A stretch of 64,000 nt of DNA. Origin: Glutamicibacter soli. GTDB lineage: Bacteria > Actinomycetota > Actinomycetes > Actinomycetales > Micrococcaceae. The first letter of the stretch is position 1; the number at the start of each line of letters is the position of its first letter. A program made the translations under genes and the position numbers. The stretch is taken from positions 248,001 to 312,000 of the forward strand of contig NZ_POAF01000004.1 in assembly GCF_003309065.1 (NCBI RefSeq), written 5' to 3'. Shown here piece after piece: positions 1 through 64,000 of this stretch. Below the pieces are notes generated by a model. That model did not search any database. It was not told the DNA's origin and saw only the letters and a program-made list of their open reading frames with translations.

Positions 1-1
1 C

Positions 2-1261
2 ATGCTCGATCTAGACCTTGCCATCAACCGGACACAATATCTGAGGTGCGTCTACGAACTGACGCCAGAAAACACACGCGCTTCAGAAGTTGCCCATGCA
101 TGGTTTGAAAACACGGACTTCGAAGATGCGATAACTCTGCAAGATGTTGACCGATGCCGTGAGTCTGATCTTGTGGATATGGATACCTTCTTGCCTCGTT
201 GGATCAACGAGCTGCAAGCGCGAATGCAGGAACGCCCTAATAGTCGCGTTCGCAAGCTGTTAGTTGAAGCAACCTTGTTCAGCGGCGGACTGGACTCATT
301 GGCCGAACTTGCCCGGAATGCAAGAGTTGCACAGGCAGAGCTATACCGAGATTGGGTCGTGTTGGTGCAGTCATTGGGGAAGGACGAAGTGGCCGTTGCA
401 ACCGCGCGTGAAGCATTGGACATCCTCGCCGAACCCGGAAGGACCAGGGCCGAAATCGCCGATATTCTGGCGACCTTGAGCAGTTGCGACCAAAGCCAAC
501 GGCTGATGGCCAGGCGAGAGGCCTTCAGATCGGATCCGAATCTATGCCGCTTAGTAATTCTCCATACGGAAGAAGCAAAGCGTACGAATCCGGCGCAAAG
601 CATGCGCAATGAGATCGACTTCTTCCGTTCAGAAAGGCGTGCGACTGAAATTTCGCCTGCAACGTACTTAGCATTGCTGATCCTCGCGGGTCAGGTGGAA
701 GAAGCTATAAATGTTGTCGAGGCAATTCCGGGTGCTGGACGAAATATTGAAGCTGGACAGAAAATTCTCCTGCCATTCTTGTTGCTTTCCGTACTGGAGA
801 AACCGAGTGTACTTCCCACTACAGGCAGCTGGCTGGCACAGTTGTGGACTGGAATTGACCAAATTGATTCTTTTCTTTGGAACCTTCAAAGCACTGATTT
901 TTTCGATTCTTCGAGTGAGGTAGCAAAATTAGATCGTAATAACGATATGTCGCTTGCCGCGATTCTTATGGAGAGAATTAAAGTTGAACAGCTCTCCGAA
1001 GAGCAGCGTGCGGCGCGAATTCGAGCAGCCGAGTCATTGATTGAACGGAGCGTAGTACAGGTTGTCGGCGGCCGGAATCGCCCACTCTATGCGTCGGCCG
1101 CAAATCTGATCACTAGCCGTTTGGAAGTCGGCTATTTGACTTCGGACCAGAGCGGAGCTGAACACTTCGCAACGATGCTCGTTTCCAGGTTTCCACGACA
1201 CCGGGCGTTTCAACAGGAGATGAAACGTTCCCGCCAGAATTCGAAGATCCTCCAACGCTAA
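2..1261 (+). CDS. Hypothetical protein, 5'-partial
   Basis: The frame is already open at the window edge, so the ATG at position 2 is probably internal and the true start lies outside. 419 residues are visible. The protein looks soluble, without signal peptide or membrane segment, and reads as a succession of amphipathic helices (for example around residues 85-170 and 225-290), which suggests a helical-repeat (TPR-like) fold. I recognise no catalytic motif or family. Its G+C is visibly lower than that of the steroid genes that follow, so it is probably not part of that system. It ends tail to tail with the ankyrin lipoprotein gene, 18 bases away. Confidence 0.6.
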   Translation: MLDLDLAINRTQYLRCVYELTPENTRASEVAHAWFENTDFEDAITLQDVDRCRESDLVDMDTFLPRWINELQARMQERPNSRVRKLLVEATLFSGGLDSLAELARNARVAQAELYRDWVVLVQSLGKDEVAVATAREALDILAEPGRTRAEIADILATLSSCDQSQRLMARREAFRSDPNLCRLVILHTEEAKRTNPAQSMRNEIDFFRSERRATEISPATYLALLILAGQVEEAINVVEAIPGAGRNIEAGQKILLPFLLLSVLEKPSVLPTTGSWLAQLWTGIDQIDSFLWNLQSTDFFDSSSEVAKLDRNNDMSLAAILMERIKVEQLSEEQRAARIRAAESLIERSVVQVVGGRNRPLYASAANLITSRLEVGYLTSDQSGAEHFATMLVSRFPRHRAFQQEMKRSRQNSKILQR

Positions 1262-1279
1262 CGGAAGCCAAGCGCCGGA

Positions 1280-2014
1280 CTACGGCAGGTATTCGTCGAG
1301 GGCTTTCACCATGTCCTCATACCCCCGCTGTTTTGCCAAATCACGTGGCGAAACCCCGTTGTCATCCGGGATGCCGGGATCCGCACCGCCAGCCAGCAGC
1401 AAACGCACCGCCTCGACCTGTCGCGGGCCGCCGTCGCCGAGCACGATGGCCTCGTGCAGGGCGGTCCAGCCCAGGTTGTTGATGTGGTCCACGGGAACAC
1501 CGGCTTCCAGCAGGATCTTGATGGTTTCTGTATGGCCGTGTTCCGCGGCGGGAATCAGCGCGGTGCCGCCGTAGCGGTTGGTGCAGGCGACGTCGGCCCC
1601 GTGCGCGATGGCGAGCTCGAGGATCTCGTCCAGGCCCTCGGCTCCCGCATAGAGGAAGGCCGAATCCTGAATGGGATCCTTGGCGTTCACGTCCGCGCCG
1701 GCTTTGACTAGTACCGCAGCCATCGAGGTATCCTCGTTTTTCACCGCGCGCACGAGCAACGGCGTCTGGTCCGCGAAGCGTGCGTTGGCATCCGCTCCGG
1801 AAGCGATGGCCGCCTGCGCCGCCGCCAGGTTTCCGGAATCCACCGCTGTCTGAAGTGCGGCCGTCTGGTCGTGGGCACCCGCGGACCCCTGCCCGCTGTC
1901 GGCAGGCGGAGGGGTCGCGGCGGGGGTACAAGAACCGAGCAATAGCACCGCACCCAGCGCCAGCGAGGGCAGCAAGGCGTGCCACGCGGAGCGGCGGAGC
2001 CTGATTTCGGTCAT
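1280..2014 (-). CDS. Ankyrin-repeat lipoprotein
   Basis: 244 residues from the ATG at 2014; an upstream in-frame extension to 2128 is possible but would bury the signal peptide. Residues 5-28 are a basic-then-hydrophobic export signal ending in the lipobox L-G-S-C (Cys29), so the mature protein should be anchored outside the membrane by a lipid. Residues about 45-75 are a Pro/Gly/Ala linker. From about residue 55 there are at least four ankyrin repeats with the usual T-P-L/T-A-L-x-x-A and G-A-D-V-N-A motifs. Ankyrin repeats bind proteins; the partner is unknown. There is no evident functional link to the steroid genes. Confidence 0.85.
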   Translation of the reverse strand: MTEIRLRRSAWHALLPSLALGAVLLLGSCTPAATPPPADSGQGSAGAHDQTAALQTAVDSGNLAAAQAAIASGADANARFADQTPLLVRAVKNEDTSMAAVLVKAGADVNAKDPIQDSAFLYAGAEGLDEILELAIAHGADVACTNRYGGTALIPAAEHGHTETIKILLEAGVPVDHINNLGWTALHEAIVLGDGGPRQVEAVRLLLAGGADPGIPDDNGVSPRDLAKQRGYEDMVKALDEYLP

Positions 2015-2073
2015 GCTTCCAGCTTGCCAGCAGTCAGCGGTGCGCCGCATCAGCCCTACGTGTCTTTCTGGAC

Positions 2074-2126
2074 AAAAAGACGCTCCCCGAGGCCTGGCTG
2101 TTTCCAGCCCGGCTCCGGGGAGCGTC
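2074..2126 (-). terminator. Rho-independent terminator of hsaA-hsaC operon
   Basis: Stem of about 10 bp (2079-2088 with 2117-2126) followed on the minus strand by a run of five T. It lies 15 bases beyond the hsaC stop and fits as terminator of the leftward hsaA-orf-hsaC operon. Confidence 0.8.
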
Positions 2127-2140
2127 ATGCGCGTCTGCGA

Positions 2141-3070
2141 TTAGTTCGCCGCGGCGACTGCTGCCGGCGGCTCGAAGGCTGCCAGCGGTTCGGCGCCCTC
2201 ATGCGAGTGGCCCCAGTAGCTCTCGGCGGTGATTTCCTCGGAGGTGTAGTAGGACTCGTCGACGAGCATGCCGTCGGTGCCGTACTCGATGTCCCAGCCG
2301 CCCGGTGCGCGGACGTAGAAGGAAACCATGTGGTCGTTGGTGTGGCGGCCCAGCGATGCGGTGATGTTGAAGTCCATCTGGCGCACCTTGTCGTAGGCGC
2401 GGCCCACGGTGTCCAGGTCCTCGACCTCCACCATCAGGTGCACCAGGCCCGGAGCCTCGCCGTGCGGGGCCGGTCCCATGGCCAGCGAGTGGTGGCGCTG
2501 GTTGCAGCCGTAGAAGCGGAAGCGGGTTGCAGGGCGCTGCGGGCCCAGGCGGACGGCGCCGCGCGGCAGGAAGCCGAGCACCTCGGTGTAGAAGGAGGTG
2601 GTTTCCTCCATCTTGGTGGTCGGCAGCACGACGTGGCCCATGCCCTGCGCGCCGGTGATGAACTTCTGCGCGTAGCCGGTGATCAGCGGGGTGTGGTCCA
2701 TGCGCGGGCCGAAGAAGATCTCCACCGGGTGGCCGGCTGGATCGGTGAACGTGATGACCTGCTCCAGGCCGCGCTCGTCGTTTTCCTCTTCGGTCAGCCA
2801 GGTCACCGCGATGCCTGCGGCCTCGACGTCCTTGGCCACGGCGGCCAGGGCGAACTGGTCGCGGACTTCCCAGCCCACTGCGACAACCTGGTCTACGTCG
2901 CCCGGGAGCACGATCAGGCGGGCTTCGCGCTCGTCCATGCGCAGGTACAGGCCGTCAGGGTTCGGGCCGACGGTTTCTGCGAAGCCCAGGGCTTCGACGG
3001 TCAGTTCGCGCCAGCGGGCAATGTGCTGGGTCTGAACTTTCAGGTATCCAAGTCCACGGATGTGAGTCAT
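2141..3070 (-). CDS. hsaC: 3,4-DHSA extradiol dioxygenase HsaC
   Basis: 309 residues, the usual length for two-domain type I extradiol dioxygenases. HsaC cleaves the catecholic ring A of 3,4-DHSA (the 9,10-secosteroid) to 4,9-DSHA using Fe(II) and O2 in the cytoplasm. The C-terminal vicinal-oxygen-chelate domain keeps the iron ligands: His146 (GMGHVVLP), His211 (GLVHLMVEVED) and Glu262 (GWDIEYGTDG). His193/His194 and Tyr252 fit the second-sphere residues of BphC-like enzymes. The start at 3070 has AAGGA seven bases upstream. It is last in the hsaA-orf-hsaC operon and 65 bases from the small gene. BphC-type enzymes for biphenyl are similar, but the neighbours favour HsaC. Confidence 0.93.
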   Translation of the reverse strand: MTHIRGLGYLKVQTQHIARWRELTVEALGFAETVGPNPDGLYLRMDEREARLIVLPGDVDQVVAVGWEVRDQFALAAVAKDVEAAGIAVTWLTEEENDERGLEQVITFTDPAGHPVEIFFGPRMDHTPLITGYAQKFITGAQGMGHVVLPTTKMEETTSFYTEVLGFLPRGAVRLGPQRPATRFRFYGCNQRHHSLAMGPAPHGEAPGLVHLMVEVEDLDTVGRAYDKVRQMDFNITASLGRHTNDHMVSFYVRAPGGWDIEYGTDGMLVDESYYTSEEITAESYWGHSHEGAEPLAAFEPPAAVAAAN

Positions 3071-3135
3071 TGTCTGTTCCTTGTTTGTATCTAGTGAGTT
3101 CCCGGGCGTCGCCCGGTGCTCTTGGTGATCTGGTC

Positions 3136-3366
3136 CTAGACTGCCGCGGGCAACCTTAAGTTCATTGGCGGGTCGGCAATCGGGCGAATGGTGAATCCCA
3201 TGCTCTTATCAATCAGAATGCGCTGCTGGAAGCGTTCCGCTTCCAACCAAAGCGCTTCGTCCGAGTCAAGAACATCCTTGACGAAACCTGTACGGACCAA
3301 CTGTCCATCTTTGCGCAGTTCCACGTGTTTGCCCGAGAACTGGCTCCAGCTGGCTTTGCGTGCCAT
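3136..3366 (-). CDS. Small conserved-context protein between hsaA and hsaC
   Basis: 76 residues with AGGAG seven bases before the ATG at 3366, so it is very likely translated. It lies 30 bases after hsaA and 65 before hsaC on the same strand. The protein is hydrophilic: a basic N-terminus (M-A-R-K-A-S-W), a central acidic-aromatic stretch (D-S-D-E-A-L-W-L-E-A-E) and no Cys, signal peptide or membrane span. It is much too short to be HsaB, the approximately 190-residue flavin reductase that supplies HsaA, and shows no flavin-reductase motif. Function unknown; position suggests a role with the HsaA/HsaC steps. Confidence 0.8.
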   Translation of the reverse strand: MARKASWSQFSGKHVELRKDGQLVRTGFVKDVLDSDEALWLEAERFQQRILIDKSMGFTIRPIADPPMNLRLPAAV

Positions 3367-3396
3367 TGCGTCTCCTTTCGCTTGCGGGCTGTATGG

Positions 3397-4581
3397 CTAG
3401 ACTGCCCAGACCAGGTTGGCCGCCGGTTCCACACCGATCTCTGTAAGGATTGCTCCGTGGTAGCTGGGGCCTGGGACGTGAATCGCGTGGGCCAGGCCCA
3501 TATGGGCGTCGCGCCAGAAGCGCTGCACCGGGTTGTTCAGGCGCAGGCCGTTGCCACCCGAGCGGGAGAGGATCATGTCAATCGCATTGGTGGCGCGCCA
3601 TGCAGCCTGGATCTGGGTGCGGCGGGCGACGGCACGCTGCTCCAAGCTGATCTCGCCGCCGGCTGCCACGGTGTCGTACAGGCGGTTGATGCTGGCCAGC
3701 AGGGTGTCTCGGGAAGCGCTGATCTCGCCGGCCGCCTCGCTGACCGCGTACATGGTGTACGGATCCTCGACGGACTTGAAGCCGTTGATCTGCACACGCT
3801 CGCGCTGGTAGTCCATGTGGGCCTGCAGCGCGCCCTCGGCGATGCCGATGACGGCGGAGGTCAGACCTACCGGGAAGATGCTGTAGAACGGCAGGCGGTG
3901 GATCGGCTCGGTCTTGCCCGCTTTGCGGGCCACTTCGCCCGCGAACAGCTCGGCTTGGTCGAGGGCGCGGTACTCGGGAACGAAGACGTCATCGATGACG
4001 ACGTCCTTGCTGCCGGTGCCCTTCAGGCCCACGACATTCCAGGAGTCATCGATAATGGTGTAGTCCTTGCGCGGAACCACCACGTGCAGGAAGCGGGGCG
4101 GCTGGACCGGCTTGCCCTCGGAGTCGCCCAGGAAGGCCCCCAGGATGACCCAGTCCGAGTGGTCGGTGCCGGTGGAGAACTGCCAGTGGCCGGAGAAGCG
4201 GTAGCCGCCCTCGACTGGGGTCGCGGTGCCCATCGGTGCATATGGCGAGGAGACCCAGACTTCGTCGCTTTCGCCCCAGATTTCTTCCTGCAGCTTCGGG
4301 GACATGAGTTCCAGTTCCCACGGGTGCACGCCGACCACGCCGGCAACCCAGCCGGCGGAGCCGTCCAGGCTTGCGAGCTTCATGACGGTTTCGGCGAATT
4401 CCACAGGGTGGGCGCGGGTTCCCCCGTACTCCACCGGAGCCAGCAGCTTCATGACGCCGGACTCGCGCATGATCTGCACGGTCTCGTCGCTGAGCTTGCC
4501 CAGTTCTTCGTTGACGGAGGCCAATGCGCGCAGCTCATCGGCACGGGTGGTGAGGACGTCGCTCACGGTGGTAATCGTCAT
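3397..4581 (-). CDS. hsaA: 3-HSA hydroxylase oxygenase component HsaA
   Basis: 394 residues, the same length I recall for mycobacterial HsaA. It is a group D flavin-dependent monooxygenase with acyl-CoA-dehydrogenase fold that hydroxylates 3-HSA to the catechol 3,4-DHSA with reduced flavin from a separate reductase. Visible signatures are the helical N-terminus, L-D-G-S-A-G-W-V-A-G, the central beta domain (G-Y-R-F-S-G-H-W-Q-F-S-T-G) and the C-terminal H-A-I-H-V-P-G-P-S-Y-H-G with His368. AGGAAG precedes the ATG at 4581. First gene of the leftward operon. The partner reductase HsaB is not in the window, which is unusual. Confidence 0.93.
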   Translation of the reverse strand: MTITTVSDVLTTRADELRALASVNEELGKLSDETVQIMRESGVMKLLAPVEYGGTRAHPVEFAETVMKLASLDGSAGWVAGVVGVHPWELELMSPKLQEEIWGESDEVWVSSPYAPMGTATPVEGGYRFSGHWQFSTGTDHSDWVILGAFLGDSEGKPVQPPRFLHVVVPRKDYTIIDDSWNVVGLKGTGSKDVVIDDVFVPEYRALDQAELFAGEVARKAGKTEPIHRLPFYSIFPVGLTSAVIGIAEGALQAHMDYQRERVQINGFKSVEDPYTMYAVSEAAGEISASRDTLLASINRLYDTVAAGGEISLEQRAVARRTQIQAAWRATNAIDMILSRSGGNGLRLNNPVQRFWRDAHMGLAHAIHVPGPSYHGAILTEIGVEPAANLVWAV

Positions 4582-4719
4582 GGAATTCTCGCTTCCTAAT
4601 CAAGCTCGTCAAACTTTGCTGCTGGCTAAAATCTAGGCAAAGAATCGGCTTAACGTGACCTATGTCTCAGCCATCGGGATTGTCGATTTCGACTCGATTT
4701 CCCGGGCTGGAATGCGGCA

Positions 4720-4734
4720 TCCCGGTCATCGGGA
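4720..4734. promoter_or_regulatory. TCCCG-N5-CGGGA inverted repeat, hsaA/hsaD promoter region
   Basis: TCCCG-GTCAT-CGGGA, extended by A and T to a 17-base inverted repeat. It sits in the divergent region between hsaA (ATG 4581) and hsaD (ATG 4815). Identical half-sites with the same 5-base spacer occur at 8847, 13275, 17988 and 28957. Likely operator of an unidentified regulator. Confidence 0.7.
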
Positions 4735-4814
4735 TCCGCCCTGTTTTGGCTCGCTCCACCGCAATAAGGTTCACCAAAGACCAATTTGTATCCGCAGATC
4801 GAGGAGCCAATCAG

Positions 4815-5717
4815 ATGACTACGGAACTTCGCAATGCGCCGGGCGGATCGCCTGCAGCCGGCGCCGACGCAATCCTGCGTGAACTGCCCACCGAGCAGGG
4901 AACGCTGCGCTACTGGGAAGCCGGCCAGGGCCGCCCCCTGGTGTTCCTGCATGGATCGGGACCGGGCGTCAGCGGATGGCAGAACTTCGGCGACGTGCTG
5001 CCGGCCTTCGCCGAGCACTTCCACTGCTACGTGATTGAATTCCCGGGCTTCGGCGTCAGTGACCCCACCGACAAGCACCCCATGCCGGCGGCCAGCCAGG
5101 CGGTCATCGACCTGCTGGACGGGCTGGGCCTGGACAAGGTCGACATCATCGGCAACTCCATGGGCGGCATGGTCGGCACCCTGTTCTCCATGAGCCACCC
5201 CGAGCGCGTGCGCCGCCTGGTGACCGTGGGCGGCCTGGGCCTGAATGCCTTCGCGCCGTTCCCCGCCGAGGGAATCAACCTGCTGATCGCCTTCACCGAG
5301 GACCCGACCCGCGAGCGGCTGATCCAGTGGCTGCGCTCCATGGTGTTCGACGAGGAAACCGTCACCGAGGAACTGATCGAGAAGCGCTGGGCCCTGGCCA
5401 CCGAGCCGAAGACCCTGGAAAGCGCGCGCCGCATGTACAGCTCCGCCGCCATGAAGGCGCAGATCGCCGCCCAGGCCGAATCCGATGATCCGCCGGCATG
5501 GTCCATGCTGCACAAGGTCAAGGCCAAGACCTTGATCCTGTGGGGCCGCGATGACCGCGTCACCCCGATGGACGCCTCGCTGATCCCGATGCGCACCATC
5601 CCGGACGTGGAACTGCACGTGTTCCCGAAGTGCGGGCACTGGGCCATGATCGAGCAGAAGGCCGCCTTCGAAAGCGTTGTCGTTGAATTCCTGAACCGTG
5701 AGGAGAGCACGTCATGA
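4815..5717 (+). CDS. hsaD: 4,9-DSHA C-C hydrolase HsaD
   Basis: 300 residues from the ATG at 4815, which has GAGGAG eight bases upstream; an in-frame start at 4662 has no good ribosome site and would run through the promoter. Meta-cleavage-product hydrolase of the alpha/beta fold: it splits 4,9-DSHA into DOHNAA (HIP precursor) and 2-hydroxyhexadienoate. The oxyanion loop is H-G-S-G-P-G (46-51), the nucleophile Ser115 in G-N-S-M-G-G, the acid Asp247 in G-R-D-D-R-V and His275 in C-G-H-W. The stop overlaps the kshB start by four bases (ATGA), indicating translational coupling. Confidence 0.94.
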   Translation: MTTELRNAPGGSPAAGADAILRELPTEQGTLRYWEAGQGRPLVFLHGSGPGVSGWQNFGDVLPAFAEHFHCYVIEFPGFGVSDPTDKHPMPAASQAVIDLLDGLGLDKVDIIGNSMGGMVGTLFSMSHPERVRRLVTVGGLGLNAFAPFPAEGINLLIAFTEDPTRERLIQWLRSMVFDEETVTEELIEKRWALATEPKTLESARRMYSSAAMKAQIAAQAESDDPPAWSMLHKVKAKTLILWGRDDRVTPMDASLIPMRTIPDVELHVFPKCGHWAMIEQKAAFESVVVEFLNREESTS

Positions 5718-6763
5718 CCAGCATCGTCAGCACCCCGCGGATCACCGCGCTGCAAACCCGCGTCGTCGAGGTCATCAAGGAAACCCACGACGCCCACACC
5801 CTGGTGCTGGAGCCTGCGGCCGAGCAGGCCGACAGCTTCCGCTACCGCCCGGGCCAGTTCCTGACCCTGCGCATCCCCAGCGACCGCGACCAGGACGCCG
5901 CGCGCTGCTATTCGCTGTGCAGCTCCCCGGAGCAGGACGAACGCCTGAAGGTCACCATCAAGCGCACTCGCGACGGGTACGCCTCGAACTGGATCTGTGA
6001 CAACGTGGAAGCCGGCCACGTGCTTGAGGTGCTCAAGCCTGCCGGAACCTTCGTCCCGTCCTCCCTGGACACCGACTTCCTGCTGTTCGCTGCAGGCAGC
6101 GGCGTGACCCCGGTGCTCTCCATCCTGAAGTCCGCGCTGATCGCCGGCACCGGGTCGATCACCCTGATCTACGCAAACCGCGACGAGCAGAACGTGATCT
6201 TCAAGGACGAGCTGGTCGCGCTGACCAAGGCCTACTCGGGCCGCCTGCACGTGATCCACTGGCTGGAGAGCGTCCAGGGCATCCCTGACCTCGCCTCGAT
6301 GACCGCGCTGGCCAAGCCCTACGCGCAGCGCGAAGCGTTCATCTGCGGCCCCGGCCCGTTCATGGACTGCATCGAGACAGTGCTGCAGAACCTGGGCGCC
6401 GCCCCGGAGCGCATCCACATCGAGCGCTTCAACTCGCTGGAGGCGAACCCGTTCGCCCCGGTGGACCCGCTGGTGGTGGACGCCGACGGTGAAACCGCGC
6501 AGGTCGAGGTGGAACTGGACGGCAAGACCAGCAACGTTGCCTGGCCTGCCGGCAACAAGCTGCTCGACGTCCTGCTGAACGCGGGAATCGATGCGCCGTT
6601 CTCCTGCCGCGAGGGCGCCTGCAGCGCTTGCACCTGCATCGTGCTGGAAGGCGAAGTGGAGATGGAGCGCAACGAGGTGCTCGAACCGCAGGACCTGGAA
6701 GAGGGCCTGATCCTGGCCTGCCAGGCCAAGGCGCTGAGCCCGAAGGTGAAGATCACCTACTAA
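5714..6763 (+). CDS. kshB: 3-ketosteroid 9alpha-hydroxylase reductase KshB
   Basis: 349 residues. Passes electrons from NAD(P)H through FAD and a plant-type 2Fe-2S cluster to the Rieske oxygenase KshA. Domains in order: FAD-binding beta barrel with R-C-Y-S-L-C-S (64-70), NAD domain with G-S-G-V-T-P (128-133) and C-G-P-G-P-F-M (211-217), then a C-terminal ferredoxin domain with Cys298, Cys303, Cys306 and Cys336. This order (ferredoxin last) is that of KshB and PaaE-like reductases. Translationally coupled to hsaD by ATGA and followed by a strong terminator. A role in supplying other Rieske oxygenases cannot be excluded. Confidence 0.92.
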   Translation: MTSIVSTPRITALQTRVVEVIKETHDAHTLVLEPAAEQADSFRYRPGQFLTLRIPSDRDQDAARCYSLCSSPEQDERLKVTIKRTRDGYASNWICDNVEAGHVLEVLKPAGTFVPSSLDTDFLLFAAGSGVTPVLSILKSALIAGTGSITLIYANRDEQNVIFKDELVALTKAYSGRLHVIHWLESVQGIPDLASMTALAKPYAQREAFICGPGPFMDCIETVLQNLGAAPERIHIERFNSLEANPFAPVDPLVVDADGETAQVEVELDGKTSNVAWPAGNKLLDVLLNAGIDAPFSCREGACSACTCIVLEGEVEMERNEVLEPQDLEEGLILACQAKALSPKVKITY

Positions 6764-6775
6764 GGCTAGAACCAC

Positions 6776-6815
6776 CAGCAGATGCCCCGCCAATGGCGGG
6801 GCATCTGCTGTTTTT
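6776..6815 (+). terminator. Strong rho-independent terminator after kshB
   Basis: Perfect 16-bp stem (6776-6791 with 6795-6810), 3-base loop, followed by TTTTT. Ends the hsaD-kshB transcript. Confidence 0.95.
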
Positions 6816-6888
6816 GGCTGAAATTCTTCTATCGGGATTCCCGCAACATTCCCCGCTGTTGTGCAGTGCATGCAAGGAGAGGGTTCCA

Positions 6889-7349
6889 ATGACCTCGATG
6901 CCCCACGTGCTGTATGCGCTCGAAAAGAAGATTCGTGATGATGCCGGGACCCTCGGGGATCGCATCGACACCGCAGGATTTGCCTGTGAGGAGCGGAAAG
7001 TTCGGGATGAGGGGCTTCGCGGCATAAAACTCGACGTTGCGCGGGCATCTGCAAAGAATGGCGTCGCTCGCGCCCAATTCTTGGATTCCACCCTCTCGGC
7101 CCGGGAAACAGCCGAGCTGCTTGGCCTGGTCTGGCCGCGGTTAGGCGCTGCAGCGCAGCCGGGGCTCTCCTACGTGATGGCGCCACTCCCGGTGGGAATC
7201 CATCCGCAGGCGACCGAAGGGTTCTTCACGTCGGAGAATACGGAACTGGTGGCAGGAGGGCAGCGCTCCACTCCGGCGCAGTGGCTCACCAGGGGAGGGA
7301 ACCGTGACCCGTCGCCAGGCAGAAGGCGGCACTGGGGCTGTTGGTGTGA
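6889..7349 (+). pseudogene. Frameshifted MbcA/ParS/Xre-like HTH protein
   Basis: AAGGAGAG lies about ten bases before the ATG at 6889. The frame gives a helical N-terminus, then S-A-R-E-T-A-E-L-L-G-L, typical of DNA-binding helices, and a C-terminal part G-I-H-P-Q-A-T-E-G-F-F-T plus T-P-A-Q-W-L-T-R-G-G, characteristic of the MbcA/ParS/Xre antitoxin-like family. After R-D-P (about 7310) the frame runs on without a stop into the antisense of the next gene, whereas one base over it gives V-A-R-Q-K-A-A-L-G-L-L-V and TGA at 7347, the expected kind of family ending. A one-base deletion near 7309-7312, or a sequencing error, explains this. No partner toxin gene was seen. Confidence 0.55.
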
Positions 7350-7419
7350 CTTCGGGTTACAGCGAGCCCGCAGGGGCAGGCCGGGGCAATCCCCGGGCAA
7401 CCGCAGCAGCTGGGCCCGG

Positions 7420-7692
7420 TCAGGAAGCCGCGGCCCGATCTGCGAGCTTGAGGTTGCCCTGCACCGTCTCATCGCGCACCGCCGCGCGCAGGGTCTCGCA
7501 GCCCACGAACTGGTCGCGCGGCAGGTTGCCCGTAGCGCGGGCGGGGCGCTCGCGGCACAGGTCCAGCGCCTCGTCGGTCCACTGGACGCTGGTCTGCTCC
7601 CACGCGCTCTTACGCACCTGCACCTTGGCCAGGCATTCGATGCAGCGCACCTGCTGCATTGCGGTGTCTAGTTCTTGCTCGCGGTTCGACAT
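7420..7692 (-). CDS. Small Cys protein partnered with KshA-like protein
   Basis: 90 residues. The ATG at 7692 overlaps the stop of the upstream KshA-like gene by one base (TAATG), so the two are translationally coupled. It has C-I-E-C (Cys17, Cys20), S-V-Q-W (35-38), Cys46 and Cys65, ending in a helical tail. It is a paralogue of the 92-residue protein after the real kshA (21682-21960): both share C-x2-C, (T)-S-V-Q-W, a Cys eight residues beyond that W, and a C-x-x-L...A-V-x-(D/E) helix. The Cys pattern suggests metal or iron-sulphur binding. Not a known ferredoxin family that I recognise; a KshA-accessory role is inference. Confidence 0.8.
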   Translation of the reverse strand: MSNREQELDTAMQQVRCIECLAKVQVRKSAWEQTSVQWTDEALDLCRERPARATGNLPRDQFVGCETLRAAVRDETVQGNLKLADRAAAS

Positions 7693-8738
7693 TACGCCAG
7701 CTGCTTTCCGTTGACTCGGCGGAGGATCAGGTTGCGGGCCGAGGACCTGGTCCACAGGTCCATCGGCATGGTGGTGTCCACCTCGTACTCGAAGCGCTCG
7801 GTCATCTGCGGGGAAACGTCCTGCTCGTCGACGAAGAACTGGGAGTACCAGCGGTGCAGCGCCGCGACGGGGCTACTGGCCCCGCATGCGGCCCTGCAGC
7901 CCGTTGCGGCCGCGTCGTCCAGCTGCGCGCGCACGGCCCCGGTGATCGAGCGCAGGATCTGCGTGGCGTGCCCGGCGGCGGCGGTCTTCAGTTCCGGGGC
8001 CGGGGGCTGCTCGGTGCGGACCATGACCCCGGTCATCAGCACCAGGTGCTGCTCGTCGATGGGGTAGTGCGCGGTGAGCACGATGGCGTCGAGATTGCGG
8101 TCTTCCATCACGTAGTCCAGCTGCGCGATCATGACGGCCGGCCCGTAGTAGCCGGCCACCGAGTCCGCCAGCTGGATAGCCGCAGCATTCTGCCCCGGAT
8201 CCTGCAGCTGATAGCTGTGGTGCAGCGGCCCCTCGAAGTACTGCGTGGCCAGCTGTCCTTCGAAAACATTCTTGAAGTACAGCTGCTCGCTTTCGGTGAC
8301 GTGGGGCGAATCGGCCAGATGCACTACGTGCTCCATGACCTGGCCGGTGCTGGCGGCGAGCGTGGTTTCCTTCCACGCCCAAGCCGACCATTCAAGGTCC
8401 TCGTCGTCTTCCGCGCCGGTGCCGCTGCGCAGCCGGGGGATTGTCAGATCCTGCGGCGGCGGATTGCCCTGCGGGTCGTGCCACACATAGAACAGGCCGT
8501 CCTGCTCGAGGCAGGAGAGGTCCTGCGGGGAGTGTCCGGCCTCAAGCCGGGCGGTCAACTGGTCCTGGCCATCTGCCTGAACCTGCAGCGTCACGCCGAA
8601 GGCGGCGAGGCGGTGCACGCCGCCGTCGCGGAATCTGTGGGACAGGCCAAGGCAGTGCCAGCCTCGTGCGTAGCGCGCGGGATCAGCGTGGGGCGACTGA
8701 TCGCCAAGCGGCTGCGGATCGACCCGAACCATGTGCAT
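7692..8738 (-). CDS. KshA-like protein lacking Rieske and mononuclear iron sites
   Basis: 348 residues with AAGGA five bases before the ATG. Clear KshA paralogue: R-Y-A-R-G-W-H-C-L-G-L (23-32), F-Y-V-W-H-D-P-Q-G-N-P-P-P (83-95), Y-F-K-N-V-F-E-G (154-161) and R-W-Y-S-Q-F-F-V-D near the C-terminus. Compared with the kshA product at 22046-23233, about 43 residues containing both Rieske motifs (C-x-H and C-x2-H) are absent between residues 60 and 79. The catalytic His pair becomes Asp143 and Thr148, and the carboxylate ligand aligns with Val. The frame is uninterrupted. Probably a non-catalytic subunit or regulator, or a neo-functionalised protein; it faces kstD across a shared promoter region. 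Confidence 0.85.
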   Translation of the reverse strand: MHMVRVDPQPLGDQSPHADPARYARGWHCLGLSHRFRDGGVHRLAAFGVTLQVQADGQDQLTARLEAGHSPQDLSCLEQDGLFYVWHDPQGNPPPQDLTIPRLRSGTGAEDDEDLEWSAWAWKETTLAASTGQVMEHVVHLADSPHVTESEQLYFKNVFEGQLATQYFEGPLHHSYQLQDPGQNAAAIQLADSVAGYYGPAVMIAQLDYVMEDRNLDAIVLTAHYPIDEQHLVLMTGVMVRTEQPPAPELKTAAAGHATQILRSITGAVRAQLDDAAATGCRAACGASSPVAALHRWYSQFFVDEQDVSPQMTERFEYEVDTTMPMDLWTRSSARNLILRRVNGKQLA

Positions 8739-8846
8739 CCCATTCCTTCGTCACACCTGACCTGGAGACGCTCTTTCCGGAGACCGATCCCGGAAGAAGG
8801 CGTAAATCTATATCTAGCCATAAATTTCCGTTTTGGAAACGGTGAA

Positions 8847-8861
8847 TCCCGGTGTGCGGGA
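8847..8861. promoter_or_regulatory. TCCCG-N5-CGGGA inverted repeat, kstD / KshA-like promoter region
   Basis: TCCCG-GTGTG-CGGGA in the 248-base divergent region between the KshA-like gene (ATG 8738) and kstD (ATG 8987). Same half-sites and spacing as at 4720, 13275, 17988 and 28957. Confidence 0.7.
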
Positions 8862-8986
8862 CGTCACAGAAACCCTCGAAGCGGGTTTGTTCCGAATTGT
8901 CCTACTGGGTGGGATGCGGCGTCCGGGCACCATGCCGAGTCTGATTGGGTAGCGCTCACACCCATGTGGACGACAAAGGAGAAACT

Positions 8987-10543
8987 ATGTCCAACAACCA
9001 GGCTTGGGACGACGAATACGAGGTCGTAGTCGTCGGTTCCGGCGCTGCGGCCCTGGCTGGCGCCTACAGCTCGGCCCGGCGCGGTCTGAAGACCCTGCTC
9101 GTGGAAAAGACCAACCTTCTGGGCGGCGCTTCGGCCTACTCCGGTGCTTCCTGCTGGCTGCCCGGAACGCAGGTGCAGCAGCGCGCCGACGTCGAGGACT
9201 CCAGCGAGTCGGCCAAAGCCTACCTGAAGGCCGTCATGGGTGACCACGAGGTGGAGCGCCGCGAGGCCTTCGTGGATACCGCCCCGGAGTTGGTCGAGTT
9301 CTTCGAATCGGATCCGGCCATCGAGTTCTACTGGACCGCATTCCCGGACTACTTCAACGCCCATGAGAGCAAGCCGCTGGGCCGCTCCATGATGCCGGTG
9401 GACCTGCCGCGCGAGGAAATCGGTGAGCTGGCCGACCTGGTGCGTCCGCTGGTCGAATACGACCGCTACAACCAGCCGCACCCGGAGGGACCGTTGACCG
9501 CAGGCCAGGCTCTCATCGGCCGCCTGCTGCTGGCACTGACCAACACCGGCAACGGCACCATCCAGCTGGAAACCGAGCTGGTGGACCTTGTCACCGAGGA
9601 CGGCCGCGTGACCGGCGCGATCGTCAAGGACGCCGAGGGCATCCGCCGCATCCACGCCACCGAAGGCGTCATCCTGGGCGCCGGCGGCTTCGAAGCCAAC
9701 CAGGACCTGCGTACCGTGAACGGCACCCCGGGCAACTCGGGCTGGACCATGGCTCCGGCCGGCGCCAACATCGGCACCGCCATCCGCGCCGGCCAGAAGG
9801 CCGGCGGCGCGGTGGAGCAGCTGCACCAGGCTTGGTGGTGCCCGGGCGCCGCACAGCCAAAGGGCAACGCGGCCTTCGCGCTGGGCTTCCGCGGCGGCGT
9901 GTGGCTGGATGCCAACGGAAAGCGTTTCGCCAACGAGTGCCTGCCCTACGACCAGATGGGCCGCGTGCTGGCCGCCGCGCCTGAGCGCATCCCGTCCTGG
10001 TTCATCTTCGACTCGCGCTTCGGCGGCCAGATGCCGGGCATCATGCGTCCGTTCAACACCTCCCCGCAGGAGCACCTGGACGCCGGCACCTGGGTCAAGG
10101 CCGACACCCTGGAAGAGCTGGCTGCCGCCACCGGCCTGCCGGCCGACGCGCTGCAGGCAAGCATCGAGCGCTTCAACGGCTTCACCGTCACCGGCGTGGA
10201 CGAGGACTTCCACCGCGGCGAGAACCCGTACGACCAGTTCTTCGCGGATCCTGAATACGGTCCGGGCCCGACCCTGATCCCTGTGGACCAGGCGCCGTTC
10301 TACGCCGCCCGCATGGTGCTCAGCGACCTGGGCACCAAGGGCGGCCTGCGTACCGACGTGGACGCCCGCGTGCTGCGCGAGGACGGCACCGCCATCGAGG
10401 GCCTGTATGCGGTGGGCAACACCAGCGCGTCCTTCTCCGGCGGCTTCTACCCGGGTCCGGGCACCCCGCTGGGTTCGGGCATGGTCTTCGCCTACCGCGC
10501 TGCCCAGACCCTGAAGGCACCGGCCCAGGCGCAGTCCGTCTAG
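8987..10543 (+). CDS. kstD: 3-ketosteroid dehydrogenase KstD (probably delta-1)
   Basis: 518 residues from the ATG at 8987, with AAGGAG six bases upstream. FAD enzyme that introduces a double bond into ring A of 3-ketosteroids; with KshAB it triggers ring-B opening. The FAD motif is V-V-V-G-S-G-A-A (13-20). Residues matching the active-site set of Rhodococcus KstD1 are Tyr122 (D-Y-F), Tyr321 (L-P-Y), Tyr488 (F-Y-P-G-P-G) and Gly492. The related delta-4-(5alpha) enzymes have Tyr-x-Ser at the third position; here it is Tyr-Pro-Gly, favouring delta-1. However, the following T-P-L-G-S-G-M-V-F-A-Y differs from the usual G-T-I-G-P-A-M-T-F-G-Y, so the subclass is not certain. Confidence 0.88.
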   Translation: MSNNQAWDDEYEVVVVGSGAAALAGAYSSARRGLKTLLVEKTNLLGGASAYSGASCWLPGTQVQQRADVEDSSESAKAYLKAVMGDHEVERREAFVDTAPELVEFFESDPAIEFYWTAFPDYFNAHESKPLGRSMMPVDLPREEIGELADLVRPLVEYDRYNQPHPEGPLTAGQALIGRLLLALTNTGNGTIQLETELVDLVTEDGRVTGAIVKDAEGIRRIHATEGVILGAGGFEANQDLRTVNGTPGNSGWTMAPAGANIGTAIRAGQKAGGAVEQLHQAWWCPGAAQPKGNAAFALGFRGGVWLDANGKRFANECLPYDQMGRVLAAAPERIPSWFIFDSRFGGQMPGIMRPFNTSPQEHLDAGTWVKADTLEELAAATGLPADALQASIERFNGFTVTGVDEDFHRGENPYDQFFADPEYGPGPTLIPVDQAPFYAARMVLSDLGTKGGLRTDVDARVLREDGTAIEGLYAVGNTSASFSGGFYPGPGTPLGSGMVFAYRAAQTLKAPAQAQSV

Positions 10544-10566
10544 GACCGCCCGCCGGGAAGTCCACA

Positions 10567-10620
10567 AGCCGAAGCCGGCTGGCGCACCGCAAGGTGCGCC
10601 AGCCGGCTTCGGCTATTTTG
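10567..10620 (+). terminator. Terminator after kstD with 22-bp perfect stem
   Basis: 10567-10588 pairs perfectly with 10593-10614 around a GCAA loop; ATTTTG follows. Exceptionally stable hairpin. Confidence 0.9.
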
Positions 10621-10655
10621 CTGTTCTCTGTTCTCTGTTCTCTGTTCTCAGTTCT
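10621..10655. repeat. Heptamer tandem repeat (CTGTTCT)4 plus one variant
   Basis: Four perfect copies of CTGTTCT (10621-10648) and a fifth reading CAGTTCT, immediately after the kstD terminator. Further degenerate TTCTGCG copies follow. Probably slippage-generated, in non-coding sequence. Confidence 0.9.
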
Positions 10656-10707
10656 CTGCGTTCTGCGCCCTGCGTGCGCCGTTGCCGGGTTTTTCACAGC
10701 GCAACGC

Positions 10708-10744
10708 AGCCCGGGCCGCATCCATGATGGAGGCGGCCCCGGCT
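10708..10744 (-). terminator. Possible terminator of the fadD3-echA operon
   Basis: 16-base arms (10708-10723 with 10729-10744) with two mismatches and a 5-base loop, 36 bases beyond the hydratase stop at 10780. No T run directly follows on the minus strand. Confidence 0.5.
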
Positions 10745-10779
10745 GGGTGGTGCTTCTTATGGTTTGGCGGCGTCTGTCC

Positions 10780-11466
10780 CTAGCGGGAGCCGGCCAGTGC
10801 CCCAGCTGGCCGGTGCGGCAGCGCCAGGGCCTTCACGGCGTCCGCGTACATGATCTCCTTGACGGCGCCCAGGGTGTCCGGGTGCTGCGGCGTGTTCTCG
10901 GAAACCAGCTGCACGGCGCGCTCGACGAGCTGTTCCACCGGGACGGCCTCGTCGACCAGCCCGGCCGCGGCCGCCTGATCCCCGTCGAAGCGCCGCCCCG
11001 TGAGCATGGCGTCGCGGGCCTGGACCGCGCTGAGCTTGGACTGCACCAGGGCCGCCATGCCTTCGGTGAAGGCGATGCCGATGTTCACCTCCGGGAAGCA
11101 GAAGAACCCGCGTTCGGTGCGCATCAGCCGGTAGTCGTGGGCCATGGCCAGCAGCGCGCCGCCGCCGAAGGCGTGGCCGTTGACGGCCGCCGCCGTGGGC
11201 ATCGGCAAGGTCAGGAACCTTGCGTACACCGCCTGCAGCTCGCGCACGTAGTCCGGGTCCAGTTCCACCGGGCCGTCGGCCTCGGCCACGTCCAGCCCGT
11301 TGGAGTAGAACTTGCCCGAACCGATGGTGACCAGGGCGGTGGCTTCGCCGGCGAGCACCTGGTCCAGCAGGTCGTTGACCTCCTGCAGCCAGGCCAGGGA
11401 TTGGCGGTTCTCGCCCCCGCCCAGGTCCAGGATCGCGGTGCTTGATTCAAGTCGCAGGCTAGGCAT
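10780..11466 (-). CDS. Enoyl-CoA hydratase/isomerase family protein
   Basis: 228 residues, short for the crotonase family (about 250-260). The oxyanion-hole loops are visible as K-F-Y-S-N-G-L-D-V (52-60) and A-F-G-G-G-A-L-L-A (about 99-107). Its start overlaps the fadD3 stop by eight bases, so it is probably translationally coupled and acts after CoA activation. The Y-S-N-G-L-D loop, without the usual Glu pair of hydratases, resembles delta3-delta2-enoyl-CoA isomerases more than hydratases; substrate unknown. Placement with FadD3 suggests work on HIP-CoA or a derivative. Confidence 0.82.
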   Translation of the reverse strand: MPSLRLESSTAILDLGGGENRQSLAWLQEVNDLLDQVLAGEATALVTIGSGKFYSNGLDVAEADGPVELDPDYVRELQAVYARFLTLPMPTAAAVNGHAFGGGALLAMAHDYRLMRTERGFFCFPEVNIGIAFTEGMAALVQSKLSAVQARDAMLTGRRFDGDQAAAAGLVDEAVPVEQLVERAVQLVSENTPQHPDTLGAVKEIMYADAVKALALPHRPAGALAGSR

Positions 11467-13114
11467 TGGCGCCTGCCGAGGTGGGTGCGAGCGGGCGGAT
11501 GTTGCGCTTGAGGATCTTACCGGCCGCGTTGCGCGGCAGCTGGGCGGTGATTTCCACGGTGCGCGGCACCTTGTAGTTGGCCAGCCATTTGCGGCAGTGG
11601 GTGATCACGTCCTGCTCGGTGAGCTGCGAGCCCGGCAGCACCTCGACCACCGCGTGCGCGACCTCGCCCATGCGGTCGTCGGGCTGGGGGAGCACTGCGC
11701 AGGCGGAGACCCCGTCCAGCGATCCGATGGTGTTCTCCACCTCGGCCGGGTAGACGTTGAACCCGCCTACGGTGAACATGTCCTTGATGCGGTCCACGAT
11801 GCTCAGGTAGCCGTCCTCGTTGAGCTTGCCCATGTCCCCGGTGTGCAGCCAGCCATCGGCGTCGATGGCCTTGGCGGTGGCTTCCGGGTCGTCCAGGTAG
11901 CCGAGCATGACGTTCTCGCCGCGGACCAGGACTTCGCCGGCGGTGCCCGCCGGGACGTTGCGTCCGGCGGTGTCCACGACACGCACCTCGAAGCCGGCGG
12001 TGGGCCGGCCTGCGGTGCTGGTGACGGTGTGCGCGCTGTCGCCCGGACGGCACATGGTGACCACCACGGCCTCGCTCAGCCCGTAGGCGGTGGTCAGCTG
12101 CTGGACCCTGGCCTCGGTGCGCAGGCGCTCAAGCAGCCGGTCCGGGACCATGGCGGAGCCGAGCACGGCCAGGCGCCAGTTGGTTTCCTCGGCGGCAGGG
12201 AAGTTCGGGTGGTCGAGGATCGACTGGTGGATGGTCGGGGCGCCGGGGATCACGCTGATCTTCTCCTCGCGCAGCAGCCGGACCGTTTCATCCAGGTCGA
12301 AGGTCGCCATGGGGTAGATGGCCGCGCCGGTGGCCAGGCAGACCAGGATGCCGACCTTGTAGCCGAAGGTGTGGGAGAACGGGCTGACCACCAGGTAGCG
12401 GTCCTCTTCGGTGATCTGCGCGTGGTCGGCCCAGGCGTAGCTGACGCCCAGGGACTGGCGGTGCGCGGAAATGACGCCCTTGCTGCGCCCGGTGGTGCCG
12501 GAGGTGAAGATGACATCCGCGATGTCCTCCGCGGTAACCTGCGCGGCGCGTTCGGCCACCAGGGCCGGGTCCGCGCCGAGGCCGGCCGCCAGGAAGTCGT
12601 CCCAGCCGGACAGCGGGAGCACCGCGGTGTCCACCGGGGCGCCGGACTCCCCAGCTGGCAGGCTGACAAGGGTTTTCAGTTTCGGCAGGCCCGGGACCAC
12701 GTGGGCCTCGTCGGTGTAGCCGAGCTGTGCGGCGCCCTCGACGAGCAGCCGGGTGTAGGAGGTGTCCAGGAAGCCTTCGGCCACGAACAGGACCCGGGCC
12801 TCGGCCCGGGAGAGGATCTGGTGCGCCTCGATGCCGCGGTAGCGCGAGTTCAGCGGAACCATGGCCGCTCCCACGCTGGTGGCCGCGAGCGCGGCGATCA
12901 CCCAGCGTGCGGTGTTCGGCGCCCAGATGGCGACCTTGTCCCCGTGCTTCACGCCGCTGGCGATCAGCGCCGCGGAGGTCCGGCGGACCTGCTCGGCCAG
13001 CTCGGCGAAGCTCAGGCGCACCGGCCCGTCGACCAGTGCTTCCCGGTCGGTGAAATGCTCGGCGGCGTAGGCCACCAGGGCGGGGATGGTTTGCGGTTGC
13101 TCATGGCTCTGCAT
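11459..13114 (-). CDS. fadD3: HIP-CoA ligase FadD3
   Basis: 551 residues from the ATG at 13114 (GGGAG upstream); a longer frame to 13318 runs through the putative operator and is rejected. ANL-superfamily acyl-CoA synthetase: AMP-binding P-loop F-T-S-G-T-T-G-R-S-K-G (about 207-217), A-Y-G-L-S-E, Y-L-D-D-P-E-A-T, G-W-L-H-T-G-D and the C-terminal N-A-A-G-K-I-L-K with catalytic Lys. It tracks mycobacterial FadD3 closely (A-H-R-Q-S-L after the P-loop, C-R-P-x-D before the Gly-Arg-Pro motif). FadD3 adds CoA to the propionate side chain of HIP, the entry into ring C/D catabolism. Confidence 0.88.
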   Translation of the reverse strand: MQSHEQPQTIPALVAYAAEHFTDREALVDGPVRLSFAELAEQVRRTSAALIASGVKHGDKVAIWAPNTARWVIAALAATSVGAAMVPLNSRYRGIEAHQILSRAEARVLFVAEGFLDTSYTRLLVEGAAQLGYTDEAHVVPGLPKLKTLVSLPAGESGAPVDTAVLPLSGWDDFLAAGLGADPALVAERAAQVTAEDIADVIFTSGTTGRSKGVISAHRQSLGVSYAWADHAQITEEDRYLVVSPFSHTFGYKVGILVCLATGAAIYPMATFDLDETVRLLREEKISVIPGAPTIHQSILDHPNFPAAEETNWRLAVLGSAMVPDRLLERLRTEARVQQLTTAYGLSEAVVVTMCRPGDSAHTVTSTAGRPTAGFEVRVVDTAGRNVPAGTAGEVLVRGENVMLGYLDDPEATAKAIDADGWLHTGDMGKLNEDGYLSIVDRIKDMFTVGGFNVYPAEVENTIGSLDGVSACAVLPQPDDRMGEVAHAVVEVLPGSQLTEQDVITHCRKWLANYKVPRTVEITAQLPRNAAGKILKRNIRPLAPTSAGANA

Positions 13115-13274
13115 GCACGTGGCTCCCTTGTCTTTTCGCAGCACCGTCCTCAACTGTTGGGACGCTCTGTATTGGCGTAATCCAGCTGGAACTTCACCCC
13201 GGGCAAGCCTGTCGGGGCGTGCGCGGGGGAAATAGTTTGAGGCTACTGAGGTTGGGAATGCAACGCGGGAGCTG

Positions 13275-13289
13275 TCCCGGTGGGCGGGA
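13275..13289. promoter_or_regulatory. TCCCG-N5-CGGGA inverted repeat upstream of fadD3
   Basis: TCCCG-GTGGG-CGGGA, 161 bases upstream of the fadD3 ATG. The other neighbour ends here, so only fadD3-echA can be its target. Confidence 0.65.
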
Positions 13290-13364
13290 GTCGGGCAAAC
13301 CGCGGTCCGGCTGTGCAAGCAATGCCGGCCGATGATTCATCCAGCGGAGCTTCGGAGAGCGGAC

Positions 13365-14789
13365 CTATTTCAGCAGGCCCTTGTTTCCGTGGAGGGTGCC
13401 GGTCGGGAAACCCAAGGTGACCGGTTGCGGCGACGCGCAGCAGGATTCGGGCTCCGGCTGGCCAGTTTCGCAGCCCGAGGCGTCCTGGGCCGGGGCATCG
13501 CAGGATCCGCCGAGATCCGTGGAGCAGACCCCGGTCTCCGGCAAGGAGAGCTGGACGCTCGCGGCGGCCTGCAGGTCGCCGGCCAGATGGGCGGCGATGG
13601 ACCGGATCTGTTCGTAGCCAGTGGCCATCAAGAAGGTCGGGGCGCGGCCGTAGCTCTTCATGCCGGCAATGTAGAAGTTCGGCTCCGGGTGGGACAGCAC
13701 GCGCTCCCCATGCGCGCTGACGGTGCCGCAGCTGTGGAACTCCGGATCGATCAGCGGCCCGAGCTCGCGCGGGGCTTCCACCGCGGGGTCCATCTCCAGG
13801 CGCAGCTCGGAGAGGATCGACAGATCCGGGCGGAAGCCGGTGGCCGGAACGATGTAGTCCACGTGCAGTTCCCGCCCGTCGGCGCCTACGACCAGGGTGC
13901 GCTCGCCATTTTCCAGGCGCACGATGGAGAGGTTTTCAATGAGGTCGACCTGCCCGGTATCGACCAGGCGGCGCAGGCTGGTGCCCAGCTGCCCGCGGGC
14001 CGGGAGCTGGTCCGCTGCGCCGCCGCCGTAGAGCTTGACCGGGTTGGCGGTTCCGCGCAGTCCCCACAGGATCTTCGTGTCCGCGTGGGCGCTCTTCAGC
14101 CGGCCCAAGGAAATCAGGGTGTTCGCCGCCGAATGCCCGGCGCCGAGCACCAGCAGCGTTTTGCCTGCGAAGGCGTCCCGGTCCGCGCCCAGCGGATCGG
14201 GCAGCGGCGAGGTGATGGCGCCGCGGGCGCGGGCTTCTGCCTCGCCCGGGGCTTCGAGCCCCGCGCGTCCGACGGGATTGGGGGTATTCCAGGTGCCGGA
14301 GGCGTCGATCACCGCACGGGCGGTGACGTCGCGGATGCCTTCGGGGGACTGGGTGCGGACAAGGAACAGCGCCTGGTCGCGACCTGCCGTGCGGGTCTTG
14401 TCCAGGCCGATCCCGTCGTCTAAGACGCGCGAAACGCCGATGACGCGGTGCAGGTAGCGGATGGAGGGCGCCAGGGCGGGGTGCGCGGCCAGCGGCAGCA
14501 GGTAGTGCTCCACCAGTTCGCCGCCGGTGGGCAGGGAGGTTTCCCGCGGCATGGCCCAGTCGCCCAGGCAGTTTCCCGCCGGGGTTTCCAGCAGCCGCCG
14601 GGCGGCCGCGTCGACATTGAATTTCCACGGGGAGAACAGCTTGATGTGCGCCCATTCGCGCATGGACGCCCCGGCAGCTTCGCCTGCCTCGAGGACTAGG
14701 AACTGTTCTCCGCGCTCGCTGAGGTGCGCGGCGGCGGCCAGCCCGATGGGACCTGCGCCGATGATCACGATGGGATGGCTGTTCTTCAT
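13365..14789 (-). CDS. FAD-dependent oxidoreductase of the ars block (ArsO-like)
   Basis: 474 residues. N-terminal Rossmann G-A-G-P-I-G-L-A-A-A (11-20) binds FAD; a second dinucleotide fold G-A-G-H-S-A-A-N (about 226-233) should bind NAD(P)H; A-T-G-F-R-P-D is the third flavoprotein motif. The C-terminal tail has clustered Cys (G-V-C-S-T-D-L-G-G-S-C, G-C-E, E-S-C-C-A-S), a composition often seen in arsenic-binding tails. It lies nine bases downstream of arsC on the same strand, so it belongs to the arsenic operon. Similar putative flavin monooxygenases are called ArsO; the exact reaction is not established. Confidence 0.8.
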   Translation of the reverse strand: MKNSHPIVIIGAGPIGLAAAAHLSERGEQFLVLEAGEAAGASMREWAHIKLFSPWKFNVDAAARRLLETPAGNCLGDWAMPRETSLPTGGELVEHYLLPLAAHPALAPSIRYLHRVIGVSRVLDDGIGLDKTRTAGRDQALFLVRTQSPEGIRDVTARAVIDASGTWNTPNPVGRAGLEAPGEAEARARGAITSPLPDPLGADRDAFAGKTLLVLGAGHSAANTLISLGRLKSAHADTKILWGLRGTANPVKLYGGGAADQLPARGQLGTSLRRLVDTGQVDLIENLSIVRLENGERTLVVGADGRELHVDYIVPATGFRPDLSILSELRLEMDPAVEAPRELGPLIDPEFHSCGTVSAHGERVLSHPEPNFYIAGMKSYGRAPTFLMATGYEQIRSIAAHLAGDLQAAASVQLSLPETGVCSTDLGGSCDAPAQDASGCETGQPEPESCCASPQPVTLGFPTGTLHGNKGLLK

Positions 14790-14798
14790 GGCGGGTTC

Positions 14799-15206
14799 CT
14801 AACGCTGCGGGAGAAGTTCGCTGATGAGATGTTCGATGCGGGTGCGGATCTCGTCGCGGATCTTGCGCACCGGCTCGATGCCCTGGCCTGCTGGATCATC
14901 CAGCGTCCAGTCCTCGTAGCGCTTGCCGGGGAAGATGGGGCAGGTGTCCCCGCAGCCCATGGTGATGACCACATCGGAGGCCTGCACAGCCGCCGTAGTC
15001 AGGATCTTGGGGGTCTGGGCGGACAGGTCGATGCCCTCTTCGCGCATCGCCTGGACGGCGGCCGGGTTCACCTGGTCGGCCGGGGCCGAACCTGCCGAGC
15101 GGACTTCGATCCGGCCTTCGGCCAGGTGCTGCAGGTAGGCGGCGGCCATTTGGGAGCGTCCCGCATTGTGCACGCAGACGAACAGCACCGAGGGCTTGGT
15201 ATTCAT
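14799..15206 (-). CDS. arsC: Arsenate reductase (LMW-phosphatase type)
   Basis: 135 residues. The catalytic P-loop C-x5-R-S is Cys11-V-H-N-A-G-Arg17-S near the N-terminus, as in thioredoxin- or mycothiol-linked arsenate reductases. The later G-C-G-D-T-C-P-I-F-P-G-K-R-Y-E-D-W segment, with two Cys, is typical of actinobacterial arsenate reductases. Cytoplasmic; converts As(V) to As(III) for export by the adjacent Acr3. It starts three bases after the acr3 stop. Whether it uses thioredoxin or mycothiol cannot be told from the sequence. Confidence 0.93.
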   Translation of the reverse strand: MNTKPSVLFVCVHNAGRSQMAAAYLQHLAEGRIEVRSAGSAPADQVNPAAVQAMREEGIDLSAQTPKILTTAAVQASDVVITMGCGDTCPIFPGKRYEDWTLDDPAGQGIEPVRKIRDEIRTRIEHLISELLPQR

Positions 15207-15209
15207 GGG

Positions 15210-16295
15210 TCAGCCTTTCAGCGGCGAAGAAGCGGCGGGGAAGAATTTGCGCGAGAAGAGCGCCACGTAGACCAGGGCGACGAGGATCGGCACCTCGATC
15301 AGCGGGCCGACCACCCCGGCCAGGGCCTGGCCGCTGGTGGCGCCGAAGGTGGCGATGGCGACCGCAATGGCCAGCTCGAAGTTGTTGCCGGCGGCGGTGA
15401 AGGCCAGGGTGGTGGTGCGCTCGTAGCCCAGCTTCAGGGCGCGCCCGATCAGCATCCCGGCGCCGAACACCACAACGAAGTAGATCAGCAGCGGCAGGGC
15501 CATGCGGGCCACGTCCCAGGGGTTGCTGATGATCGCATCCCCCTGCAGCGCGAAGAGCAGCACGATGGTGAACAGCAGCCCGTACAGCGCCCACGGGCCG
15601 ATCTTGGGAAGGAAGACGCCCTCGTACCAGTCGCGGCCCTTGGCCCTTTCGCCCACGGCGCGGGTGAGGAATCCGGCCAGCAGCGGGATGCCCAGGAACA
15701 CCAGGACCGAGAGCGTGATCGCGCCCACGGAGAACTCCGCACTGGTGGTCGGCAGTCCCAGCCGGGCGGGGAGGACCTGCAGGTAGAACCAGCCCAGGAC
15801 GCCGAAGGCGACGACCTGGAAGATCGCGTTGACCGCAACGAGCACGGCGGCGGCCTCCCGGTCGCCGCAGGCCAGGTCGTTCCAGATCATCACCATGGCG
15901 ATGCAGCGGGCCAGTCCCACGATGATCAGCCCGGTGCGGTATTCGGGCAGGTCGGGGAGGAACAGCCAGGCCAGAAGGAACATGAAGGCCGGCGCCAGCA
16001 ACCAGTTGAGCACCAGCGAGGTGATCATCAGCTTCTTGTCGGCCAGCACGCGCCCGGTTTCGTTGTAGCGAACCTTGGCAAGGACCGGGTACATCATGAC
16101 CAGCAGTCCCAGCGCGATGGGCAGCGAAACGCCGGCGACCTGGACGGAATCCACGATCTGGCCGAGCTGCGGGACCAGCCGGCCCAGGCCGAGGCCCAGG
16201 GCCATGGCCAGCAGGATCCAGACCGCCAGGTAGCGGTCCAGGGTGGAGAGCTTCCCCGGAGCCCGGCGCGCAGCGGGAGTTGTCGTTGGTGGCAC
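15210..16295 (-). CDS. acr3: Arsenite efflux permease Acr3
   Basis: 361 residues with about ten hydrophobic segments. The fourth-segment signature G-L-A-R-C-I-A-M-V-M-I-W-N-D-L-A-C-G-D, including the Cys essential in Acr3 proteins, is intact. Exports As(III) across the cytoplasmic membrane. First gene of the leftward acr3-arsC-flavoprotein operon and divergent from arsR. A weaker start would be downstream in the hydrophilic N-terminus. Confidence 0.95.
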   Translation of the reverse strand: MPPTTTPAARRAPGKLSTLDRYLAVWILLAMALGLGLGRLVPQLGQIVDSVQVAGVSLPIALGLLVMMYPVLAKVRYNETGRVLADKKLMITSLVLNWLLAPAFMFLLAWLFLPDLPEYRTGLIIVGLARCIAMVMIWNDLACGDREAAAVLVAVNAIFQVVAFGVLGWFYLQVLPARLGLPTTSAEFSVGAITLSVLVFLGIPLLAGFLTRAVGERAKGRDWYEGVFLPKIGPWALYGLLFTIVLLFALQGDAIISNPWDVARMALPLLIYFVVVFGAGMLIGRALKLGYERTTTLAFTAAGNNFELAIAVAIATFGATSGQALAGVVGPLIEVPILVALVYVALFSRKFFPAASSPLKG

Positions 16296-16320
16296 GAAGC
16301 ATCCTTAGGCAATATTGATG

Positions 16321-16369
16321 TTCATCGATATATGTTTCCGGTTCGAGTATGATGACTTATATCGAAGAA
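16321..16369. promoter_or_regulatory. Probable ArsR operator
   Basis: Inverted repeat TTCATCGATATA (16321) and TATATCGAAGAA (16358) in the 98-base AT-rich divergent region between acr3 and arsR. One mismatch between arms. The As(III)-sensing ArsR next door is the obvious ligand. Confidence 0.65.
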
Positions 16370-16393
16370 TGTCAATTTAGGTAGGTGCTCCAG

Positions 16394-16744
16394 ATGACGG
16401 CAACCCCGGTGGCGGACGACGCCGCGAGCGCAGCCTGCTGTGCCACCTGTGCCGCGCCGGCGCTGGCCGAAGCCGCGGCGCGCGAGGCCGCGCGGCTGCT
16501 GAAGGCGATTGCCGACCCGAACCGCCTGCGGCTGCTGTCCATCGTCAAGCACGGGCCCGCGGACGGCACCTGCGTCTGCGATCTGACCGAACCGCTGCAG
16601 CTGGGCCAGCCCACGGTCTCGCACCACCTGAAGATCCTGGTGGATTCCGGGCTGCTCGCCCGCGAGAAGCGCGGGACCTGGGCCTATTACACCCTGGTTC
16701 CGGGGTCGTTGGACAAGGCCGCCGCGCTGATCACGGAGCTTTGA
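16394..16744 (+). CDS. arsR: Arsenic-responsive repressor ArsR
   Basis: 116 residues from the ATG at 16394; a GTG at 16385 is an alternative. Winged-helix ArsR/SmtB family: A-D-P-N-R-L-R-L-L (about 44-52), T-C-V-C-D-L with the classic As(III)-binding Cys pair at the DNA-recognition region, then Q-P-T-V-S-H-H-L-K-I-L recognition helix. An extra N-terminal C-C-x-x-C may add ligands. Divergent from the acr3 operon and overlapping or abutting the acetyltransferase gene, with which it should be co-transcribed. Confidence 0.93.
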   Translation: MTATPVADDAASAACCATCAAPALAEAAAREAARLLKAIADPNRLRLLSIVKHGPADGTCVCDLTEPLQLGQPTVSHHLKILVDSGLLAREKRGTWAYYTLVPGSLDKAAALITEL

Positions 16745-16746
16745 GC

Positions 16747-17280
16747 GTGAAGCCGCCCGCCGGCGTCCAGCTGCGCCCGATGGCCGCTGGGCAGTGGCCG
16801 GGCGTGGAACGCATCTACCGCCAGGGCGTCGCCGGAGGACTGGCCACCTTCGAGAGCGCCGTCCCTTCCTGGGAGGACTTCTCGGCGCGAAAAATTGCAC
16901 AGCTGGGCCTGGTCGCGGTCGACCGGGACGGTGCCGTGATCGGGTGGATTGCCGCGTCGCCGGTGTCCGCACGCTGGGCCTATCGCGGCGTGATCGAGCA
17001 TTCGGTATACGTCGACGCCGCGCAGGCAGGCCGGGGCGTGGGCACCGCCCTGCTCGGAGCGCTGGGCGCACGGGCGCGGGCGCGGGGTTATTGGACGATC
17101 CAGTGCGCCATCTTCGCGGAGAACCACGCGAGCAGGACGCTGCACCGCAAGGCGGGATTCCGCGAAGTGGGCTACCGGGAGCGCATTGCCCAAGCGTCGG
17201 CAGGCCCCTTGGCGGGCCAGTGGATCGACACGGTCCTGTACGAGCTGCGCCTGGAGTCGGGCGCAGCAGCGGAAACCTAG
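16747..17280 (+). CDS. arsN: GNAT acetyltransferase, ArsN / phosphinothricin-type
   Basis: 177 residues from the GTG at 16747, which has GGAG eight bases upstream; a TTG at 16741 overlapping the arsR stop is too close to that site. Features are the N-terminal beta strand L-R-P-M, I-G-W-I-A-A-S-P, H-S-V-Y-V, the acetyl-CoA loop Q-A-G-R-G-V-G-T-A-L-L and N-H-A-S-R-T-L-H-R-K-A-G-F, all typical of phosphinothricin N-acetyltransferases. In ars operons such proteins are often ArsN, which acetylates the organoarsenical antibiotic arsinothricin. Location after arsR supports this; detoxification of phosphinothricin is the alternative. Convergent with kstR2, overlapping by four bases. Confidence 0.78.
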   Translation: MKPPAGVQLRPMAAGQWPGVERIYRQGVAGGLATFESAVPSWEDFSARKIAQLGLVAVDRDGAVIGWIAASPVSARWAYRGVIEHSVYVDAAQAGRGVGTALLGALGARARARGYWTIQCAIFAENHASRTLHRKAGFREVGYRERIAQASAGPLAGQWIDTVLYELRLESGAAAET

Positions 17281-17864
17281 GCCACGATTCCGTCGAGGAA
17301 CAGCGCGCTGCAGTCCTTGGTCAGCTGGTCCAGCGTGTACTTCTTGGACGGGGAGAACCAGCGGGCGGTCAGCCACAGGGCGTCGCGGACCAGGCGGTGC
17401 ACCACGTGGGCATCCAGGTCCTTCTTGAACACGCCGGAGGCGATGCCCTGCTCGATGACTTCCACCCAGAGCTTGGCGATGTCGCTGCTGATGGCGCGCG
17501 CACCGGTGGACTTGGGCAGCTTCTGGATGTACGCAACCTCGTTCTGGTAGATCTGCGTGGCGTACGGGAAGTCGCGGATGATTTCCAGGGTGATGCGGAT
17601 CAGCTGGTTCAGCGCTTCGCGCGGTTCGGTGCCCGAATCGGTGACGCTGCGGTAGCGGCCCTGCAGCTCCTCGAGGAACTCGGTCAGGATCTCCTCGACC
17701 ATTTCGTCCTTGGAAGCGAAGTGGTGGTAGAGGCTGCCCGAAAGCATGCCCACCGAGGCGGAGATTTCGCGCACCGAGGTGCCGCCGATGCCCTGCTCGG
17801 CGAAGAGCCGGGCAGCGTTGTCGAGGATGACAGTCCGTCGGGCCGGGGCGGTCTTTTCAGCCAT
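17277..17864 (-). CDS. kstR2: TetR-family repressor KstR2
   Basis: 195 residues from the ATG at 17864; an in-frame extension to 17954 is Pro-rich and unlikely. N-terminal TetR helix-turn-helix: I-L-D-N-A-A-R-L-F, T-S-V-R-E-I-S, G-S-L-Y-H-H-F-A-S-K-D-E-M-V. The ligand domain matches mycobacterial KstR2: I-Y-Q-N-E, W-V-E-V-I-E-Q-G-I, D-A-L-W-L-T-A-R-W-F. KstR2 senses HIP-CoA and represses ring C/D genes. A KstR2-like box lies at 17958, about 95 bases upstream, implying autoregulation. It faces the epoxide-hydrolase-like gene. Sites resembling its box precede most ring C/D operons of this window. Confidence 0.88.
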   Translation of the reverse strand: MAEKTAPARRTVILDNAARLFAEQGIGGTSVREISASVGMLSGSLYHHFASKDEMVEEILTEFLEELQGRYRSVTDSGTEPREALNQLIRITLEIIRDFPYATQIYQNEVAYIQKLPKSTGARAISSDIAKLWVEVIEQGIASGVFKKDLDAHVVHRLVRDALWLTARWFSPSKKYTLDQLTKDCSALFLDGIVA

Positions 17865-17957
17865 ATGTCGCTCTTTCGCAGAAGGTGCAGGTGCAGGAGG
17901 TTCCGGGTATTCGCCGCGCGCCGGGCGCTGCGGAGTCGAATTCCATCCTAACAACTA

Positions 17958-17971
17958 ACCAAGCGCTCGTT
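17958..17971. promoter_or_regulatory. KstR2-like box upstream of kstR2
   Basis: ACCAAGCGCTCGTT matches the mycobacterial consensus AnCAAGnnCTTGnT with one mismatch. Position suggests autoregulation. Confidence 0.65.
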
Positions 17972-17987
17972 ATTGGCGCGGGGCGCG

Positions 17988-18002
17988 TCCCGGCCACCGG
18001 GA
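17988..18002. promoter_or_regulatory. TCCCG-N5-CGGGA inverted repeat, kstR2 / hydrolase region
   Basis: TCCCG-GCCAC-CGGGA, 90 bases upstream of the hydrolase ATG at 18092 and 17 bases from the KstR2-like box. The two regulatory systems meet here. Confidence 0.68.
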
Positions 18003-18091
18003 TGCGCCGCTCGGCCCGCCATGGCGCCGGGATGTAATGGTGGGCGGCGTGAACCGACCGCCGCCGATTTCTTTTCCCGAAGGAGCAGCCC

Positions 18092-19072
18092 ATGAGGAAC
18101 TGGACCCACCATTACGCCCGGATCAACGGCATCCAGATGCACTACGTGGAAGAAGGCCAGGGCCCGCTGGTTCTCCTGCTGCATGGTTTCCCACACACCT
18201 GGTTCAGCTGGCGGCACCAGATCACCGCGCTCGCCGAGGCCGGCTACCGCGTGGTGGCTCCGGATCTGCGCGGCATGGGCCAGACCGAGGCGCCCGAAGA
18301 GCTTGCGGCGTACCGGGCCGATGTCATCACCGCGGACCTGGTGGGCCTGCTGGACCACCTGGGGGAGGAACAAGCGGTGGTCTCCGGCATCGACTACGGC
18401 ATGTTCGCCGCCTACGACCTGGCCGCCGAACACCCCGAACGGGTGCGCGCGCTGATCGGCCTGCAATACGCCGGCCTGCCGCACTACGACGCGCTGCCTT
18501 CGCTCACCGAAATCGAGCGCGGCAAGGAAGCCTTCAACCACATGGCCTACTACCACGTGGACCCGCAGGGCGCCCGAGCCGACTACGACGCGAACCCGCG
18601 CGAGATCATCGCCAAGATCTTCCACGTGCTGTCCACCGACGGCGACTTCGGCGCGGTGTACGCCAACCCGCCGGGAACCCCCTACCGCCAGGCGCTGCCG
18701 CAGCCGCCGGCCCTGCCCTGGTCCTGGCTGGATGAATGGGAGCTGGAAACTTATGTCAGCGACTTCTCCCGCAGCGGTTTCGGCGGCGGCATCAATTGGT
18801 ACCGGGTGGCGGATTTGAACTGGGAATACCGCAATGCCCGCGCCGCCGGACGCACCAATGTCCCGTACTACTTCCTGGGCTCGGAGACCGACCTGCAGCT
18901 GGCCGAACAGTACGGCGACGGCATCCAGGCGCAGCTCGACGCACAGCACGAGGACGTGCGCTCGGTGCAGACCGTGCCCGGGGGCGGCTACCTGATCGCC
19001 ATGGAGCGCGCAGCGCAGGTCACCGACAAGTTCCTTGAATTCCTGCACGACATGGACCGGGTGAACGCCTGA
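18092..19072 (+). CDS. Epoxide-hydrolase-like alpha/beta hydrolase with missing catalytic His
   Basis: 326 residues; AAGGAG at 18079-18084 precedes the ATG. Alpha/beta hydrolase of the epoxide hydrolase group: H-G-F-P-H-T-W (31-37), D-L-R-G-M-G (58-63), nucleophile region G-I-D-Y-G (Asp101, usually G-H-D-W-G), F-G-G-G-I-N-W-Y-R (230-238). The catalytic base motif, normally G-G-H or G-C-G-H, reads P-G-G-G-Tyr300, so the usual His is replaced by Tyr. It may therefore not follow the standard epoxide mechanism. Co-directional with the PrpF-like gene, 70 bases on. Substrate unknown; a steroid or sterol-derived acid is inference. Confidence 0.75.
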   Translation: MRNWTHHYARINGIQMHYVEEGQGPLVLLLHGFPHTWFSWRHQITALAEAGYRVVAPDLRGMGQTEAPEELAAYRADVITADLVGLLDHLGEEQAVVSGIDYGMFAAYDLAAEHPERVRALIGLQYAGLPHYDALPSLTEIERGKEAFNHMAYYHVDPQGARADYDANPREIIAKIFHVLSTDGDFGAVYANPPGTPYRQALPQPPALPWSWLDEWELETYVSDFSRSGFGGGINWYRVADLNWEYRNARAAGRTNVPYYFLGSETDLQLAEQYGDGIQAQLDAQHEDVRSVQTVPGGGYLIAMERAAQVTDKFLEFLHDMDRVNA

Positions 19073-19142
19073 GGCTGAAGCGCACCTAGAATTGCCGCAG
19101 GGGCCGCATTGCGGTCTGCGAGGACGGCAATGAGGAGTTTGC

Positions 19143-20258
19143 GTGCAGTGGATTGAGGCGGCATTCGTCCGCGGCGGAACCAGCAAGGGCCTGTTTTTCG
19201 CTCAGGACTGGCTTCCGGAGGATGAATCCGACCGGAACCGGGTCTTCGCCGAGGCGCTGGGCTCCCCGGACCGCTTCGGCCGCCAGCTGGATGGCCTGGG
19301 CGGCGGGATCTCCTCGCTGTCCAAGGTCATGGTGGCTTCCCGCTCGCAGCGCGAAGGCGTGGACCTGGACTACACCTTCGGGCAGGTCGCGGTGGATACC
19401 GGTGAAACGGACTACGCCGGGAACTGCGGCAACTTGTCCTCCGGCGTGGTTCCCTTCGCCCTGGAAGCAGGGCTGGTCCAGGCCCCGGACGGCCGGCAGG
19501 AATTCACGCTGTACAACACGAACACCGCGAAAATCGTCCGGGTGGTCCTGACCGTCATTGAAGGACGCGCCGCGGTAGGCGGGAAGCTGTCGCTGCCCGG
19601 GGTGCACGGCACCGCCGCGCCCATTGAACTGAGCTACCCCGACCCGGCGGGAAGCCGCAGCGCGGGGCTGCTGCCCACCGGCAACCCGGTGGATACGCTG
19701 CGCGTCGAGGGGCACGACTACCCTGTCACCCTGGTCGACGCCGCGCTGCCCACGGTGGTCATCGAGGCGTCCCGGCTGGGGTTGGAAGGCACCGAAAGCC
19801 CGGAGCAGATCGACGCGAACAAACCGGTGATGGAACTGCTGGAGAAGATCCGCCGGGCCGGCTCCGCGGCCATGGGGCTGTGCGCGACGTCTGAAGATGC
19901 CGCGTTGGTGATGCCGAAGATCGTGCTCGCCGCGGCTCCCGCTCCCGCGATGCTGCTGGACGGGACGCTGAGCGATGCCGCGGAGTCGGATCTGGTGATC
20001 CGGGTGATTTCCATGGGGCAGACGCACAAGGCGGTTCCGGGCACCGGGGCCATGTGCTTGGCGGCCGCGGCGCAGGTTCCCGGCAGCATCCCTGCCGCGC
20101 TGGCCAGCGGCCGGCAGGGCGAGGTCATCCGCCTGGGCACGCCGTCGGGCTCGGTGTCCGCCGCCGCGCACTTCGACAACGCGGGAAAGCTGGCGCACAC
20201 CTCGCTGCTGCGCACCGCGAGGGTCTTGATGAAGGGCTTCGTGCAGCTGCCGCGGTAG
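19143..20258 (+). CDS. PrpF/4-oxalomesaconate tautomerase family isomerase
   Basis: 371 residues from the GTG at 19143, with GAGGAG five bases upstream. PrpF family (diaminopimelate-epimerase fold): R-G-G-T-S-K-G (10-16), G-G-G-I-S-S-L-S-K-V (about 53-62), G-N-C-G-N-L-S-S (96-103) and the C-terminal G-T-P-S-G. Members isomerise double bonds or tautomers of tricarboxylates such as aconitate or 4-oxalomesaconate. No propionate methylcitrate genes are nearby, so a role with the preceding hydrolase on a pathway acid is possible but unproven. Ends convergently with the flavin oxidoreductase gene. Confidence 0.82.
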   Translation: MQWIEAAFVRGGTSKGLFFAQDWLPEDESDRNRVFAEALGSPDRFGRQLDGLGGGISSLSKVMVASRSQREGVDLDYTFGQVAVDTGETDYAGNCGNLSSGVVPFALEAGLVQAPDGRQEFTLYNTNTAKIVRVVLTVIEGRAAVGGKLSLPGVHGTAAPIELSYPDPAGSRSAGLLPTGNPVDTLRVEGHDYPVTLVDAALPTVVIEASRLGLEGTESPEQIDANKPVMELLEKIRRAGSAAMGLCATSEDAALVMPKIVLAAAPAPAMLLDGTLSDAAESDLVIRVISMGQTHKAVPGTGAMCLAAAAQVPGSIPAALASGRQGEVIRLGTPSGSVSAAAHFDNAGKLAHTSLLRTARVLMKGFVQLPR

Positions 20259-20298
20259 GAATCCCGCGGCAGCCGCACGATGCTTTCAGAGCGGGCGG

Positions 20299-21558
20299 TT
20301 AGCCGACGCTGCTCAGCGGCAGCAACCGCTCGCGGTCCGCCGCGTACGGCGAGTCGGCTTCCGGCAGCGCGCCGTGGTGGCTGTTCGGCTCCATGACGCA
20401 GTGCGTACGCCCGTAGACCGTATACATGCACTTGTTGCAGTGGATGCAGCGGCTGGTGACCGTGGAATCCTCGCGGATGCGGTTGACCAGGTCGGGCTCG
20501 CGCAGCAACCCGCGGCCCATGGCCACGAAGTCGAAGCCCTCGCGCATGCCGGTGTCGATGTGTTCGCGGTTGTTGATGCCGCCGAGCAGGATCAGCTTGG
20601 TGTGCTTCATGGCCGGCACGAACTGGCGCGCCGCGTCCAGCATGTACAGGTCCTTGTACGGGAAGCTGCCCAGGGCGAACTTGCCGAACAGCCGCACGCC
20701 GGTTTTCATCGGTTCCTTCACCACCGCCGCGAAGTCAGAGACCGGCACGTCGCCGCGGAACAGGTACATCTGACGGATGATCGAGGACCCCTGGGTCAGC
20801 TCGATCGCGTCAAGGTTGCGGTCCTCGTCCAGCAGCTGCGCGGTGCGGATCGAGTCGTTCAGCCAGATGCTGCCCGGCAGCCCGTCGTCCATGCTGATCT
20901 TGGCGATGACCGCGATCTTGCCCCCGACCTCCGCACGCACGCGCTGGGCGATCTCGCGCACGAAGCGCGAACGGTTCTCGATGCTGCCGCCGTATTCGTC
21001 CTTGCGGCGGTTCAGCAGCGGGGAGAGGAAGGAGCTGGGCAGGTAGTTGTGCCCGAAGTGCAGCTCCACGGCGTCGAAGCCGGCTTCCACCGCGATCCGG
21101 GCGGCCGCCCCGAATTGCTCGATGACCATGGTGATTTCCTCGCGCAGGATGGCGCGGCAGTATTCCATGGAGGAGGGGTTCACGAACTTGCTCGGCCCCA
21201 TGGAGGTCACGCCGGTGATCTTCTTGGAGGCGACCATGCCCGCGTGGCCCAGCTGCGCGGAGATCGCCCCGCCCTCGGCGTGGATCGCGTCGGTGAGCCG
21301 CTTGAGCCCTGGCAGCGACTTCTCGCTCATCAGGATCTGGCCCGGCGCCGAGGCGCCCTCGGGGGAGACGCAGCAGTAGGCCACCGTGGTCATGCCCGCG
21401 CCGCCGCGGATGAAGTCCAGGTGGAAGTCGATCAGGTCGTCGGTGACCAGGCCCTTGGGGGAGCGCCCCTCGGAGGTGGCGGCCTTGATGATGCGGTTGC
21501 GCAGCGTCACCGGGCCCAGGGTGACCGGGGCGAACGGATCGGGAATTGTCGTGGTCAT
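20299..21558 (-). CDS. OYE-type NADH:flavin oxidoreductase with Fe-S motif, short form
   Basis: 419 residues. The ATG at 21558 has AGGA about eight bases upstream; the ATG at 21564 is too near it. FMN TIM barrel of the 2,4-dienoyl-CoA reductase/old yellow enzyme group: N-R-I-I-K-A-A-T-S-E-G, Q-L-G-H-A-G, E-L-H-F-G-H-N-Y-L-P-S-S-F-L-S-P-L-L-N-R-R-x-D-E-Y-G-G, M-G-R-G-L-L. A C-terminal C-x2-C-x2-C-x9-C set (C-I-H-C-N-K-C...H-C) could bind a 4Fe-4S cluster. The NAD(P)H/FAD domain of full-length dienoyl-CoA reductases is absent, so an electron donor must be separate. Steroid enone reduction is a plausible role. Confidence 0.82.
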   Translation of the reverse strand: MTTTIPDPFAPVTLGPVTLRNRIIKAATSEGRSPKGLVTDDLIDFHLDFIRGGAGMTTVAYCCVSPEGASAPGQILMSEKSLPGLKRLTDAIHAEGGAISAQLGHAGMVASKKITGVTSMGPSKFVNPSSMEYCRAILREEITMVIEQFGAAARIAVEAGFDAVELHFGHNYLPSSFLSPLLNRRKDEYGGSIENRSRFVREIAQRVRAEVGGKIAVIAKISMDDGLPGSIWLNDSIRTAQLLDEDRNLDAIELTQGSSIIRQMYLFRGDVPVSDFAAVVKEPMKTGVRLFGKFALGSFPYKDLYMLDAARQFVPAMKHTKLILLGGINNREHIDTGMREGFDFVAMGRGLLREPDLVNRIREDSTVTSRCIHCNKCMYTVYGRTHCVMEPNSHHGALPEADSPYAADRERLLPLSSVG

Positions 21559-21616
21559 GCTCATCCTTTTCGCGGCACGAGGCCGGGTGGTGGGATAGGG
21601 GATAACAAACAGAGAC

Positions 21617-21660
21617 AAGGGGCCCCCACCATGGTGCGGACCGTGGTGGGAGCCCCTTTG
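21617..21660 (-). terminator. Terminator of the kshA operon
   Basis: Arms 21617-21634 and 21641-21660 form a G/C-rich stem with one internal mismatch, 22 bases after the stop of the small Cys protein. Confidence 0.75.
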
Positions 21661-21681
21661 CCGGGTGCGCCGCCGAAATTC

Positions 21682-21960
21682 CTAGAGGGCGTCGGCGACA
21701 AGCGCGTCGCCGATGACCGGCTCCACGCGGGACTTGATAGGCAGGCGGCCCTCGCGCACCGCGTCATCGATGCTCTGGCTCAATGACGAGCAGCTCAGTG
21801 CGGTGGTGCCGCACACGCTGTCCCGGGCATCGGCCGTGGCTTCGGCGAAGCGGGGGCACGAGGTCGCCGCATCGCTGACCCACTGCACACTGGTGTGCGG
21901 GATGCTGAACTTCTCCACCAGGACGGCGGTCCCGCACTGCTGGCAATCGATCTGTTTCAT
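21682..21960 (-). CDS. Small Cys protein partnered with KshA
   Basis: 92 residues from the ATG at 21960 (GAGG upstream), 85 bases downstream of kshA on the same strand. C-Q-Q-C (Cys6, Cys9), T-S-V-Q-W (23-27), Cys35, then Cys50 and Cys57 before a helical D-D-A-V-R-E-G-R-L. It is a paralogue of the 7420-7692 product, which follows the KshA-like gene. The C-x2-C pair plus later Cys suggest a zinc or Fe-S site. I do not recognise the family; both copies being tied to KshA homologues suggests a chaperone, electron-transfer or assembly partner. Confidence 0.82.
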   Translation of the reverse strand: MKQIDCQQCGTAVLVEKFSIPHTSVQWVSDAATSCPRFAEATADARDSVCGTTALSCSSLSQSIDDAVREGRLPIKSRVEPVIGDALVADAL

Positions 21961-22045
21961 GAGGTGCTCCTCGCTGGCCCGTTTCCGGGCCGATAGTACT
22001 TTTCCCCTGCATCGATGCGCCGGGTGCGTGGTTAGTCGGTAAAGG

Positions 22046-23233
22046 CTAGGCCTTGGCCTTGGTTGGATCCTGTTCCGGAACCATGCCCTTGGCCACGTTT
22101 TCAGCGACCTCGACCTTCCAGGTCTCCAGTGCCTTGGTGGTGTCCACTTCGAACTCGAAGCGGGCGACCATGTCCTCGGTGATGTCCTCGACATCCACGA
22201 AGAACTGCTCGTACCAGCGGCGCAGCTGGTAGACCGGGCCGTCTTCGGCGGTCAGCAGCGGGTTCTCGATGCGGGTCTTGTGCTTCCAGATCTCCACGTC
22301 CTGCTTGAACTGGGTCTCGACGCCTTCGGTGAACATGTCGGCCATGGCGTTGGCCTGCTCCTGGGTGACGCCGTCGATGGTGTGCACCGAGGTGCCGAAC
22401 ATCAGCACGAACGAGTCCTGCGAGATCGGGTAGTGGCAGTTGACCAGCTTGGTTTCAACGGTGGTGTCGCCGGCAACGGTGTACACGGTGTCCAGCATGA
22501 AGGACGGGCCGTAGTAGGCGGCGTCGGAGATGGTCTCCGAGTCAGGCATGTCCAGCTGCACGCCGGTGTGGATGTCGTCGCGGCCGGTCGAGCGCATGTG
22601 CTGCGCGGCGATGTGGCCCTCGAAGATGTTCTTGAAGTACTGCGGCATCTGGTAGTGCACGTAGAAGAAGTGCGCCATGTCCACCACGTTGTCCACGATC
22701 TCGCGGCAGTTCGAGCCCTCGACCAGGAAGGTGTTCCAGGACCAGTCGCTCCACTCGTCGGTGCCGAAGCCCGGAATCTCCGGGATGGTCACGTCAGCCG
22801 GAGGAGGGTTGCCCTGCGGGTCGTTCCAGACGAACAGCAGGCCGTTGACCTCCATGGTTTCCCAGGCGGCGGTGCGGGCGCGCAGCGGCACGCGCTGTGC
22901 GTACGGCACGTCCTTGCACTTGCCGTCGCCGCCCCAGCGCCAGTCGTGGAACGGGCACGAGATCTCGTCGCCCTTGATTTCACCCTTGGACAGGTCGCCA
23001 CCCATGTGGCGGCAGTAGGCGTCCAGCACGTTGAGCTTGCCCTTGGTGTCGGCCCAGATGACGACCTTGGTGCCGAAGACCTTGATGGTGTGCGGCTTGC
23101 CGTCGCGGAAGTCCTTGGAGCGGCCCAGGCAGTGCCAGCCGCGGGCGAAGCGGGTCGGGTTGCTGCCCGCGTCGATCAGGCGGACTTCGTCGAACTGCTC
23201 GGAATCGGTGATTTCGGTCATGTCAATGGACAT
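22046..23233 (-). CDS. kshA: 3-ketosteroid 9alpha-hydroxylase oxygenase KshA
   Basis: 395 residues from the ATG at 23233, with AAAGGAG seven bases upstream; the in-frame ATG at 23317 lies in the regulatory region. Rieske non-haem iron oxygenase that 9alpha-hydroxylates ADD; the product spontaneously opens ring B. Rieske ligands Cys74, His76 (C-R-H) and Cys93, His96 (C-P-F-H-D-W). Mononuclear iron ligands His188, His193 (D-M-A-H-F-F-Y-V-H) and Asp312 (Q-D-V-E-I-W). R-W-Y-E-Q-F-F-V-D near the end is typical of KshA. Receives electrons from KshB (5714-6763). Co-transcribed with the small Cys protein. Confidence 0.95.
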   Translation of the reverse strand: MSIDMTEITDSEQFDEVRLIDAGSNPTRFARGWHCLGRSKDFRDGKPHTIKVFGTKVVIWADTKGKLNVLDAYCRHMGGDLSKGEIKGDEISCPFHDWRWGGDGKCKDVPYAQRVPLRARTAAWETMEVNGLLFVWNDPQGNPPPADVTIPEIPGFGTDEWSDWSWNTFLVEGSNCREIVDNVVDMAHFFYVHYQMPQYFKNIFEGHIAAQHMRSTGRDDIHTGVQLDMPDSETISDAAYYGPSFMLDTVYTVAGDTTVETKLVNCHYPISQDSFVLMFGTSVHTIDGVTQEQANAMADMFTEGVETQFKQDVEIWKHKTRIENPLLTAEDGPVYQLRRWYEQFFVDVEDITEDMVARFEFEVDTTKALETWKVEVAENVAKGMVPEQDPTKAKA

Positions 23234-23297
23234 GGCTTCTCCTTTGCGTTGGTGTGGTGCCGGCGATCCGTAAGGTGCCGCCGAAGGGTAGCTGCGC

Positions 23298-23321
23298 ACC
23301 GATGGCAGGGCCATCATCGGT
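23298..23321. promoter_or_regulatory. Inverted repeat upstream of kshA
   Basis: Perfect 7-bp arms ACCGATG and CATCGGT separated by 10 bases, 65 bases upstream of the kshA ATG. It does not match either of the other two repeated motifs; possible operator. Confidence 0.4.
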
Positions 23322-23365
23322 GAAGGCCTGTTTGGTGCAGCGAGCTGGGGGTCTTGCAGGGTTGC

Positions 23366-24124
23366 TCAGCGCATGAGCACTTGCCCGCCGTCCACCGGCA
23401 GGGAATGCCCGGTGATGTAGCGGGAGTTTTCCGAGCAGAGGAACACGACCGCCGGGCCGATGTCCTTCTCGGTGTCACCCATGCGCCCCAGCGGAATCGT
23501 CGCGATGTACTCGCGGGCTTCCTCCGGGTTGATGCGCTCCCAATGCTCAAGGGAGGGCGAGGTGGCCAGCGGAAGAATTGCGTTGACCCGGATGCCGTCG
23601 GCTGCCCATTCGCAGGCGGCCGTGCGAGTCAGCACGCGGATCGCTTCCTTGGCGGCCGCGTAGCCGCCGTAGCCGGTCGGGTTCCACCGCACGCCCGCGG
23701 CCGAACCCAGGTTCACGATGGCGCCGTCATTGCCCTGCATATGCGGGTGGCAGGCGCGCATCAAGCGCCAGGTGGCCAGCGGGCCGGATTCCATGCCGCG
23801 CAGGTAGTCCTGCTCCGCCAGGTCCAGCAGCTGTCCGTGCACGGTGGTCTGCGCGTTGTTGACCAGGATGGACAGGGAGCCGAAATGCTCCACCACGTCC
23901 CCGACCAGCTTTTCGATCTGTTCCGGGTCGATGACGTCGCACGTGAACGCATGGGCGTCTCCGCCTTCCGCGCGGATCTGGGCGGCCGTGTCTTCCACCT
24001 TCTGCGCGGTGCGTCCGGCGAGCGCTACCCGCGCTCCTTCGAACGCCAATGCGCGGGCGATGCCGCGGCCTACGCCCTGCCCCGCTCCGGTGATCAAAGC
24101 CACCCGGCCGTCGAGTACACCCAT
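23366..24124 (-). CDS. SDR-family oxidoreductase
   Basis: 252 residues from the ATG at 24124, with TAGGAG six bases upstream. Classical short-chain dehydrogenase: T-G-A-G-Q-G-V-G (14-21), N-N-A-Q (about 90), Ser and Y-G-G-Y-A-A-A-K catalytic residues, D-G-G-Q-V-L-M-R C-terminus. NAD(P)-dependent alcohol/ketone interconversion; a hydroxysteroid dehydrogenase is likely from the context but the substrate is unknown. Divergent from the tandem MFS genes, with a TCCCA-N5-TGGGA site between. Confidence 0.87.
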   Translation of the reverse strand: MGVLDGRVALITGAGQGVGRGIARALAFEGARVALAGRTAQKVEDTAAQIRAEGGDAHAFTCDVIDPEQIEKLVGDVVEHFGSLSILVNNAQTTVHGQLLDLAEQDYLRGMESGPLATWRLMRACHPHMQGNDGAIVNLGSAAGVRWNPTGYGGYAAAKEAIRVLTRTAACEWAADGIRVNAILPLATSPSLEHWERINPEEAREYIATIPLGRMGDTEKDIGPAVVFLCSENSRYITGHSLPVDGGQVLMR

Positions 24125-24195
24125 GCCTGCTCCTATTCGTTGCCAACGCTTCAGCACTCAGTGTGCCAAGCGGATGTGACGAGGATCTCCTCTTA

Positions 24196-24210
24196 TCCCA
24201 CTGTCTGGGA
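24196..24210. promoter_or_regulatory. TCCCA-N5-TGGGA inverted repeat, SDR / MFS promoter region
   Basis: TCCCA-CTGTC-TGGGA has the same geometry as the TCCCG-N5-CGGGA sites, with a compensated change in both arms that keeps the symmetry. 72 bases from the SDR start, 202 from the MFS start. Confidence 0.6.
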
Positions 24211-24411
24211 CTTTGCGCGGAGCGGTTTTCGGATCGGCAACATACTGATTTCACGCTCGCGCAGGGCGGCCGGCATCCGGCCCCCGATCCACGCAGTTAA
24301 CTGCGTCGCGCAGGACGCTTGGCGATCCGCGCACTCCCGGGAAGGAAGCCCCGGGAACCACCGATGCACCGCGGGCGTACATCACTCACACCGCACAGAA
24401 AAGGAAGCGCC

Positions 24412-25878
24412 ATGGCGTCCTCCGGGCAGCATGCCTCACCGAAAACGGCCAAGTTCCCTGGCTACGCGAAAATTGTCAGCGTCCTGCTGGTCGCCGAATT
24501 CGTCGGCACCTTTGAATCAGCGATGATCTTCATCGCGCTGCCCAGCATGATGCACGAGTTCAACGTCGACGCAGCCGCCATCGGCTGGGCCGCGACGGCC
24601 TTCCTGCTGGTGGCCGCCGCCTCCGCCGCGGTCTGCGGACGACTGGGCGACATGTACGGGCGCAAGAAGCTGCTGGCGATCGTGCTGGCGATCTCCGTGG
24701 TCGGCTCGATTATCAGCTTCACCTTCGGTTCGCTGGAAGGCGTGATCCTGGGCCGTGCGCTGCAGGGCGTGGCCGGGGCGACGCTGCCGCTGTGCCTGGG
24801 CCTGGCCCGCCAGGAACTGCCCAAGGAAAGGGTGCCGAACGTGATCGCGCTGATCGCCGGGTCCTCGTTCCTGGCCGGCGCCGGCGGCAACCTGATTGCC
24901 GGCGTGCTGCTGCAACTGGGCAACTGGAAGGCGCTGTTCATCGTTTCCGGCGCCATGGGCCTGATCGCCGCGCTGATGGTCATCACCATGCTGAAGACCT
25001 CCCCGGTGGCCCGCGGCGAAGTCCGCGGCATCGACTACGTCGGCGGCCTGCTCTTCGCGCCGGCCGTGGCCCTGGTGCTCTACGGCCTGACCAACGCCAG
25101 CGCCTGGGGCGTATTCAGCGGACGGACCCTGGGCTTCGTGCTCGGCGGCCTGGCAGTGGCGGCCCTCTGGGTCGCGTGGGAGCTGCGCGTTTCCAACCCG
25201 ATGATCAACCTGCGCCTGCTCAAGGCCAACAAGATGGCCTTGACCCAGCTGTGCACCGCGGTGCTGGGCATCGGCCCGCTGGTGGCGGTGGGCATCCTGA
25301 CCCCGCTGATCCTGCTGGCCCCGGCCACCGACCCGGCCGGCCTGGGCGTCTCGCCTGCCGTGGGCGGCCTGATCATCTTCAGCGCCGCGACGCTCAGCTT
25401 CGTCGGCTCCCCGTTCAGCGGCAAGGTCGCCGCGGCCGTGGGCGCCAGGCGTGCGCTGCTGATCGGCATCGTGATCAGCTTTATTGGCTACTCGATGATG
25501 TTCTGGGCCGACAACAACCTGCTCACCTTCATCATCAACACCTACGTGATCTCCATCGGCGTCATGTTCTCCTACACCGCGTTCCCGAACCTGGTCGCCG
25601 AATCGGTGCCGCTGGAGAACACCAGCGAGGGCATGGGCATCAACACGGTGACCCGCACGATCTTCATGGCCGTGGGCACCACGGTGCTGACCGTCGCGCT
25701 GGCCTCCTCCACCGTGGAGGGAACCATGGTCTCCACCGAGTCAGCGTTCAACACCGCCTACATCATCATCTGCGCTTCCTGCGTGATCGGCTTCCTGCTG
25801 GCGCTACGCATCAAGGATGCGCCGCGCACCGACGCCGCGGATCCGCAGGATTCCACCCTGAGCGTCCAGGGACGCTAG
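24412..25878 (+). CDS. MFS transporter, DHA2-like, tandem copy 1
   Basis: 488 residues from the ATG at 24412 (AAGGAAG upstream). Many hydrophobic segments, probably 14. Motif A appears as G-R-L-G-D-M-Y-G-R-K-K after the second segment; the motif-C-like A-G-A-G-G-N-L-I-A-G lies in the fifth. Close paralogue of the next gene: both begin with V-G-T-F-E-S-A-M-I-F-I-A-L-P-S and share A-Y-T-A-F-P-N-L-V-A-E-S-V-P near the C-terminus. Proton-driven drug-exporter-type carrier; import of steroids or export of an intermediate is inference. Confidence 0.87.
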   Translation: MASSGQHASPKTAKFPGYAKIVSVLLVAEFVGTFESAMIFIALPSMMHEFNVDAAAIGWAATAFLLVAAASAAVCGRLGDMYGRKKLLAIVLAISVVGSIISFTFGSLEGVILGRALQGVAGATLPLCLGLARQELPKERVPNVIALIAGSSFLAGAGGNLIAGVLLQLGNWKALFIVSGAMGLIAALMVITMLKTSPVARGEVRGIDYVGGLLFAPAVALVLYGLTNASAWGVFSGRTLGFVLGGLAVAALWVAWELRVSNPMINLRLLKANKMALTQLCTAVLGIGPLVAVGILTPLILLAPATDPAGLGVSPAVGGLIIFSAATLSFVGSPFSGKVAAAVGARRALLIGIVISFIGYSMMFWADNNLLTFIINTYVISIGVMFSYTAFPNLVAESVPLENTSEGMGINTVTRTIFMAVGTTVLTVALASSTVEGTMVSTESAFNTAYIIICASCVIGFLLALRIKDAPRTDAADPQDSTLSVQGR

Positions 25879-25890
25879 GCCCCGCGCGCA

Positions 25891-25916
25891 GCGGGTCCGG
25901 CACCACCCGGACCCGC
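25891..25916 (+). terminator. Hairpin after MFS copy 1
   Basis: Perfect 10-bp stem (25891-25900 with 25907-25916), 6-base loop, no T run. May act as a terminator or as an intercistronic processing hairpin before the second MFS gene. Confidence 0.55.
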
Positions 25917-25925
25917 CATATTCCA

Positions 25926-25967
25926 CCCGCCCCGGCTTGCTCGACGCATCGAGCGGTCCGGGGCGGG
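25926..25967. repeat. Large stem-loop between the tandem MFS genes
   Basis: Outer 10-bp arms (25926-25935 and 25958-25967) enclose an inner GCTCGA/TCGAGC stem. With the preceding hairpin, two stable structures separate the paralogous genes. Confidence 0.7.
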
Positions 25968-26096
25968 GACCCGTCCGCCGGTGGCGCATCCCAAATCTCG
26001 CGCGCCGTTCCGGACTTTCTTTCAGTACGCATTACCCAGCGCCCGGTTCCCCGGGCGCTGTCGCAACCATGCACTGACAACAGCAAAGGAAACACG

Positions 26097-27575
26097 ATGG
26101 CGTCGTTTCTAGACAAACAACAGGCCGGGGCCACCCGGTCCAGCTATGCAAAGATCATCACCGTGCTGATCGCCACGGAACTGGTCGGCACCTTTGAATC
26201 CGCGATGATCTTCATCGCCCTGCCCAGCCTAATGGCCGAGTTCCAGACGGACGCGGCCACCGCCGGCTGGGCGGCCACCTCCTTCCTGCTCGTCGCCGCG
26301 GCCTCCGCCGCGATCTGCGGCCGCCTGGGAGACATCTACGGACGCAAGAAGATGCTGGTGATCGTGCTGTGCATCTCGGTGGTCGGCTCGATCATCAGCT
26401 TCACGGCAGGCTCCATCATCGGGGTCATCATCGGCCGCGCATTCCAGGGCGCGGCGGGCGCAACGCTGCCGCTGGGCCTGGGCATCGCCCGTGCGGGCAT
26501 CGAGAAGGACAAGGTCCCCGGTGCCATCGCGCTGGTCGCCGCGGTATCCTTCATCGCCGGCGCCGGCGGCAGCCTGGTGGCCGGCGTGCTGCTGGACCTG
26601 GGCAACTGGCACGGCCTGTTCATGGTCTCCGGCATCCTGGGCCTGATCGCAGCGGTCATGGCCATGACCATGCTTGACCGTTCCACCGGACTGAGCAAGG
26701 ACGACCGGAGGATCGACTACATCGGAGGCTTGCTCTTCGCCCCGGCCGTGGCACTGGTGCTCTATGGCGTTTCGAACGCGGCCGCCTGGGGCATCACCAG
26801 CGCCCGCACCTTGCAGTTCGTGCTCGGCGGCCTGGCCCTCGCCGCGATCTGGATCTGGTGGGAACTGCGGGTCCAGAACCCGATGATCAACCTGCGCCTG
26901 CTGAAGACCAACAAGATGGCGTTGACCCAGCTGGCCACCGCGATCCTGAGCGTGGGCCCGCTGGTCGCCGCGCAGATCATCGGCCCGATGATCATGCTCT
27001 CCCCGGCCGGTTTCGGCGTGGGCCTGGGTCTGTCGCCGACCATGGGCGGACTGGTCATCTTCGGCGCCGCGTCCGTGGCGTTCATCTGCTCGCCGATCAG
27101 CGGGAAGATCGCCGCGAAGGTGGGTGCCCGCCGTTCGCTGCTGATCGGCGTGGTCATCTGCGTGATCGGCTACGGGGCGCTGTTCTGGGCGCAGTACAGC
27201 GTGCTGAGCTACATTATCGCGATCAACGTGGTGTTCATCGGCACCATGTTCGCCTACACCGCGTTCCCGAACCTGGTCGCCGAGTCGGTGCCGGTGGAGA
27301 ACACCAGCGAGGGCATGGGCATCAACACGGTCACCCGAACCATCTTCATGGGCGTGGGCACGACCGTGACCACCATGGCGCTGGCCTCCTCCACCGTGGA
27401 GGGCGTTGGCGTTCCGTCGGAATCCGCCTACACGCTGACCTACACGATCGTCCTGGCCACCAGCCTGATCGGCTTCGTGGTTTCCTGGCTGATCCGCGAC
27501 CGGAAGAACGGGAAGCGTGCCGCCGGCACTGCTGCCGCCGGTAACGAGGATCTGGTCGGAGCCGTCGAAAGCTAA
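26097..27575 (+). CDS. MFS transporter, DHA2-like, tandem copy 2
   Basis: 492 residues from the ATG at 26097 with AAAGGA six bases upstream; the open frame further upstream is only the antisense-free shadow of copy 1. Same architecture and signature segments as copy 1 (G-R-L-G-D-I-Y-G-R-K-K; A-G-A-G-G-S-L-V-A-G; A-Y-T-A-F-P-N-L-V-A-E-S-V-P). The pair clearly arose by duplication; the loops and C-termini differ. Probably the two carry related substrates, or have split import and export roles. Confidence 0.87.
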   Translation: MASFLDKQQAGATRSSYAKIITVLIATELVGTFESAMIFIALPSLMAEFQTDAATAGWAATSFLLVAAASAAICGRLGDIYGRKKMLVIVLCISVVGSIISFTAGSIIGVIIGRAFQGAAGATLPLGLGIARAGIEKDKVPGAIALVAAVSFIAGAGGSLVAGVLLDLGNWHGLFMVSGILGLIAAVMAMTMLDRSTGLSKDDRRIDYIGGLLFAPAVALVLYGVSNAAAWGITSARTLQFVLGGLALAAIWIWWELRVQNPMINLRLLKTNKMALTQLATAILSVGPLVAAQIIGPMIMLSPAGFGVGLGLSPTMGGLVIFGAASVAFICSPISGKIAAKVGARRSLLIGVVICVIGYGALFWAQYSVLSYIIAINVVFIGTMFAYTAFPNLVAESVPVENTSEGMGINTVTRTIFMGVGTTVTTMALASSTVEGVGVPSESAYTLTYTIVLATSLIGFVVSWLIRDRKNGKRAAGTAAAGNEDLVGAVES

Positions 27576-27603
27576 GCCCAGCGGGCAGCAGGCAACACAG
27601 GCA

Positions 27604-27649
27604 AGAGGCCGGGGAGGGACCCAGTAATCGGTGTCCCTCCCCGGCCTCT
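27604..27649. terminator. Bidirectional terminator between MFS copy 2 and thiolase
   Basis: Perfect 17-bp stem (27604-27620 with 27633-27649) between convergent genes. Confidence 0.85.
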
Positions 27650-27675
27650 GTGCCGTGCGCGGGGTGCGGCGCGGA

Positions 27676-28860
27676 TCAGGCGCCGGTGCGCTTGATCAGC
27701 GCGGCCAGCGCCTGGCCGCCGCCGATGCACATGGTGACCACCGCGTGGTCCAGGTCCCGGCGCACTAGGTCCTTGGCCGCGCGCAGTAGCAGGATGGCGC
27801 CGGTGGCGCCGATCGGATGGCCCAGGGCAATGGCGCCGCCGTAGGGGTTCACGCGTGCAGGATCCAGCTTCGCGTCCCGGATGACTGCCAGCGCCTGCGC
27901 GGCGAAGGCCTCATTGACCTCGAAGGTGTCGATGTCCTGCGGGGACAGGCCGGTTTCGGCGAAGAGCTTGTGCAGGGCCAGCGTCGGGGCGTAGCCCATG
28001 TAGGCAGGATCCAGCGCGGCGGTGGTGACATGCTCCAAGGTGGCCAGCGAGCCCAGGCCGAGCTCCTGCACGGTCTGCTGCCTGGCCAGCAGCACCGCGG
28101 CGGCGCCGTCGTTGATGCCCGAGGCGTTGCCTGCGGTCACGCTGCCACCGGCCCGGAAGGCGGGCTTCAGCAAAGACAGGCTTTCGGCGGTGGTGTCCGG
28201 GCGCGGGTGCTCGTCGACGCTCACCGTGGCCGGCTTGCGCCCGCCGGTGGTCACCGCGGTAATCTCCTCGGCGAAGGCGGCCAAGGCTTCGGCGGTGCCC
28301 GAGCGGCGTTGGCTTTCGGCGGCGAATTCGTCCTGCTGCTCGCGGCTGATGCCGTACTTGTCCGCCACGTTTTCAGCGGTGACGCCCATGTGCTGCTCGG
28401 AGAACGGGTCGGTGAGCATGGCTACCGTGCCATCCAGCACGGTGCGGTTGCCCAGCCGGGAGTTGCCGCGGGAGTCGTAGTCCAGGAACGGCATGCGGGA
28501 CATGGATTCGGCGCCGCCGGCGAGGATGAATTGCGAGCCGCCCCAGGCCAGCTGCTGGGCACCGGACCAGATGGCCTGCAGCCCGCTGCCGCACAGGCGG
28601 TTGACGGTGAACGCGGGAGTGGATTCGGGCAGCCCCGCGCCGAGGGCCACTCGCCGGGCAAGATACGCGTCCGGGCCGACCTGGCCCACGCAGCCCATGA
28701 TGACCTCGTCGACCTGTTCCGGGGCGACCGAACTGCGGGACAGCGCCTCGCGCGCGGCAATCTGGCCCAGCTCATGGGCCGGCACCGAATTCAGGCTCCC
28801 GCCGTAGCGGCCTACGGGGGTGCGTGCGCCGTCGAGAATGGCGATCTTTTCTGTAGACAA
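27676..28860 (-). CDS. Acetyl-CoA C-acyltransferase (thiolase)
   Basis: 394 residues, normal length for a thiolase. Nucleophile Cys90 in N-R-L-C-G-S-G, His348 in A-L-G-H-P-I-G-A-T-G, and Cys378 in C-I-G-G-G-Q are all present. Degradative or biosynthetic acetyl-CoA acetyltransferase; one of three thiolases in the window and distinct from FadA6. Its divergent promoter region with the EthD-like gene holds a TCCCG-N5-CGGGA site, so it belongs with the ring A/B-type regulon. It could finish breakdown of acyl-CoA derived from ring A or the side chain. Confidence 0.92.
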   Translation of the reverse strand: MSTEKIAILDGARTPVGRYGGSLNSVPAHELGQIAAREALSRSSVAPEQVDEVIMGCVGQVGPDAYLARRVALGAGLPESTPAFTVNRLCGSGLQAIWSGAQQLAWGGSQFILAGGAESMSRMPFLDYDSRGNSRLGNRTVLDGTVAMLTDPFSEQHMGVTAENVADKYGISREQQDEFAAESQRRSGTAEALAAFAEEITAVTTGGRKPATVSVDEHPRPDTTAESLSLLKPAFRAGGSVTAGNASGINDGAAAVLLARQQTVQELGLGSLATLEHVTTAALDPAYMGYAPTLALHKLFAETGLSPQDIDTFEVNEAFAAQALAVIRDAKLDPARVNPYGGAIALGHPIGATGAILLLRAAKDLVRRDLDHAVVTMCIGGGQALAALIKRTGA

Positions 28861-28956
28861 GTCGGCTTCCTTAGATCCTGGTAGTTAATGCAGGCCCACG
28901 GCCATGCCACATGCCTGCCACGTTACAAAAAAGTCCTAGTGGCGGGCCTGAGATGA

Positions 28957-28971
28957 TCCCGTTCTCCGGGA
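28957..28971. promoter_or_regulatory. TCCCG-N5-CGGGA inverted repeat, thiolase / EthD-like region
   Basis: TCCCG-TTCTC-CGGGA, extended to GATCCCG...CGGGATC (7-bp arms). 97 bases from the thiolase start and 100 from the EthD-like start. Confidence 0.7.
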
Positions 28972-29070
28972 TCCTTCCGGCGCGGCCCGCCGCCGTTGCG
29001 CGAGCATGGAGGGCGGGGACCCTCACCGGGTCCGCGCGGCGACCCGGAAGCTTCCGGAGCAAGGATTTTC

Positions 29071-29838
29071 ATGTTCTCCGATTTGGCGTTCTTCTCCTTC
29101 GTCCAGCTGGACGATGCTTCGCTGCATGGCGCGTACAACCGCTGGCACCAGCTGGATCACCGCCCCGAGAACCTCGCCTTGCCCGGCGTGGCCTGGGGAG
29201 ACCGTTGGGCCCGGGTCCGTGAAGAGGATCCGGCGCATGCCGCCGACTCGGCGTTCGCGGACACCGATTTCGTGGCGATGTACTGGTTCCGGGATCCAGT
29301 GGAGCACAGCGTCGATGCCTGGGACCGCCTGGGCGAAGCGTCATTCCAGTGGGGTCGCGGGCCCATCATTCCCGGGGTCGAACGCAAGCTGCTGGCGTTC
29401 TTCCGCCCGGTCAAGGGCTACTCCGCGCCGCACGCACTGGTCAGCCCCGACGTGCTGCCGTTCCGCCCGAACCAGGGCCTGCACATCACGCTCACCCGCT
29501 ACCCGGAACCGCACGGTCTGGACGCACACGACAGCTTCCGTTGGGAAGACACCGAGCTGATGCCGGAACTGCTGAAAGTCCCAGGGGTCGCCGGAGGCTG
29601 GACCTTCTCCTTCAGCCACGCGCAGAAGCACAGCACGCTGCCTTTCGCGGACACCGTCAGCCACCGGCCGAGCGAACTGCGGATCCGATTGCTGTACGTG
29701 GACGGGGAACCGGAGAGCACCGGTGCAGCGATCCGCGGCACCGAACAGCAACTTGCCGCCGAACCCTCGGCGCCAAAGGCCGGAGAAGTCCTCTTCTCCT
29801 CGACACTGAGCACAATCGTTCCTTGGAGGGACTGGTGA
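29071..29838 (+). CDS. EthD/Dabb-like hypothetical protein
   Basis: 255 residues from the ATG at 29071 with AAGGA six bases upstream. The stretch Y-N-R-W-H-Q-L-D-H-R-P-E-N-L-A-L-P-G-V (about 22-40) resembles the Y-N-R-W-Y-x-E-V-H-L-x-x-x-L-A-V-P-G-V signature of EthD/dimeric ferredoxin-like proteins. A second half with S-F-S-H-A-Q-K-H (about 174-181) may repeat the fold. No signal peptide. Coupled to the SnoaL-like gene by a four-base overlap (GTGA). Function unknown, but its position opposite a thiolase with a shared TCCCG site suggests a steroid-related enzyme or binding protein. Confidence 0.75.
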   Translation: MFSDLAFFSFVQLDDASLHGAYNRWHQLDHRPENLALPGVAWGDRWARVREEDPAHAADSAFADTDFVAMYWFRDPVEHSVDAWDRLGEASFQWGRGPIIPGVERKLLAFFRPVKGYSAPHALVSPDVLPFRPNQGLHITLTRYPEPHGLDAHDSFRWEDTELMPELLKVPGVAGGWTFSFSHAQKHSTLPFADTVSHRPSELRIRLLYVDGEPESTGAAIRGTEQQLAAEPSAPKAGEVLFSSTLSTIVPWRDW

Positions 29839-30281
29839 AAAACATTGAAGAGCGCCTGCAGGCGCTGGAAGACCGGGCTGAAATCCTGGACCTGATTGCA
29901 AGCTACGGACCCTTCGCCGACTCCGGCAACGGGCAGGCCATCGAGCGGCTCTGGGCCGAGGGCGGGACCTACTCCTTCGACACCACCACGCTGCAGTACG
30001 AAGACCTTGCGGGGCTGGTCGAATTCGACACCCACAAGGACTTCATGGCCGCCGGGTGCGCGCACGTCGGCACTGCCCCTTCGCTGCGCATCGATGGGGA
30101 CACCGCGGTGGCCACCAACCATTCGCTGGTTTTCGCCCGCCGCGGCGAGCCTTGGACCGCCGAGCGAGTCAGCGCCAACCGCTGGGAGCTCACCCGCACC
30201 ACCGAGGGCTGGAAGGTATCCAAACGCGAGAACCGCCTGCTGACCGGCAGCGAATGGGCGCGGCAGCTGTTCAGCAACTAA
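29835..30281 (+). CDS. SnoaL-like (NTF2-fold) protein
   Basis: 148 residues from the GTG at 29835, with GGAGGGA five bases upstream and a GTGA overlap with the previous stop. N-terminal helix E-D-R-A-E-I-L-D-L-I-A-S-Y-G-x-F-A-D (14-31) is characteristic of the SnoaL_4/scytalone-dehydratase-like NTF2 fold, followed by the curved sheet with H-V-G-T-A-P-S-L-R-I-D-G-D-T-A. This fold includes ketosteroid isomerases and dehydratases. I cannot assign the catalytic residues. Likely works with the EthD-like protein. Confidence 0.8.
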   Translation: MKNIEERLQALEDRAEILDLIASYGPFADSGNGQAIERLWAEGGTYSFDTTTLQYEDLAGLVEFDTHKDFMAAGCAHVGTAPSLRIDGDTAVATNHSLVFARRGEPWTAERVSANRWELTRTTEGWKVSKRENRLLTGSEWARQLFSN

Positions 30282-30738
30282 TGGTGCGCCTCGGGCTCTA
30301 TCGTGGAATAAGGGGCACGACACGGGACGTCACTCGACTTTAGCCGATGGAACACTCGGCGAACTCAAGGTCCTCGACGAGAAGAACAGTGATGCCTTAA
30401 ATAGCAGCATCGAGTGACTTGGAAACTGGAAATCGGTGTATGCGAGTTGAGTTAGCCGAGACCGAACGAGCCTATAAAGTCTTTGGGAAATTCGGCCAGT
30501 AACGGCGCGTGACCGAACTATCAAGGCGAGCCACTGTTTGGGCCTGTCTCTGTGGATGCAATACTTCGCCTTAGCGTCAAAGTCTGAAACTGCGATGGGG
30601 CGGGTAATCGAAATAACGTGAACGAAGTGGAGACCCCCTCGGCGGCCTGCCTTGACTCGGTGAGCCTGCTTTAACGCAGAAAATCGGTGATCGAGAGTTT
30701 CGCAAGAACCTCCCAACCACCGATTACTCGTGTACGAG
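30282..30738. other. 457-base stretch without a recognisable gene
   Basis: An open frame at 30330-30716 on the minus strand is Ser/Arg-rich, lacks a ribosome site and resembles nothing known. No promoter motif or strong hairpin was recognised. G+C is lower than in the steroid genes on the left. Confidence 0.5.
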
Positions 30739-31104
30739 CTAGCTTAGGGACTTCGCTACCCCTGCCTTCCCGTGCACTATGGCCAAAGCTACCCATAACA
30801 GCACTGGGACGACGGCGATTGTTGCCACGATTGCAAAGGGCAATTCGGTACTCGCAGTCAGGACGAATGCGGTACCTAACACTGAGAACACACTAGCCAT
30901 TATTCCGACAATGAATCCTGCTTTCCCGGCTTCTCGGCTCACCTCAGCTACAGCCGTAACACCTGCAATGACAGCAGCGAGGGCCGAGAGTAAGGAAACC
31001 CCGGTCAAACCATTCGCTCCGGTGAAAATTGATCCGACGGTGAAACATGCCGCCACCGTAATTTTCAGGCTTGTGGACATCCTGAACATTCCTTCATTTT
31101 GCAT
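30739..31104 (-). CDS. Small membrane protein (possible immunity protein)
   Basis: 121 residues from the ATG at 31104, which has AAGGTG seven bases upstream; the ATG at 31080 is an alternative. Four hydrophobic segments (about residues 18-38, 40-58, 66-88 and 92-114) with short loops and a Lys-containing C-terminus. It follows the secreted protein gene by 27 bases on the same strand. The size and topology resemble bacteriocin immunity proteins, but there is no family motif; this is inference from context only. Confidence 0.65.
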   Translation of the reverse strand: MQNEGMFRMSTSLKITVAACFTVGSIFTGANGLTGVSLLSALAAVIAGVTAVAEVSREAGKAGFIVGIMASVFSVLGTAFVLTASTELPFAIVATIAVVPVLLWVALAIVHGKAGVAKSLS

Positions 31105-31131
31105 TGAGATCACCTTCTGAAAGAGAACGGA

Positions 31132-31692
31132 TTACTTAGCCCAAGGTGTCGCGCACCAAGCGCCAGCTGCTGCGAGCGAGGCGGCTAGGCCTACAACTCC
31201 GCCCTTAACAGCCTGCTTGCCCAAGAACTTCACCATAGTTTGAGCCGCCTTATTCCAATCCTTGCGATTGATGTATCCCAGGATCGTTCCTTCAGAAGCG
31301 CCGAAGAGGGCCCCGAACCCGGTGAAGTTCAAGACGCACTGACCGTAGCTTGCCGTCGATGCTACTGGAAGATTTCCGGTATGAGTTTGTGGCACCTGGG
31401 CACGGAACTGGGCAATAATCTGTTGGCCTTCGGCCTCGCCAAAGTGCCCGATGATGCTCTGTTCATCTACACGGAACGACCCATCTTCGTTCTGGGTGAT
31501 TCCATGGGTGAATAGGGCGTCAAGGTCCTTAGCCAATTTTTCCACTTCGGCATCCGACACCGATGCTTCAGCAAGTTTTGTACCTGCTGGATGGACCTGG
31601 GTGGGCGTTGACGCTGACGCGGGAAGTGCGGTGAAGGTCAAGCCGCAAGCCAGGAAGGCAGCAATAGAAGCGTTCACAAGCTTATTCTTCAT
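31132..31692 (-). CDS. Secreted protein, possible bacteriocin-like precursor
   Basis: 186 residues. A Sec signal peptide (M-K-N-K-L..., hydrophobic 8-22, cleavage after A-S-A, about residue 27) is followed by an acidic, Gln-rich region (40-110). The C-terminal 70 residues are Gly/Ala-rich and amphipathic with two Cys (G-Q-C-V-L-N-F-T-G-F-G-A and A-W-C-A-T-P-W-A-K) that could form a disulphide. This layout, leader plus acidic propart plus hydrophobic cationic core, is that of circular or class II bacteriocin precursors in Gram-positive bacteria. No family is recognised. AGAA-type ribosome site is weak. Confidence 0.65.
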   Translation of the reverse strand: MKNKLVNASIAAFLACGLTFTALPASASTPTQVHPAGTKLAEASVSDAEVEKLAKDLDALFTHGITQNEDGSFRVDEQSIIGHFGEAEGQQIIAQFRAQVPQTHTGNLPVASTASYGQCVLNFTGFGALFGASEGTILGYINRKDWNKAAQTMVKFLGKQAVKGGVVGLAASLAAAGAWCATPWAK

Positions 31693-31766
31693 TCTTTGTT
31701 CTCCAAATGAGCGTGAACTACCCCAACTGGTCTCTGGGGTATCTGCACTTAAACCGTATCTAACTC

Positions 31767-31789
31767 ATTTGGCTTAAGCTAGGCCAAAT
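31767..31789. promoter_or_regulatory. Inverted repeat ATTTGGC-N9-GCCAAAT
   Basis: Perfect 7-bp arms, 75 bases upstream of the secreted-protein ATG. Operator-like. Confidence 0.5.
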
Positions 31790-31812
31790 CAAAGGTGCTA
31801 TTGTTAACAGTC

Positions 31813-31830
31813 ATCCTACTTAAGTAGGAT
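31813..31830. promoter_or_regulatory. Perfect 18-base palindrome
   Basis: ATCCTACTTAAGTAGGAT, self-complementary over its full length, 24 bases beyond the previous inverted repeat. Candidate regulator site for the secreted-protein operon. Confidence 0.5.
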
Positions 31831-32282
31831 GGTGGCATCTTTGAAAATGTGTTATGAAACGTCCATCCATGTCCACTCTTGCAGCCCTAGCTGCGGCTCT
31901 TATCTCTGTATGTCGGACGTTCAGGAACGTCGACAAGTACGCCAGCGAACGGCTTCGTATCGGCGCTGAAACCGACTCCGTTGACCTACATTTGACCTGC
32001 CCGCTCCGTGCCTCCTCATGTTCGCTTGGAATTGTCGCTCCAATACCCATCTCCTGCTTGAGCCTGTGTTAGTGGCTTAATCCAGAACGCGCCAACAAAT
32101 GTCCGATTACGTTTCCTGTCGGTTTCAGGCTCTAGTGGGCGCTGCCAACGGAGCGCTGCTTCAATGATGAATTCTCGCTGCAAGTTCCAATGCTGGGCCG
32201 AATCGCGCTAGGGACACCGTGAACCATCGTCTCGAGGTCTGATTTGCCAGGGCAGTCAACGACGGGCATTCGTATTAAGCAG

Positions 32283-32312
32283 GTGATGCTTCTGGTTTTC
32301 CAGGAGCATCAC
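32283..32312 (-). terminator. Probable terminator of the OYE gene
   Basis: GTGATGCT/AGCATCAC arms with an inner CTGG/CCAG stem around TTTT, 20 bases after the stop at 32332. Confidence 0.6.
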
Positions 32313-32331
32313 AAGTATTAGCCGAGTTTCG

Positions 32332-33543
32332 CTAGGCGCCGCTGTACTGCTCGAAGCGCGTCAGCGGGGTTTCCCCGGACTCCTCCAGTCGCTGCAGGGT
32401 GGACAGGCGCGGGCCCAGGGCGCTGCCGAAGCGCTGGTCCCAGTGCTCGAACTCGTCGGTCGCCAGCGCGCGCCGGGCATGGTGCACCCAGTTCGGGTTG
32501 TCCAGCATCTCGCGTCCCAGCAGCACGATGTCCGCGTCCTGGTCTTCGATCATCCGGCTGGCCTGCTCCGGATCCACGATGAAGCCCACGCAGGCCACGA
32601 CCGCGTCGGTTTCCGCCTTGATGGCCCGGGCGAAGTCCGCATGGAAGCCGAAGCCGCGGCGCACGCGGGTGTCGCTGGAACGGTCGGTGGTGATGCCCCC
32701 GGAAGAGGTGTCGATGACGTCCACGCCGGCGGCGTTCGCATGCCGGGAGAACTCGACGATGTCCTCGATGCCCAGGCCGCCGTCCAGCACGCCGTCCACC
32801 GAGGACACCCGGTAGGCCAGGATGATCTCGTCGCCGATAGCCTTGCGGATCGCGCGGATGACCTCCAGCGGGTAGCGGATGCGCCCGGCGGTGTCCCCGC
32901 CGTAGCCGTCGGTGCGGGTGTTGGAAATGGGGGAGAGGAAGGAATGCAGCAGGTAGCCGTGGGCGCCATGCAGCTCGATGTAGCGGAAGCCCGCCTCGGC
33001 GGCGCGGCGCGCTGCGGATGCCCACTGGGCTACCGACTCGGCGATCTCCGCCTCGCTCATCTCGGTCGGCACCGGCCAGTTCGGGCCGGCCGGCAAGGCC
33101 GAGGGGCCGACGGTCTGCCACGGCGGGTTGCCCGCCAGGGCGTCCGTCTCATCCAGCGGGGCGCCGGCATGCCACGGCTCGCGCACCGAGGCGCGGCGCC
33201 CTGCATGGCCCAGCTGGATTCCGGGGACCGAACCGTGGGCGTCGAGCAGGCTCGCGATGCGGGTCATGCCCTCCACATGGGCGTCGTCCCACAGGCCCAG
33301 GTCGAAATGGGAGATGCGGCCGCGCGGCTCGATGGCCGTCGCCTCGACGATGACCAGCCCCGCGCCGCCCAGGGCGAAACGCCCCAGATGCGCCAGGTGG
33401 AAGTCGCTGGCGAAGCCGTCAACCGCGGCGTACATGCACATGGGCGAAACGCCGGCCCGCAACGGCAGCGTGGTGCCGCGGATGGTCAGGGGCGTAAAAA
33501 GCGCCCGGTCCTCGGTGCTTGCTGTGCGCGCATCAATAGTCAT
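32332..33543 (-). CDS. Old yellow enzyme, YqjM-like ene-reductase
   Basis: 403 residues. FMN barrel with the YqjM-class N-terminal S-P-M-C-M-Y (redox-tuning Cys36), Q-L-G-H-A-G-R-R-A-S, E-L-H-G-A-H-G-Y-L-L-H-S-F-L-S-P (substrate His pair) and L-L-G-R-E-M-L near the end. Reduces activated C=C bonds with NADPH; ketosteroid enones are known OYE substrates. No C-terminal redox domain. A degenerate TCCCG-type site lies 42 bases upstream of the start. The ribosome site is weak (G-A-G-T-G). Confidence 0.9.
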   Translation of the reverse strand: MTIDARTASTEDRALFTPLTIRGTTLPLRAGVSPMCMYAAVDGFASDFHLAHLGRFALGGAGLVIVEATAIEPRGRISHFDLGLWDDAHVEGMTRIASLLDAHGSVPGIQLGHAGRRASVREPWHAGAPLDETDALAGNPPWQTVGPSALPAGPNWPVPTEMSEAEIAESVAQWASAARRAAEAGFRYIELHGAHGYLLHSFLSPISNTRTDGYGGDTAGRIRYPLEVIRAIRKAIGDEIILAYRVSSVDGVLDGGLGIEDIVEFSRHANAAGVDVIDTSSGGITTDRSSDTRVRRGFGFHADFARAIKAETDAVVACVGFIVDPEQASRMIEDQDADIVLLGREMLDNPNWVHHARRALATDEFEHWDQRFGSALGPRLSTLQRLEESGETPLTRFEQYSGA

Positions 33544-33584
33544 GCCAGCACTCTATCGAGCAGCCGCAGCGCCCGGGCGGCCAG

Positions 33585-33599
33585 TCCCACTTTCCGGAA
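33585..33599. promoter_or_regulatory. Degenerate TCCC-N7-GGAA site upstream of OYE gene
   Basis: TCCCA-CTTTC-CGGAA: left arm complete, right arm off at one base. Correct geometry and position, but weaker than the others. Confidence 0.35.
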
Positions 33600-33608
33600 C
33601 CGGCGCGA

Positions 33609-35045
33609 TCAACGTTCCGTTCCGCGCGGAGAAGCCGGCAGCAGCAGGGCCAGCACCGAGGCCAGCAGGCAGCTTGCGGCGACGCCGCCGAAGGCGAGCG
33701 ACAGCCCTGACTGGGTCAGGAACTGCGAGCCGCCCGCGGAGACCGCGAAGCTCGAGAGCAGGAAGGCGAACACCGCGCTGGTGGCCGCCCCGGAGAAGGT
33801 GCGGATCAGCGAATTGATGCCGTTGGCCGCCGCGGCGTCCTGCGCCGGGCTGTATCCCATAACCAGCGCCGGCATGGCCGCGAAGCTCAGCGCCGTGCCC
33901 ACGCCCACCAGCGCCGCACCGACCACGATGACTGCCAGCGAACCGTGGGTGAACAGGCGGAACACGAAGGCCAGCGACATGACCAGCGCGCCGAGGGCCA
34001 GCACCTTGCGCGCGTCGATGCGGTTGAGCAGCATGCCCGCCACCGGGGAGAGCCCGGCCATGGTCAGCGAGGCAGGGATCATGACCAGTCCCGCCTCTAC
34101 CGGGCTGAGCCCCAGCCCGGATCCGATGCCGGCCGGGGCCTGCACCTCGTGGGCTGTCAGCAGGTGGTTGGCGAACATCCCCGCGGTGGCGAAGAAGGTG
34201 GCGATATTGGTCAACAGCACCGGGCGGCGGAAGGCGGTGCGCAGGTCGATGACCGCACGGGCGCTGCGTAGCTGCAGTGGAACCCACAAGCAGGCAGTGA
34301 GCACCCCGAGCCCGGAAATCACCGCCAGCGGCAGCGGGTTCGTGCCCCACCAGCTGGACCTCGAGATGACGAACAGGGCGCTGGCCAGCACCACCGACAG
34401 GCCCAGCGCGCCGAGCATGTCGAACCGGCCGCCCGGATAGGATCCGGCATCGCGGACCAGCAGCAGCACGCCGCCCAGGGCAAGGACCCCGCCGATGGCG
34501 GAGAATACGAAGATCCCCGCGGTGCCGAGCCCGCTGCTGCCCAGCACCCCGGAGAGCAGCAGCCCGGTGGCCGAGCCCAGTCCGACGGTCGCGCTCATGA
34601 CGGCAATTGCGGTGCCTGCGCGCCCGGCCGGCATCATGTCGCGCAGCAGGCTGATGCCGATGGGGACGATGGAGGAGGCGCAGCCCTGCAGGGCCCGGCC
34701 CGCCAGCACCCAGCCGAAGCCCGGCCCCAACGCGGCGGTCAGCGAGCCGGCCACCAGCAGTCCTAGGGTCACCAGCAGCAGGCGCCGCCGGCCGTACATG
34801 TCCGCCATGCGCGAGAGCACCGGGGTTCCCACCGCCCCGGCAAGCAGCGTGATTGTCACCAGCCACGAAGCATCCTCCGCCGAGGCCCCGAGGTCTTCGG
34901 AGAAGCTGGGCAGCGATGGGACGATCAGCGTGAACTGCATCGAGGAGAGCATGCCGCTGACGGCAAGCAGGATGACGGTGGGCCACCGGGAGCTCTTCGG
35001 CATGAGCCGGAGGTCCTCCGATTCGGCGTTACGGGTGAGGCTCAT
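33609..35045 (-). CDS. MFS transporter
   Basis: 478 residues from the ATG at 35045 (AGGA upstream); an in-frame start at 35078 is possible. About 12-14 hydrophobic segments, motif A as S-R-M-A-D-M-Y-G-R-R-R after the second segment, and a proline/glycine-rich fifth segment. DHA2-like exporter family. 49 bases downstream of the thioesterase gene and probably co-transcribed. The sequence resembles the MFS at 56146 (both have M-V/M-F...T-L/P-L-I-P-x-L-P-x-F and V-T-x-T-L-L-A-G-A-V). Substrate unknown. Confidence 0.85.
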   Translation of the reverse strand: MSLTRNAESEDLRLMPKSSRWPTVILLAVSGMLSSMQFTLIVPSLPSFSEDLGASAEDASWLVTITLLAGAVGTPVLSRMADMYGRRRLLLVTLGLLVAGSLTAALGPGFGWVLAGRALQGCASSIVPIGISLLRDMMPAGRAGTAIAVMSATVGLGSATGLLLSGVLGSSGLGTAGIFVFSAIGGVLALGGVLLLVRDAGSYPGGRFDMLGALGLSVVLASALFVISRSSWWGTNPLPLAVISGLGVLTACLWVPLQLRSARAVIDLRTAFRRPVLLTNIATFFATAGMFANHLLTAHEVQAPAGIGSGLGLSPVEAGLVMIPASLTMAGLSPVAGMLLNRIDARKVLALGALVMSLAFVFRLFTHGSLAVIVVGAALVGVGTALSFAAMPALVMGYSPAQDAAAANGINSLIRTFSGAATSAVFAFLLSSFAVSAGGSQFLTQSGLSLAFGGVAASCLLASVLALLLPASPRGTER

Positions 35046-35094
35046 GGGAGCATCCTGCGCTCGCTGGCGGGCGGGCAAAACGAAGCGATGGATG

Positions 35095-35538
35095 TCATTG
35101 GGCCGCGCCGGATTCCAGGAAGGTGAGGAACACTTCCGGCAGCCGGATGGCTTTCTGATCCGGGCTGACGGTCACCAGCCAGTTGGAGGCCGTTGCCACC
35201 AGGGTCTGGTCGCTGCGCCGCCACATCTGGAAGTCGAAGCGAACCGAGCAATTCCCGATTTCCCCGACGCGCAGCTCAATGGTGATTTCCTCGAAGAGCC
35301 GCGCCGCTTGCAGGTAGTCGCAGTGGGTGGCCCGGGACACCGTCCACCAGCCGAAGCGTTCGAGCAGGGTGTCCTGGCGGAATCCGTTCAGCAGCAGCCA
35401 TTCGGTCTGCAGCGCTTCCATGCGCGGGAACCAGGTGGCGTAGTAGAGGATTCCGGCGGGGTCCGTGTCCGCGTAGCTCAATCGTTGGGTGTGCTCGTGC
35501 ACCGGTGTGGAAAGTTCAGTATCAAAATTGAGCGACAT
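35095..35538 (-). CDS. Acyl-CoA thioesterase, 4HBT family
   Basis: 147 residues from the ATG at 35538; the frame to 35583 adds residues without a ribosome site. Hot-dog fold with the 4-hydroxybenzoyl-CoA thioesterase signature Y-A-D-T-D-P-A-G-I-L-Y-Y-A-T-W (about 22-36), whose Asp is catalytic. Hydrolyses an acyl-CoA in the cytoplasm. In a steroid island it may release stalled CoA intermediates or recycle CoA. First gene of a two-gene unit with the MFS, suggesting hydrolysis then export. Confidence 0.83.
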   Translation of the reverse strand: MSLNFDTELSTPVHEHTQRLSYADTDPAGILYYATWFPRMEALQTEWLLLNGFRQDTLLERFGWWTVSRATHCDYLQAARLFEEITIELRVGEIGNCSVRFDFQMWRRSDQTLVATASNWLVTVSPDQKAIRLPEVFLTFLESGAAQ

Positions 35539-35644
35539 TGCTGGAAGTCCCGCCTGAATTCGATTTGTATGGAGCGCAAGCAAACATTACCCAGCATTTG
35601 CACGGGGCAGTTTGCCGGATCCGAGTGAACGGGAAGAATCGATC

Positions 35645-36412
35645 CTAGACGCTATATCCGCCGTCCACGTTCAGCTTCTGGCCGGATATAAAATTTGCCT
35701 TTTCTGAAACGAGGAAGGCGACAGCCTCTGCGATATCTGCCGCAGTGCCAAATCTTCTCAAGGGGATGTTATCCATGGTGACCTGGAGGGCGTTGCTATC
35801 CAGTTCGCCAGTATCAATCAGCCGCGCAGCCATCCCGTCACTCAGCATGCCCGGAGCAACGGAGTTTGCTCGTACACCGTAGCGGCCTTCTTCGGCAGCC
35901 AATGCGCGAATCATGGTCTCGACTCCGCCTTTGGGAATCGCCGAAAGGCCGTCCCTTTTGGGGTAACGAGCAGTGGCTGCCGAAGTTACAGCGGTGATCG
36001 ATCCAGATGTGGTTCGGAGGGAAGGAAGAACTGCATGAATGATGTTGAAGAATCCAACGAGATCAGCGTTGACTTGATCGGCGAAATTTTCAGGTGAAAC
36101 TTTCGAAAGGTGCACCATTGGGACGTGCGGTCCTGCGGCGTGGATGAAGTTTTCAATTGCGCCGTGCTGTGCAATGAGGTCGTCGGCTAGCTTCCTGCAA
36201 GCCTGGGGATCTTGGAGGTCAATGCGGTGCGCTGTCGCCTTGTTGCCCATTTCTTCCACGAGCGCAGAGGGGTCAGATTGCTGGAAAGTGAATGCAACCT
36301 TTTTCCCACCCCTAACCAAGCGGCGGACAATCGCTGTACCGATTCCTCCGGAGCCTCCCGCGACGAGTGATATTCCCGATTCCTTGATGCCGGCGGCAGC
36401 TTTTTGTGTCAT
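35645..36412 (-). CDS. SDR-like protein with Ser in place of catalytic Tyr
   Basis: 255 residues from the ATG at 36412; the longer open frame is antisense to livK. N-terminal V-A-G-G-S-G-G-I-G-T-A (17-27) binds the dinucleotide, H-A-A-G-P replaces N-N-A-G, and D-G-G-Y-S-V ends the protein. Counting 13 residues from the catalytic Ser (V-T-S-A-A-T) reaches Ser (L-S-A-I-P-K) rather than Tyr, while Lys is kept. This may change or remove dehydrogenase activity. Faces livK across a region with two KstR2-like boxes. Lower G+C than the genes on its left. Confidence 0.8.
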   Translation of the reverse strand: MTQKAAAGIKESGISLVAGGSGGIGTAIVRRLVRGGKKVAFTFQQSDPSALVEEMGNKATAHRIDLQDPQACRKLADDLIAQHGAIENFIHAAGPHVPMVHLSKVSPENFADQVNADLVGFFNIIHAVLPSLRTTSGSITAVTSAATARYPKRDGLSAIPKGGVETMIRALAAEEGRYGVRANSVAPGMLSDGMAARLIDTGELDSNALQVTMDNIPLRRFGTAADIAEAVAFLVSEKANFISGQKLNVDGGYSV

Positions 36413-36450
36413 GCCGTGCAAGCTATCAGCTTTAGACGAAGAATTCCAAG

Positions 36451-36464
36451 CAAGCGATCGCTTG
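36451..36464. promoter_or_regulatory. KstR2-like box 1, SDR / livK region
   Basis: CAAGCGATCGCTTG, a perfect 14-base palindrome with the CAAG/CTTG half-sites, spaced wider than the strict consensus. 39 bases from the SDR ATG. Confidence 0.6.
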
Positions 36465-36496
36465 GTTTCTGCGATGCTAGGCCTTATGCTCAATGT

Positions 36497-36510
36497 AGCA
36501 AGCGTTAGGT
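36497..36510. promoter_or_regulatory. KstR2-like box 2, SDR / livK region
   Basis: AGCAAGCGTTAGGT, two mismatches to AnCAAGnnCTTGnT, 36 bases upstream of the livK ATG. Confidence 0.45.
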
Positions 36511-36545
36511 TGTTAATTATCTGATTGTTATGTAAGGAGAGCGCT

Positions 36546-37757
36546 ATGCGTTTTGGCAAGGCAAAATCGTTGGTTGCATCCATGGCAGTGCTAGGTTTGG
36601 CGCTCACTGGCTGCGCGAATTCGGCATCTTCTGCCGAAGGTGCAGGCGACGGAGACGGTTCGCTGAAGGTGCTGGTTCTGGGAGGCCTTGGCGCTGAAGG
36701 CATCCTTGCGAACAATGCAGCGACATCGGTTACTGCTGCGGAAGCATCCGTTGCAGCCGTGAACGAAGCCGGCGGAATCCTGGGCAAGAAGCTTGAGATC
36801 GAAGTGATTGATGATCGCGCGGACCCTACTGTGGCTGTGACAAAATTGCGTGAGAAGCTTGCTGAAGGCGAAAAGCCCGTTGCAGTCATGAACTCCGGTC
36901 CGTCAACGGTAGCGGAAGCAATCTTGCCCGTCCTGATGCAGAAGCAGATCCTCTCGTTTAACATCGGCCCAACCGAAACGTCGACCGACCCATCGGTCAA
37001 CCCACTCAACTTTGATCTCTCGCCGAGTGTGCAGGACTATATTGATGGCTTTGTTCCGGAAATCCAGAAGAAAAAGTATGAAAAAGTTGCAGTTCTTCAT
37101 GGCTCCAGTGCGACAGGCGAGCTATTTGGCAAACTTACCGAAGAAGCGTTCACATCTTCGGGATTGAAGGTCACGGGCAACGAGGGCTATGACAACGCGG
37201 CCCTGGACATGACGCCCCAGCTGGAGAAGCTCAAGAGCAGTAATCCGGATGCATTGGTTCTTGACTCCTACGGTGCGCCACTTGCATATGTGCTGCAGGG
37301 AATCGAAAAGCTTGGCTGGGATATTCCAGTAATTGGCAACAACTCGGTATCTGCCACCAGCCTGGTAGCCACGGACCCGCCTGCTGGTGTCCTAGGTACG
37401 TCCCAGGTCAAAAACCTGACAATGCAGGTCTTTGAGAGCACCAAATTTGATCCAAAGAACGAAAAGCTCAACGCAGCGGTAAAGCTGATGGCCGAGACGG
37501 GCACCATCGGCTCCTCGCTTATTCTTGCTTACAACTACGACGCGATGTGGCTGCTGAAGTCGGCTGCGGAGTCCTCGAACTCCCTTGAGGCCAAAAACAT
37601 CGCCGAAGCACTTTTGGACAGCAAAGTCCAAGAAGCCGCGCAAACGCAGATTCTGCCCAAGTACGCATTTACGAGCGAGTCCCACGCCCCGCATATGGAA
37701 CCAGAACATCTGATCTTTATCTCCCCGTCAAAAATGGTCAACGGCCAGTTCCAGTAA
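36546..37757 (+). CDS. Branched-chain-type ABC substrate-binding lipoprotein
   Basis: 403 residues from the ATG at 36546, with AAGGAG about seven bases upstream. Signal peptide with lipobox L-T-G-C (Cys24), Ser/Ala/Gly linker, then a periplasmic-binding fold of the LivK/AmiC group: V-L-G-G-L-G-A-E-G, A-A-V-N-E-A-G-G-I-L-G-K-K-L-E (about 68-82) and N-S-G-P-S-T-V. Lipid-anchored outside the membrane, it delivers ligand to the permease encoded next. LivK-type proteins bind amino acids but also aromatic acids; a steroid-derived acid is inference from the KstR2-like boxes. Codon use is less G+C-rich than the flanking regions. Confidence 0.85.
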   Translation: MRFGKAKSLVASMAVLGLALTGCANSASSAEGAGDGDGSLKVLVLGGLGAEGILANNAATSVTAAEASVAAVNEAGGILGKKLEIEVIDDRADPTVAVTKLREKLAEGEKPVAVMNSGPSTVAEAILPVLMQKQILSFNIGPTETSTDPSVNPLNFDLSPSVQDYIDGFVPEIQKKKYEKVAVLHGSSATGELFGKLTEEAFTSSGLKVTGNEGYDNAALDMTPQLEKLKSSNPDALVLDSYGAPLAYVLQGIEKLGWDIPVIGNNSVSATSLVATDPPAGVLGTSQVKNLTMQVFESTKFDPKNEKLNAAVKLMAETGTIGSSLILAYNYDAMWLLKSAAESSNSLEAKNIAEALLDSKVQEAAQTQILPKYAFTSESHAPHMEPEHLIFISPSKMVNGQFQ

Positions 37758-37770
37758 CGATTCAAATCGT

Positions 37771-37804
37771 CAGGGGCCACGCTGAAAAAATGGCGTGGCC
37801 CCTG
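37771..37804 (+). terminator. Hairpin between binding-protein and permease genes
   Basis: 12-bp perfect stem (37771-37782 with 37793-37804), A-rich loop, no T run. Probably a partial terminator or mRNA-stabilising hairpin that raises binding-protein yield over the permease. Confidence 0.65.
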
Positions 37805-37833
37805 CCTGATCCGGTTTTAGAACAGGAGCGCTC

Positions 37834-38691
37834 ATGACAATCATCTGGTCGGGTATGGCGATTGGTGCCGTTTATGCACTGGTTGCCATCGGATACAACA
37901 TTGTTTTTATTTCACAAAAAACATTCAACTTTGCTCAAGCTTCCCTCATGATGCTCGGTGCCTTCATCACCTATGTAGGCATCGTAGTAATGCAGCTTCC
38001 ATGGTGGTTGGTTGGCATCATGGCGGCAATCATAGTTGGACTTATAGCGGCCCTTGAAGAGCGGATTGCGATTCGTCCTGTGAAGGACATGCATAACCTG
38101 TTGGTGACCACTTTGGGTGCATCAATCATTCTGCAGGGAGTTGCGCAGCTGATTTGGGGCGGAGAGCCCTACCGAGTTCCCTTCTTCGCAGGTGATCAGG
38201 TCATCAGCTTGTTTGGCGGCAACGTTTACCCCGTAGAACTTGTGCTGGTTGCAGTGGTGATTCTCCTGGTTATCGGCCTGAACCAATTCTCCAAGCATAG
38301 CCTGATCGGTATTGCCCTTATGGGGATGAGTGAAGACCGTGAAGCTGCGCAGTTGCGTGGTGTGGATGTCCGACGTTTTGCATTTCTGGCTTTTGCCTTT
38401 ACCGGCGTTCTGGCAGGATTTTTAGGGCTCTTTGTCGGCCCGAAAACTTATGCGGTGGCAACGCTGGGTGCGTCACTGGCACTCAAAGGATTCGTTGTAC
38501 TCGCCATCGGTGGTTTTGGATCGTTGACCGGCACTCTCGCTGGCGGACTGATCGTAGGGCTTACGGAAGCCCTCGCCAGCCGGTACATCGGTGCTGACTT
38601 TGCGAACCTGAGCGTATTCCTAATCTTGGTCGTGATTCTAATGGCGAAGCCTTCAGGGCTGTTCAACCGGCAAAAAGAACGGACGGTATGA
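37834..38691 (+). CDS. Branched-chain-type ABC permease, LivH-like
   Basis: 285 residues; AGGAG precedes the ATG. About eight hydrophobic segments, beginning W-S-G-M-A-I-G-A-V-Y-A-L-V-A-I-G-Y-N, the standard LivH start. The cytoplasmic loop G-M-S-E-D-R-E-A-A-Q-L-R-G-V (about 163-176) contacts the ATPase. Forms the transmembrane channel with the LivM part of the next protein. The stop is one base before the next start, so translation is coupled. Confidence 0.9.
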   Translation: MTIIWSGMAIGAVYALVAIGYNIVFISQKTFNFAQASLMMLGAFITYVGIVVMQLPWWLVGIMAAIIVGLIAALEERIAIRPVKDMHNLLVTTLGASIILQGVAQLIWGGEPYRVPFFAGDQVISLFGGNVYPVELVLVAVVILLVIGLNQFSKHSLIGIALMGMSEDREAAQLRGVDVRRFAFLAFAFTGVLAGFLGLFVGPKTYAVATLGASLALKGFVVLAIGGFGSLTGTLAGGLIVGLTEALASRYIGADFANLSVFLILVVILMAKPSGLFNRQKERTV

Positions 38692-38692
38692 C

Positions 38693-40516
38693 GTGTTAGC
38701 ACTTTGGTTGAAAATCCGGGCACTGCCGACATGGGCGTTGCCGCTCCTTCTCGGAATCGTGCTGTTGCTGTTGCCTTCCTTGGGCATGAACTATGGAATG
38801 ACCCGACAGGTTATCCTCACTTTGTTGCTGGCTCTCATTGTCTCGGGGCTGAACCTCAACTTGGGCTATGCCGGTGAGTTGGCGATGGGGCATATTGCAA
38901 TGTATGCGGCGGGTGCCTACACGGCTGGCCTTATTGGCAAAGCCGGAATCACCGAAATCTGGGTCCAGCTTCTTGTCGGAGCTCTGGCTGCGTTAGTCGT
39001 TGGCCTGGTTTCGGGAGTTCCGGGCCTGCGACTCGGCGGCTGGTCCTTGGCCATGACATCATTCTTCCTGATCCTCTTGATCCCGGACGTCCTCTCGATT
39101 TTCAAGGAGTCGACCGGTGGACGCAATGGGCTGACGGGAATCGCCACTCCCACGCTTTTCGGGGAGCCGGTAACGGAAAATCAGTACTACGTTCTGGTCG
39201 TCGTAATAGCCATTCTATGGTTTGCTTTCATGCGCAACGTCGTGGTTTCCCGACACGGAACTGCATTTCAAGTGCTCAAGCAAAGCCCTGTGCTTGCCTC
39301 ATCGTTAGGCATTTCCGTGTTCCGTATGAAACTTTCTGCTTATGCGCTGGGTGCAATCCCGGCAGGCTTGGCCGGCGTCCTCTTTGCCAACCTGGATATG
39401 TTCATTTCGCCAGAAGCCTTTACCTTCACCGTGGCTATGACAGTACTGGCCGCGTCCATATTCGGAGGTTCGGCCAGTGTTTACGGTGCCTTGGTTGGTG
39501 CTGGGGTTCTCCAATTCGGCTTGAACCAAGCAACCAACTTCCAGGAATATGGGCTGATCATCACTGGTGGATTCCTGCTCTTTGGAGGAGTCCTCTTTAG
39601 CGGAGGAATCGCCGGTGTAGGGCAGAAGATTGTCCGCAAGCTGGACTACAAGGCAGCGGAGCAGGCAGGACGTTCAAAGGGCAGCTCTGCGGAGAATGCC
39701 GTTGCGGATGTGGAAGTGCTGCAAGGTGCAAATCTGTCTGTGCAAACGGTTTCAAAGGCATTTGGCGGTAACAAGGCGTTGTCTCAGGTCAGTCTCGAGG
39801 CAAAGCCCGGAGCCGTGACAGCGATCATTGGTCCGAACGGCTCTGGCAAAACCACACTGCTGAATATGATTTCTGGATACTACGAAACGGATGAAGGCGT
39901 TATCGCGCTGGACGATTTGCAGATCCAGGGGCAGCCTTCCTATAAGGTCGCTCGATCCGGCGTTTCGAGAACTTTCCAGACGCCCAATATCCCGAAGAAT
40001 CTGAGCGTCATTGAAGCGGTCGAATCCGGCCGGTACTCGACGCAGAGGGCTTCGATCCTTCAAGCAGTCTTTCGCACTCCAAAATTCCGCCGTATTCGCC
40101 GCGAGGATCGTTCCGAAGCGCAACGTGTGCTTAACCTCGTGGGTCTCGGATCGCAGCTCAATGCTGATGCCGATTCGCTCCCGCTCGGCAACCGTCGGTT
40201 ATTGGAAGTTGCCCGTAGTTTGATTGGCTCACCCAAGGTCATCTTGTTGGACGAGGTTGCCTCGGGGCTGGATGAAGACGAGCTTGACGTACTTGCTGAT
40301 CTCATTCTGCGGCTTCGCGAGGCAGGCTTGACCGTTGTCATCGTCGAGCACAACTTCCAGCTAGTGCTGCGGCTAGCGGATGTTATTTACGTTCTTGCCC
40401 AAGGCTCGGTGATGGCTCACGGCGCACCTGCCGAGATTGAGAAGAACCCGCGGGTCATGGAAGAGTACCTGGGCATTGTTTCGGACTCTGATGGAACTAG
40501 CTTGGTAGGAGCATGA
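38693..40516 (+). CDS. LivM-LivG fusion: permease plus ATPase
   Basis: 607 residues from a GTG one base after the livH stop. Residues 1-315 form the LivM permease with about ten hydrophobic segments and the loop V-L-K-Q-S-P-V-L-A-S-S-L-G-I. A linker (about 316-345) joins a LivG ATPase: Walker A G-P-N-G-S-G-K-T-T (about 380-388), signature-like L-P-L-G-N-R-R, Walker B V-I-L-L-D-E-V-A-S-G-L-D, switch His in V-E-H-N-F. These are normally separate proteins. The frame is continuous across the join, with no sign of stop or frameshift. The LivG signature lacks the usual L-S-x-G-Q spelling. Confidence 0.9.
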   Translation: MLALWLKIRALPTWALPLLLGIVLLLLPSLGMNYGMTRQVILTLLLALIVSGLNLNLGYAGELAMGHIAMYAAGAYTAGLIGKAGITEIWVQLLVGALAALVVGLVSGVPGLRLGGWSLAMTSFFLILLIPDVLSIFKESTGGRNGLTGIATPTLFGEPVTENQYYVLVVVIAILWFAFMRNVVVSRHGTAFQVLKQSPVLASSLGISVFRMKLSAYALGAIPAGLAGVLFANLDMFISPEAFTFTVAMTVLAASIFGGSASVYGALVGAGVLQFGLNQATNFQEYGLIITGGFLLFGGVLFSGGIAGVGQKIVRKLDYKAAEQAGRSKGSSAENAVADVEVLQGANLSVQTVSKAFGGNKALSQVSLEAKPGAVTAIIGPNGSGKTTLLNMISGYYETDEGVIALDDLQIQGQPSYKVARSGVSRTFQTPNIPKNLSVIEAVESGRYSTQRASILQAVFRTPKFRRIRREDRSEAQRVLNLVGLGSQLNADADSLPLGNRRLLEVARSLIGSPKVILLDEVASGLDEDELDVLADLILRLREAGLTVVIVEHNFQLVLRLADVIYVLAQGSVMAHGAPAEIEKNPRVMEEYLGIVSDSDGTSLVGA

Positions 40517-40517
40517 A

Positions 40518-41273
40518 ATGACTGAAGAGAATATCCTGCTCGAAGTCGAACACCTGCAGACCGGCTACGGCGATCTGAAAGTCGTGCGTGACGTTTCCTT
40601 GACCGTTCGCAGTGGTCAGATCACGGTCCTCTTGGGACGCAACGGTGCCGGAAAAACTACTACCCTGCGAGCAATAACGGGACTGAACCGAACTTATGGC
40701 GGTGAGGTCCGGTACCTTGGAAAGAAGTTGGGTGAGACCGTTGCTCATCGGCGCGTTGCACAGGGCATGTCATATGTTCAAGAAGGTAAAAGGGTCTTCC
40801 ACGAACTGACGATTGAACAGAACCTGTTGCTTGGCGGTTTTTCGACGAAGTCGAAGAAGCGTGCGCTGCTGGAAGCAGTTCAGGAGATCTACGAGTTCTT
40901 CCCGATCCTCGGCGACAAGAGAAGTCTCCCAGCGTCCAGCATGTCTGGTGGGCAACAGCAGATGCTAGCCATCGGCCAAGCCTTAATGGCCAAGCCAAAA
41001 CTTCTCATCCTTGACGAACCAAGCCAGGGCCTGGCTCCTGCCATCATGAAAGAAGTCATGGAGCGCGTGCACTCGCTCAAAGCCACAGGACTTGGAATTC
41101 TGCTCGTTGAGCAGGCCGTTCAGGAATCGCTGGAGATTTCTGATGAAGTTTCCGTGCTTGATATGGGTCGGACATCCCTAGCTGGCCCGGCCTCGTCAAT
41201 GACCCTTGAACAACTCCAAGAAGCGTACTTCGGCACCAGTGAATCAGTGCCTGCGAAGCAGATGGCGGAGTAG
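40518..41273 (+). CDS. Branched-chain-type ABC ATPase, LivF-like
   Basis: 251 residues; AGGAG lies before the ATG, which is two bases after the previous stop. Walker A G-R-N-G-A-G-K-T-T (about 39-47), signature M-S-G-G-Q-Q-Q-M (about 142-149), Walker B L-L-I-L-D-E-P-S-Q-G-L-A-P, switch V-E-Q-A. Complements the LivG domain of the fusion so that the importer has two ATPases. Last gene of the four-gene transporter operon. Confidence 0.92.
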   Translation: MTEENILLEVEHLQTGYGDLKVVRDVSLTVRSGQITVLLGRNGAGKTTTLRAITGLNRTYGGEVRYLGKKLGETVAHRRVAQGMSYVQEGKRVFHELTIEQNLLLGGFSTKSKKRALLEAVQEIYEFFPILGDKRSLPASSMSGGQQQMLAIGQALMAKPKLLILDEPSQGLAPAIMKEVMERVHSLKATGLGILLVEQAVQESLEISDEVSVLDMGRTSLAGPASSMTLEQLQEAYFGTSESVPAKQMAE

Positions 41274-41292
41274 ATAAGAATTGCTACTCGAT

Positions 41293-41317
41293 CCCATTGA
41301 GCCGTCGTGCCAATGGG
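41293..41317 (+). terminator. Weak hairpin after the ABC operon
   Basis: CCCATTG/CAATGGG arms with an 11-base loop, 20 bases after the LivF stop. No T run, so read-through into the SDR gene is possible. Confidence 0.4.
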
Positions 41318-41348
41318 TGATAGAACTATAATCATGTCAACATAGAAA

Positions 41349-41362
41349 CAAGCATTTGCTTG
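41349..41362. promoter_or_regulatory. KstR2-like box upstream of SDR-thiolase pair
   Basis: CAAGCATTTGCTTG, a perfect palindrome; the overlapping AACAAGCATTTGCT fits AnCAAGnnCTTGnT with one mismatch. 45 bases upstream of the SDR ATG. Confidence 0.7.
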
Positions 41363-41406
41363 GTTGTCGCACATTGTCTCGCGGCAAGGAGAAAGGTGGG
41401 AAAACG

Positions 41407-42222
41407 ATGTCAGTCGTTATTGACCTTAAGGACCGGGTAGTGCTCGTTACGGGCGGCGCCCGCGGAGTCGGTGCCGGAATCACCCAGGCATTTCTCGACG
41501 CCGGCGCCGTCGTGGAGATCTGCGGACGCAGCCTCCCGGAGGCCGGCGGAATCAGCGAGCACCCTTCGGTGCACTTCACCCAGGTGGATGTCCGCAACGC
41601 GGAGCAGGTCCAGGACTGGGTTTCCGAGGTGCACAGCCGTCGCGGCCGCATCGACGTCGCCGTCAACAATGCAGGAGGCTCGCCCTTTGGCCGCTTTGAA
41701 AAGGGCTCTGCACGCTACCTGCAGGCCATCACGGAACTGAACTTCCTCTCAGCCGCACATGTCGCCAGCGCAGTGCTGCCGGTGATGATGCGTCAGCCTG
41801 AGAAGGGCTCGGTCGTGAACATCACCTCCATCAGCGCCCGCCGCCCGAGCCCGGGCACCGCGGTGTACGGCGCGGCCAAGGCCGCGCTGGAAAGCCTGAC
41901 TGGAAGCCTCGCGGTGGAGTGGGCGCCGCACATCCGCGTGAACGCAGTCAGCTGCGGCCTGGTGGCCACCGAAGGCGCCGTAGACCACTACGGCGACGAG
42001 GAAAGCTTCGAGCGCGTTGCGGCAACCATCCCGCGCGGACAGCTCGCAGCGCCAAGCGAGATCGGCGCCGCCTGCGTCATGCTCGCCTCGGATATGGCAT
42101 CCCACATTACCGGCGCGGTGCTGGACGTGGACGGCGGCGGAGAATGGCCGGCCTTCCTGGCGCACACCCCGAACGCCGATGAACTGAAACCACTTGAACT
42201 TGAAGTAGAAGGAGCACTCTAA
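41407..42222 (+). CDS. SDR-family oxidoreductase
   Basis: 271 residues from the ATG at 41407, with AAGGAG and AAGGTGGG upstream. Classical SDR: T-G-G-A-R-G-V-G-A-G (about 15-24), N-N-A-G-G (91-95), catalytic Ser in I-T-S-I-S and Y-G-A-A-K, C-terminal D-G-G-G-E-W. Its stop overlaps the thiolase start (TAATG). The pair looks like a beta-oxidation step (3-hydroxyacyl-CoA dehydrogenase then thiolase). KstR2-like box upstream. Resembles mycobacterial Rv3549c/IpdF-type enzymes, but IpdF itself is better matched by the 54025 gene. Confidence 0.87.
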   Translation: MSVVIDLKDRVVLVTGGARGVGAGITQAFLDAGAVVEICGRSLPEAGGISEHPSVHFTQVDVRNAEQVQDWVSEVHSRRGRIDVAVNNAGGSPFGRFEKGSARYLQAITELNFLSAAHVASAVLPVMMRQPEKGSVVNITSISARRPSPGTAVYGAAKAALESLTGSLAVEWAPHIRVNAVSCGLVATEGAVDHYGDEESFERVAATIPRGQLAAPSEIGAACVMLASDMASHITGAVLDVDGGGEWPAFLAHTPNADELKPLELEVEGAL

Positions 42223-43442
42223 TGGCAGAGGCAGTTATTGTTTCAGCGGCGCGTTCGCCGATCGGCCGAGCCTACAAGGGCTCGCTGCGCGAAATGCGCG
42301 GCGACGACCTGGCCGCGCAGATGGTGCAGGCAGCGCTCAGCGCGGTGCCGGAACTGGACCCGAACACCATCAACGACCTGATGATGGGCTGCGCGCAGCC
42401 AGCCGGCGAGCAGGGCTACAACATCGCCCGCATGGTCGCCATGCAGCTGGGCCTGGACTCGGTTCCAGGCACCACCGTGCACCGCTACTGCTCGTCCTCG
42501 CTGCAGACCACCCGCATGGCATTCCACGCCATCAAGGCCGGCGAAGGCGACGTCTTCATCTCCGCCGGCGTGGAAACCGTATCGCGCTTCGGACTGGGCA
42601 AGTCCGACGGCATGCCGGACACCAAGAACCCTGCCTTCCTCGCGGCCATGGACCGCACGAAGGCGCTGAATGAGGATGCTTCCTCGCGCTGGAGCGACCC
42701 GCGCGCCAAGGGCGAGCTGCCGGACATATACATCGCCATGGGGGACACCGCGGAGAATGTCGCCCAACTGCGCGGCGTCTCCCGCGAAGCCCAGGACGAA
42801 TGGGCAGTGCGCAGCCAGAACCTCGCCGAAGCAGCAGGGCTTCGCGGATTCTGGGAAAAGGACATCACACCGGTCACCCTGGGCGACGGCACCGTAGTGT
42901 CCACCGATGACGGACCGCGCGCCGGCGTGAAGCTGGAGAAGCTCGCCACCATGGCCCCGGTATTCCGCGAACACGGGACCGTGACCGCTGCGAACTGCTG
43001 CCCGCTGAACGACGGTGCCGCAGCACTGGTGATCATGAGTGATACCAAAGCCAAGGAACTGGGCCTGAAGCCCCTGGCACGCATTGTGTCCACCGGCGTG
43101 GCCGCGATGACTCCCGAGCTGATGGGTCTGGGGCCGGTCGATGCAGTCAAGCGCGCCCTGGCCAACGCCAAGATGTCGATCAAGGACATGGACATCATGG
43201 AGCTCAACGAGGCCTTCGCCGCCCAGGTGCTGCCGTCCATCGACGACATCGGCATCGACCCGAACAAGGTCAACGTCAACGGCGGCGCGATCGCCTTGGG
43301 TCACCCGTTTGGCATGACCGGCGCCCGCATGACCACCACCGCGATCCACGCGCTGCAGGAACGCGACGAGCAGTTCGCCGTGGAAACCATGTGCGTGGCC
43401 GGCGGCCAGGGCATGGCACTGGTGCTGGAGCGCTTGAACTAA
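42222..43442 (+). CDS. Thiolase, FadA3-like
   Basis: 406 residues. Nucleophile Cys90 in H-R-Y-C-S-S-S-L-Q-T, His in A-L-G-H-P-F-G-M-T-G and Cys in M-C-V-A-G-G-Q-G-M are present. The H-R-Y-C-S-S-S-L-Q-T-T-R-M-A-F-H-A-I-K-A-G segment and R-S-P-I-G-R resemble mycobacterial FadA3 rather than FadA6. Translationally coupled to the preceding SDR. Under the KstR2-like box at 41349; probably a terminal acetyl- or propionyl-releasing step of ring degradation. Confidence 0.92.
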   Translation: MAEAVIVSAARSPIGRAYKGSLREMRGDDLAAQMVQAALSAVPELDPNTINDLMMGCAQPAGEQGYNIARMVAMQLGLDSVPGTTVHRYCSSSLQTTRMAFHAIKAGEGDVFISAGVETVSRFGLGKSDGMPDTKNPAFLAAMDRTKALNEDASSRWSDPRAKGELPDIYIAMGDTAENVAQLRGVSREAQDEWAVRSQNLAEAAGLRGFWEKDITPVTLGDGTVVSTDDGPRAGVKLEKLATMAPVFREHGTVTAANCCPLNDGAAALVIMSDTKAKELGLKPLARIVSTGVAAMTPELMGLGPVDAVKRALANAKMSIKDMDIMELNEAFAAQVLPSIDDIGIDPNKVNVNGGAIALGHPFGMTGARMTTTAIHALQERDEQFAVETMCVAGGQGMALVLERLN

Positions 43443-43464
43443 CACCAATCCACGAGAACCGACA

Positions 43465-43510
43465 GAACCGCGCATGTCTGGGGAGGAAATTCCCGAGGCA
43501 TGCGCGGTTC
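43465..43510 (+). terminator. Terminator after SDR-thiolase operon
   Basis: 12-bp perfect outer stem (43465-43476 with 43499-43510) with an inner GGGA/TCCC stem, 22 bases after the thiolase stop. Confidence 0.8.
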
Positions 43511-43614
43511 CGTCTTCATGCAATAGCCCGGCCCTGCTTTTTGTGGTGATCCAAAGTCACGCTGAAGTTTTGTGGCTTTGAATCTATGGCAATTCAAGGT
43601 TCTTGCGAATACGG

Positions 43615-44559
43615 CTAACGCTGATCGCCAACGGGCTGCGGTAATACATCCTCGATCATTCTTGCCACGACAAGTAGATCCTTTTCGTAATTGCGAACAA
43701 TTTTCCTCTTGACGTTCTGGAAATCACGGTAGTCAATGATGAGCAGCGTCAATCCTTGCTCAGGAATCATTGTCGCCTTTTGGGCGTCATATAGCTTGCG
43801 CTGTTCACCGCGCAGGTGCCCCGATGCGGTGACCTTGTTGTCGAAGAATGGGACGGCTTCTGAGTGCTGTTTCTCGTGGTACTCGACCACGAGTCCCCTG
43901 TCTTCCCAATAGCCATCGACCGGGAGCGGCGCTCGGAGCCCGGTCTTTTTCGAAGGCAGTCCCAGAAGCCAATCGAATGTTTTCTGCTGCTCGCAACCAG
44001 AACCTAGCACTTCATTGCATAGTTTGAGTACGTAGTACTCATCGCTCTTTGCCCGTTTCGATGTCGGCTGCGGTTCGGGTGTGTACTTTGGTGGTTTGGG
44101 GAAATACCGGTCTGTTCCCGAATCCAACCCCCAAGCTTCGTCGAAGTCCCCGTAATCGCCGTAGGCGAAGGGTAGATCCGTAGGTTTGCTGACCTGGCTC
44201 ATGAGTTGTGAAGACCAGTCCACGTAGGCGCGGTTTCCGGTGTCTTCGAAGCCACTTCGCTTCAGGGAAGGCATCGCATCGACAATGGCCTCGGCAACGT
44301 CGACGTGGCTCACATCGGCGGGGAATTGAATACATTCGTTGAAGACATTTCCGTCGGCAGTTGTATACCGACATGACTCTTCCGCGTCGTAGGGAGCGCC
44401 AAACTCATCGCCGACGTGCCACTCGGTGACGTTGAAGATGATAATGCGTCAAGCGGTGCCCGAGGCATTCCATCCGGGCAAGATTCTCAAGCCCCGGTAC
44501 CCGAGACGGTGAAGCAGCCTGACTGCTTCCAAAATCCTGAGGGGGAGTTGCGGATCCAT
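43615..44559 (-). pseudogene. Nuclease-like gene interrupted by in-frame TGA
   Basis: An ATG at 44559 with a perfect AAGGAGG four bases upstream opens a frame that reads through 36 codons to a TGA at 44451-44449 and then continues in the same frame to 43615 without further stops. Without that TGA the product would be about 313 residues. The C-terminal part has L-P-V-D-G-Y...L-V-V-E-Y-H-E-K-Q-H-S-E and G-L-T-L-L-I-I-D-Y, reminiscent of PD-(D/E)xK nucleases. Downstream restart at a GTG (44313) would give a 232-residue protein. A CGA-to-TGA mutation (Arg to stop) or sequence error is likely. Confidence 0.6.
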
Positions 44560-44617
44560 TGTCCTCCTTGAAACTGTCTACTTATCGAATGTTCCCACGG
44601 AGTTCCGACACGTTAAA

Positions 44618-44658
44618 AGCCGGGCCGGGAAGCTGTGAAACAGCTCCCCGGCCCGGCT
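44618..44658 (-). terminator. Terminator of first ipdAB operon
   Basis: 12-bp outer stem (44618-44629 with 44647-44658) plus inner AGCTG/CAGCT, followed on the minus strand by TTTTAA. Strong. Confidence 0.88.
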
Positions 44659-44673
44659 CGATCATTCGATTGA

Positions 44674-45441
44674 CTAGCCTACTGGCTGCGGTACCGGTAC
44701 CTCACGATTGCGTACCGCGCGCGGGTCGATGACCTCGCGGATCAGGCGCAACTCCTCGTCGGTTGGCAGGCGCGTTTCCGGCGCGTTGGAGGCATCCAGC
44801 GGGAATCCGGTGTTGTCGGTGACTTCCTGCGGATCCACGCCCGGGTGCACCGAGAGCACCTTCACGCGGCCGTCCTCGTCGTAGCCGAGCACGGCGAGGT
44901 TGGTGATGATGACACCCAGATGGTGATGCTTGAGGCCGGCCGCCTTGGCGCGGTCGTTGCCCACGCCGGAGACCATGTCCACTGAAGGGACGAACAAGCG
45001 TGCGCTGTGGCGTGCAATCCAGTAGTCCACGCGGTGGTTGGCGGTATTGCCAGGCGCCCCGCGCACGCCGATGAGCTGGCGCTTCGGCTTGTCCCAGTCG
45101 CCGATCAGCGAAATGTTCTGGTTGCCGTACTGGTCGATCTGGCTCGCGCCCATGATGCTCTGGCGGCGGCCGGTGGCCACGATGTCGAAGATGCGGCGGA
45201 ACGGAGCCCAGCCCTCGATGACACCGCCGGCGGAGGCCGGCTTGCCTAGTGGGGAGGCTTCGCTCATCATGAAGGCTTCGCCGTCGCTGAGGATGATGTC
45301 CGGCGAATGGGTCAGCTTGGCCAGGCGTGCGCCAATGGATGGGACAATGCCCACCGCATGGGCGAGCAGCTCGCCGGATTCGCGGTAGATGTCCGAGCAG
45401 GCTGCAACGCAGATCTCGGCAATGGTGGCGTCGTTAGACAT
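44674..45441 (-). CDS. ipdB: COCHEA-CoA hydrolase subunit IpdB, copy 1
   Basis: 255 residues from the ATG at 45441, overlapping the ipdA stop by eight bases. Beta subunit of the CoA-transferase-fold enzyme IpdAB, which opens the last steroid ring (COCHEA-CoA to MeDODA-CoA) by retro-aldol-type hydrolysis. Signatures are C-V-A-A-C-S-D near the N-terminus, L-S-D-G-E-A (about 52-57), G-A-S-Q-I-D-Q-Y-G-N (about 94-103) and L-S-V-H-P-G-V-D. A second copy lies at 60645-61412; the two are clearly diverged. Driven with copy-1 ipdA from the KstR2-like box at 46339. Confidence 0.9.
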   Translation of the reverse strand: MSNDATIAEICVAACSDIYRESGELLAHAVGIVPSIGARLAKLTHSPDIILSDGEAFMMSEASPLGKPASAGGVIEGWAPFRRIFDIVATGRRQSIMGASQIDQYGNQNISLIGDWDKPKRQLIGVRGAPGNTANHRVDYWIARHSARLFVPSVDMVSGVGNDRAKAAGLKHHHLGVIITNLAVLGYDEDGRVKVLSVHPGVDPQEVTDNTGFPLDASNAPETRLPTDEELRLIREVIDPRAVRNREVPVPQPVG

Positions 45442-46306
45442 TGGCTTTCTCCTTTTCTGCGTGGAAGCGCTCGACGGCTGCATGGAATGCCGCCTCGTCG
45501 CCTGCCAGGAATTCTGCGGTGAAGGCATCCCACGCCGCCGGGTCCTTGGCGGATGCAGCGTAGTGCTTCTGGAAGACTTCGTCGCGGCCGTAGTCGGGCT
45601 CGCAGGTGGTGAAGTGCGCACCGCGCGGGGTCTCGACGACGCCGGTGACGTACATGCGGCTGAGCATCAACGTGTGGTACGAACCTTCATCGAGCAGATT
45701 TTCGGTCGGAACGATCTTCTCGGTGCTCACGAAGGTGCGGTCGGCGGCCATTGCGTAGAGGTCGTCGAAGTACGGGTCCGGGCCCAGGAACTGGACGTTG
45801 CCGGCTGCGTCGGCACGGTTGACGTGGATCAGCGCGACATCCATGCGGATGGCCGGAACCGCAACGTACTCGTCGTCCGAATACGGAGACTTGACCGTCT
45901 TCAGATGCTTGTTGGCTGGCAGGACATCGGAGCCAAGACCTGCAAGGGTTGGCAGGAAGGACAGACGTGCGGCGCCGGCGCGCAGGCCGGTCACGAACAT
46001 GCCCTCATCGTATTCCTGCAGCTCCAGCTCGCCGCGTTCACGGGCTGCCGTGAACAGAGGATCCAGCGGGATGCTGTCCAGGGTGACGAAGCCGTAGATC
46101 AGCTTCTTGACTTTGCCGGCTGCGACCAGCAATCCGACGTCCGGGCCGCCTAAGGAGACCACGGTCAGGTCCTTGACGTCGGTCCGCAACAGTTCGCGGA
46201 CGAAGGCCATGGGCTTGCGCCGCGAGCCCCAGCCGCCGATGCCGATGGTCATTCCAGACTTGATGGACGCTACCGCGTCACTGAGTTCCAATCGCTTGTC
46301 AGGCAT
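45434..46306 (-). CDS. ipdA: COCHEA-CoA hydrolase subunit IpdA, copy 1
   Basis: 290 residues; GAGGGA precedes the ATG at 46306. Alpha subunit of IpdAB: G-I-G-G-W-G-S-R-R-K-P-M-A-F-V-R-E (22-38) is the diagnostic N-terminal segment, then G-G-P-D-V-G-L-L, D-E-G-M, G-L-G-S-D-V and G-A-H-F-T-T-C-E-P-D-Y-G-R-D-E near the C-terminus, all shared with mycobacterial IpdA. Slightly closer to the mycobacterial form at its C-terminal D-Y-G-R-D-E than copy 2 (A-Y-P-R-N-E). Cytoplasmic heteromer with IpdB. Confidence 0.92.
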   Translation of the reverse strand: MPDKRLELSDAVASIKSGMTIGIGGWGSRRKPMAFVRELLRTDVKDLTVVSLGGPDVGLLVAAGKVKKLIYGFVTLDSIPLDPLFTAARERGELELQEYDEGMFVTGLRAGAARLSFLPTLAGLGSDVLPANKHLKTVKSPYSDDEYVAVPAIRMDVALIHVNRADAAGNVQFLGPDPYFDDLYAMAADRTFVSTEKIVPTENLLDEGSYHTLMLSRMYVTGVVETPRGAHFTTCEPDYGRDEVFQKHYAASAKDPAAWDAFTAEFLAGDEAAFHAAVERFHAEKEKANV

Positions 46307-46338
46307 TGGGTTTCCCTCATTTCTTCACCGAATAATAA

Positions 46339-46352
46339 ACCTAGCGCTCGCT
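46339..46352. promoter_or_regulatory. KstR2-like box upstream of ipdA copy 1
   Basis: ACCTAGCGCTCGCT, two mismatches to AnCAAGnnCTTGnT; an overlapping perfect CTTGGT half-site follows. 33 bases upstream of the ATG. Confidence 0.55.
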
Positions 46353-46921
46353 TGGTTGTAAGGCTAGCATGGATGAAATGAATTAGTCAGGGCAGTCCCA
46401 TCGGTCAGCAACCGTGATGCATGTTGACTTGATTCATGGTTCATGAGGTTCGCATCAGTGTGAAGCCTGCGGTCGCAACGTAGTTGCCCCAGTTTGGCCA
46501 GCTGCGGCAAGCGCTAGCAAGGTACCAAGCGGTGCTTGAATCCCGAGTAGACATTCCAACGTTGGTTGGGTCGGCCAAGCGATCTGCAGGCCGAACGGCT
46601 GGATCGAAGGAGGTGGCACGTCATCGCCCGTGAAAACGTATTGGCATGTCCCGGACGATTTCTGCCGAGCCCGAGCTGGGCATTCTGTGCGGGACGGATC
46701 CGGAATTGCGAACATAATCCGCTTTTGCCCAAGAGTGGGTTCATTTCCTGCACTGCGGTTCATTCTCTTGGGTGCTCCGTTGTATTCATCTCCGTAGATT
46801 GCATCGCTGCGTGGCTGATCACGAGAAGTAGGCCAATTGCCGAAATTATCTGGCCGACGGTTGCGTGTTTTGCCTGTGGAGAGTGCTGCCGGCGTGACGG
46901 AGAACAAACTACGATTTGCGC
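46353..46921. other. 569-base stretch without a convincing gene
   Basis: Open frames at 46455-46961 (minus) and 46566-46964 (plus) have no ribosome site or recognisable domain. Low coding character on both strands; possibly decayed sequence. Confidence 0.45.
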
Positions 46922-47653
46922 ATGGGCAGAGGAAAAATTGCTTGGCTGGTGGCAGGAACACTGACGGTGTGTGGGCTGTTTTGGTTTTTTACGAGGCCTG
47001 CCGACTATGTAAACGGGGTGTTCCAATGGATGCACCCCGGTGCTCAGGCATTGGCGGCGGTCGCACCCATTGGCACCTTGGTAGCTGTAGGCACGGCATC
47101 ATTCCTCGCTTATCGAACACTTCGCTACAGGACCCGTGTTGACGACGCGGATCAATGGTGGAAACGAGCGCAATACGGAATCGATCTGGTTCACGGGACT
47201 GCCGCGCAGAAGGCTGCGGGGAGTGACCTCATCAAGACGCTTCTCGGTCCTTGGCTCAAAAACGCCGAGGACGGTGCCCCGGTGAAAAAGGCAAGGAAAG
47301 CGCGCAAGCGAGCCGGAGCCTACGGATGGCGGGTGTCGGAGGATGAGAAAGAGATGCTGAATCGAATTCTTCAAAGAGCTTTGGAAGGGAGCGCCCCGGA
47401 CTCCCTGACCGACAAGGAGCTCGAAGAATTAGAAGCTAAGGAGAAAGAGGGTAAGAGATCGTGTGCCGCCCAGTTGGAGAACGCCGATCCAAGTGATGCG
47501 ACGATAGAAACGTCAACTGCCAAAAACAAAACTTCTCAGCCGAATCATGGGTCCGGCCGTAGAATGAGCATGGGAGAGGAGGTAGCAGATGAGCCCAAAA
47601 AAGAAGGCGACGGATACGGATATTCAGCTGACGACCAAGGCTCGCGTGGTTAA
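46922..47653 (+). CDS. Membrane protein with charged C-terminal tail
   Basis: 243 residues from the ATG at 46922; the ribosome site is weak. Two hydrophobic segments (about 6-24 and 42-62), then a Lys/Arg/Glu-rich cytoplasmic region (65-243) with W-W-K-R-A-Q-Y-G-I-D-L-V and a highly charged, probably disordered end. Its 3' end overlaps the next gene by 65 bases in another frame. Family not recognised; such two-gene units with a small soluble partner are common in actinobacteria but undescribed. Confidence 0.7.
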   Translation: MGRGKIAWLVAGTLTVCGLFWFFTRPADYVNGVFQWMHPGAQALAAVAPIGTLVAVGTASFLAYRTLRYRTRVDDADQWWKRAQYGIDLVHGTAAQKAAGSDLIKTLLGPWLKNAEDGAPVKKARKARKRAGAYGWRVSEDEKEMLNRILQRALEGSAPDSLTDKELEELEAKEKEGKRSCAAQLENADPSDATIETSTAKNKTSQPNHGSGRRMSMGEEVADEPKKEGDGYGYSADDQGSRG

Positions 47654-47846
47654 ACTTGGGGACAATTACATTGTGCTCGGCCAGAACAATGAGCCACTGA
47701 CTGCAAGGTATCCCGCTGACAGCTTTCGATACATAACGGACGGGGCGAAGTCAGCCTACCAACTGGCTACCTTGGACGGTAAGAGGCCAAGCGACGCGAT
47801 TATTGCCCTGGCAAATTACGTTCCTCCCGGACCAAGAACTGCATAA
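47589..47846 (+). CDS. Small soluble hypothetical protein
   Basis: 85 residues with GAGGAGG about six bases before the ATG, a strong site lying inside the previous gene. Lys-rich start (M-S-P-K-K-K-A), then beta-rich V-V-K-L-G-D-N-Y-I-V-L-G-Q-N and Y-P-A-D-S-F-R-Y. No known domain. Overlap suggests co-expression with the membrane protein. Confidence 0.75.
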   Translation: MSPKKKATDTDIQLTTKARVVKLGDNYIVLGQNNEPLTARYPADSFRYITDGAKSAYQLATLDGKRPSDAIIALANYVPPGPRTA

Positions 47847-47849
47847 CGA

Positions 47850-47875
47850 AAAGCCCCGCCAAATGACGGGGCTTT
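47850..47875. terminator. Bidirectional terminator
   Basis: 9-bp perfect stem (47850-47858 with 47867-47875), ending in TTT, between convergent genes. Confidence 0.85.
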
Positions 47876-47913
47876 GTCGTAGTTAGAGGCGCTGTTGCCG
47901 GGGAAAGCCGGGG

Positions 47914-48375
47914 CTAGGCGCGGCCTCCTGGAGGGCCCAGGATCAGCATGACGGTGAAGATCAGTGCGACGCTCACGACTGCGATCACCGCGGTCAGGAT
48001 TGGGCGGCCGACCATCCAGCGGAACAGGGTGTCAATCCACTTGTCATCGTCCGGGTGATCGCTCTTGGTGGTGCGCCATTCGCCTTCCAGGCGTCCCTGC
48101 TTCTCCAAGCGGCGTTCATAGGGAATCGTCAGGTAAGGGACGATCGAGGTGGCTGCGGCAAGCACGATGGAGCGCTTGGTCCAGCGCTGGTTGATGCCGA
48201 CGAGCACGCCGGTGGCAACGTAGGACAGGAACACGAAACCGTGCATGAATCCGGCAATGGAAACCGGCCAGTCGCCCACCTTCACGACGTACTTCAACAG
48301 CATGGCGATGATCAGAAGCGTCCAGGTGACAGCTTCGGCCCGGGCAACGATGCGGAATAGGGTGCGTGGTGACAT
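47914..48375 (-). CDS. DUF3817-family membrane protein
   Basis: 153 residues from the ATG at 48375; the frame continues to 48435 but family members start with the M-S-P-R-x-L-F-R segment. M-S-P-R-T-L-F-R-I-V-A-R-A-E-A-V-T-W is the usual DUF3817 N-terminus, with A-G-F-M-H-G-F-V-F in the second hydrophobic segment. Four hydrophobic segments in all: three in the DUF3817 part and an extra one at the C-terminus (about 127-148). Function of the family is unknown. Common in Actinobacteria, seemingly unrelated to steroids. Confidence 0.88.
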   Translation of the reverse strand: MSPRTLFRIVARAEAVTWTLLIIAMLLKYVVKVGDWPVSIAGFMHGFVFLSYVATGVLVGINQRWTKRSIVLAAATSIVPYLTIPYERRLEKQGRLEGEWRTTKSDHPDDDKWIDTLFRWMVGRPILTAVIAVVSVALIFTVMLILGPPGGRA

Positions 48376-48500
48376 AACTTGATTTCTGTCCCTCGGGATT
48401 GCGAATAACTCGGTTCTCCGTTTAGAACCCACCAAAGTCTAACGGGTGCTCCTGTGTGCACAATTTGAACGATGGGCCGGCTATGGCTCCGGCATGAGGC

Positions 48501-48550
48501 AAAAAAAGACGCCATCCCGTCCGCCGAGAATCTGCGGCGGACGGGATGGC
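48501..48550 (-). terminator. Terminator of the fadE31-33 operon
   Basis: Perfect 16-bp stem (48511-48526 with 48535-48550), followed on the minus strand by GTC and seven T. 20 bases after the gene stop. Confidence 0.92.
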
Positions 48551-48569
48551 TGCTGCGAGGCCGATGCGG

Positions 48570-49685
48570 TTAGGCCGCGGTCAGGCCCAGCAGTTCGCCG
48601 AGACGCTGGCGGTGCGTCCGGGCTTGCCCGAAGAGCTGGCTGGTGGCATGAGCGCGCTTGAAGACCAGCTGGGCATCGTGCTCCCAGGTGATGGCGATGC
48701 CGCCATGCAGCTGCACGCACTCCGCTGCGATGTGGTCCAGCGCGTCCGAGCACCAGGCCGCGGCGGATGCCGCACGCTGCGGCAGGTCGTCGGCTCCGGT
48801 GCCGGCGGACCATGCGGCGGCCCAGGCCGCGGTGCGCGCGGTCTCCACCTGCACCAGCATGTCGGCCATGCGGTGCTTGAGCGCCTGGAAGGATCCGATG
48901 GCGCGTCCGAACTGCTCGCGCTGCTTGGAGTATTCAACCGTCATGTCCAGTCCGCGCCGGGCGGTGCCCGCCTGCCAGCAGGCCAGCGACACCAGGGCGA
49001 TGTCGCGGACCTTGGCCAGGGCGGCTTCGGCGTCCAGGGCCAGTGCGCGGGCCGGCACCTGGTCCAGGGTGTAGGTGGCGAAACGCAGGGTGGTGTCCAC
49101 CGCAGGGGTGGAGATCCGCCCGATCGCTTCCGGATCCAGGATCTCGAAGATGCCCGGTCCGTTCTCGGTCTGGGCCACGGCCAGCACCAGGTTGGCGCCC
49201 AATCCGTCGATCACCAGGGTTGCCTCGCCGTTCAGCACCCAGTCCTCGCCCTGCGGGGCGGCGGCAAGGTCGTTGGATGCGGGATCCCAGCGGCCCTTGG
49301 AGTCCGCCCAGGCGAGCGTGGCCAGGGTTTCGCCTTCGGCGATGCCCGGCAGCAGTCGCTCGCAGGCCTCGGTGTTCCCGGATTCGAGGATGGCCGCGGT
49401 GGCCAGCACGGCCGAGGAGAGCAGCGGGGACGGAGCCAGGTGGTAGCCGAGGGTCTCCAGGACCAGTCCGGTCTCCAGCCAGCCGCAGCCTGCCCCGCCG
49501 AATTCCTCCGGGATCGCCAGGGAGGCGACGCCGATTTCCTGGGCGAGCACCTGCCACAGCTGCGGGTCGTAGCCGCGCTCGGATTCGGCCGCGCTGCGCA
49601 CTGCCAGCGGGTCGGCATGGCGGGCCAGTACCGCGTGCAGGGTCTTGGCCAGTTCGTTTTGTTCGTCGGTTAATGAGAAGTCCAT
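48570..49685 (-). CDS. fadE33: Acyl-CoA dehydrogenase, FadE33-like
   Basis: 371 residues from the ATG at 49685, with AGAGGA eight bases upstream. Acyl-CoA dehydrogenase fold: helical N-terminus, short central beta domain, C-terminal helices with R-E-Q-F-G-R-A-I-G-S-F-Q-A-L-K-H-R (about 281-297) and Q-L-H-G-G-I-A-I-T-W-E-H. Lacks a clear Y-E-G-T catalytic Glu, as expected for a non-catalytic or unusual partner in the alpha2beta2 steroid enzymes. Third of three in order matching mycobacterial fadE31-32-33. Assignment to FadE33 is by order and length rather than by sequence alone. Confidence 0.75.
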   Translation of the reverse strand: MDFSLTDEQNELAKTLHAVLARHADPLAVRSAAESERGYDPQLWQVLAQEIGVASLAIPEEFGGAGCGWLETGLVLETLGYHLAPSPLLSSAVLATAAILESGNTEACERLLPGIAEGETLATLAWADSKGRWDPASNDLAAAPQGEDWVLNGEATLVIDGLGANLVLAVAQTENGPGIFEILDPEAIGRISTPAVDTTLRFATYTLDQVPARALALDAEAALAKVRDIALVSLACWQAGTARRGLDMTVEYSKQREQFGRAIGSFQALKHRMADMLVQVETARTAAWAAAWSAGTGADDLPQRAASAAAWCSDALDHIAAECVQLHGGIAITWEHDAQLVFKRAHATSQLFGQARTHRQRLGELLGLTAA

Positions 49686-49693
49686 GATGTCCT

Positions 49694-50680
49694 CTAGCTG
49701 GCAGGCGACAGGATCGCGGCGGGAGCCAGGATCGACGCGGCGATGCGTGAACGGTGGTAGCGGCCGGTGCCCCAGGCCGAAGCCAGCGCGTGCACCCGGG
49801 TGAGCCACAGGCTCAGGTCGTGCTCCTGGGTGTAGCCGATGGCGCCGTGCACCTGCAGTGCGGTGCGGGCGGCCAGGATTGCGGCGTCCGAGGCGGCGAC
49901 CTTGGCGGCGGACACGCTGCGTTCGCCGGCCGGGGTGCCCAGATCCAAGGCCGCGCCCTTGAGCAGCGGGCGGGCGAAGGTCAGCGCCACGCGGACGTTG
50001 GCCAGCTGGTGCTTCAGCCCCTGATATTCGCCAATGACGCGGCCGAACTGCTCGCGCAGCTTGGCGTAGGCCACTGCCTCTTCCAGCAGGCGTTCGCCGG
50101 CGCCGAGCAGCATGGCGGCGCTGCCCAGAGTGGCGCGGTCGATGGCCAGCGCCACGGCCTGCGGATCCAGCGCGGCGGCCGGGCCGGCAGGGACCAGCTC
50201 ATGCAGGGTACGGGCCGCGTCGATGGACTCCTGTCCTTCCCCTGCCCCGGCAGGGGTGATGGAATCCTCGGTGACGATGAACTGCTGCGAGCACAGCTGC
50301 GCATCCAGCGCGTAGGGCACGAAGCCCGGGATCGCGGCGGTGGCGATCACCGAGCCGTCAGCCAGGGATTCGCGCAGCGCTGGATCCACCAGATCCGGCA
50401 GCAATGCCGCGGATTCCAGGTAGGGGCCCGGGGCTGCGTGGTAGCCCAGACGCTCGAAGGCGACGATCAGGTCCACCGGGGTGCCGCCCATGCCGCCGTC
50501 GGCCTCGTCGATGCACAGGCCCAGCAGGCCGAGCTCGGCAAGCTGCTCCCACAGTGCGCGGGCCGGAGCCGCATCGCCTTCCGAGGCCGCGCGGGCCACG
50601 GCGGTGCCGCCCACGGATTCGATGACCTGGTCGATGGCCTCGGCCAGCGCCCGCTGTTCCTCACTGATTACGAATTTCAT
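49694..50680 (-). CDS. fadE32: Acyl-CoA dehydrogenase, FadE32-like
   Basis: 328 residues, the short form typical of FadE32. Contains R-E-Q-F-G-R-V-I-G-E-Y-Q-G-L-K-H-Q (about 207-223) and Q-V-H-G-A-I-G-Y-T-Q-E-H-D-L-S-L-W. Forms part of the heteromeric dehydrogenases of ring C/D degradation. Its start overlaps the upstream FadE31-like stop by four bases; the next gene starts eight bases after its stop. In mycobacteria FadE32 acts after IpdAB on MeDODA-CoA-type intermediates. Confidence 0.75.
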   Translation of the reverse strand: MKFVISEEQRALAEAIDQVIESVGGTAVARAASEGDAAPARALWEQLAELGLLGLCIDEADGGMGGTPVDLIVAFERLGYHAAPGPYLESAALLPDLVDPALRESLADGSVIATAAIPGFVPYALDAQLCSQQFIVTEDSITPAGAGEGQESIDAARTLHELVPAGPAAALDPQAVALAIDRATLGSAAMLLGAGERLLEEAVAYAKLREQFGRVIGEYQGLKHQLANVRVALTFARPLLKGAALDLGTPAGERSVSAAKVAASDAAILAARTALQVHGAIGYTQEHDLSLWLTRVHALASAWGTGRYHRSRIAASILAPAAILSPAS

Positions 50681-51855
50681 GACGCCTTCCGTCCGTCGCC
50701 GCCGCGTGGCAGGCCAAGTATGCGTTCTGCAATGATGTTGCGCTGGATTTCGTTGGTGCCCGCGTAGATCGGGCCACCCAGGGCGAAGATGTAGTCATCC
50801 ACCCAGCGTCCGCCGGCCTCCGCGGAGGCAGAGCGCAGTTCCGCGGCCGGGCCGAGCAGATCCAGGCCGGTCTGGTGGATCGCGATGTCCAGTTCGGACC
50901 AGAAGACCTTGTTCACGCTGCCTTCGGCGCCGATGTCGCCGCCTTCCTGCAGCGTGCTGACGGTGCCCCAGGTGTACAGGCGGTAGGCCTCGGACTTGAT
51001 CCAGGCATCCACCACCGCGTCCTGGGCGAATGGATCCTGCTCCTGGTTGCGCTGCCACAAGTCGATCAGCCGGTCGGTGGCGGCGCAGAAGCGGCCGGGG
51101 GAGCGCAGCGACAGGCCGCGCTCGTTGCCGGCGGTGCTCATAGCCACGCGCCAGCCGTCGCCCGGGGCGCCGAGCACGTCCTCGTCCGCGACGAACACGT
51201 CGTCGAAGAACAGCTCCGCGAACCCGGTGGTGCCATCCAGCTGGGTGATCGGGCGGACCGTCAGGCCCGGCGCATCCAGCGGGAACAGGAAGTAGGTCAG
51301 GCCGCGGTGGCGCTGCGCCTCGGGATCCGAGCGGAACAGGCCGAAGCCGCGGTCGGCCCACGGGGCGCGCGAGCTCCAGGTCTTCTGGCCGTTCAGGATC
51401 CAGCCGCCGCGCTCGTCGTCGCGCTTGGCGGTGCTGCGGATGGAGGCCAGGTCGCTGCCGGCGCCCGGCTCGGACCAGGCCTGGGCCCAGATCAGGGTGC
51501 CGTCGGTCATGTCGCGCAAAAAGCGCTCATGCTGCGCCTCGGTGCCGTGCCCGAACAGGATCGGAGCCAGCAGCGAGATGCCGTTCTGCGCCACGCGGGT
51601 CGGGGCTCCGGCGCGGTAGTACTCCTCCTCGAAGAGCACCCACTCGATCAGCCCGGCGCCGCGGCCCCCGTATTCCTCCGGCCAGGATACGACGGACCAG
51701 CGTCCTTCGGCCAGCTTGGCTTCCCACTGACGGTGGGCGGCGAAGCCCTCCTCGGTGTCCATGGAGGGCAGCGGGGTGGCCGGCACGTTTTCGGCCAGCC
51801 AGGCGCGTGCTTCGGCAGCGAACGCGAGCTGCTCTTCTGTCAGGTCAAGATCCAT
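50677..51855 (-). CDS. fadE31: Acyl-CoA dehydrogenase, FadE31-like
   Basis: 392 residues. Full-length acyl-CoA dehydrogenase: flavin motif W-A-Q-A-W-S-E-P-G-A-G-S-D-L-A (about 118-132), W-x-L-N-G-Q-K-T-W-S-S central region, C-terminal G-P-I-Y-A-G-T-N-E-I-Q-R-N-I-I-A-E-R-I-L-G. The position of the MCAD-type catalytic Glu (Y-E-G-T) is Ala. Follows the hydratase stop directly and overlaps the FadE32-like start, so the four genes hydratase-fadE31-32-33 are one operon. Confidence 0.78.
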   Translation of the reverse strand: MDLDLTEEQLAFAAEARAWLAENVPATPLPSMDTEEGFAAHRQWEAKLAEGRWSVVSWPEEYGGRGAGLIEWVLFEEEYYRAGAPTRVAQNGISLLAPILFGHGTEAQHERFLRDMTDGTLIWAQAWSEPGAGSDLASIRSTAKRDDERGGWILNGQKTWSSRAPWADRGFGLFRSDPEAQRHRGLTYFLFPLDAPGLTVRPITQLDGTTGFAELFFDDVFVADEDVLGAPGDGWRVAMSTAGNERGLSLRSPGRFCAATDRLIDLWQRNQEQDPFAQDAVVDAWIKSEAYRLYTWGTVSTLQEGGDIGAEGSVNKVFWSELDIAIHQTGLDLLGPAAELRSASAEAGGRWVDDYIFALGGPIYAGTNEIQRNIIAERILGLPRGGDGRKAS

Positions 51856-52707
51856 TTATTTTGCCGCCTCCGCCATGTTCTTGGCTCCCATGCCGGCCAG
51901 GGAATCCTTGCCGACCTCTGCGTTGTGTGCGTGGGCTGCGTGGTGCAGCCCGAAGACCGAGTCCATGCCGGCGCGCAGGCCCTGCAGGTCCTCGGATTGG
52001 TTGACCGCCTTCTTGGCCAGGGCCAGGCCGAGGCGGGGCATGGCGCCGATGCGCTCGGCCAAATTCAGCGTGTGCTCCTCGAGCAGTTCGCGGTCAACGA
52101 CGTGGTTGACCATGCCCAGCTCGTAGGCGCGGCGGGCCGTGAAGCGGTCGCCGGTGAACAGCATTTCCTTGGCCGCGCGGGGGTTGGTGACCCACGGGTG
52201 GGCGAAGTATTCCACGCCGGGAATACCCATGCGGACCACCGGGTCCGAGAAGAATGCGTCTTCGCTGGCCACGATGAAGTCGCAGGACCAGGCCAGCATC
52301 AGGCCGCCAGCGATGCAGGCGCCGTGGACCATGGCGATGACGGGCTTGGGCAGTTCGCGCCAGCGGCGGCACATGCCCAGGTAGACCTCGGATTCGCGGG
52401 CGAAGCGGGAGTCGACGCCCTCGGCGCCGACGTGGTCCCACCAGACCACTGCCTTGCGCTCGAAGCTCTGGTCGGCGTCGCGCTCCGGGGTGCCGATGTC
52501 GTGGCCTGCGCTGAAGTGCTTGCCGTTGCCCGCCAGCACGATGGCCTTGACCGCGTCGTCCTCGACGGCGCGGGTGAACGCGGCGTCCAGGGCATAGGTC
52601 ATTTTCGAGTTCTGTGCGTTGCGGTACTCGGGGCGGTTCAGTCGAATGATCGCCGTGGTGCCGCGCACTTCGTAGGTTACGACGCCGTCACTGTCGTTCA
52701 GAGTCAT
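51856..52707 (-). CDS. Enoyl-CoA hydratase family protein
   Basis: 283 residues from the ATG at 52707 with AAGGAGG five bases upstream. Crotonase fold: G-K-H-F-S-A-G-H-D-I-G (about 61-71) and H-G-A-C-I-A-G-G-L-M-L-A (about 130-141) form the oxyanion hole. A W-W-D-H-V insertion (about 88-92) is longer than usual. First gene of the leftward operon, stop one base before the FadE31-like start. Not EchA20, which is at 62253. It should hydrate the enoyl-CoA made by the FadE proteins. Confidence 0.87.
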   Translation of the reverse strand: MTLNDSDGVVTYEVRGTTAIIRLNRPEYRNAQNSKMTYALDAAFTRAVEDDAVKAIVLAGNGKHFSAGHDIGTPERDADQSFERKAVVWWDHVGAEGVDSRFARESEVYLGMCRRWRELPKPVIAMVHGACIAGGLMLAWSCDFIVASEDAFFSDPVVRMGIPGVEYFAHPWVTNPRAAKEMLFTGDRFTARRAYELGMVNHVVDRELLEEHTLNLAERIGAMPRLGLALAKKAVNQSEDLQGLRAGMDSVFGLHHAAHAHNAEVGKDSLAGMGAKNMAEAAK

Positions 52708-52783
52708 CGCGGGCCTCCTTATCCTGTGTCGCATTTCGGCTGGGAACCCAGCCGTGAAAACTTGCTTGGGACTACAGTAACCA

Positions 52784-52797
52784 AACAAGTGCTTGGT
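52784..52797. promoter_or_regulatory. Perfect KstR2 box, hydratase-fadE / fadE30 region
   Basis: AACAAGTGCTTGGT matches AnCAAGnnCTTGnT at every defined base. It lies in the 151-base divergent region controlling both ring C/D operons. Confidence 0.85.
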
Positions 52798-52858
52798 TTG
52801 CTAGCATAAGCGAAGATCAACCGAGAGACCAATGGATATCGAGAGTGAGGGGGATGTC

Positions 52859-54028
52859 GTGGATCTGAATTATTCGGCGGAAGATGACGCGTTTCGTCAG
52901 GAATTCCGGGCTTGGCTTGAAGCAAACCTCGTCGGCAAGTTCGCCGCACTGCGCGGACTGGGCGGCTCGGGGCGCGAGCACGAAGCCTTCGAGGAACGCC
53001 TGGAGTGGAACCAGCACATGGCCGCCCACGGCTGGAGCTGCGTCAGCTGGCCCAAGGAGCACGGCGGCCGCGGGCTGAGCCTGCAGCAGCAGGTCATCTT
53101 CCACGAGGAGTACGCCCGGGCCAATGCGCCGGCTCGCGTGAACCACCTGGGCGAGGAACTGCTGGGCCCGACCCTGATCGCCTTCGGCACTCCTGAGCAG
53201 CAGGCCCGGTTCCTGCCCAAGATCATCGCGGTCGAGGAACTGTGGTGCCAAGGCTACTCGGAGCCGGGAGCAGGCTCCGACCTGGCCGGGGTGAAGACCA
53301 AGGCCCGGCTGGAAGACGGAAAGTGGGTTGTCGACGGCCAGAAGGTGTGGACCTCGCTGGCGCACACCGCTGACTGGTGCTTCGTCATCGCCCGCACCGA
53401 GCCGGGATCCGTGAAGCATCGCGGCCTGTCCTACCTGCTGGTTCCGATGGACCAGCCCGGCGTGGAGATCCGCCCGATCCTGCAGCTGACCGGAACCTCG
53501 GAGTTCAACGAGGTCTTCTTCGACGGCGCCACCACTGATGAGGACCTGGTGGTGGGCGAGCCCGGCGCGGGCTGGTCGGTGGCCATGGGCACCCTGGGCT
53601 TCGAACGCGGTGTCTCCACGCTCGCCCAGCAGATCGCCTTCCAGCGCGAGCTGCAGCTGATCATCGACCTGGCGCGCACCAACGGAGCGATCGAGGATCC
53701 CATTATCCAAGACCAGATCGTCAAGTCCCAGATGGGGCTGGATATGCTTCGCATGCACGGGCTGCGCACGCTCAGCGGCGAGCAGGGTATCGAGGCCTCG
53801 ATCACCAAGCTGCTGTGGGCTCCATGGCACCGCTCGCTGGGCGAGCTGGCCATGGCCGTAGCCGGCGCTGGCGGGCTGACCGTCGCGCAGGCGCCGTATG
53901 AGCTCGACGAGCTGCAGGCCCTGTATCTCTTCAGCCGCGCCGATACCCTCTACGGGGGATCGGACGAAATCCAACGCAACGTAATCGCCGAGCGCGTGCT
54001 CGGCCTGCCCAAGGAGGCACGAGTATGA
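52859..54028 (+). CDS. fadE30: Acyl-CoA dehydrogenase FadE30
   Basis: 389 residues from the GTG at 52859, which has GAGGGGG upstream; the ATG at 52832 adds nine residues and has a poor site. Very close to mycobacterial FadE30: G-L-G-G-S-G-R-E-H-E-A-F-E-E-R, W-C-Q-G-Y-S-E-P-G-A-G-S-D-L-A, V-W-T-S-L-A-H, and Y-G-G-S-D-E-I-Q-R-N. FadE30 dehydrogenates 5-OH-HIP-CoA-type thioesters, the first ring C/D beta-oxidation step. Overlaps ipdF by four bases. KstR2 box 62 bases upstream. Confidence 0.92.
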   Translation: MDLNYSAEDDAFRQEFRAWLEANLVGKFAALRGLGGSGREHEAFEERLEWNQHMAAHGWSCVSWPKEHGGRGLSLQQQVIFHEEYARANAPARVNHLGEELLGPTLIAFGTPEQQARFLPKIIAVEELWCQGYSEPGAGSDLAGVKTKARLEDGKWVVDGQKVWTSLAHTADWCFVIARTEPGSVKHRGLSYLLVPMDQPGVEIRPILQLTGTSEFNEVFFDGATTDEDLVVGEPGAGWSVAMGTLGFERGVSTLAQQIAFQRELQLIIDLARTNGAIEDPIIQDQIVKSQMGLDMLRMHGLRTLSGEQGIEASITKLLWAPWHRSLGELAMAVAGAGGLTVAQAPYELDELQALYLFSRADTLYGGSDEIQRNVIAERVLGLPKEARV

Positions 54029-54828
54029 CCATCCAGCGCATCGCACAGCCGGCGCCAGAATACGTTCCCGCCCATGGTCTGCTCGCCGGACGACGCGTTG
54101 TCGTGACCGCCGCAGCCGGAGCCGGCATTGGGGCCGCGGCGGCACGCCGCTGCCTGGAGGAAGGTGCGGACCTGGTGGTGCTGGGCGATACCCACGCCGG
54201 CCGGCTCGAGGCCTCCGCCAATGAACTCGGCGCCGAGTTCGGCGCCGAGCGCGTGCGCTTCGCCGTCTGCGACGTGACCAACGAGGAGCAGGTCCAGGCG
54301 CTGCTGGACGTCGCCGAGGAAGCCGGCGGCGTGGACGTCATGATCAACAACGCCGGGCTGGGCGGCACCGCCTCCATCCTCGACATGGAAGACGAGCAGT
54401 GGGAGAAGGTCGTGAACGTGACCCTCACCGGCACCTTCCGCTCCGTGCGCGCCGCCAGCCAGCGCATGGTGAAGAACGGCACCAAGGGCGTCATCATCAA
54501 CAACGCCTCGGTGATCGGCTGGCGCGCCCAGGAAGGGCAGGCCCACTACGCCGCCGCGAAGGCAGGCGTCATGGCGCTGACTCGCTCGGCAGCCATGGAC
54601 GTGGCTCCGCACGGCATCCGCATCAACGCAGTCGCCCCGTCGCTGGCCATGCACCCGTTCCTGGCCAAGGTCACCTCGGACGAGCTGCTGGAAGAGCTGA
54701 CCTCCCGCGAGGCCTTCGGCCGCGCCGCCGAGCCCTGGGAAATCGCCAACGTCATGGTCTTCCTGGCCAGCGACTATTCCTCGTACATGACCGGTGAAGT
54801 GGTCCCCGTCAGCAGCCAGCAGGCCTAA
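54025..54828 (+). CDS. ipdF: 5-hydroxy-HIP dehydrogenase IpdF
   Basis: 267 residues; ATGA overlap with fadE30. SDR with the distinctive V-V-V-T-A-A-A-G-A-G-I-G-A-A-A-A-R-R cofactor segment (about 29-46), N-N-A-G-L-G-G-T, N-N-A-S-V-I-G-W-R-A-Q and Y-A-A-A-K (active site). C-terminal S-D-Y-S-S-Y-M-T-G-E-V-V matches mycobacterial IpdF. Interconverts the 5-hydroxyl and 5-oxo forms of the HIP indane. Between fadE30 and fadA6 as in mycobacterial and rhodococcal clusters. Confidence 0.9.
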   Translation: MTIQRIAQPAPEYVPAHGLLAGRRVVVTAAAGAGIGAAAARRCLEEGADLVVLGDTHAGRLEASANELGAEFGAERVRFAVCDVTNEEQVQALLDVAEEAGGVDVMINNAGLGGTASILDMEDEQWEKVVNVTLTGTFRSVRAASQRMVKNGTKGVIINNASVIGWRAQEGQAHYAAAKAGVMALTRSAAMDVAPHGIRINAVAPSLAMHPFLAKVTSDELLEELTSREAFGRAAEPWEIANVMVFLASDYSSYMTGEVVPVSSQQA

Positions 54829-54840
54829 AGGAGAGAACAG

Positions 54841-55992
54841 ATGACTGAGGCTTACATTATTGACGCCGTGCGCACCCCGGTGGGCCGCCGCGGCGGTTCG
54901 CTGGCCGAAATCCACTCGGCCGACCTGGGCGCCCACGTGATCTCGGCGCTGGTCGAGCGCACCGGCATCGACCCCGGCGCGGTGGACGACGTGATCTTCG
55001 GATGCACCGACACCCTGGGCTCCCAGGCCGGCGACATCGCCCGCACCGCATGGCTGGTGGCCGGGCTGCCGGACCATGTGCCGGGCGTGACCATCGACCG
55101 CCAGTGCGGTTCCAGCCAGCAGGCGGTGCACTTCGCGGCGCAGGGCGTCATGTCCGGCACCGCAGATTTGATCATCGCCGGCGGTGTGCAGAACATGTCC
55201 AAGATCCCGATCTCCGCGGCCATGATCGCCGGCGCCGAGTTCGGATTCACCACGCCCTTCGCCGAGTCCCCTGGCTGGGTCGCCCGCTACGGCGACCAGG
55301 AGGTCTCGCAGTTCCGCGGGGCGGAGATGATCGCCGAGAAGTGGGACATCACCCGCGAGCGCATGGAGCAGTTCGCGCTGGAAAGCCATGAGCGCGCAGC
55401 CGCCGCCGTGGACGAGGGCCGCTTCGACTCGCAGGTTGTTCCGCTGAACGGCCTGGAGCAGGACGAGACCATCCGCCGCGGCACCACGCTGGAAAAGATG
55501 GCGACGCTGAACACGCTCACCGAGGACGGCCGGCTGACCGCCGCGGTGGCCTCGCAGATCTGCGACGGCGCCAGCGCCGTGCTGATCGCCTCCAAGAAGG
55601 CAGTGGAAGAGCACGGGCTGACCCCGCGTGCCCGCATCCACCACATGTCGGTGCGCGCCGACGACCCGGTGTGGATGCTCACCGGCCCGATCCGCGCAAC
55701 GAAGTATGCGCTGGAGCGCGCAGGCATGGGCGTGGACGAGATCGACCTGTTCGAATGCAACGAGGCCTTCGCCCCGGTCGTGCTGGCCTGGATGGACGAG
55801 CTGGGTATCGACCGCGAGAAGGTCAACGTCAACGGCGGCGGCATCGCCCTGGGCCACCCGATCGGCGCCACCGGCACCCGGCTGATGACCACGCTGCTCA
55901 ACGAGCTGGAACGCACCGGCGGCCGCTACGGCCTGCAGACGATGTGCGAGGGCGGCGGCCAGGCTAACGTCACGATCATCGAGCGGCTCTAG
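54841..55992 (+). CDS. fadA6: Ring C/D thiolase FadA6
   Basis: 383 residues; AAGGAGAG before the ATG. Nucleophile Cys89 in D-R-Q-C-G-S-S-Q-Q-A, H in A-L-G-H-P-I-G-A-T-G and Cys in M-C-E-G-G-G-Q. The segments Q-N-M-S-K-I-P-I-S, Y-G-D-Q-E-(V/I)-S-Q-F-R-G and Y-G-L-Q-T-M-C-E-G-G-G are those of mycobacterial FadA6. Thiolytic cleavage in the final stages of ring C/D degradation. Last gene of fadE30-ipdF-fadA6. Confidence 0.93.
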   Translation: MTEAYIIDAVRTPVGRRGGSLAEIHSADLGAHVISALVERTGIDPGAVDDVIFGCTDTLGSQAGDIARTAWLVAGLPDHVPGVTIDRQCGSSQQAVHFAAQGVMSGTADLIIAGGVQNMSKIPISAAMIAGAEFGFTTPFAESPGWVARYGDQEVSQFRGAEMIAEKWDITRERMEQFALESHERAAAAVDEGRFDSQVVPLNGLEQDETIRRGTTLEKMATLNTLTEDGRLTAAVASQICDGASAVLIASKKAVEEHGLTPRARIHHMSVRADDPVWMLTGPIRATKYALERAGMGVDEIDLFECNEAFAPVVLAWMDELGIDREKVNVNGGGIALGHPIGATGTRLMTTLLNELERTGGRYGLQTMCEGGGQANVTIIERL

Positions 55993-56017
55993 CCTTCGGC
56001 CCGCAAGCCCATTAACC

Positions 56018-56053
56018 AAAGATCCCCGCCGGGTAGACCCGGCGGGGATCTTT
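56018..56053 (+). terminator. Terminator after fadA6
   Basis: Stem of about 17 bp (56018-56034 with 56037-56053), AG loop, TTTT at the end. Works for both strands. Confidence 0.92.
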
Positions 56054-56145
56054 TCGATCATCACTCGCACCTTTATGAGGTACTTATAACTGTAGGACCC
56101 GGAACTGTGCCTGCCCTATGCAGGGCATCGGCACTGCCCGGGGAA

Positions 56146-57594
56146 CTACTTGGCGTTGACCGACAACGGAACGTCGACAGGTTCCAGCTCGCCATGCGGC
56201 GGGTTCTTCGGAATGAAGCCGGCCAGGATCACGGCGGCCACGGAGAACCCGGCGCCGAGCAGCAGTGCCGCGCGGAAACCCTGCTCGGTCGGGATCATGG
56301 CGCCATGGAAGTCGGTGGACATCTGGGCCAGCACCAGGCCGATGACCGCGGCGCTGGCGGTGGTGCCCAGCGAACGCATCAGCGTGTTGAAGCCGTTGGC
56401 CGCGGCGGTTTCGCTGCGCGGCACCGAGCTCATGATGATCGACGGCATGGCTCCGTAGGCGAAGGCCACGCCGCTGTTGACCAGGGTCGCGGTGAGCAGC
56501 AGGCCCCAGGTGCTTCCCATGCCCCACAGGCCCACCACGTAGCCGACGGCCAGGATGGAGATGCCCAGCATCAGCGTGAACTTGGCGCCCAGCTTGTCGG
56601 AGAGCTTGCCGCCCACCGGGGAGAGGATCAGCATCATGAAGCCGGCTGGGGCGACCCACAGACCGGCGGCCAGGACGGACTGGCCCAAGCCGTATCCGGT
56701 GCTGGATGGCAGCTGCAGGATCTGCGGCATGAGCAGCATGCTGACGTACATGCCGAAGCCGACGAAGATCGAGGCGATGTTGGTCAGCAATACGCGGGGG
56801 ATGACCGCGGTGCGCAGGTCAACCAGGGGGTCGGTGGTCCGCAGCTCCCAGAAGCCCCAGAAGACCAGCGCCAGCAGCGACAGGCCGAAGAGGCACAGGG
56901 TCAGCGGCGAGGCCCAGCCCCAGAAAGAGCCCTTGGAGATGGCCAGCATCAGCGCCAGGATGCCCGTGGACAGGCCGATGGCGCCGAGCCAGTCGAAGCG
57001 CTGGCCGGCGGCTCCGGCCTTCATGCCCGGGATGAACTTCCAGATCAGCAATGCGACGATCAAGGTGACCACGGAGCCGCCGACGAACAATGCGCGCCAA
57101 TCGGAGAATTCGATGACCGCGGCGGAAATCGGCAGCCCGATGGCGCCGCCAGCTCCCAGGGTGGCGCTGACTGTGGCGATGGCGGAGGAGAGCTGTTCCT
57201 TGGGCACGAGGTCGCGCAGCATGGCGATGCCCAGCGGGATCATGCCCGAACCGAAGCCCTGCAGGGCGCGGCCGATGATCATGATCGTGACGTTGGGGGC
57301 GAAGGTGCAGACCAATCCGCCGAGAATCAAAGGCAGAGCGAGGATCAGGATCATCCGGCGCTTGCCGAAGAGGTCACCCAGGCGTCCGGAAATCGGGACG
57401 GCCACCGCTCCGGCGAGCAGCGTGGCCGTCACGATCCAGGCGGTGTTGTCGGCGGAGGTATTGAAGATCTCGGGCAGTTGCGGGATCAGGGGCGCAACCA
57501 TCGTCTGCGTCAGTGCAGAAGCGATGCCGGCAGTTGCCAGGATGCCGACGGCGGTTCCCGGAGGAGTGGCGGATTTTTTGGCGCGATGCGTCAA
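56146..57594 (-). CDS. MFS transporter controlled by MarR neighbour
   Basis: 482 residues, about 14 hydrophobic segments; AAAGGA upstream of the ATG. Motif A G-R-L-G-D-L-F-G-K-R-R after the second segment and G-A-G-G-A-I-G-L-P in the fifth. DHA2-like drug-exporter family. Divergent from a MarR-family gene, the classic arrangement for a ligand-inducible exporter. The ligand may be a steroid or toxic intermediate, but nothing in the sequence shows this. Confidence 0.88.
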   Translation of the reverse strand: MTHRAKKSATPPGTAVGILATAGIASALTQTMVAPLIPQLPEIFNTSADNTAWIVTATLLAGAVAVPISGRLGDLFGKRRMILILALPLILGGLVCTFAPNVTIMIIGRALQGFGSGMIPLGIAMLRDLVPKEQLSSAIATVSATLGAGGAIGLPISAAVIEFSDWRALFVGGSVVTLIVALLIWKFIPGMKAGAAGQRFDWLGAIGLSTGILALMLAISKGSFWGWASPLTLCLFGLSLLALVFWGFWELRTTDPLVDLRTAVIPRVLLTNIASIFVGFGMYVSMLLMPQILQLPSSTGYGLGQSVLAAGLWVAPAGFMMLILSPVGGKLSDKLGAKFTLMLGISILAVGYVVGLWGMGSTWGLLLTATLVNSGVAFAYGAMPSIIMSSVPRSETAAANGFNTLMRSLGTTASAAVIGLVLAQMSTDFHGAMIPTEQGFRAALLLGAGFSVAAVILAGFIPKNPPHGELEPVDVPLSVNAK

Positions 57595-57613
57595 GGGGTC
57601 CTTTCAGGGTGAT

Positions 57614-57645
57614 GTGTAAGATACATACAGTATTCATAATACACA
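57614..57645. promoter_or_regulatory. Probable MarR operator
   Basis: GTATT-CAT-AATAC perfect palindrome at 57630-57642 inside an outer TGTGT/ACACA repeat, in the 82-base AT-rich divergent region. Confidence 0.65.
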
Positions 57646-57676
57646 TTCCGGGGTACGATGGAAGGCCTGAAAGGGC

Positions 57677-58126
57677 GTGAATACCATCAAGCGACACACT
57701 GCAGATATCGAGTACGAGCAGATGCTTCTCAGCCGCTATTTCGTGGCGCAGCATCGGCGGGGAAACGGATTGGACCGCAGCGCGTACCTGATCCTGAGCC
57801 ACATCGATGCGCGCGGGCCGATGACGATCGGCGAGCTGAGCTCCGCGCTGCGTCTGGACGCCTCGACCTTGCAGCGGCAAGTGGCCGCGATTGTGCGCGA
57901 CGGGTTGCTGGAGCGGGGCTTGGACCCGAACGGAAGCGCCGCCCGAAAGCTGACGATGACCTCGCATGGCCGCGACATGCTGGAAACCGATCGTGACGGA
58001 TATATCCAGGACCTCGACGCCATCACTGCAGACTGGTCGGCGGAGGACGTCAACACTTTTGCCGAACTGCTGCGGCGCTACAACGGGGCCATCGAGGAGT
58101 TCCGGGACGTCAAGAATTCACGTTGA
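57677..58126 (+). CDS. MarR-family regulator
   Basis: 149 residues from a GTG at 57677 (AAAGGG just upstream). Winged helix with L-I-L-S-H-I-D-A-R-G-P-M-T-I-G-E-L (about 40-56), recognition helix D-A-S-T-L-Q-R-Q-V-A-A-I (62-73) and wing L-D-P-N-G-S-A-A-R-K-L. Dimerises through terminal helices. Probably represses the divergent MFS gene and itself through the palindrome between them. Confidence 0.87.
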   Translation: MNTIKRHTADIEYEQMLLSRYFVAQHRRGNGLDRSAYLILSHIDARGPMTIGELSSALRLDASTLQRQVAAIVRDGLLERGLDPNGSAARKLTMTSHGRDMLETDRDGYIQDLDAITADWSAEDVNTFAELLRRYNGAIEEFRDVKNSR

Positions 58127-58155
58127 CCCCCGCGGTAGCCGCGTGCGGGGCTTTT
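58127..58155 (+). terminator. Terminator after MarR gene
   Basis: CCCCGC/GCGGGG outer stem with inner CCGCGG/CCGCG pairing, then CTTTT. Confidence 0.75.
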
Positions 58156-58285
58156 CCAGCTGCCATCTCGACCATGGCCAGACGGGCACGAAGTCTGAAT
58201 GAAACCTTGGATGCATCGAAGATCGGTGTATTGAAGCGTAGTCTCGGGACGACCGTTGAACGTTTGGACCAGCGAGGAGTGAACA

Positions 58286-58564
58286 ATGGATGGATGCGAA
58301 AGCAAAAACTACAACTTGTCACTGTCCCTGACAACGGATCAATATGACGACCTGACAACCGCGCTGGAAGCGCATCGTGACGGCTTGCGCCGCATCGCCG
58401 GCCAAGCCGCCAACGGCTTCGGTCTGGGTTCCGGATACTGGAATGGGCGGGCCGAGGAAGTCCAGGAGCTTTTGAGCTGTGTGCGCCGGCTTGCGCAAGG
58501 CGAAAATTCCTCCGGAGTCAATGATGCTTCAGGTAATTCGTCGAGGCGCTTCCCTCCGAAATGA
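58286..58564 (+). CDS. Small hypothetical protein
   Basis: 92 residues; GAGGAG eight bases before the ATG supports translation. Hydrophilic, with a helix L-T-T-D-Q-Y-D-D-L-T-T-A-L-E-A-H (15-30) and no Cys motif or membrane segment. Family not recognised. It follows the MarR terminator by 130 bases, so it probably has its own promoter. Confidence 0.55.
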   Translation: MDGCESKNYNLSLSLTTDQYDDLTTALEAHRDGLRRIAGQAANGFGLGSGYWNGRAEEVQELLSCVRRLAQGENSSGVNDASGNSSRRFPPK

Positions 58565-59493
58565 CGGGCAGTTCATATTGATAGTCGAAAGGGCGATTCG
58601 AGTTGCCAGCTGTATTCGCGGCGTCCGAGCTTTCCGGAGCAGGATTGCTTGGCACAAGAGTTGAGGCCGTTCCATCTTGATGGAACGGCCTCAATCATGC
58701 GCGGGCGGCGTACCGACGCTCCGCAATGGCCGTGTCGGACTAGATGGCGAGCCGCCGCACGTATTGCGGCATCCTGGTGCCGGCGTACCCGGAAACTCGG
58801 GACCAGATGCGCGACTGCGCTGTGCTTCCAATACTTCACCCGGCAGGTGAGCATGACTTCGAGCTCGGCTCGCGCGAACAGCGATCCGATCTGCATGGCA
58901 TCCGCTTCAACGTCAACGGTTTCAATGCCTGATTGGGCCTGGCAACTCAGTAGCTTGAGCTCATCGGAAGCTGGGTCGATGATGGCCACGAGGACCGTTT
59001 TCCCGCGCATTCACACCAGGCCCATGGCATCGGTGACGGATTCCTTGGCTCCAATCATGGCAACCGGCATGTGTACTGGCTCCACCTTGTTTGTATCTTT
59101 CCGAGCGGTCACATCAGTCACGGCGCACACCTCGCCAACGCAGGTTTCGGCGTGGATTCGCGATGCTGCGCAGTGTCCAAGAAATACCATGGGAAAAAGT
59201 AGTCCACTTTTCGAGGAACTTGCGCGAAGCCCCACGTGAATGTTCCGGTGGACGGTGAAGTTCGCGCCGGGGATTTCCCATGCAAAGCGCCCGGAGCTTC
59301 GCGACAAAGTCGGACTGGTTCCCTCAGCGGGCTGGTAATTGTTTTTCGAATCCAGGGTGCGCTGCACTGGCGCAAACATGTCGAATCGCCTGGCAAGAAC
59401 TATCGGACTCTGCCAGAATTCGAGTGATTCCAGAGCGCGCATCCCGCGGTCCGGTCGCTGGAACTGCCGCGCGGACGCGGCGGCACGCAAAAA
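58565..59493. other. 929-base stretch, no confident gene
   Basis: Minus-strand frames 58573-59010 (145 residues) and 59011-59490 (159 residues) abut as TGA-ATG, and the join reads like continuous protein, but neither has a ribosome site or recognisable domain. A plus-strand frame (58649-59239) is Ser/Thr-rich, as shadows usually are. May be a decayed gene. Confidence 0.4.
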
Positions 59494-59533
59494 CCGCCGT
59501 GCCGGCAGCGATAACTCGCTGCCCGCACGGCGG
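59494..59533 (-). terminator. Terminator of the echA20-ipdAB-ipdC operon
   Basis: Arms 59494-59510 and 59517-59533 pair with one mismatch; TTTTT follows on the minus strand. 24 bases after the ipdC stop. Confidence 0.8.
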
Positions 59534-59556
59534 GCTGCATGGCCTGAGGGACTGTC

Positions 59557-60648
59557 CTACGCGAGGGCGTCCTTGCTGTTCTGCACGAAGCCCGGAAGCA
59601 CCGAGAGGCGTTCAACAGCGTCATCGATGATGCGGTCCACGAGCTGCTCGCAGGTCGGCAGGTCGTCGATGACGCCGACTACCTGTCCGGAAGCCAGCAT
59701 GCCGGCCTGCGTATCGCCATTGACCAGACCTGCCTTGAGCAGCATCGGGGTGTTGGCGGCGAGCATCATCTGGCCCCAGCTGCGCCCGGTGCTGCGCTTC
59801 ATGCGCAGTCCGTCGCGGGCCAGTCCCAGCCAGGTCTGCCCGGAAAGTTCCTTGAACTGCAGGGTGCGCCGCGCGGTGCCCAGCATTCGGCCCAGCGGCG
59901 AGCCGGATTCCAGGCTGTCGATGAACTCGGTGCGCAGCAGGCGGTGCGGCATGCCGTCGGCCTTGGTGGTCACCACGGTGCCGTCCAGCCCGAATTCGAG
60001 GTAGCGCTTCTTGATGTGCTCGGGCACGGCGCTGTCGCTGGTGAGCAGGAAGCGGGTGCCCATGCCGATGCCGGCCGCGCCGTAGGACAGCGCGGCGGCC
60101 AGGCCGCGCCCGTCGAAGAACCCGCCGGCCGCGATCACCGGGATGTCCACCGCATCCAGCACGGTGGGCAGCAGCAGGGTGGTCGGGGTGGCGCCGGTGT
60201 GGCCGCCGCCTTCGCCACCCTGGATCATCACCGCGTCGGCCCCCCAGGAGGCGACCTTTTCCGCATGGCGCGGCAGGCCGACCGAGGGGATGACCACCGC
60301 GTCGTTTTCCTTGAGCTTGTCGATCAGCTCGCGCTTGGGCGCCAGTGCGAAGGAGGCCACCTTCACGCCGTACTTGATCAGCAGATTCACCCGGTCCATG
60401 GCGTCGGCCGCATCGGCGCGCAGATTGACGCCGAAGGGTTTGTCGGTGCGGGACTTGGTCTCCACGATGGCCTTTTCAAGCTCGTCGTAGGTCATGGTCG
60501 CCGAGGCGAGGATGCCCAGGCCGCCGGCCTCGGCGGTGGCGGTGACCAGGCTTGGCCCGGCGACCCAGCCCATGCCGGTCTGCACCACTGGGTGCTGGAT
60601 TCCGGTGAGCTCGGTCAGGGAGGTGCGGATGCGGTTCGTGGTGCTCAA
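59557..60648 (-). CDS. ipdC: Flavin-dependent 5-hydroxy-HIC-CoA oxidoreductase IpdC
   Basis: 363 residues; the ATG overlaps the ipdB stop by four bases. Nitronate-monooxygenase-like FMN TIM barrel: Q-T-G-M-G-W-V-A-G-P, Q-G-G-E-G-G-G-H-T-G (about 142-151), A-A-G-G-F-F-D-G-R-G and M-G-T-R-F-L-L-T. IpdC oxidises a ring C/D CoA intermediate to HIEC-CoA ahead of EchA20. Here it is the last gene of the operon echA20-ipdA-ipdB-ipdC, matching the mycobacterial order. Confidence 0.92.
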   Translation of the reverse strand: MSTTNRIRTSLTELTGIQHPVVQTGMGWVAGPSLVTATAEAGGLGILASATMTYDELEKAIVETKSRTDKPFGVNLRADAADAMDRVNLLIKYGVKVASFALAPKRELIDKLKENDAVVIPSVGLPRHAEKVASWGADAVMIQGGEGGGHTGATPTTLLLPTVLDAVDIPVIAAGGFFDGRGLAAALSYGAAGIGMGTRFLLTSDSAVPEHIKKRYLEFGLDGTVVTTKADGMPHRLLRTEFIDSLESGSPLGRMLGTARRTLQFKELSGQTWLGLARDGLRMKRSTGRSWGQMMLAANTPMLLKAGLVNGDTQAGMLASGQVVGVIDDLPTCEQLVDRIIDDAVERLSVLPGFVQNSKDALA

Positions 60649-61412
60649 GGGCTGACCTCTTGTTCTCTGCGGTGGGCGGGGTCCAGGACCTCGCGAATCA
60701 GTCGAAGCTCCTGCTCGTCGGGCAGGCGGGTGGCAGGGATCGTTTCCGGCACGTGCAGCTCGAAGCCGGTTGCGTCCAGCACCTCGTCCAGGGGAACCCC
60801 GGGGTGCAGGCTGAGCAGCGCCATGGTGCCGCCCGGCCCGCTGAAGTCGTAGACTCCGAGGTTGGTGACCACCCGGTGCACGTGGTGGAAGCGCGCCGCC
60901 CCGGGGCCGGCGGCCTTGGCGCGGTTCGCGCCGACCCCGGTCACGAAGTCGACGTCGCGCACGAAGCTGCGCGTGGACTGCCGGGCGATCCAGTAGCTGG
61001 TGGCGTGGTTGATGGTGTTGGTGGCCGCGGCCCGGGAGCCGAGCAGCTGGCGGTGCGGCTGGAAGTGGTCCCCGATGGCCGAGAAGTTGTGGTTTCCCTC
61101 CCGGTCGATCTGCGCTCCGCCCATCACCACATGGCGCTTGCCGGCGGCGATCAGCTCGAAGAGCTCGCGGTAGGGCAGGTAGCCGGCGCTGAACTCGCTT
61201 ACCCCGCCCAGGGCCGGGACGTCCCCGTAGATGGTGGACTCGCCGTCGCTGAGCATGAGCGAGGGCGCGTGGGTCAGCGCGGCCAGCCGGGCGCCGAGCG
61301 TGGGAATGATGCCGGCCGGGCTGGCGAGGATGTCGTGCTGCCCGCGGAACAGGTCGCTGCAGGCTGCCACGGCGATCTCCGCGCGGGTGGCGGTGCTCAG
61401 GGTCTCAGGCAT
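60645..61412 (-). CDS. ipdB: COCHEA-CoA hydrolase subunit IpdB, copy 2
   Basis: 255 residues from the ATG at 61412, overlapping the ipdA stop by eight bases. Same fold as copy 1 with V-A-A-C-S-D-L-F-R, L-S-D-G-E-S and G-G-A-Q-I-D-R-E-G-N. The Q-I-D-Q-Y-G-N of copy 1 is Q-I-D-R-E-G-N here, so the active-site region has diverged. It sits in the complete echA20-ipdAB-ipdC operon, making this copy the better candidate for canonical COCHEA-CoA hydrolysis. Confidence 0.9.
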   Translation of the reverse strand: MPETLSTATRAEIAVAACSDLFRGQHDILASPAGIIPTLGARLAALTHAPSLMLSDGESTIYGDVPALGGVSEFSAGYLPYRELFELIAAGKRHVVMGGAQIDREGNHNFSAIGDHFQPHRQLLGSRAAATNTINHATSYWIARQSTRSFVRDVDFVTGVGANRAKAAGPGAARFHHVHRVVTNLGVYDFSGPGGTMALLSLHPGVPLDEVLDATGFELHVPETIPATRLPDEQELRLIREVLDPAHRREQEVSP

Positions 61413-62250
61413 GTACGGCCTCCTTCCGCCAGATGGTCTCATTTTCCAGGTACTCGGCGCGGTAGCGCTCCCACAGTGCGGGATCGGAGGCCGCGCGGGC
61501 GTACTCGCGCTGCAGCTCCTCGTTGCGCGGGTACGCCGGCAGGCAGGTGGTGAAGTGGGCGCCGCCGGGGGCCTCGTAGACGTGGTCCACCATGGTGCGG
61601 TTCAGCAGCAGCGTGGAAGGGTGCGCGCCCTCGGTCAGTTCCCGGGTGCTAACCACCGATTCGGCGCTGAGGATGGTGCGCGCGGCGGCCCGGGCGAACA
61701 GGTCGTCCACGTAGGGGTCGGGGCCCAGGCACTGCCCGTTGCCCAGCGCGTCGGCGCGGTTCAGGTGGATCAGCGCCAGATCCAGCGGCACCGCCGGCAT
61801 CGCCACCAGCGTTTCGCCGTCCTCGTAGGGTGAGGTGATGGTGCGGATCTGCGGGTTGACTGTCAGCACGTCCGAGCCCAGTCCGGTGCGGGTGACCTCG
61901 AAGGGCAGGCGCCGGCCGGCCGCGCGCAGCCCGGAGACCAGCATCGATTCGTCAAGTTCCGTGGTGGCGATGGCCCCGGATTGGCGGGCGGCCGCGAAGT
62001 GCGGGTCAACTGCGATGGAATCCAGGGTGACGAACCCGTGGACGACCTCGCGCACCTGCCCGGTGGCGCACAGCGTGCCGACGTCCGGGCCGCCGAAGCT
62101 GACGATGCGCAGGTCCTTGGCTCCGGAGCGCACCAGCGCGGCGACCAGGGCCATGGGCTTGCGCCGGGACCCCCAGCCGCCGATGCCGATGGTCATCCCG
62201 TCCTGGAACAAGCCCTGCAGCGACTGCGCCTCGATGACCTTGCCGGTCAT
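61405..62250 (-). CDS. ipdA: COCHEA-CoA hydrolase subunit IpdA, copy 2
   Basis: 281 residues from the ATG at 62250, with GGAG seven bases upstream and just after the echA20 stop; the longer open frame is antisense-free overlap with echA20. G-I-G-G-W-G-S-R-R-K-P-M-A-L-V (22-36), G-G-P-D-V-G-T-L, D-E-S-M, G-L-G-S-D-V and G-A-H-F-T-T. Shorter C-terminus than copy 1. Heteromer with copy-2 IpdB, from the operon with the KstR2-like boxes at 63014-63054. Confidence 0.92.
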   Translation of the reverse strand: MTGKVIEAQSLQGLFQDGMTIGIGGWGSRRKPMALVAALVRSGAKDLRIVSFGGPDVGTLCATGQVREVVHGFVTLDSIAVDPHFAAARQSGAIATTELDESMLVSGLRAAGRRLPFEVTRTGLGSDVLTVNPQIRTITSPYEDGETLVAMPAVPLDLALIHLNRADALGNGQCLGPDPYVDDLFARAAARTILSAESVVSTRELTEGAHPSTLLLNRTMVDHVYEAPGGAHFTTCLPAYPRNEELQREYARAASDPALWERYRAEYLENETIWRKEAVHA

Positions 62251-62252
62251 GC

Positions 62253-62999
62253 CTAGGCTCCGGTGGCGACGAAGTCGTCGCGCAGCTCGTCGGCGACGCC
62301 GCCGAGGTTCAGCTCGAAGGTGAAGCCCTGCTCGAAGCGGTAGCTGCGGTTCACGTCGATCGGGTCGATGCAGTTCAGCGCCTCCTTGGCCGCGCGGATG
62401 ACGCGCGGGTCCTTGGCGGCGATCTCGTTGGCGTAGGAGAACGCGGTCTCGTCGAGCTTGTCGGCGCTGACCACCTCGGCCACGGAGCCCAGCTCCGCCA
62501 GGCGCTGGGCGCTGATGTTCTTGCTGGTGAAGTACAAGGTGCGCAGCATGTGGGCCGGGACCAGCCGGGCCAGATGGGTGGCTGCGCCCAGCGCGCCGCG
62601 GTCCACCTCCGGCACGCCGAAGTAGGCGGTGTCGCTGGCCACGATGGTGTCCGCGTTGCCCACCAGGCCCACGCCGCCGCCCAGGCAGAAGCCGTTGACC
62701 GCGGCGATGACCGGCACCGCGCACTCGTAGATGGACTTGAATGCGGCGAAGCAGCCGCGGTTGGCGCCGAGGATGGCGTTGAAGTCCTCGGTGGACTGCA
62801 TTTCCTTGATGTCCACGCCGGCGTTGAAGCCGCGGCCCTCGGCGCGCAGGATGACCGCGCGGGTCTTGGCGTCCTTGGTGGCTTCGTTCATGGCGTCCGC
62901 GACGCCGAACCATCCGGCGACCGGCAGCGCGTTGACCGGCGGGTAGTTCATGGTGATGACGCGGACTCCGTTGGAGTGCATTGCTGAAGTGATCGACAT
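62253..62999 (-). CDS. echA20: HIEC-CoA hydrolase EchA20
   Basis: 248 residues. Crotonase-fold ring hydrolase: E-G-R-G-F-N-A-G-V-D-I-K-E-M-Q (54-68), N-R-G-C-F-A-A-F (80-87), N-G-F-C-L-G-G-G-V-G-L-V-G-N and the tail E-Q-G-F-T-F-E-L-N-L-G-G-V-A-D-E are nearly identical to mycobacterial EchA20. It hydrolyses HIEC-CoA, opening one of the two remaining rings to give COCHEA-CoA. AGGGAGG precedes the start. First gene of the leftward ring-opening operon. Confidence 0.95.
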   Translation of the reverse strand: MSITSAMHSNGVRVITMNYPPVNALPVAGWFGVADAMNEATKDAKTRAVILRAEGRGFNAGVDIKEMQSTEDFNAILGANRGCFAAFKSIYECAVPVIAAVNGFCLGGGVGLVGNADTIVASDTAYFGVPEVDRGALGAATHLARLVPAHMLRTLYFTSKNISAQRLAELGSVAEVVSADKLDETAFSYANEIAAKDPRVIRAAKEALNCIDPIDVNRSYRFEQGFTFELNLGGVADELRDDFVATGA

Positions 63000-63013
63000 T
63001 GGGACCTCCCTGT

Positions 63014-63054
63014 ACCAAACGTTTGCTTGTTTGTTACCCTAGCACTTGCTTGGT
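63014..63054. promoter_or_regulatory. KstR2-like boxes, echA20 / SDR region
   Basis: ACCAAACGTTTGCT (63014) and CCCTAGCACTTGCT (63037), each two mismatches from AnCAAGnnCTTGnT, then a CTTGGT half-site. They lie in the 107-base divergent region between echA20 and the SDR gene. Confidence 0.6.
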
Positions 63055-63106
63055 TTCAGGTACACTGGCAATCCATAAGCACCACATCGACGAAAGGAAA
63101 AAGCCC

Positions 63107-64000
63107 ATGACTGGCATTTTGAGCGGCCGCGTCGCCATCGTGACCGGCGCAGGCCGCGGACTCGGACGCGAACATGCACTAGAACTGGCCCGCCAGGGAG
63201 CGATGGTCGTGGTCAACGACTTCGGCACCACCCTGGGCGGCGCCATCGACCCGGCGAACCCGGCCCACGAAGTGGTCGCGGCCATCCGCGCCGAGGGCGG
63301 GCAGGCCGTGGCCAACGGAGCCGATGTGGCGAACTTCGAGCAGGCCGGCGCCATGGTGCAGCAGGCCATCGACACCTACGGCCGGCTGGACATCCTGGTC
63401 AACAACGCCGGATTCGTGCGCGACCGCATGCTGGTGAACACCACCGAAGAGGAATGGGACGCGGTCATCCGCGTGCACCTCAAGGGCCACTTCGCCCCGC
63501 TGCGCCACGCCTCCAAGTACTGGCGCGACGAGGCCAAGGCCGGGCGCACCCCGCAGGCCCGCGTCATCAACACCACCTCCGGCGCAGGCCTGAAGGGCAG
63601 CGTCGGACAGGCCAGCTACTCGGCCGCCAAGGCGGGCATCACCGGCCTGACCCTGGTCGCCGCCCATGAACTGGCCCGCTACGGCGTCAACGTGAACGCC
63701 ATCGCCCCGGCCGCCCGCACCCGCATGACCGAAGACGCCTTCGGCGAGACCATGGCCGCCCCGGAAGAGGGCTTCGACGCCATGAACCCGGCCAACGTCT
63801 CCCCGGTCGTGGCCTGGCTGGCCAGCGCCGGCAGTGAAGTCACCGGCCGCGTCATCGAGGTCGAAGGCGGCCGCGTATGCATCGAGGAAGGCTGGAACCA
63901 CGGCCCGCAGGTCGACTCCGGAGCCCGCTGGGAGGCCGCGGCCGTCGGCGCCCAGATCGAGCAGCTGCTGGCCCAGGCCGCCGTCCCGGAACCGGTGTAC
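63107..64000 (+). CDS. SDR-family oxidoreductase, Rv3548c-like, 3'-partial
   Basis: 298 codons from the ATG at 63107 (AAAGGAAA upstream) to the window edge, no stop. SDR of the HSD17B4/Rv3548c group: V-T-G-A-G-R-G-L-G-R-E-H-A (about 11-23), V-N-N-A-G-F-V-R-D-R-M-L-V-N-T (about 97-111), Y-S-A-A-K catalytic pair, and an extended C-terminus. Family members are about 300 residues, so little is missing. Divergent from echA20 as in mycobacterial KstR2 regulons. Likely a hydroxyacyl-CoA dehydrogenase for a ring C/D intermediate. Confidence 0.9.
   Translation, partial: MTGILSGRVAIVTGAGRGLGREHALELARQGAMVVVNDFGTTLGGAIDPANPAHEVVAAIRAEGGQAVANGADVANFEQAGAMVQQAIDTYGRLDILVNNAGFVRDRMLVNTTEEEWDAVIRVHLKGHFAPLRHASKYWRDEAKAGRTPQARVINTTSGAGLKGSVGQASYSAAKAGITGLTLVAAHELARYGVNVNAIAPAARTRMTEDAFGETMAAPEEGFDAMNPANVSPVVAWLASAGSEVTGRVIEVEGGRVCIEEGWNHGPQVDSGARWEAAAVGAQIEQLLAQAAVPEPVY

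Follow-up and report, generated by a model that had tools for sequence, protein, structure and literature searches.

The gene at 7692-8738 on the reverse strand of the window (the whole stretch of 64,000 nucleotides that was analysed) encodes a pseudo-oxygenase that descends from a KshA lineage and has lost both of its metal centres, yet is still maintained by purifying selection. The loss of the two centres under continuing selection suggests a job other than steroid oxidation. Oxygenase chemistry was lost stepwise, and our tentative explanation is that the protein is kept to assist the KSH/KstD step as a putative steroid-binding accessory with no catalysis of its own. On this view it would retain the helix-grip (START-like) steroid pocket of KshA, bind 3-ketosteroids without oxidizing them, and buffer, hand over or present the steroid to the intact KshA, KshB and KstD of the same cluster. 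Interest in Rieske oxygenases lies in their two metal centres, and a selected descendant with neither of them would show that the scaffold can be useful without them.

Loss of the metal centres

The open frame starts with ATG and encodes 348 residues, and just upstream of the start lies a ribosome-site-like element, GAAGGA (8744-8749, reverse strand), which is identical across the four genomes with a Rieske-less protein. The intact frame, free of stops and with a good ribosome site, had already been described in the sequence-only reading of this DNA. In Pfam, the product matched KshA_C (PF19298) over the full profile length with 127 bits (gathering threshold 23.3), and the Rieske model gave no match up to E = 1. 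The other KshA of the window (22046-23233, reverse strand) matched both families and has the Rieske motif and the iron ligands; no KshA-like gene other than these two was found in the genome. Relatives of solved structure are the KshAs 4qdf, 4qdc and 2zyl, and a fourth, weak profile match is a designed protein. The predicted structure of the pseudo-oxygenase has a mean pLDDT of 41 and is too poor for use.

In the alignment, about 46 residues are missing around the cluster-binding loops, and both Rieske motifs are gone, as the sequence-only reading had stated. Its figure of precisely 43 residues could not be upheld, because the scar of the excised part (residues 63-77; 8508-8552, reverse strand) is only 13-20% identical between genera, and the edges of the excision cannot be fixed. 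A sequencing error whose repair would restore the residues had also been considered there; this is excluded, as is an assembly error, because the excision is common to four genomes. An intact Rieske motif (CxH...CxxH) is absent in all six pseudo-oxygenases; all 11 intact KshAs from the family genomes have it, as do 21 of 21 more distant KshAs.

The residue mapping was based on the functional residues of Mycobacterium tuberculosis KshA as named in the accessible part of PMC4064121. The bridging Asp178 corresponds to His140 in the window protein (Arg in two relatives), and His181 and His186 correspond to Asp143 and Thr148, the two replacements that had been read from the sequence before; all three lie in the former ligand helix (8295-8321, reverse strand). 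The carboxylate ligand had been aligned with a valine: its loss stands, but the residue that replaces Asp304 is Ala268 (7935-7937, reverse strand), which adjoins Val269. His181 and His186 are lost in all six pseudo-oxygenases. Asp304 is lost in four and kept in two intermediates; likewise, the intermediates retain the bridging aspartate, in place of which the Rieske-less proteins have His or Arg. None of the four ligand and bridging residues remains in the four Rieske-less proteins. When established knowledge is applied to this mapping, a protein devoid of Rieske cluster, iron and bridging Asp cannot perform KshA-type electron transfer and oxygen activation, and KshA chemistry would thus be out of its reach. 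A conserved replacement metal site formed by His140, Asp143 and His146 was also considered and rejected, positions 140 and 143 being Arg and Asn in two relatives.

Of the eight named residues of the steroid pocket (M. tuberculosis numbering), Val176, Gln204, Tyr232 and Met238 are kept in the window protein, and Asn240, Asn257, Phe301 and Trp308 are changed, position 240 being Asp instead of Asn in many intact KshAs as well. Gln204, Tyr232 and Met238 are retained in all six pseudo-oxygenases, and position 176 is Val or Leu. At four near-invariant KshA positions (31-32 of 32 intact sequences), all six proteins share a single alternative residue, namely Glu136, His137, Thr222 and Leu232. The adjoining Glu136 and His137 (8328-8333) and Thr222 (8073-8075), the latter at a named pocket position by alignment, replace Asp-Asn and Asn of 32 out of 32 intact KshAs. 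Over 115 columns that are almost invariant in these 32 KshAs, the window protein keeps 56, changes 41 and has 18 deleted. All 17 aligned KshA and pseudo-oxygenase sequences have the N-terminal ARGWHCLG unchanged, and its retention by all six pseudo-oxygenases was judged against the consensus (at least 95%) of the 32 intact KshAs.

Relatives and descent

The sequence-only reading would have been weakened by a lack of orthologues elsewhere, and a contig search found them in Glutamicibacter protophormiae (G009; 95%) and Paeniglutamicibacter gangotriensis (G039; 66%). These two and one congener of the second (G138) have the excision and the ligand losses of the window protein, each of the four Rieske-less proteins having 348 residues, and two further genomes of the second genus (G108 and G066) carry the intermediate form. 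Of 395 genomes drawn from the family, 12 gave a match, which in G146 covered only a short stretch (E = 7e-4). KshA-like genes occur in 2 of 18 genomes of the own genus, 4 of 15 of the second genus (g23) and 5 of 29 of the third (g32). All six KshA-bearing genomes of the first two genera have one intact KshA and one pseudo-oxygenase, which could reflect a cluster inherited as a block, and each of the five in the third genus has one intact KshA.

The intermediates are 371 residues long. Their first Rieske motif is without His (CSL or CPL) and the second reads CNVH; three of the four Rieske ligand positions are therefore left, and 14 residues are missing behind the second motif. His181 and His186 are Thr and Ser, and Asp178 and Asp304 are kept. 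Judged from these proteins, which preserve an intermediate state in two genomes, the loss went stepwise; the suggested order begins with both iron histidines and one Rieske histidine, and the cluster region, the carboxylate and the bridging Asp follow later.

A profile built from the six was run against wider, overlapping draws from the order (396 genomes), the phylum (396) and the class (335); no further pseudo-oxygenase was present among the loci opened, a marginal match in G644 and some other matches of these draws being left out. Both motifs were found at all 21 distant KshA loci and in six of seven remoter matches, the seventh having no KshA-like frame. A motif check of 58 more loci (57 distinct genes, L110 being the same as L150) was passed by 57; L131 passed by a chance match and its true motif was confirmed separately, and L118, cut by a contig end, shows only the iron motif. 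Plasmid records with a match numbered 15, the best being 33.2% identical in the identity comparison. One KshA-like match (L077; G1036:C1:2783468-2784586) contains one in-frame TGA and is possibly a broken copy.

In the protein tree, the six pseudo-oxygenases form one clade (99/98), and the branch splitting them together with the five third-genus KshAs from the other 27 sequences is supported at 100/100, in a run where the program flagged the meeting of long branches and an unusual letter composition of two rows. In trees of only the catalytic domain that omitted one half or the other (33 and 31 rows), each half still grouped with the third-genus KshAs against the rest (100/99 in both); with both halves, pseudo-oxygenases and third-genus KshAs lay on one side of a branch supported at 100/100 (28/38 rows). 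The intact KshA of the own genome falls outside this clade. A recent duplicate of that KshA was rejected, a clade of dead and own-type sequences having a p-AU of 1.7e-83 (28/38 rows, ten having escaped the pattern used for trimming). The six pseudo-oxygenases have derived residues, locus and tree clade in common, and by the tree the window protein descends from a KshA lineage other than that of the intact KshA in its own genome. It had been called a KshA paralogue; KshA descent is retained, and close duplication of 22046-23233 is contradicted both by the tree and by the third genus, in which the same locus holds an intact KshA instead.

Selection

Seven pairs, which are not independent, were examined with pairwise codon models (own script, GY94-type, F3x4). 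For the window gene, omega was 0.074 against G009, 0.113 against G138 and 0.122 against G039; it was 0.201 for G138-G039, 0.136 and 0.152 for G009 against G138 and G039, respectively, and 0.171 for G108-G066. Twice the log-likelihood difference from omega = 1 ranged from 55 to 152. Relaxed selection, with dN/dS near 1, had been named as an outcome that would speak against the sequence-only reading, and all seven pairs are far below that value. Leaving out the last 25 codons gives 0.078 to 0.210, and dS reaches about 1.9 without a stop or loss of frame. Purifying selection on the pseudo-oxygenase persists. For intact KshA in the same genomes, omega is 0.024-0.043, and the constraint on the pseudo-oxygenase is weaker than that on the enzyme but far from absent.

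Between the window gene and G138, omega is 0.023 over residues 193-245, 0.030 over 324-348 and 0.29 over 1-62, several short stretches being saturated and giving no usable estimate. The tightest constraint is around the central sheet of the steroid pocket (residues 193-245; 8004-8162, reverse strand), which contains Tyr197, Met203 and Thr222, equivalent to Tyr232, Met238 and Asn257 of M. tuberculosis. Between the same two genomes, identity is 66% for the pseudo-oxygenase, 87% for kstD and 95% for KshA, and the pseudo-oxygenase is the fastest of eight proteins compared, a comparison that is approximate in that several genes (kstD and fadD among them) have a few codons extra or missing at the start. 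The four Rieske-less proteins are identical at 213 of 348 residues; the longest identical run, 21 residues at the C-terminus, is within random placement (99.9th percentile, 26).

The C-terminal segment (residues 290-348; 7695-7871, reverse strand) is 76% identical between genera over residues 290-323 and 96-100% over 324-348. The accessible part of PMC4064121 places features involved in trimer formation in the C-terminus of KshA. The last codons of the pseudo-oxygenase also contain a GGAAAG element that may explain its GKQ tail, and the downstream gene's ribosome site may account for part of the conservation here.

The locus and its control region

Upstream, the divergent neighbour is a kstD-like FAD protein (8987-10543, forward strand; the listed frame starts at TTG 8945, the first ATG at 8987), and the common promoter region proposed in the sequence-only reading agrees with these divergent starts, between which lie 8739-8986. 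A kshB-like reductase (5714-6763, forward strand) has Fer2, FAD and NAD domains and no Rieske domain; no other close kshB was found in the genome, where the second-best match is 35% identical. The names hsaA, hsaC, hsaD and kstD are ones we presume from Pfam domains and general background. In the window, as at the opened loci of ten relatives, a divergent kstD flanks the gene and a small CxxC gene comes after it; in nine of the ten, kshB and an hsaD-like hydrolase lie beyond the small gene, the contig of G066 ending first. The pseudo-oxygenase locus is alike in the six genomes, which belong to two genera. A close kshB (at least 64% identity) occurs once in each of the 11 genomes, at the locus or, in G066, on a separate contig, and the intact KshA about 13 kb away therefore presumably shares this reductase.

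Between kshB and the small Cys gene, 6764-7419 comprises about 650 bases without a clear gene; its counterpart has about 1,470 bases in G. protophormiae and only about 100-360 in relatives of the other two genera. Elsewhere in the window, an ankyrin-repeat protein (1280-2128, reverse strand) adjoins an extradiol-dioxygenase-like (hsaC-like) gene at 2141-3070.

The divergent promoter region contains a palindrome, TCCC-N7-GGGA (8847-8861, forward strand), with a second, imperfect copy, TCCT-N7-GGGA (8900-8914, forward strand), on the kstD side. By eye, the palindrome is present in 10 of 11 intergenic regions and has one mismatch in the eleventh (G108). The window has seven copies (4720, 8847, 13275, 17988, 24196, 28957 and 61469) compared with 1.7 expected, and none of 100 shuffles reached seven, for a pattern picked after reading the promoters. 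Five of the nine genome matches to a narrower pattern fall in the window, which is 1.7% of the genome, and a reversed control gave four in the genome; a looser pattern with up to three mismatches showed no enrichment (24 against 21.4 expected). A KstR-like consensus gave only two-mismatch matches, in G066, G227 and G299. The copy at 24196 is upstream of the stretch leading into the intact KshA, which suggests possible joint control of this stretch and the divergent promoter via the palindrome, perhaps an operator of the steroid cluster.

The small CxxC protein

The downstream gene (7420-7692, reverse strand) encodes a CxxC protein of 90 residues whose start overlaps the stop of the pseudo-oxygenase. 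This overlap, TAATG in five of the six and TGATG in one, bears out the earlier proposal of coupling to a small Cys protein. Another member follows the intact KshA of the window (21682-21960, reverse strand). The family pattern is CxxC...TSxQW...C...C, and it recurs downstream of KshA genes (e.g., L069, L074, L093 and L137): after every one of the 17 genes for a KshA or pseudo-oxygenase in the 11 family genomes, after 17 of 21 more distant KshAs by profile, and, as a motif within 400 bases, at 42 of 58 loci (41 of 57 distinct). The small protein reaches no curated cut-off in Pfam and NCBIfam, and a PDB fold search with its model (pLDDT 68) gave no meaningful match, the best E being 0.78. Its omega is 0.26 for the window gene against G009 and 0.65, not different from 1 (2dlnL 1.1), for G138-G039; approximate values between genera are 0.22 and 0.19. 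A transplanted Rieske centre was considered and rejected, the protein also following intact KshAs.

We regard the family as a candidate unrecognised component of KSH; it may supply a part so far overlooked in a steroid hydroxylase that is much studied and used in industry. Judged by gene number, Rv3527 presumably adjoins kshA in M. tuberculosis, and its link to the family is only a lead drawn from that number. The accessible part of PMC6429209 lists Rv3527 as hypothetical, and in that of PMC4064121 no separate ferredoxin was detected for KSH.

Possible functions

The best-protected parts of the pseudo-oxygenase are the pocket sheet and the C-terminus, and the simplest use of a metal-free pocket is binding; a steroid-binding accessory is therefore favoured, although we hold this reading at somewhat less than an even chance. 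Weighing against it are the four changed pocket residues, the fastest evolution among the eight proteins compared and the occurrence in only six genomes. Ranked next, and doubtful, is a non-catalytic alpha-prime subunit that enters or stacks on the head-to-tail KshA trimer and alters its stability, specificity or activity in the manner of ChsH2; both readings can hold together. The conserved C-terminal segment, where KshA carries its trimer features (PMC4064121, as far as accessible), and the ARGWHCLG kept by all six point to such a subunit, and precedents are reported in the accessible parts of PMC11321319 (ChsH1-ChsH2) and PMC12445004 (alpha3-alpha'3 NdmA/NdmB). However, each Rieske cluster serves the neighbour's iron in the trimer, and a subunit without either centre would thus break the electron paths; the lost part would, judging from reviews, include the cluster region turned towards the active site of the neighbour. 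The protein also belongs to another KshA clade than its intact partner, encoded about 13 kb apart, and the C-terminal conservation may partly serve the next gene's ribosome site. A broader combination, in which a metal-free steroid-binding subunit assembles with the living KshA, the small CxxC protein is an unrecognised KSH component, and Glu136-His137 and Thr222 mark a new function, seems to us unlikely as a whole.

Slow decay, with the gene a relic that is not yet broken, would fit the fastest evolution among the proteins compared, the excised domain, the unconserved scar and the restriction to six genomes, but an omega clearly below 1 in seven pairs, dS values up to about 1.9 with no stop or frame loss, and an identical length in four genomes make it a poor explanation. 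New metal-free catalysis at the old active site is slightly poorer still. Its candidate residues, the Glu136-His137 pair and Thr222, do replace in 6/6 pseudo-oxygenases what is Asp, Asn and Asn in 32/32 intact KshAs; this fixation may, however, also serve packing after metal loss, positions 140 and 143 vary among the six, and the reading predicts no known reaction. We consider it least probable that the gene is kept only as a translation leader for the coupled small CxxC gene: the stop-start overlap in all six and GGAAAG in the last codons would be expected of a leader, but the protein remains almost as constrained when the last 25 codons are dropped, and constraint is tight at residues 193-245, which lie far upstream.

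Comparison with known systems

In the open PMC literature, with subscription papers outside the scope, none of the papers listed by our searches described an oxygenase descendant devoid of both metal centres, and none linked Glutamicibacter, steroids and KshA. Precedents exist for the loss of the Rieske centre by itself (NdmC) and for inert partners within steroid catabolism (ChsH2). The pseudo-oxygenase shares with KshA (4qdf, 4qdc and 2zyl) its descent, the KshA_C domain, a place in the steroid cluster near kshB and kstD, and part of the pocket, but differs in having no Rieske centre, iron triad or bridging Asp. NdmC of the NdmCDE N7-demethylase has no Rieske domain and is described, in the accessible parts of PMC4408171 and PMC10380055, as a non-heme iron monooxygenase that uses the extra Rieske cluster of NdmD. 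It is likewise a subunit derived from a Rieske oxygenase without the Rieske domain; in contrast to NdmC, the pseudo-oxygenase also lacks the iron ligands and its adjacent kshB reductase has no Rieske domain (Fer2, FAD and NAD), and an NdmC-like splitting was rejected on these grounds. NdmA/NdmB are listed as alpha3-alpha'3 in the accessible part of PMC12445004.

The accessible part of PMC4064121 places the KshA catalytic domain in the START superfamily, and the pseudo-oxygenase may be like START/SRPBCC ligand binders in function. ChsH2, an inert homologue in the ChsH1-ChsH2 steroid hydratase (PMC11321319, in its accessible part), is likewise a member of steroid catabolism without the catalytic residues of its family, with a homologue that retains them in the same cluster; it differs in being a MaoC-family protein of a proven heteromer, whereas any partner of the pseudo-oxygenase is hypothetical.
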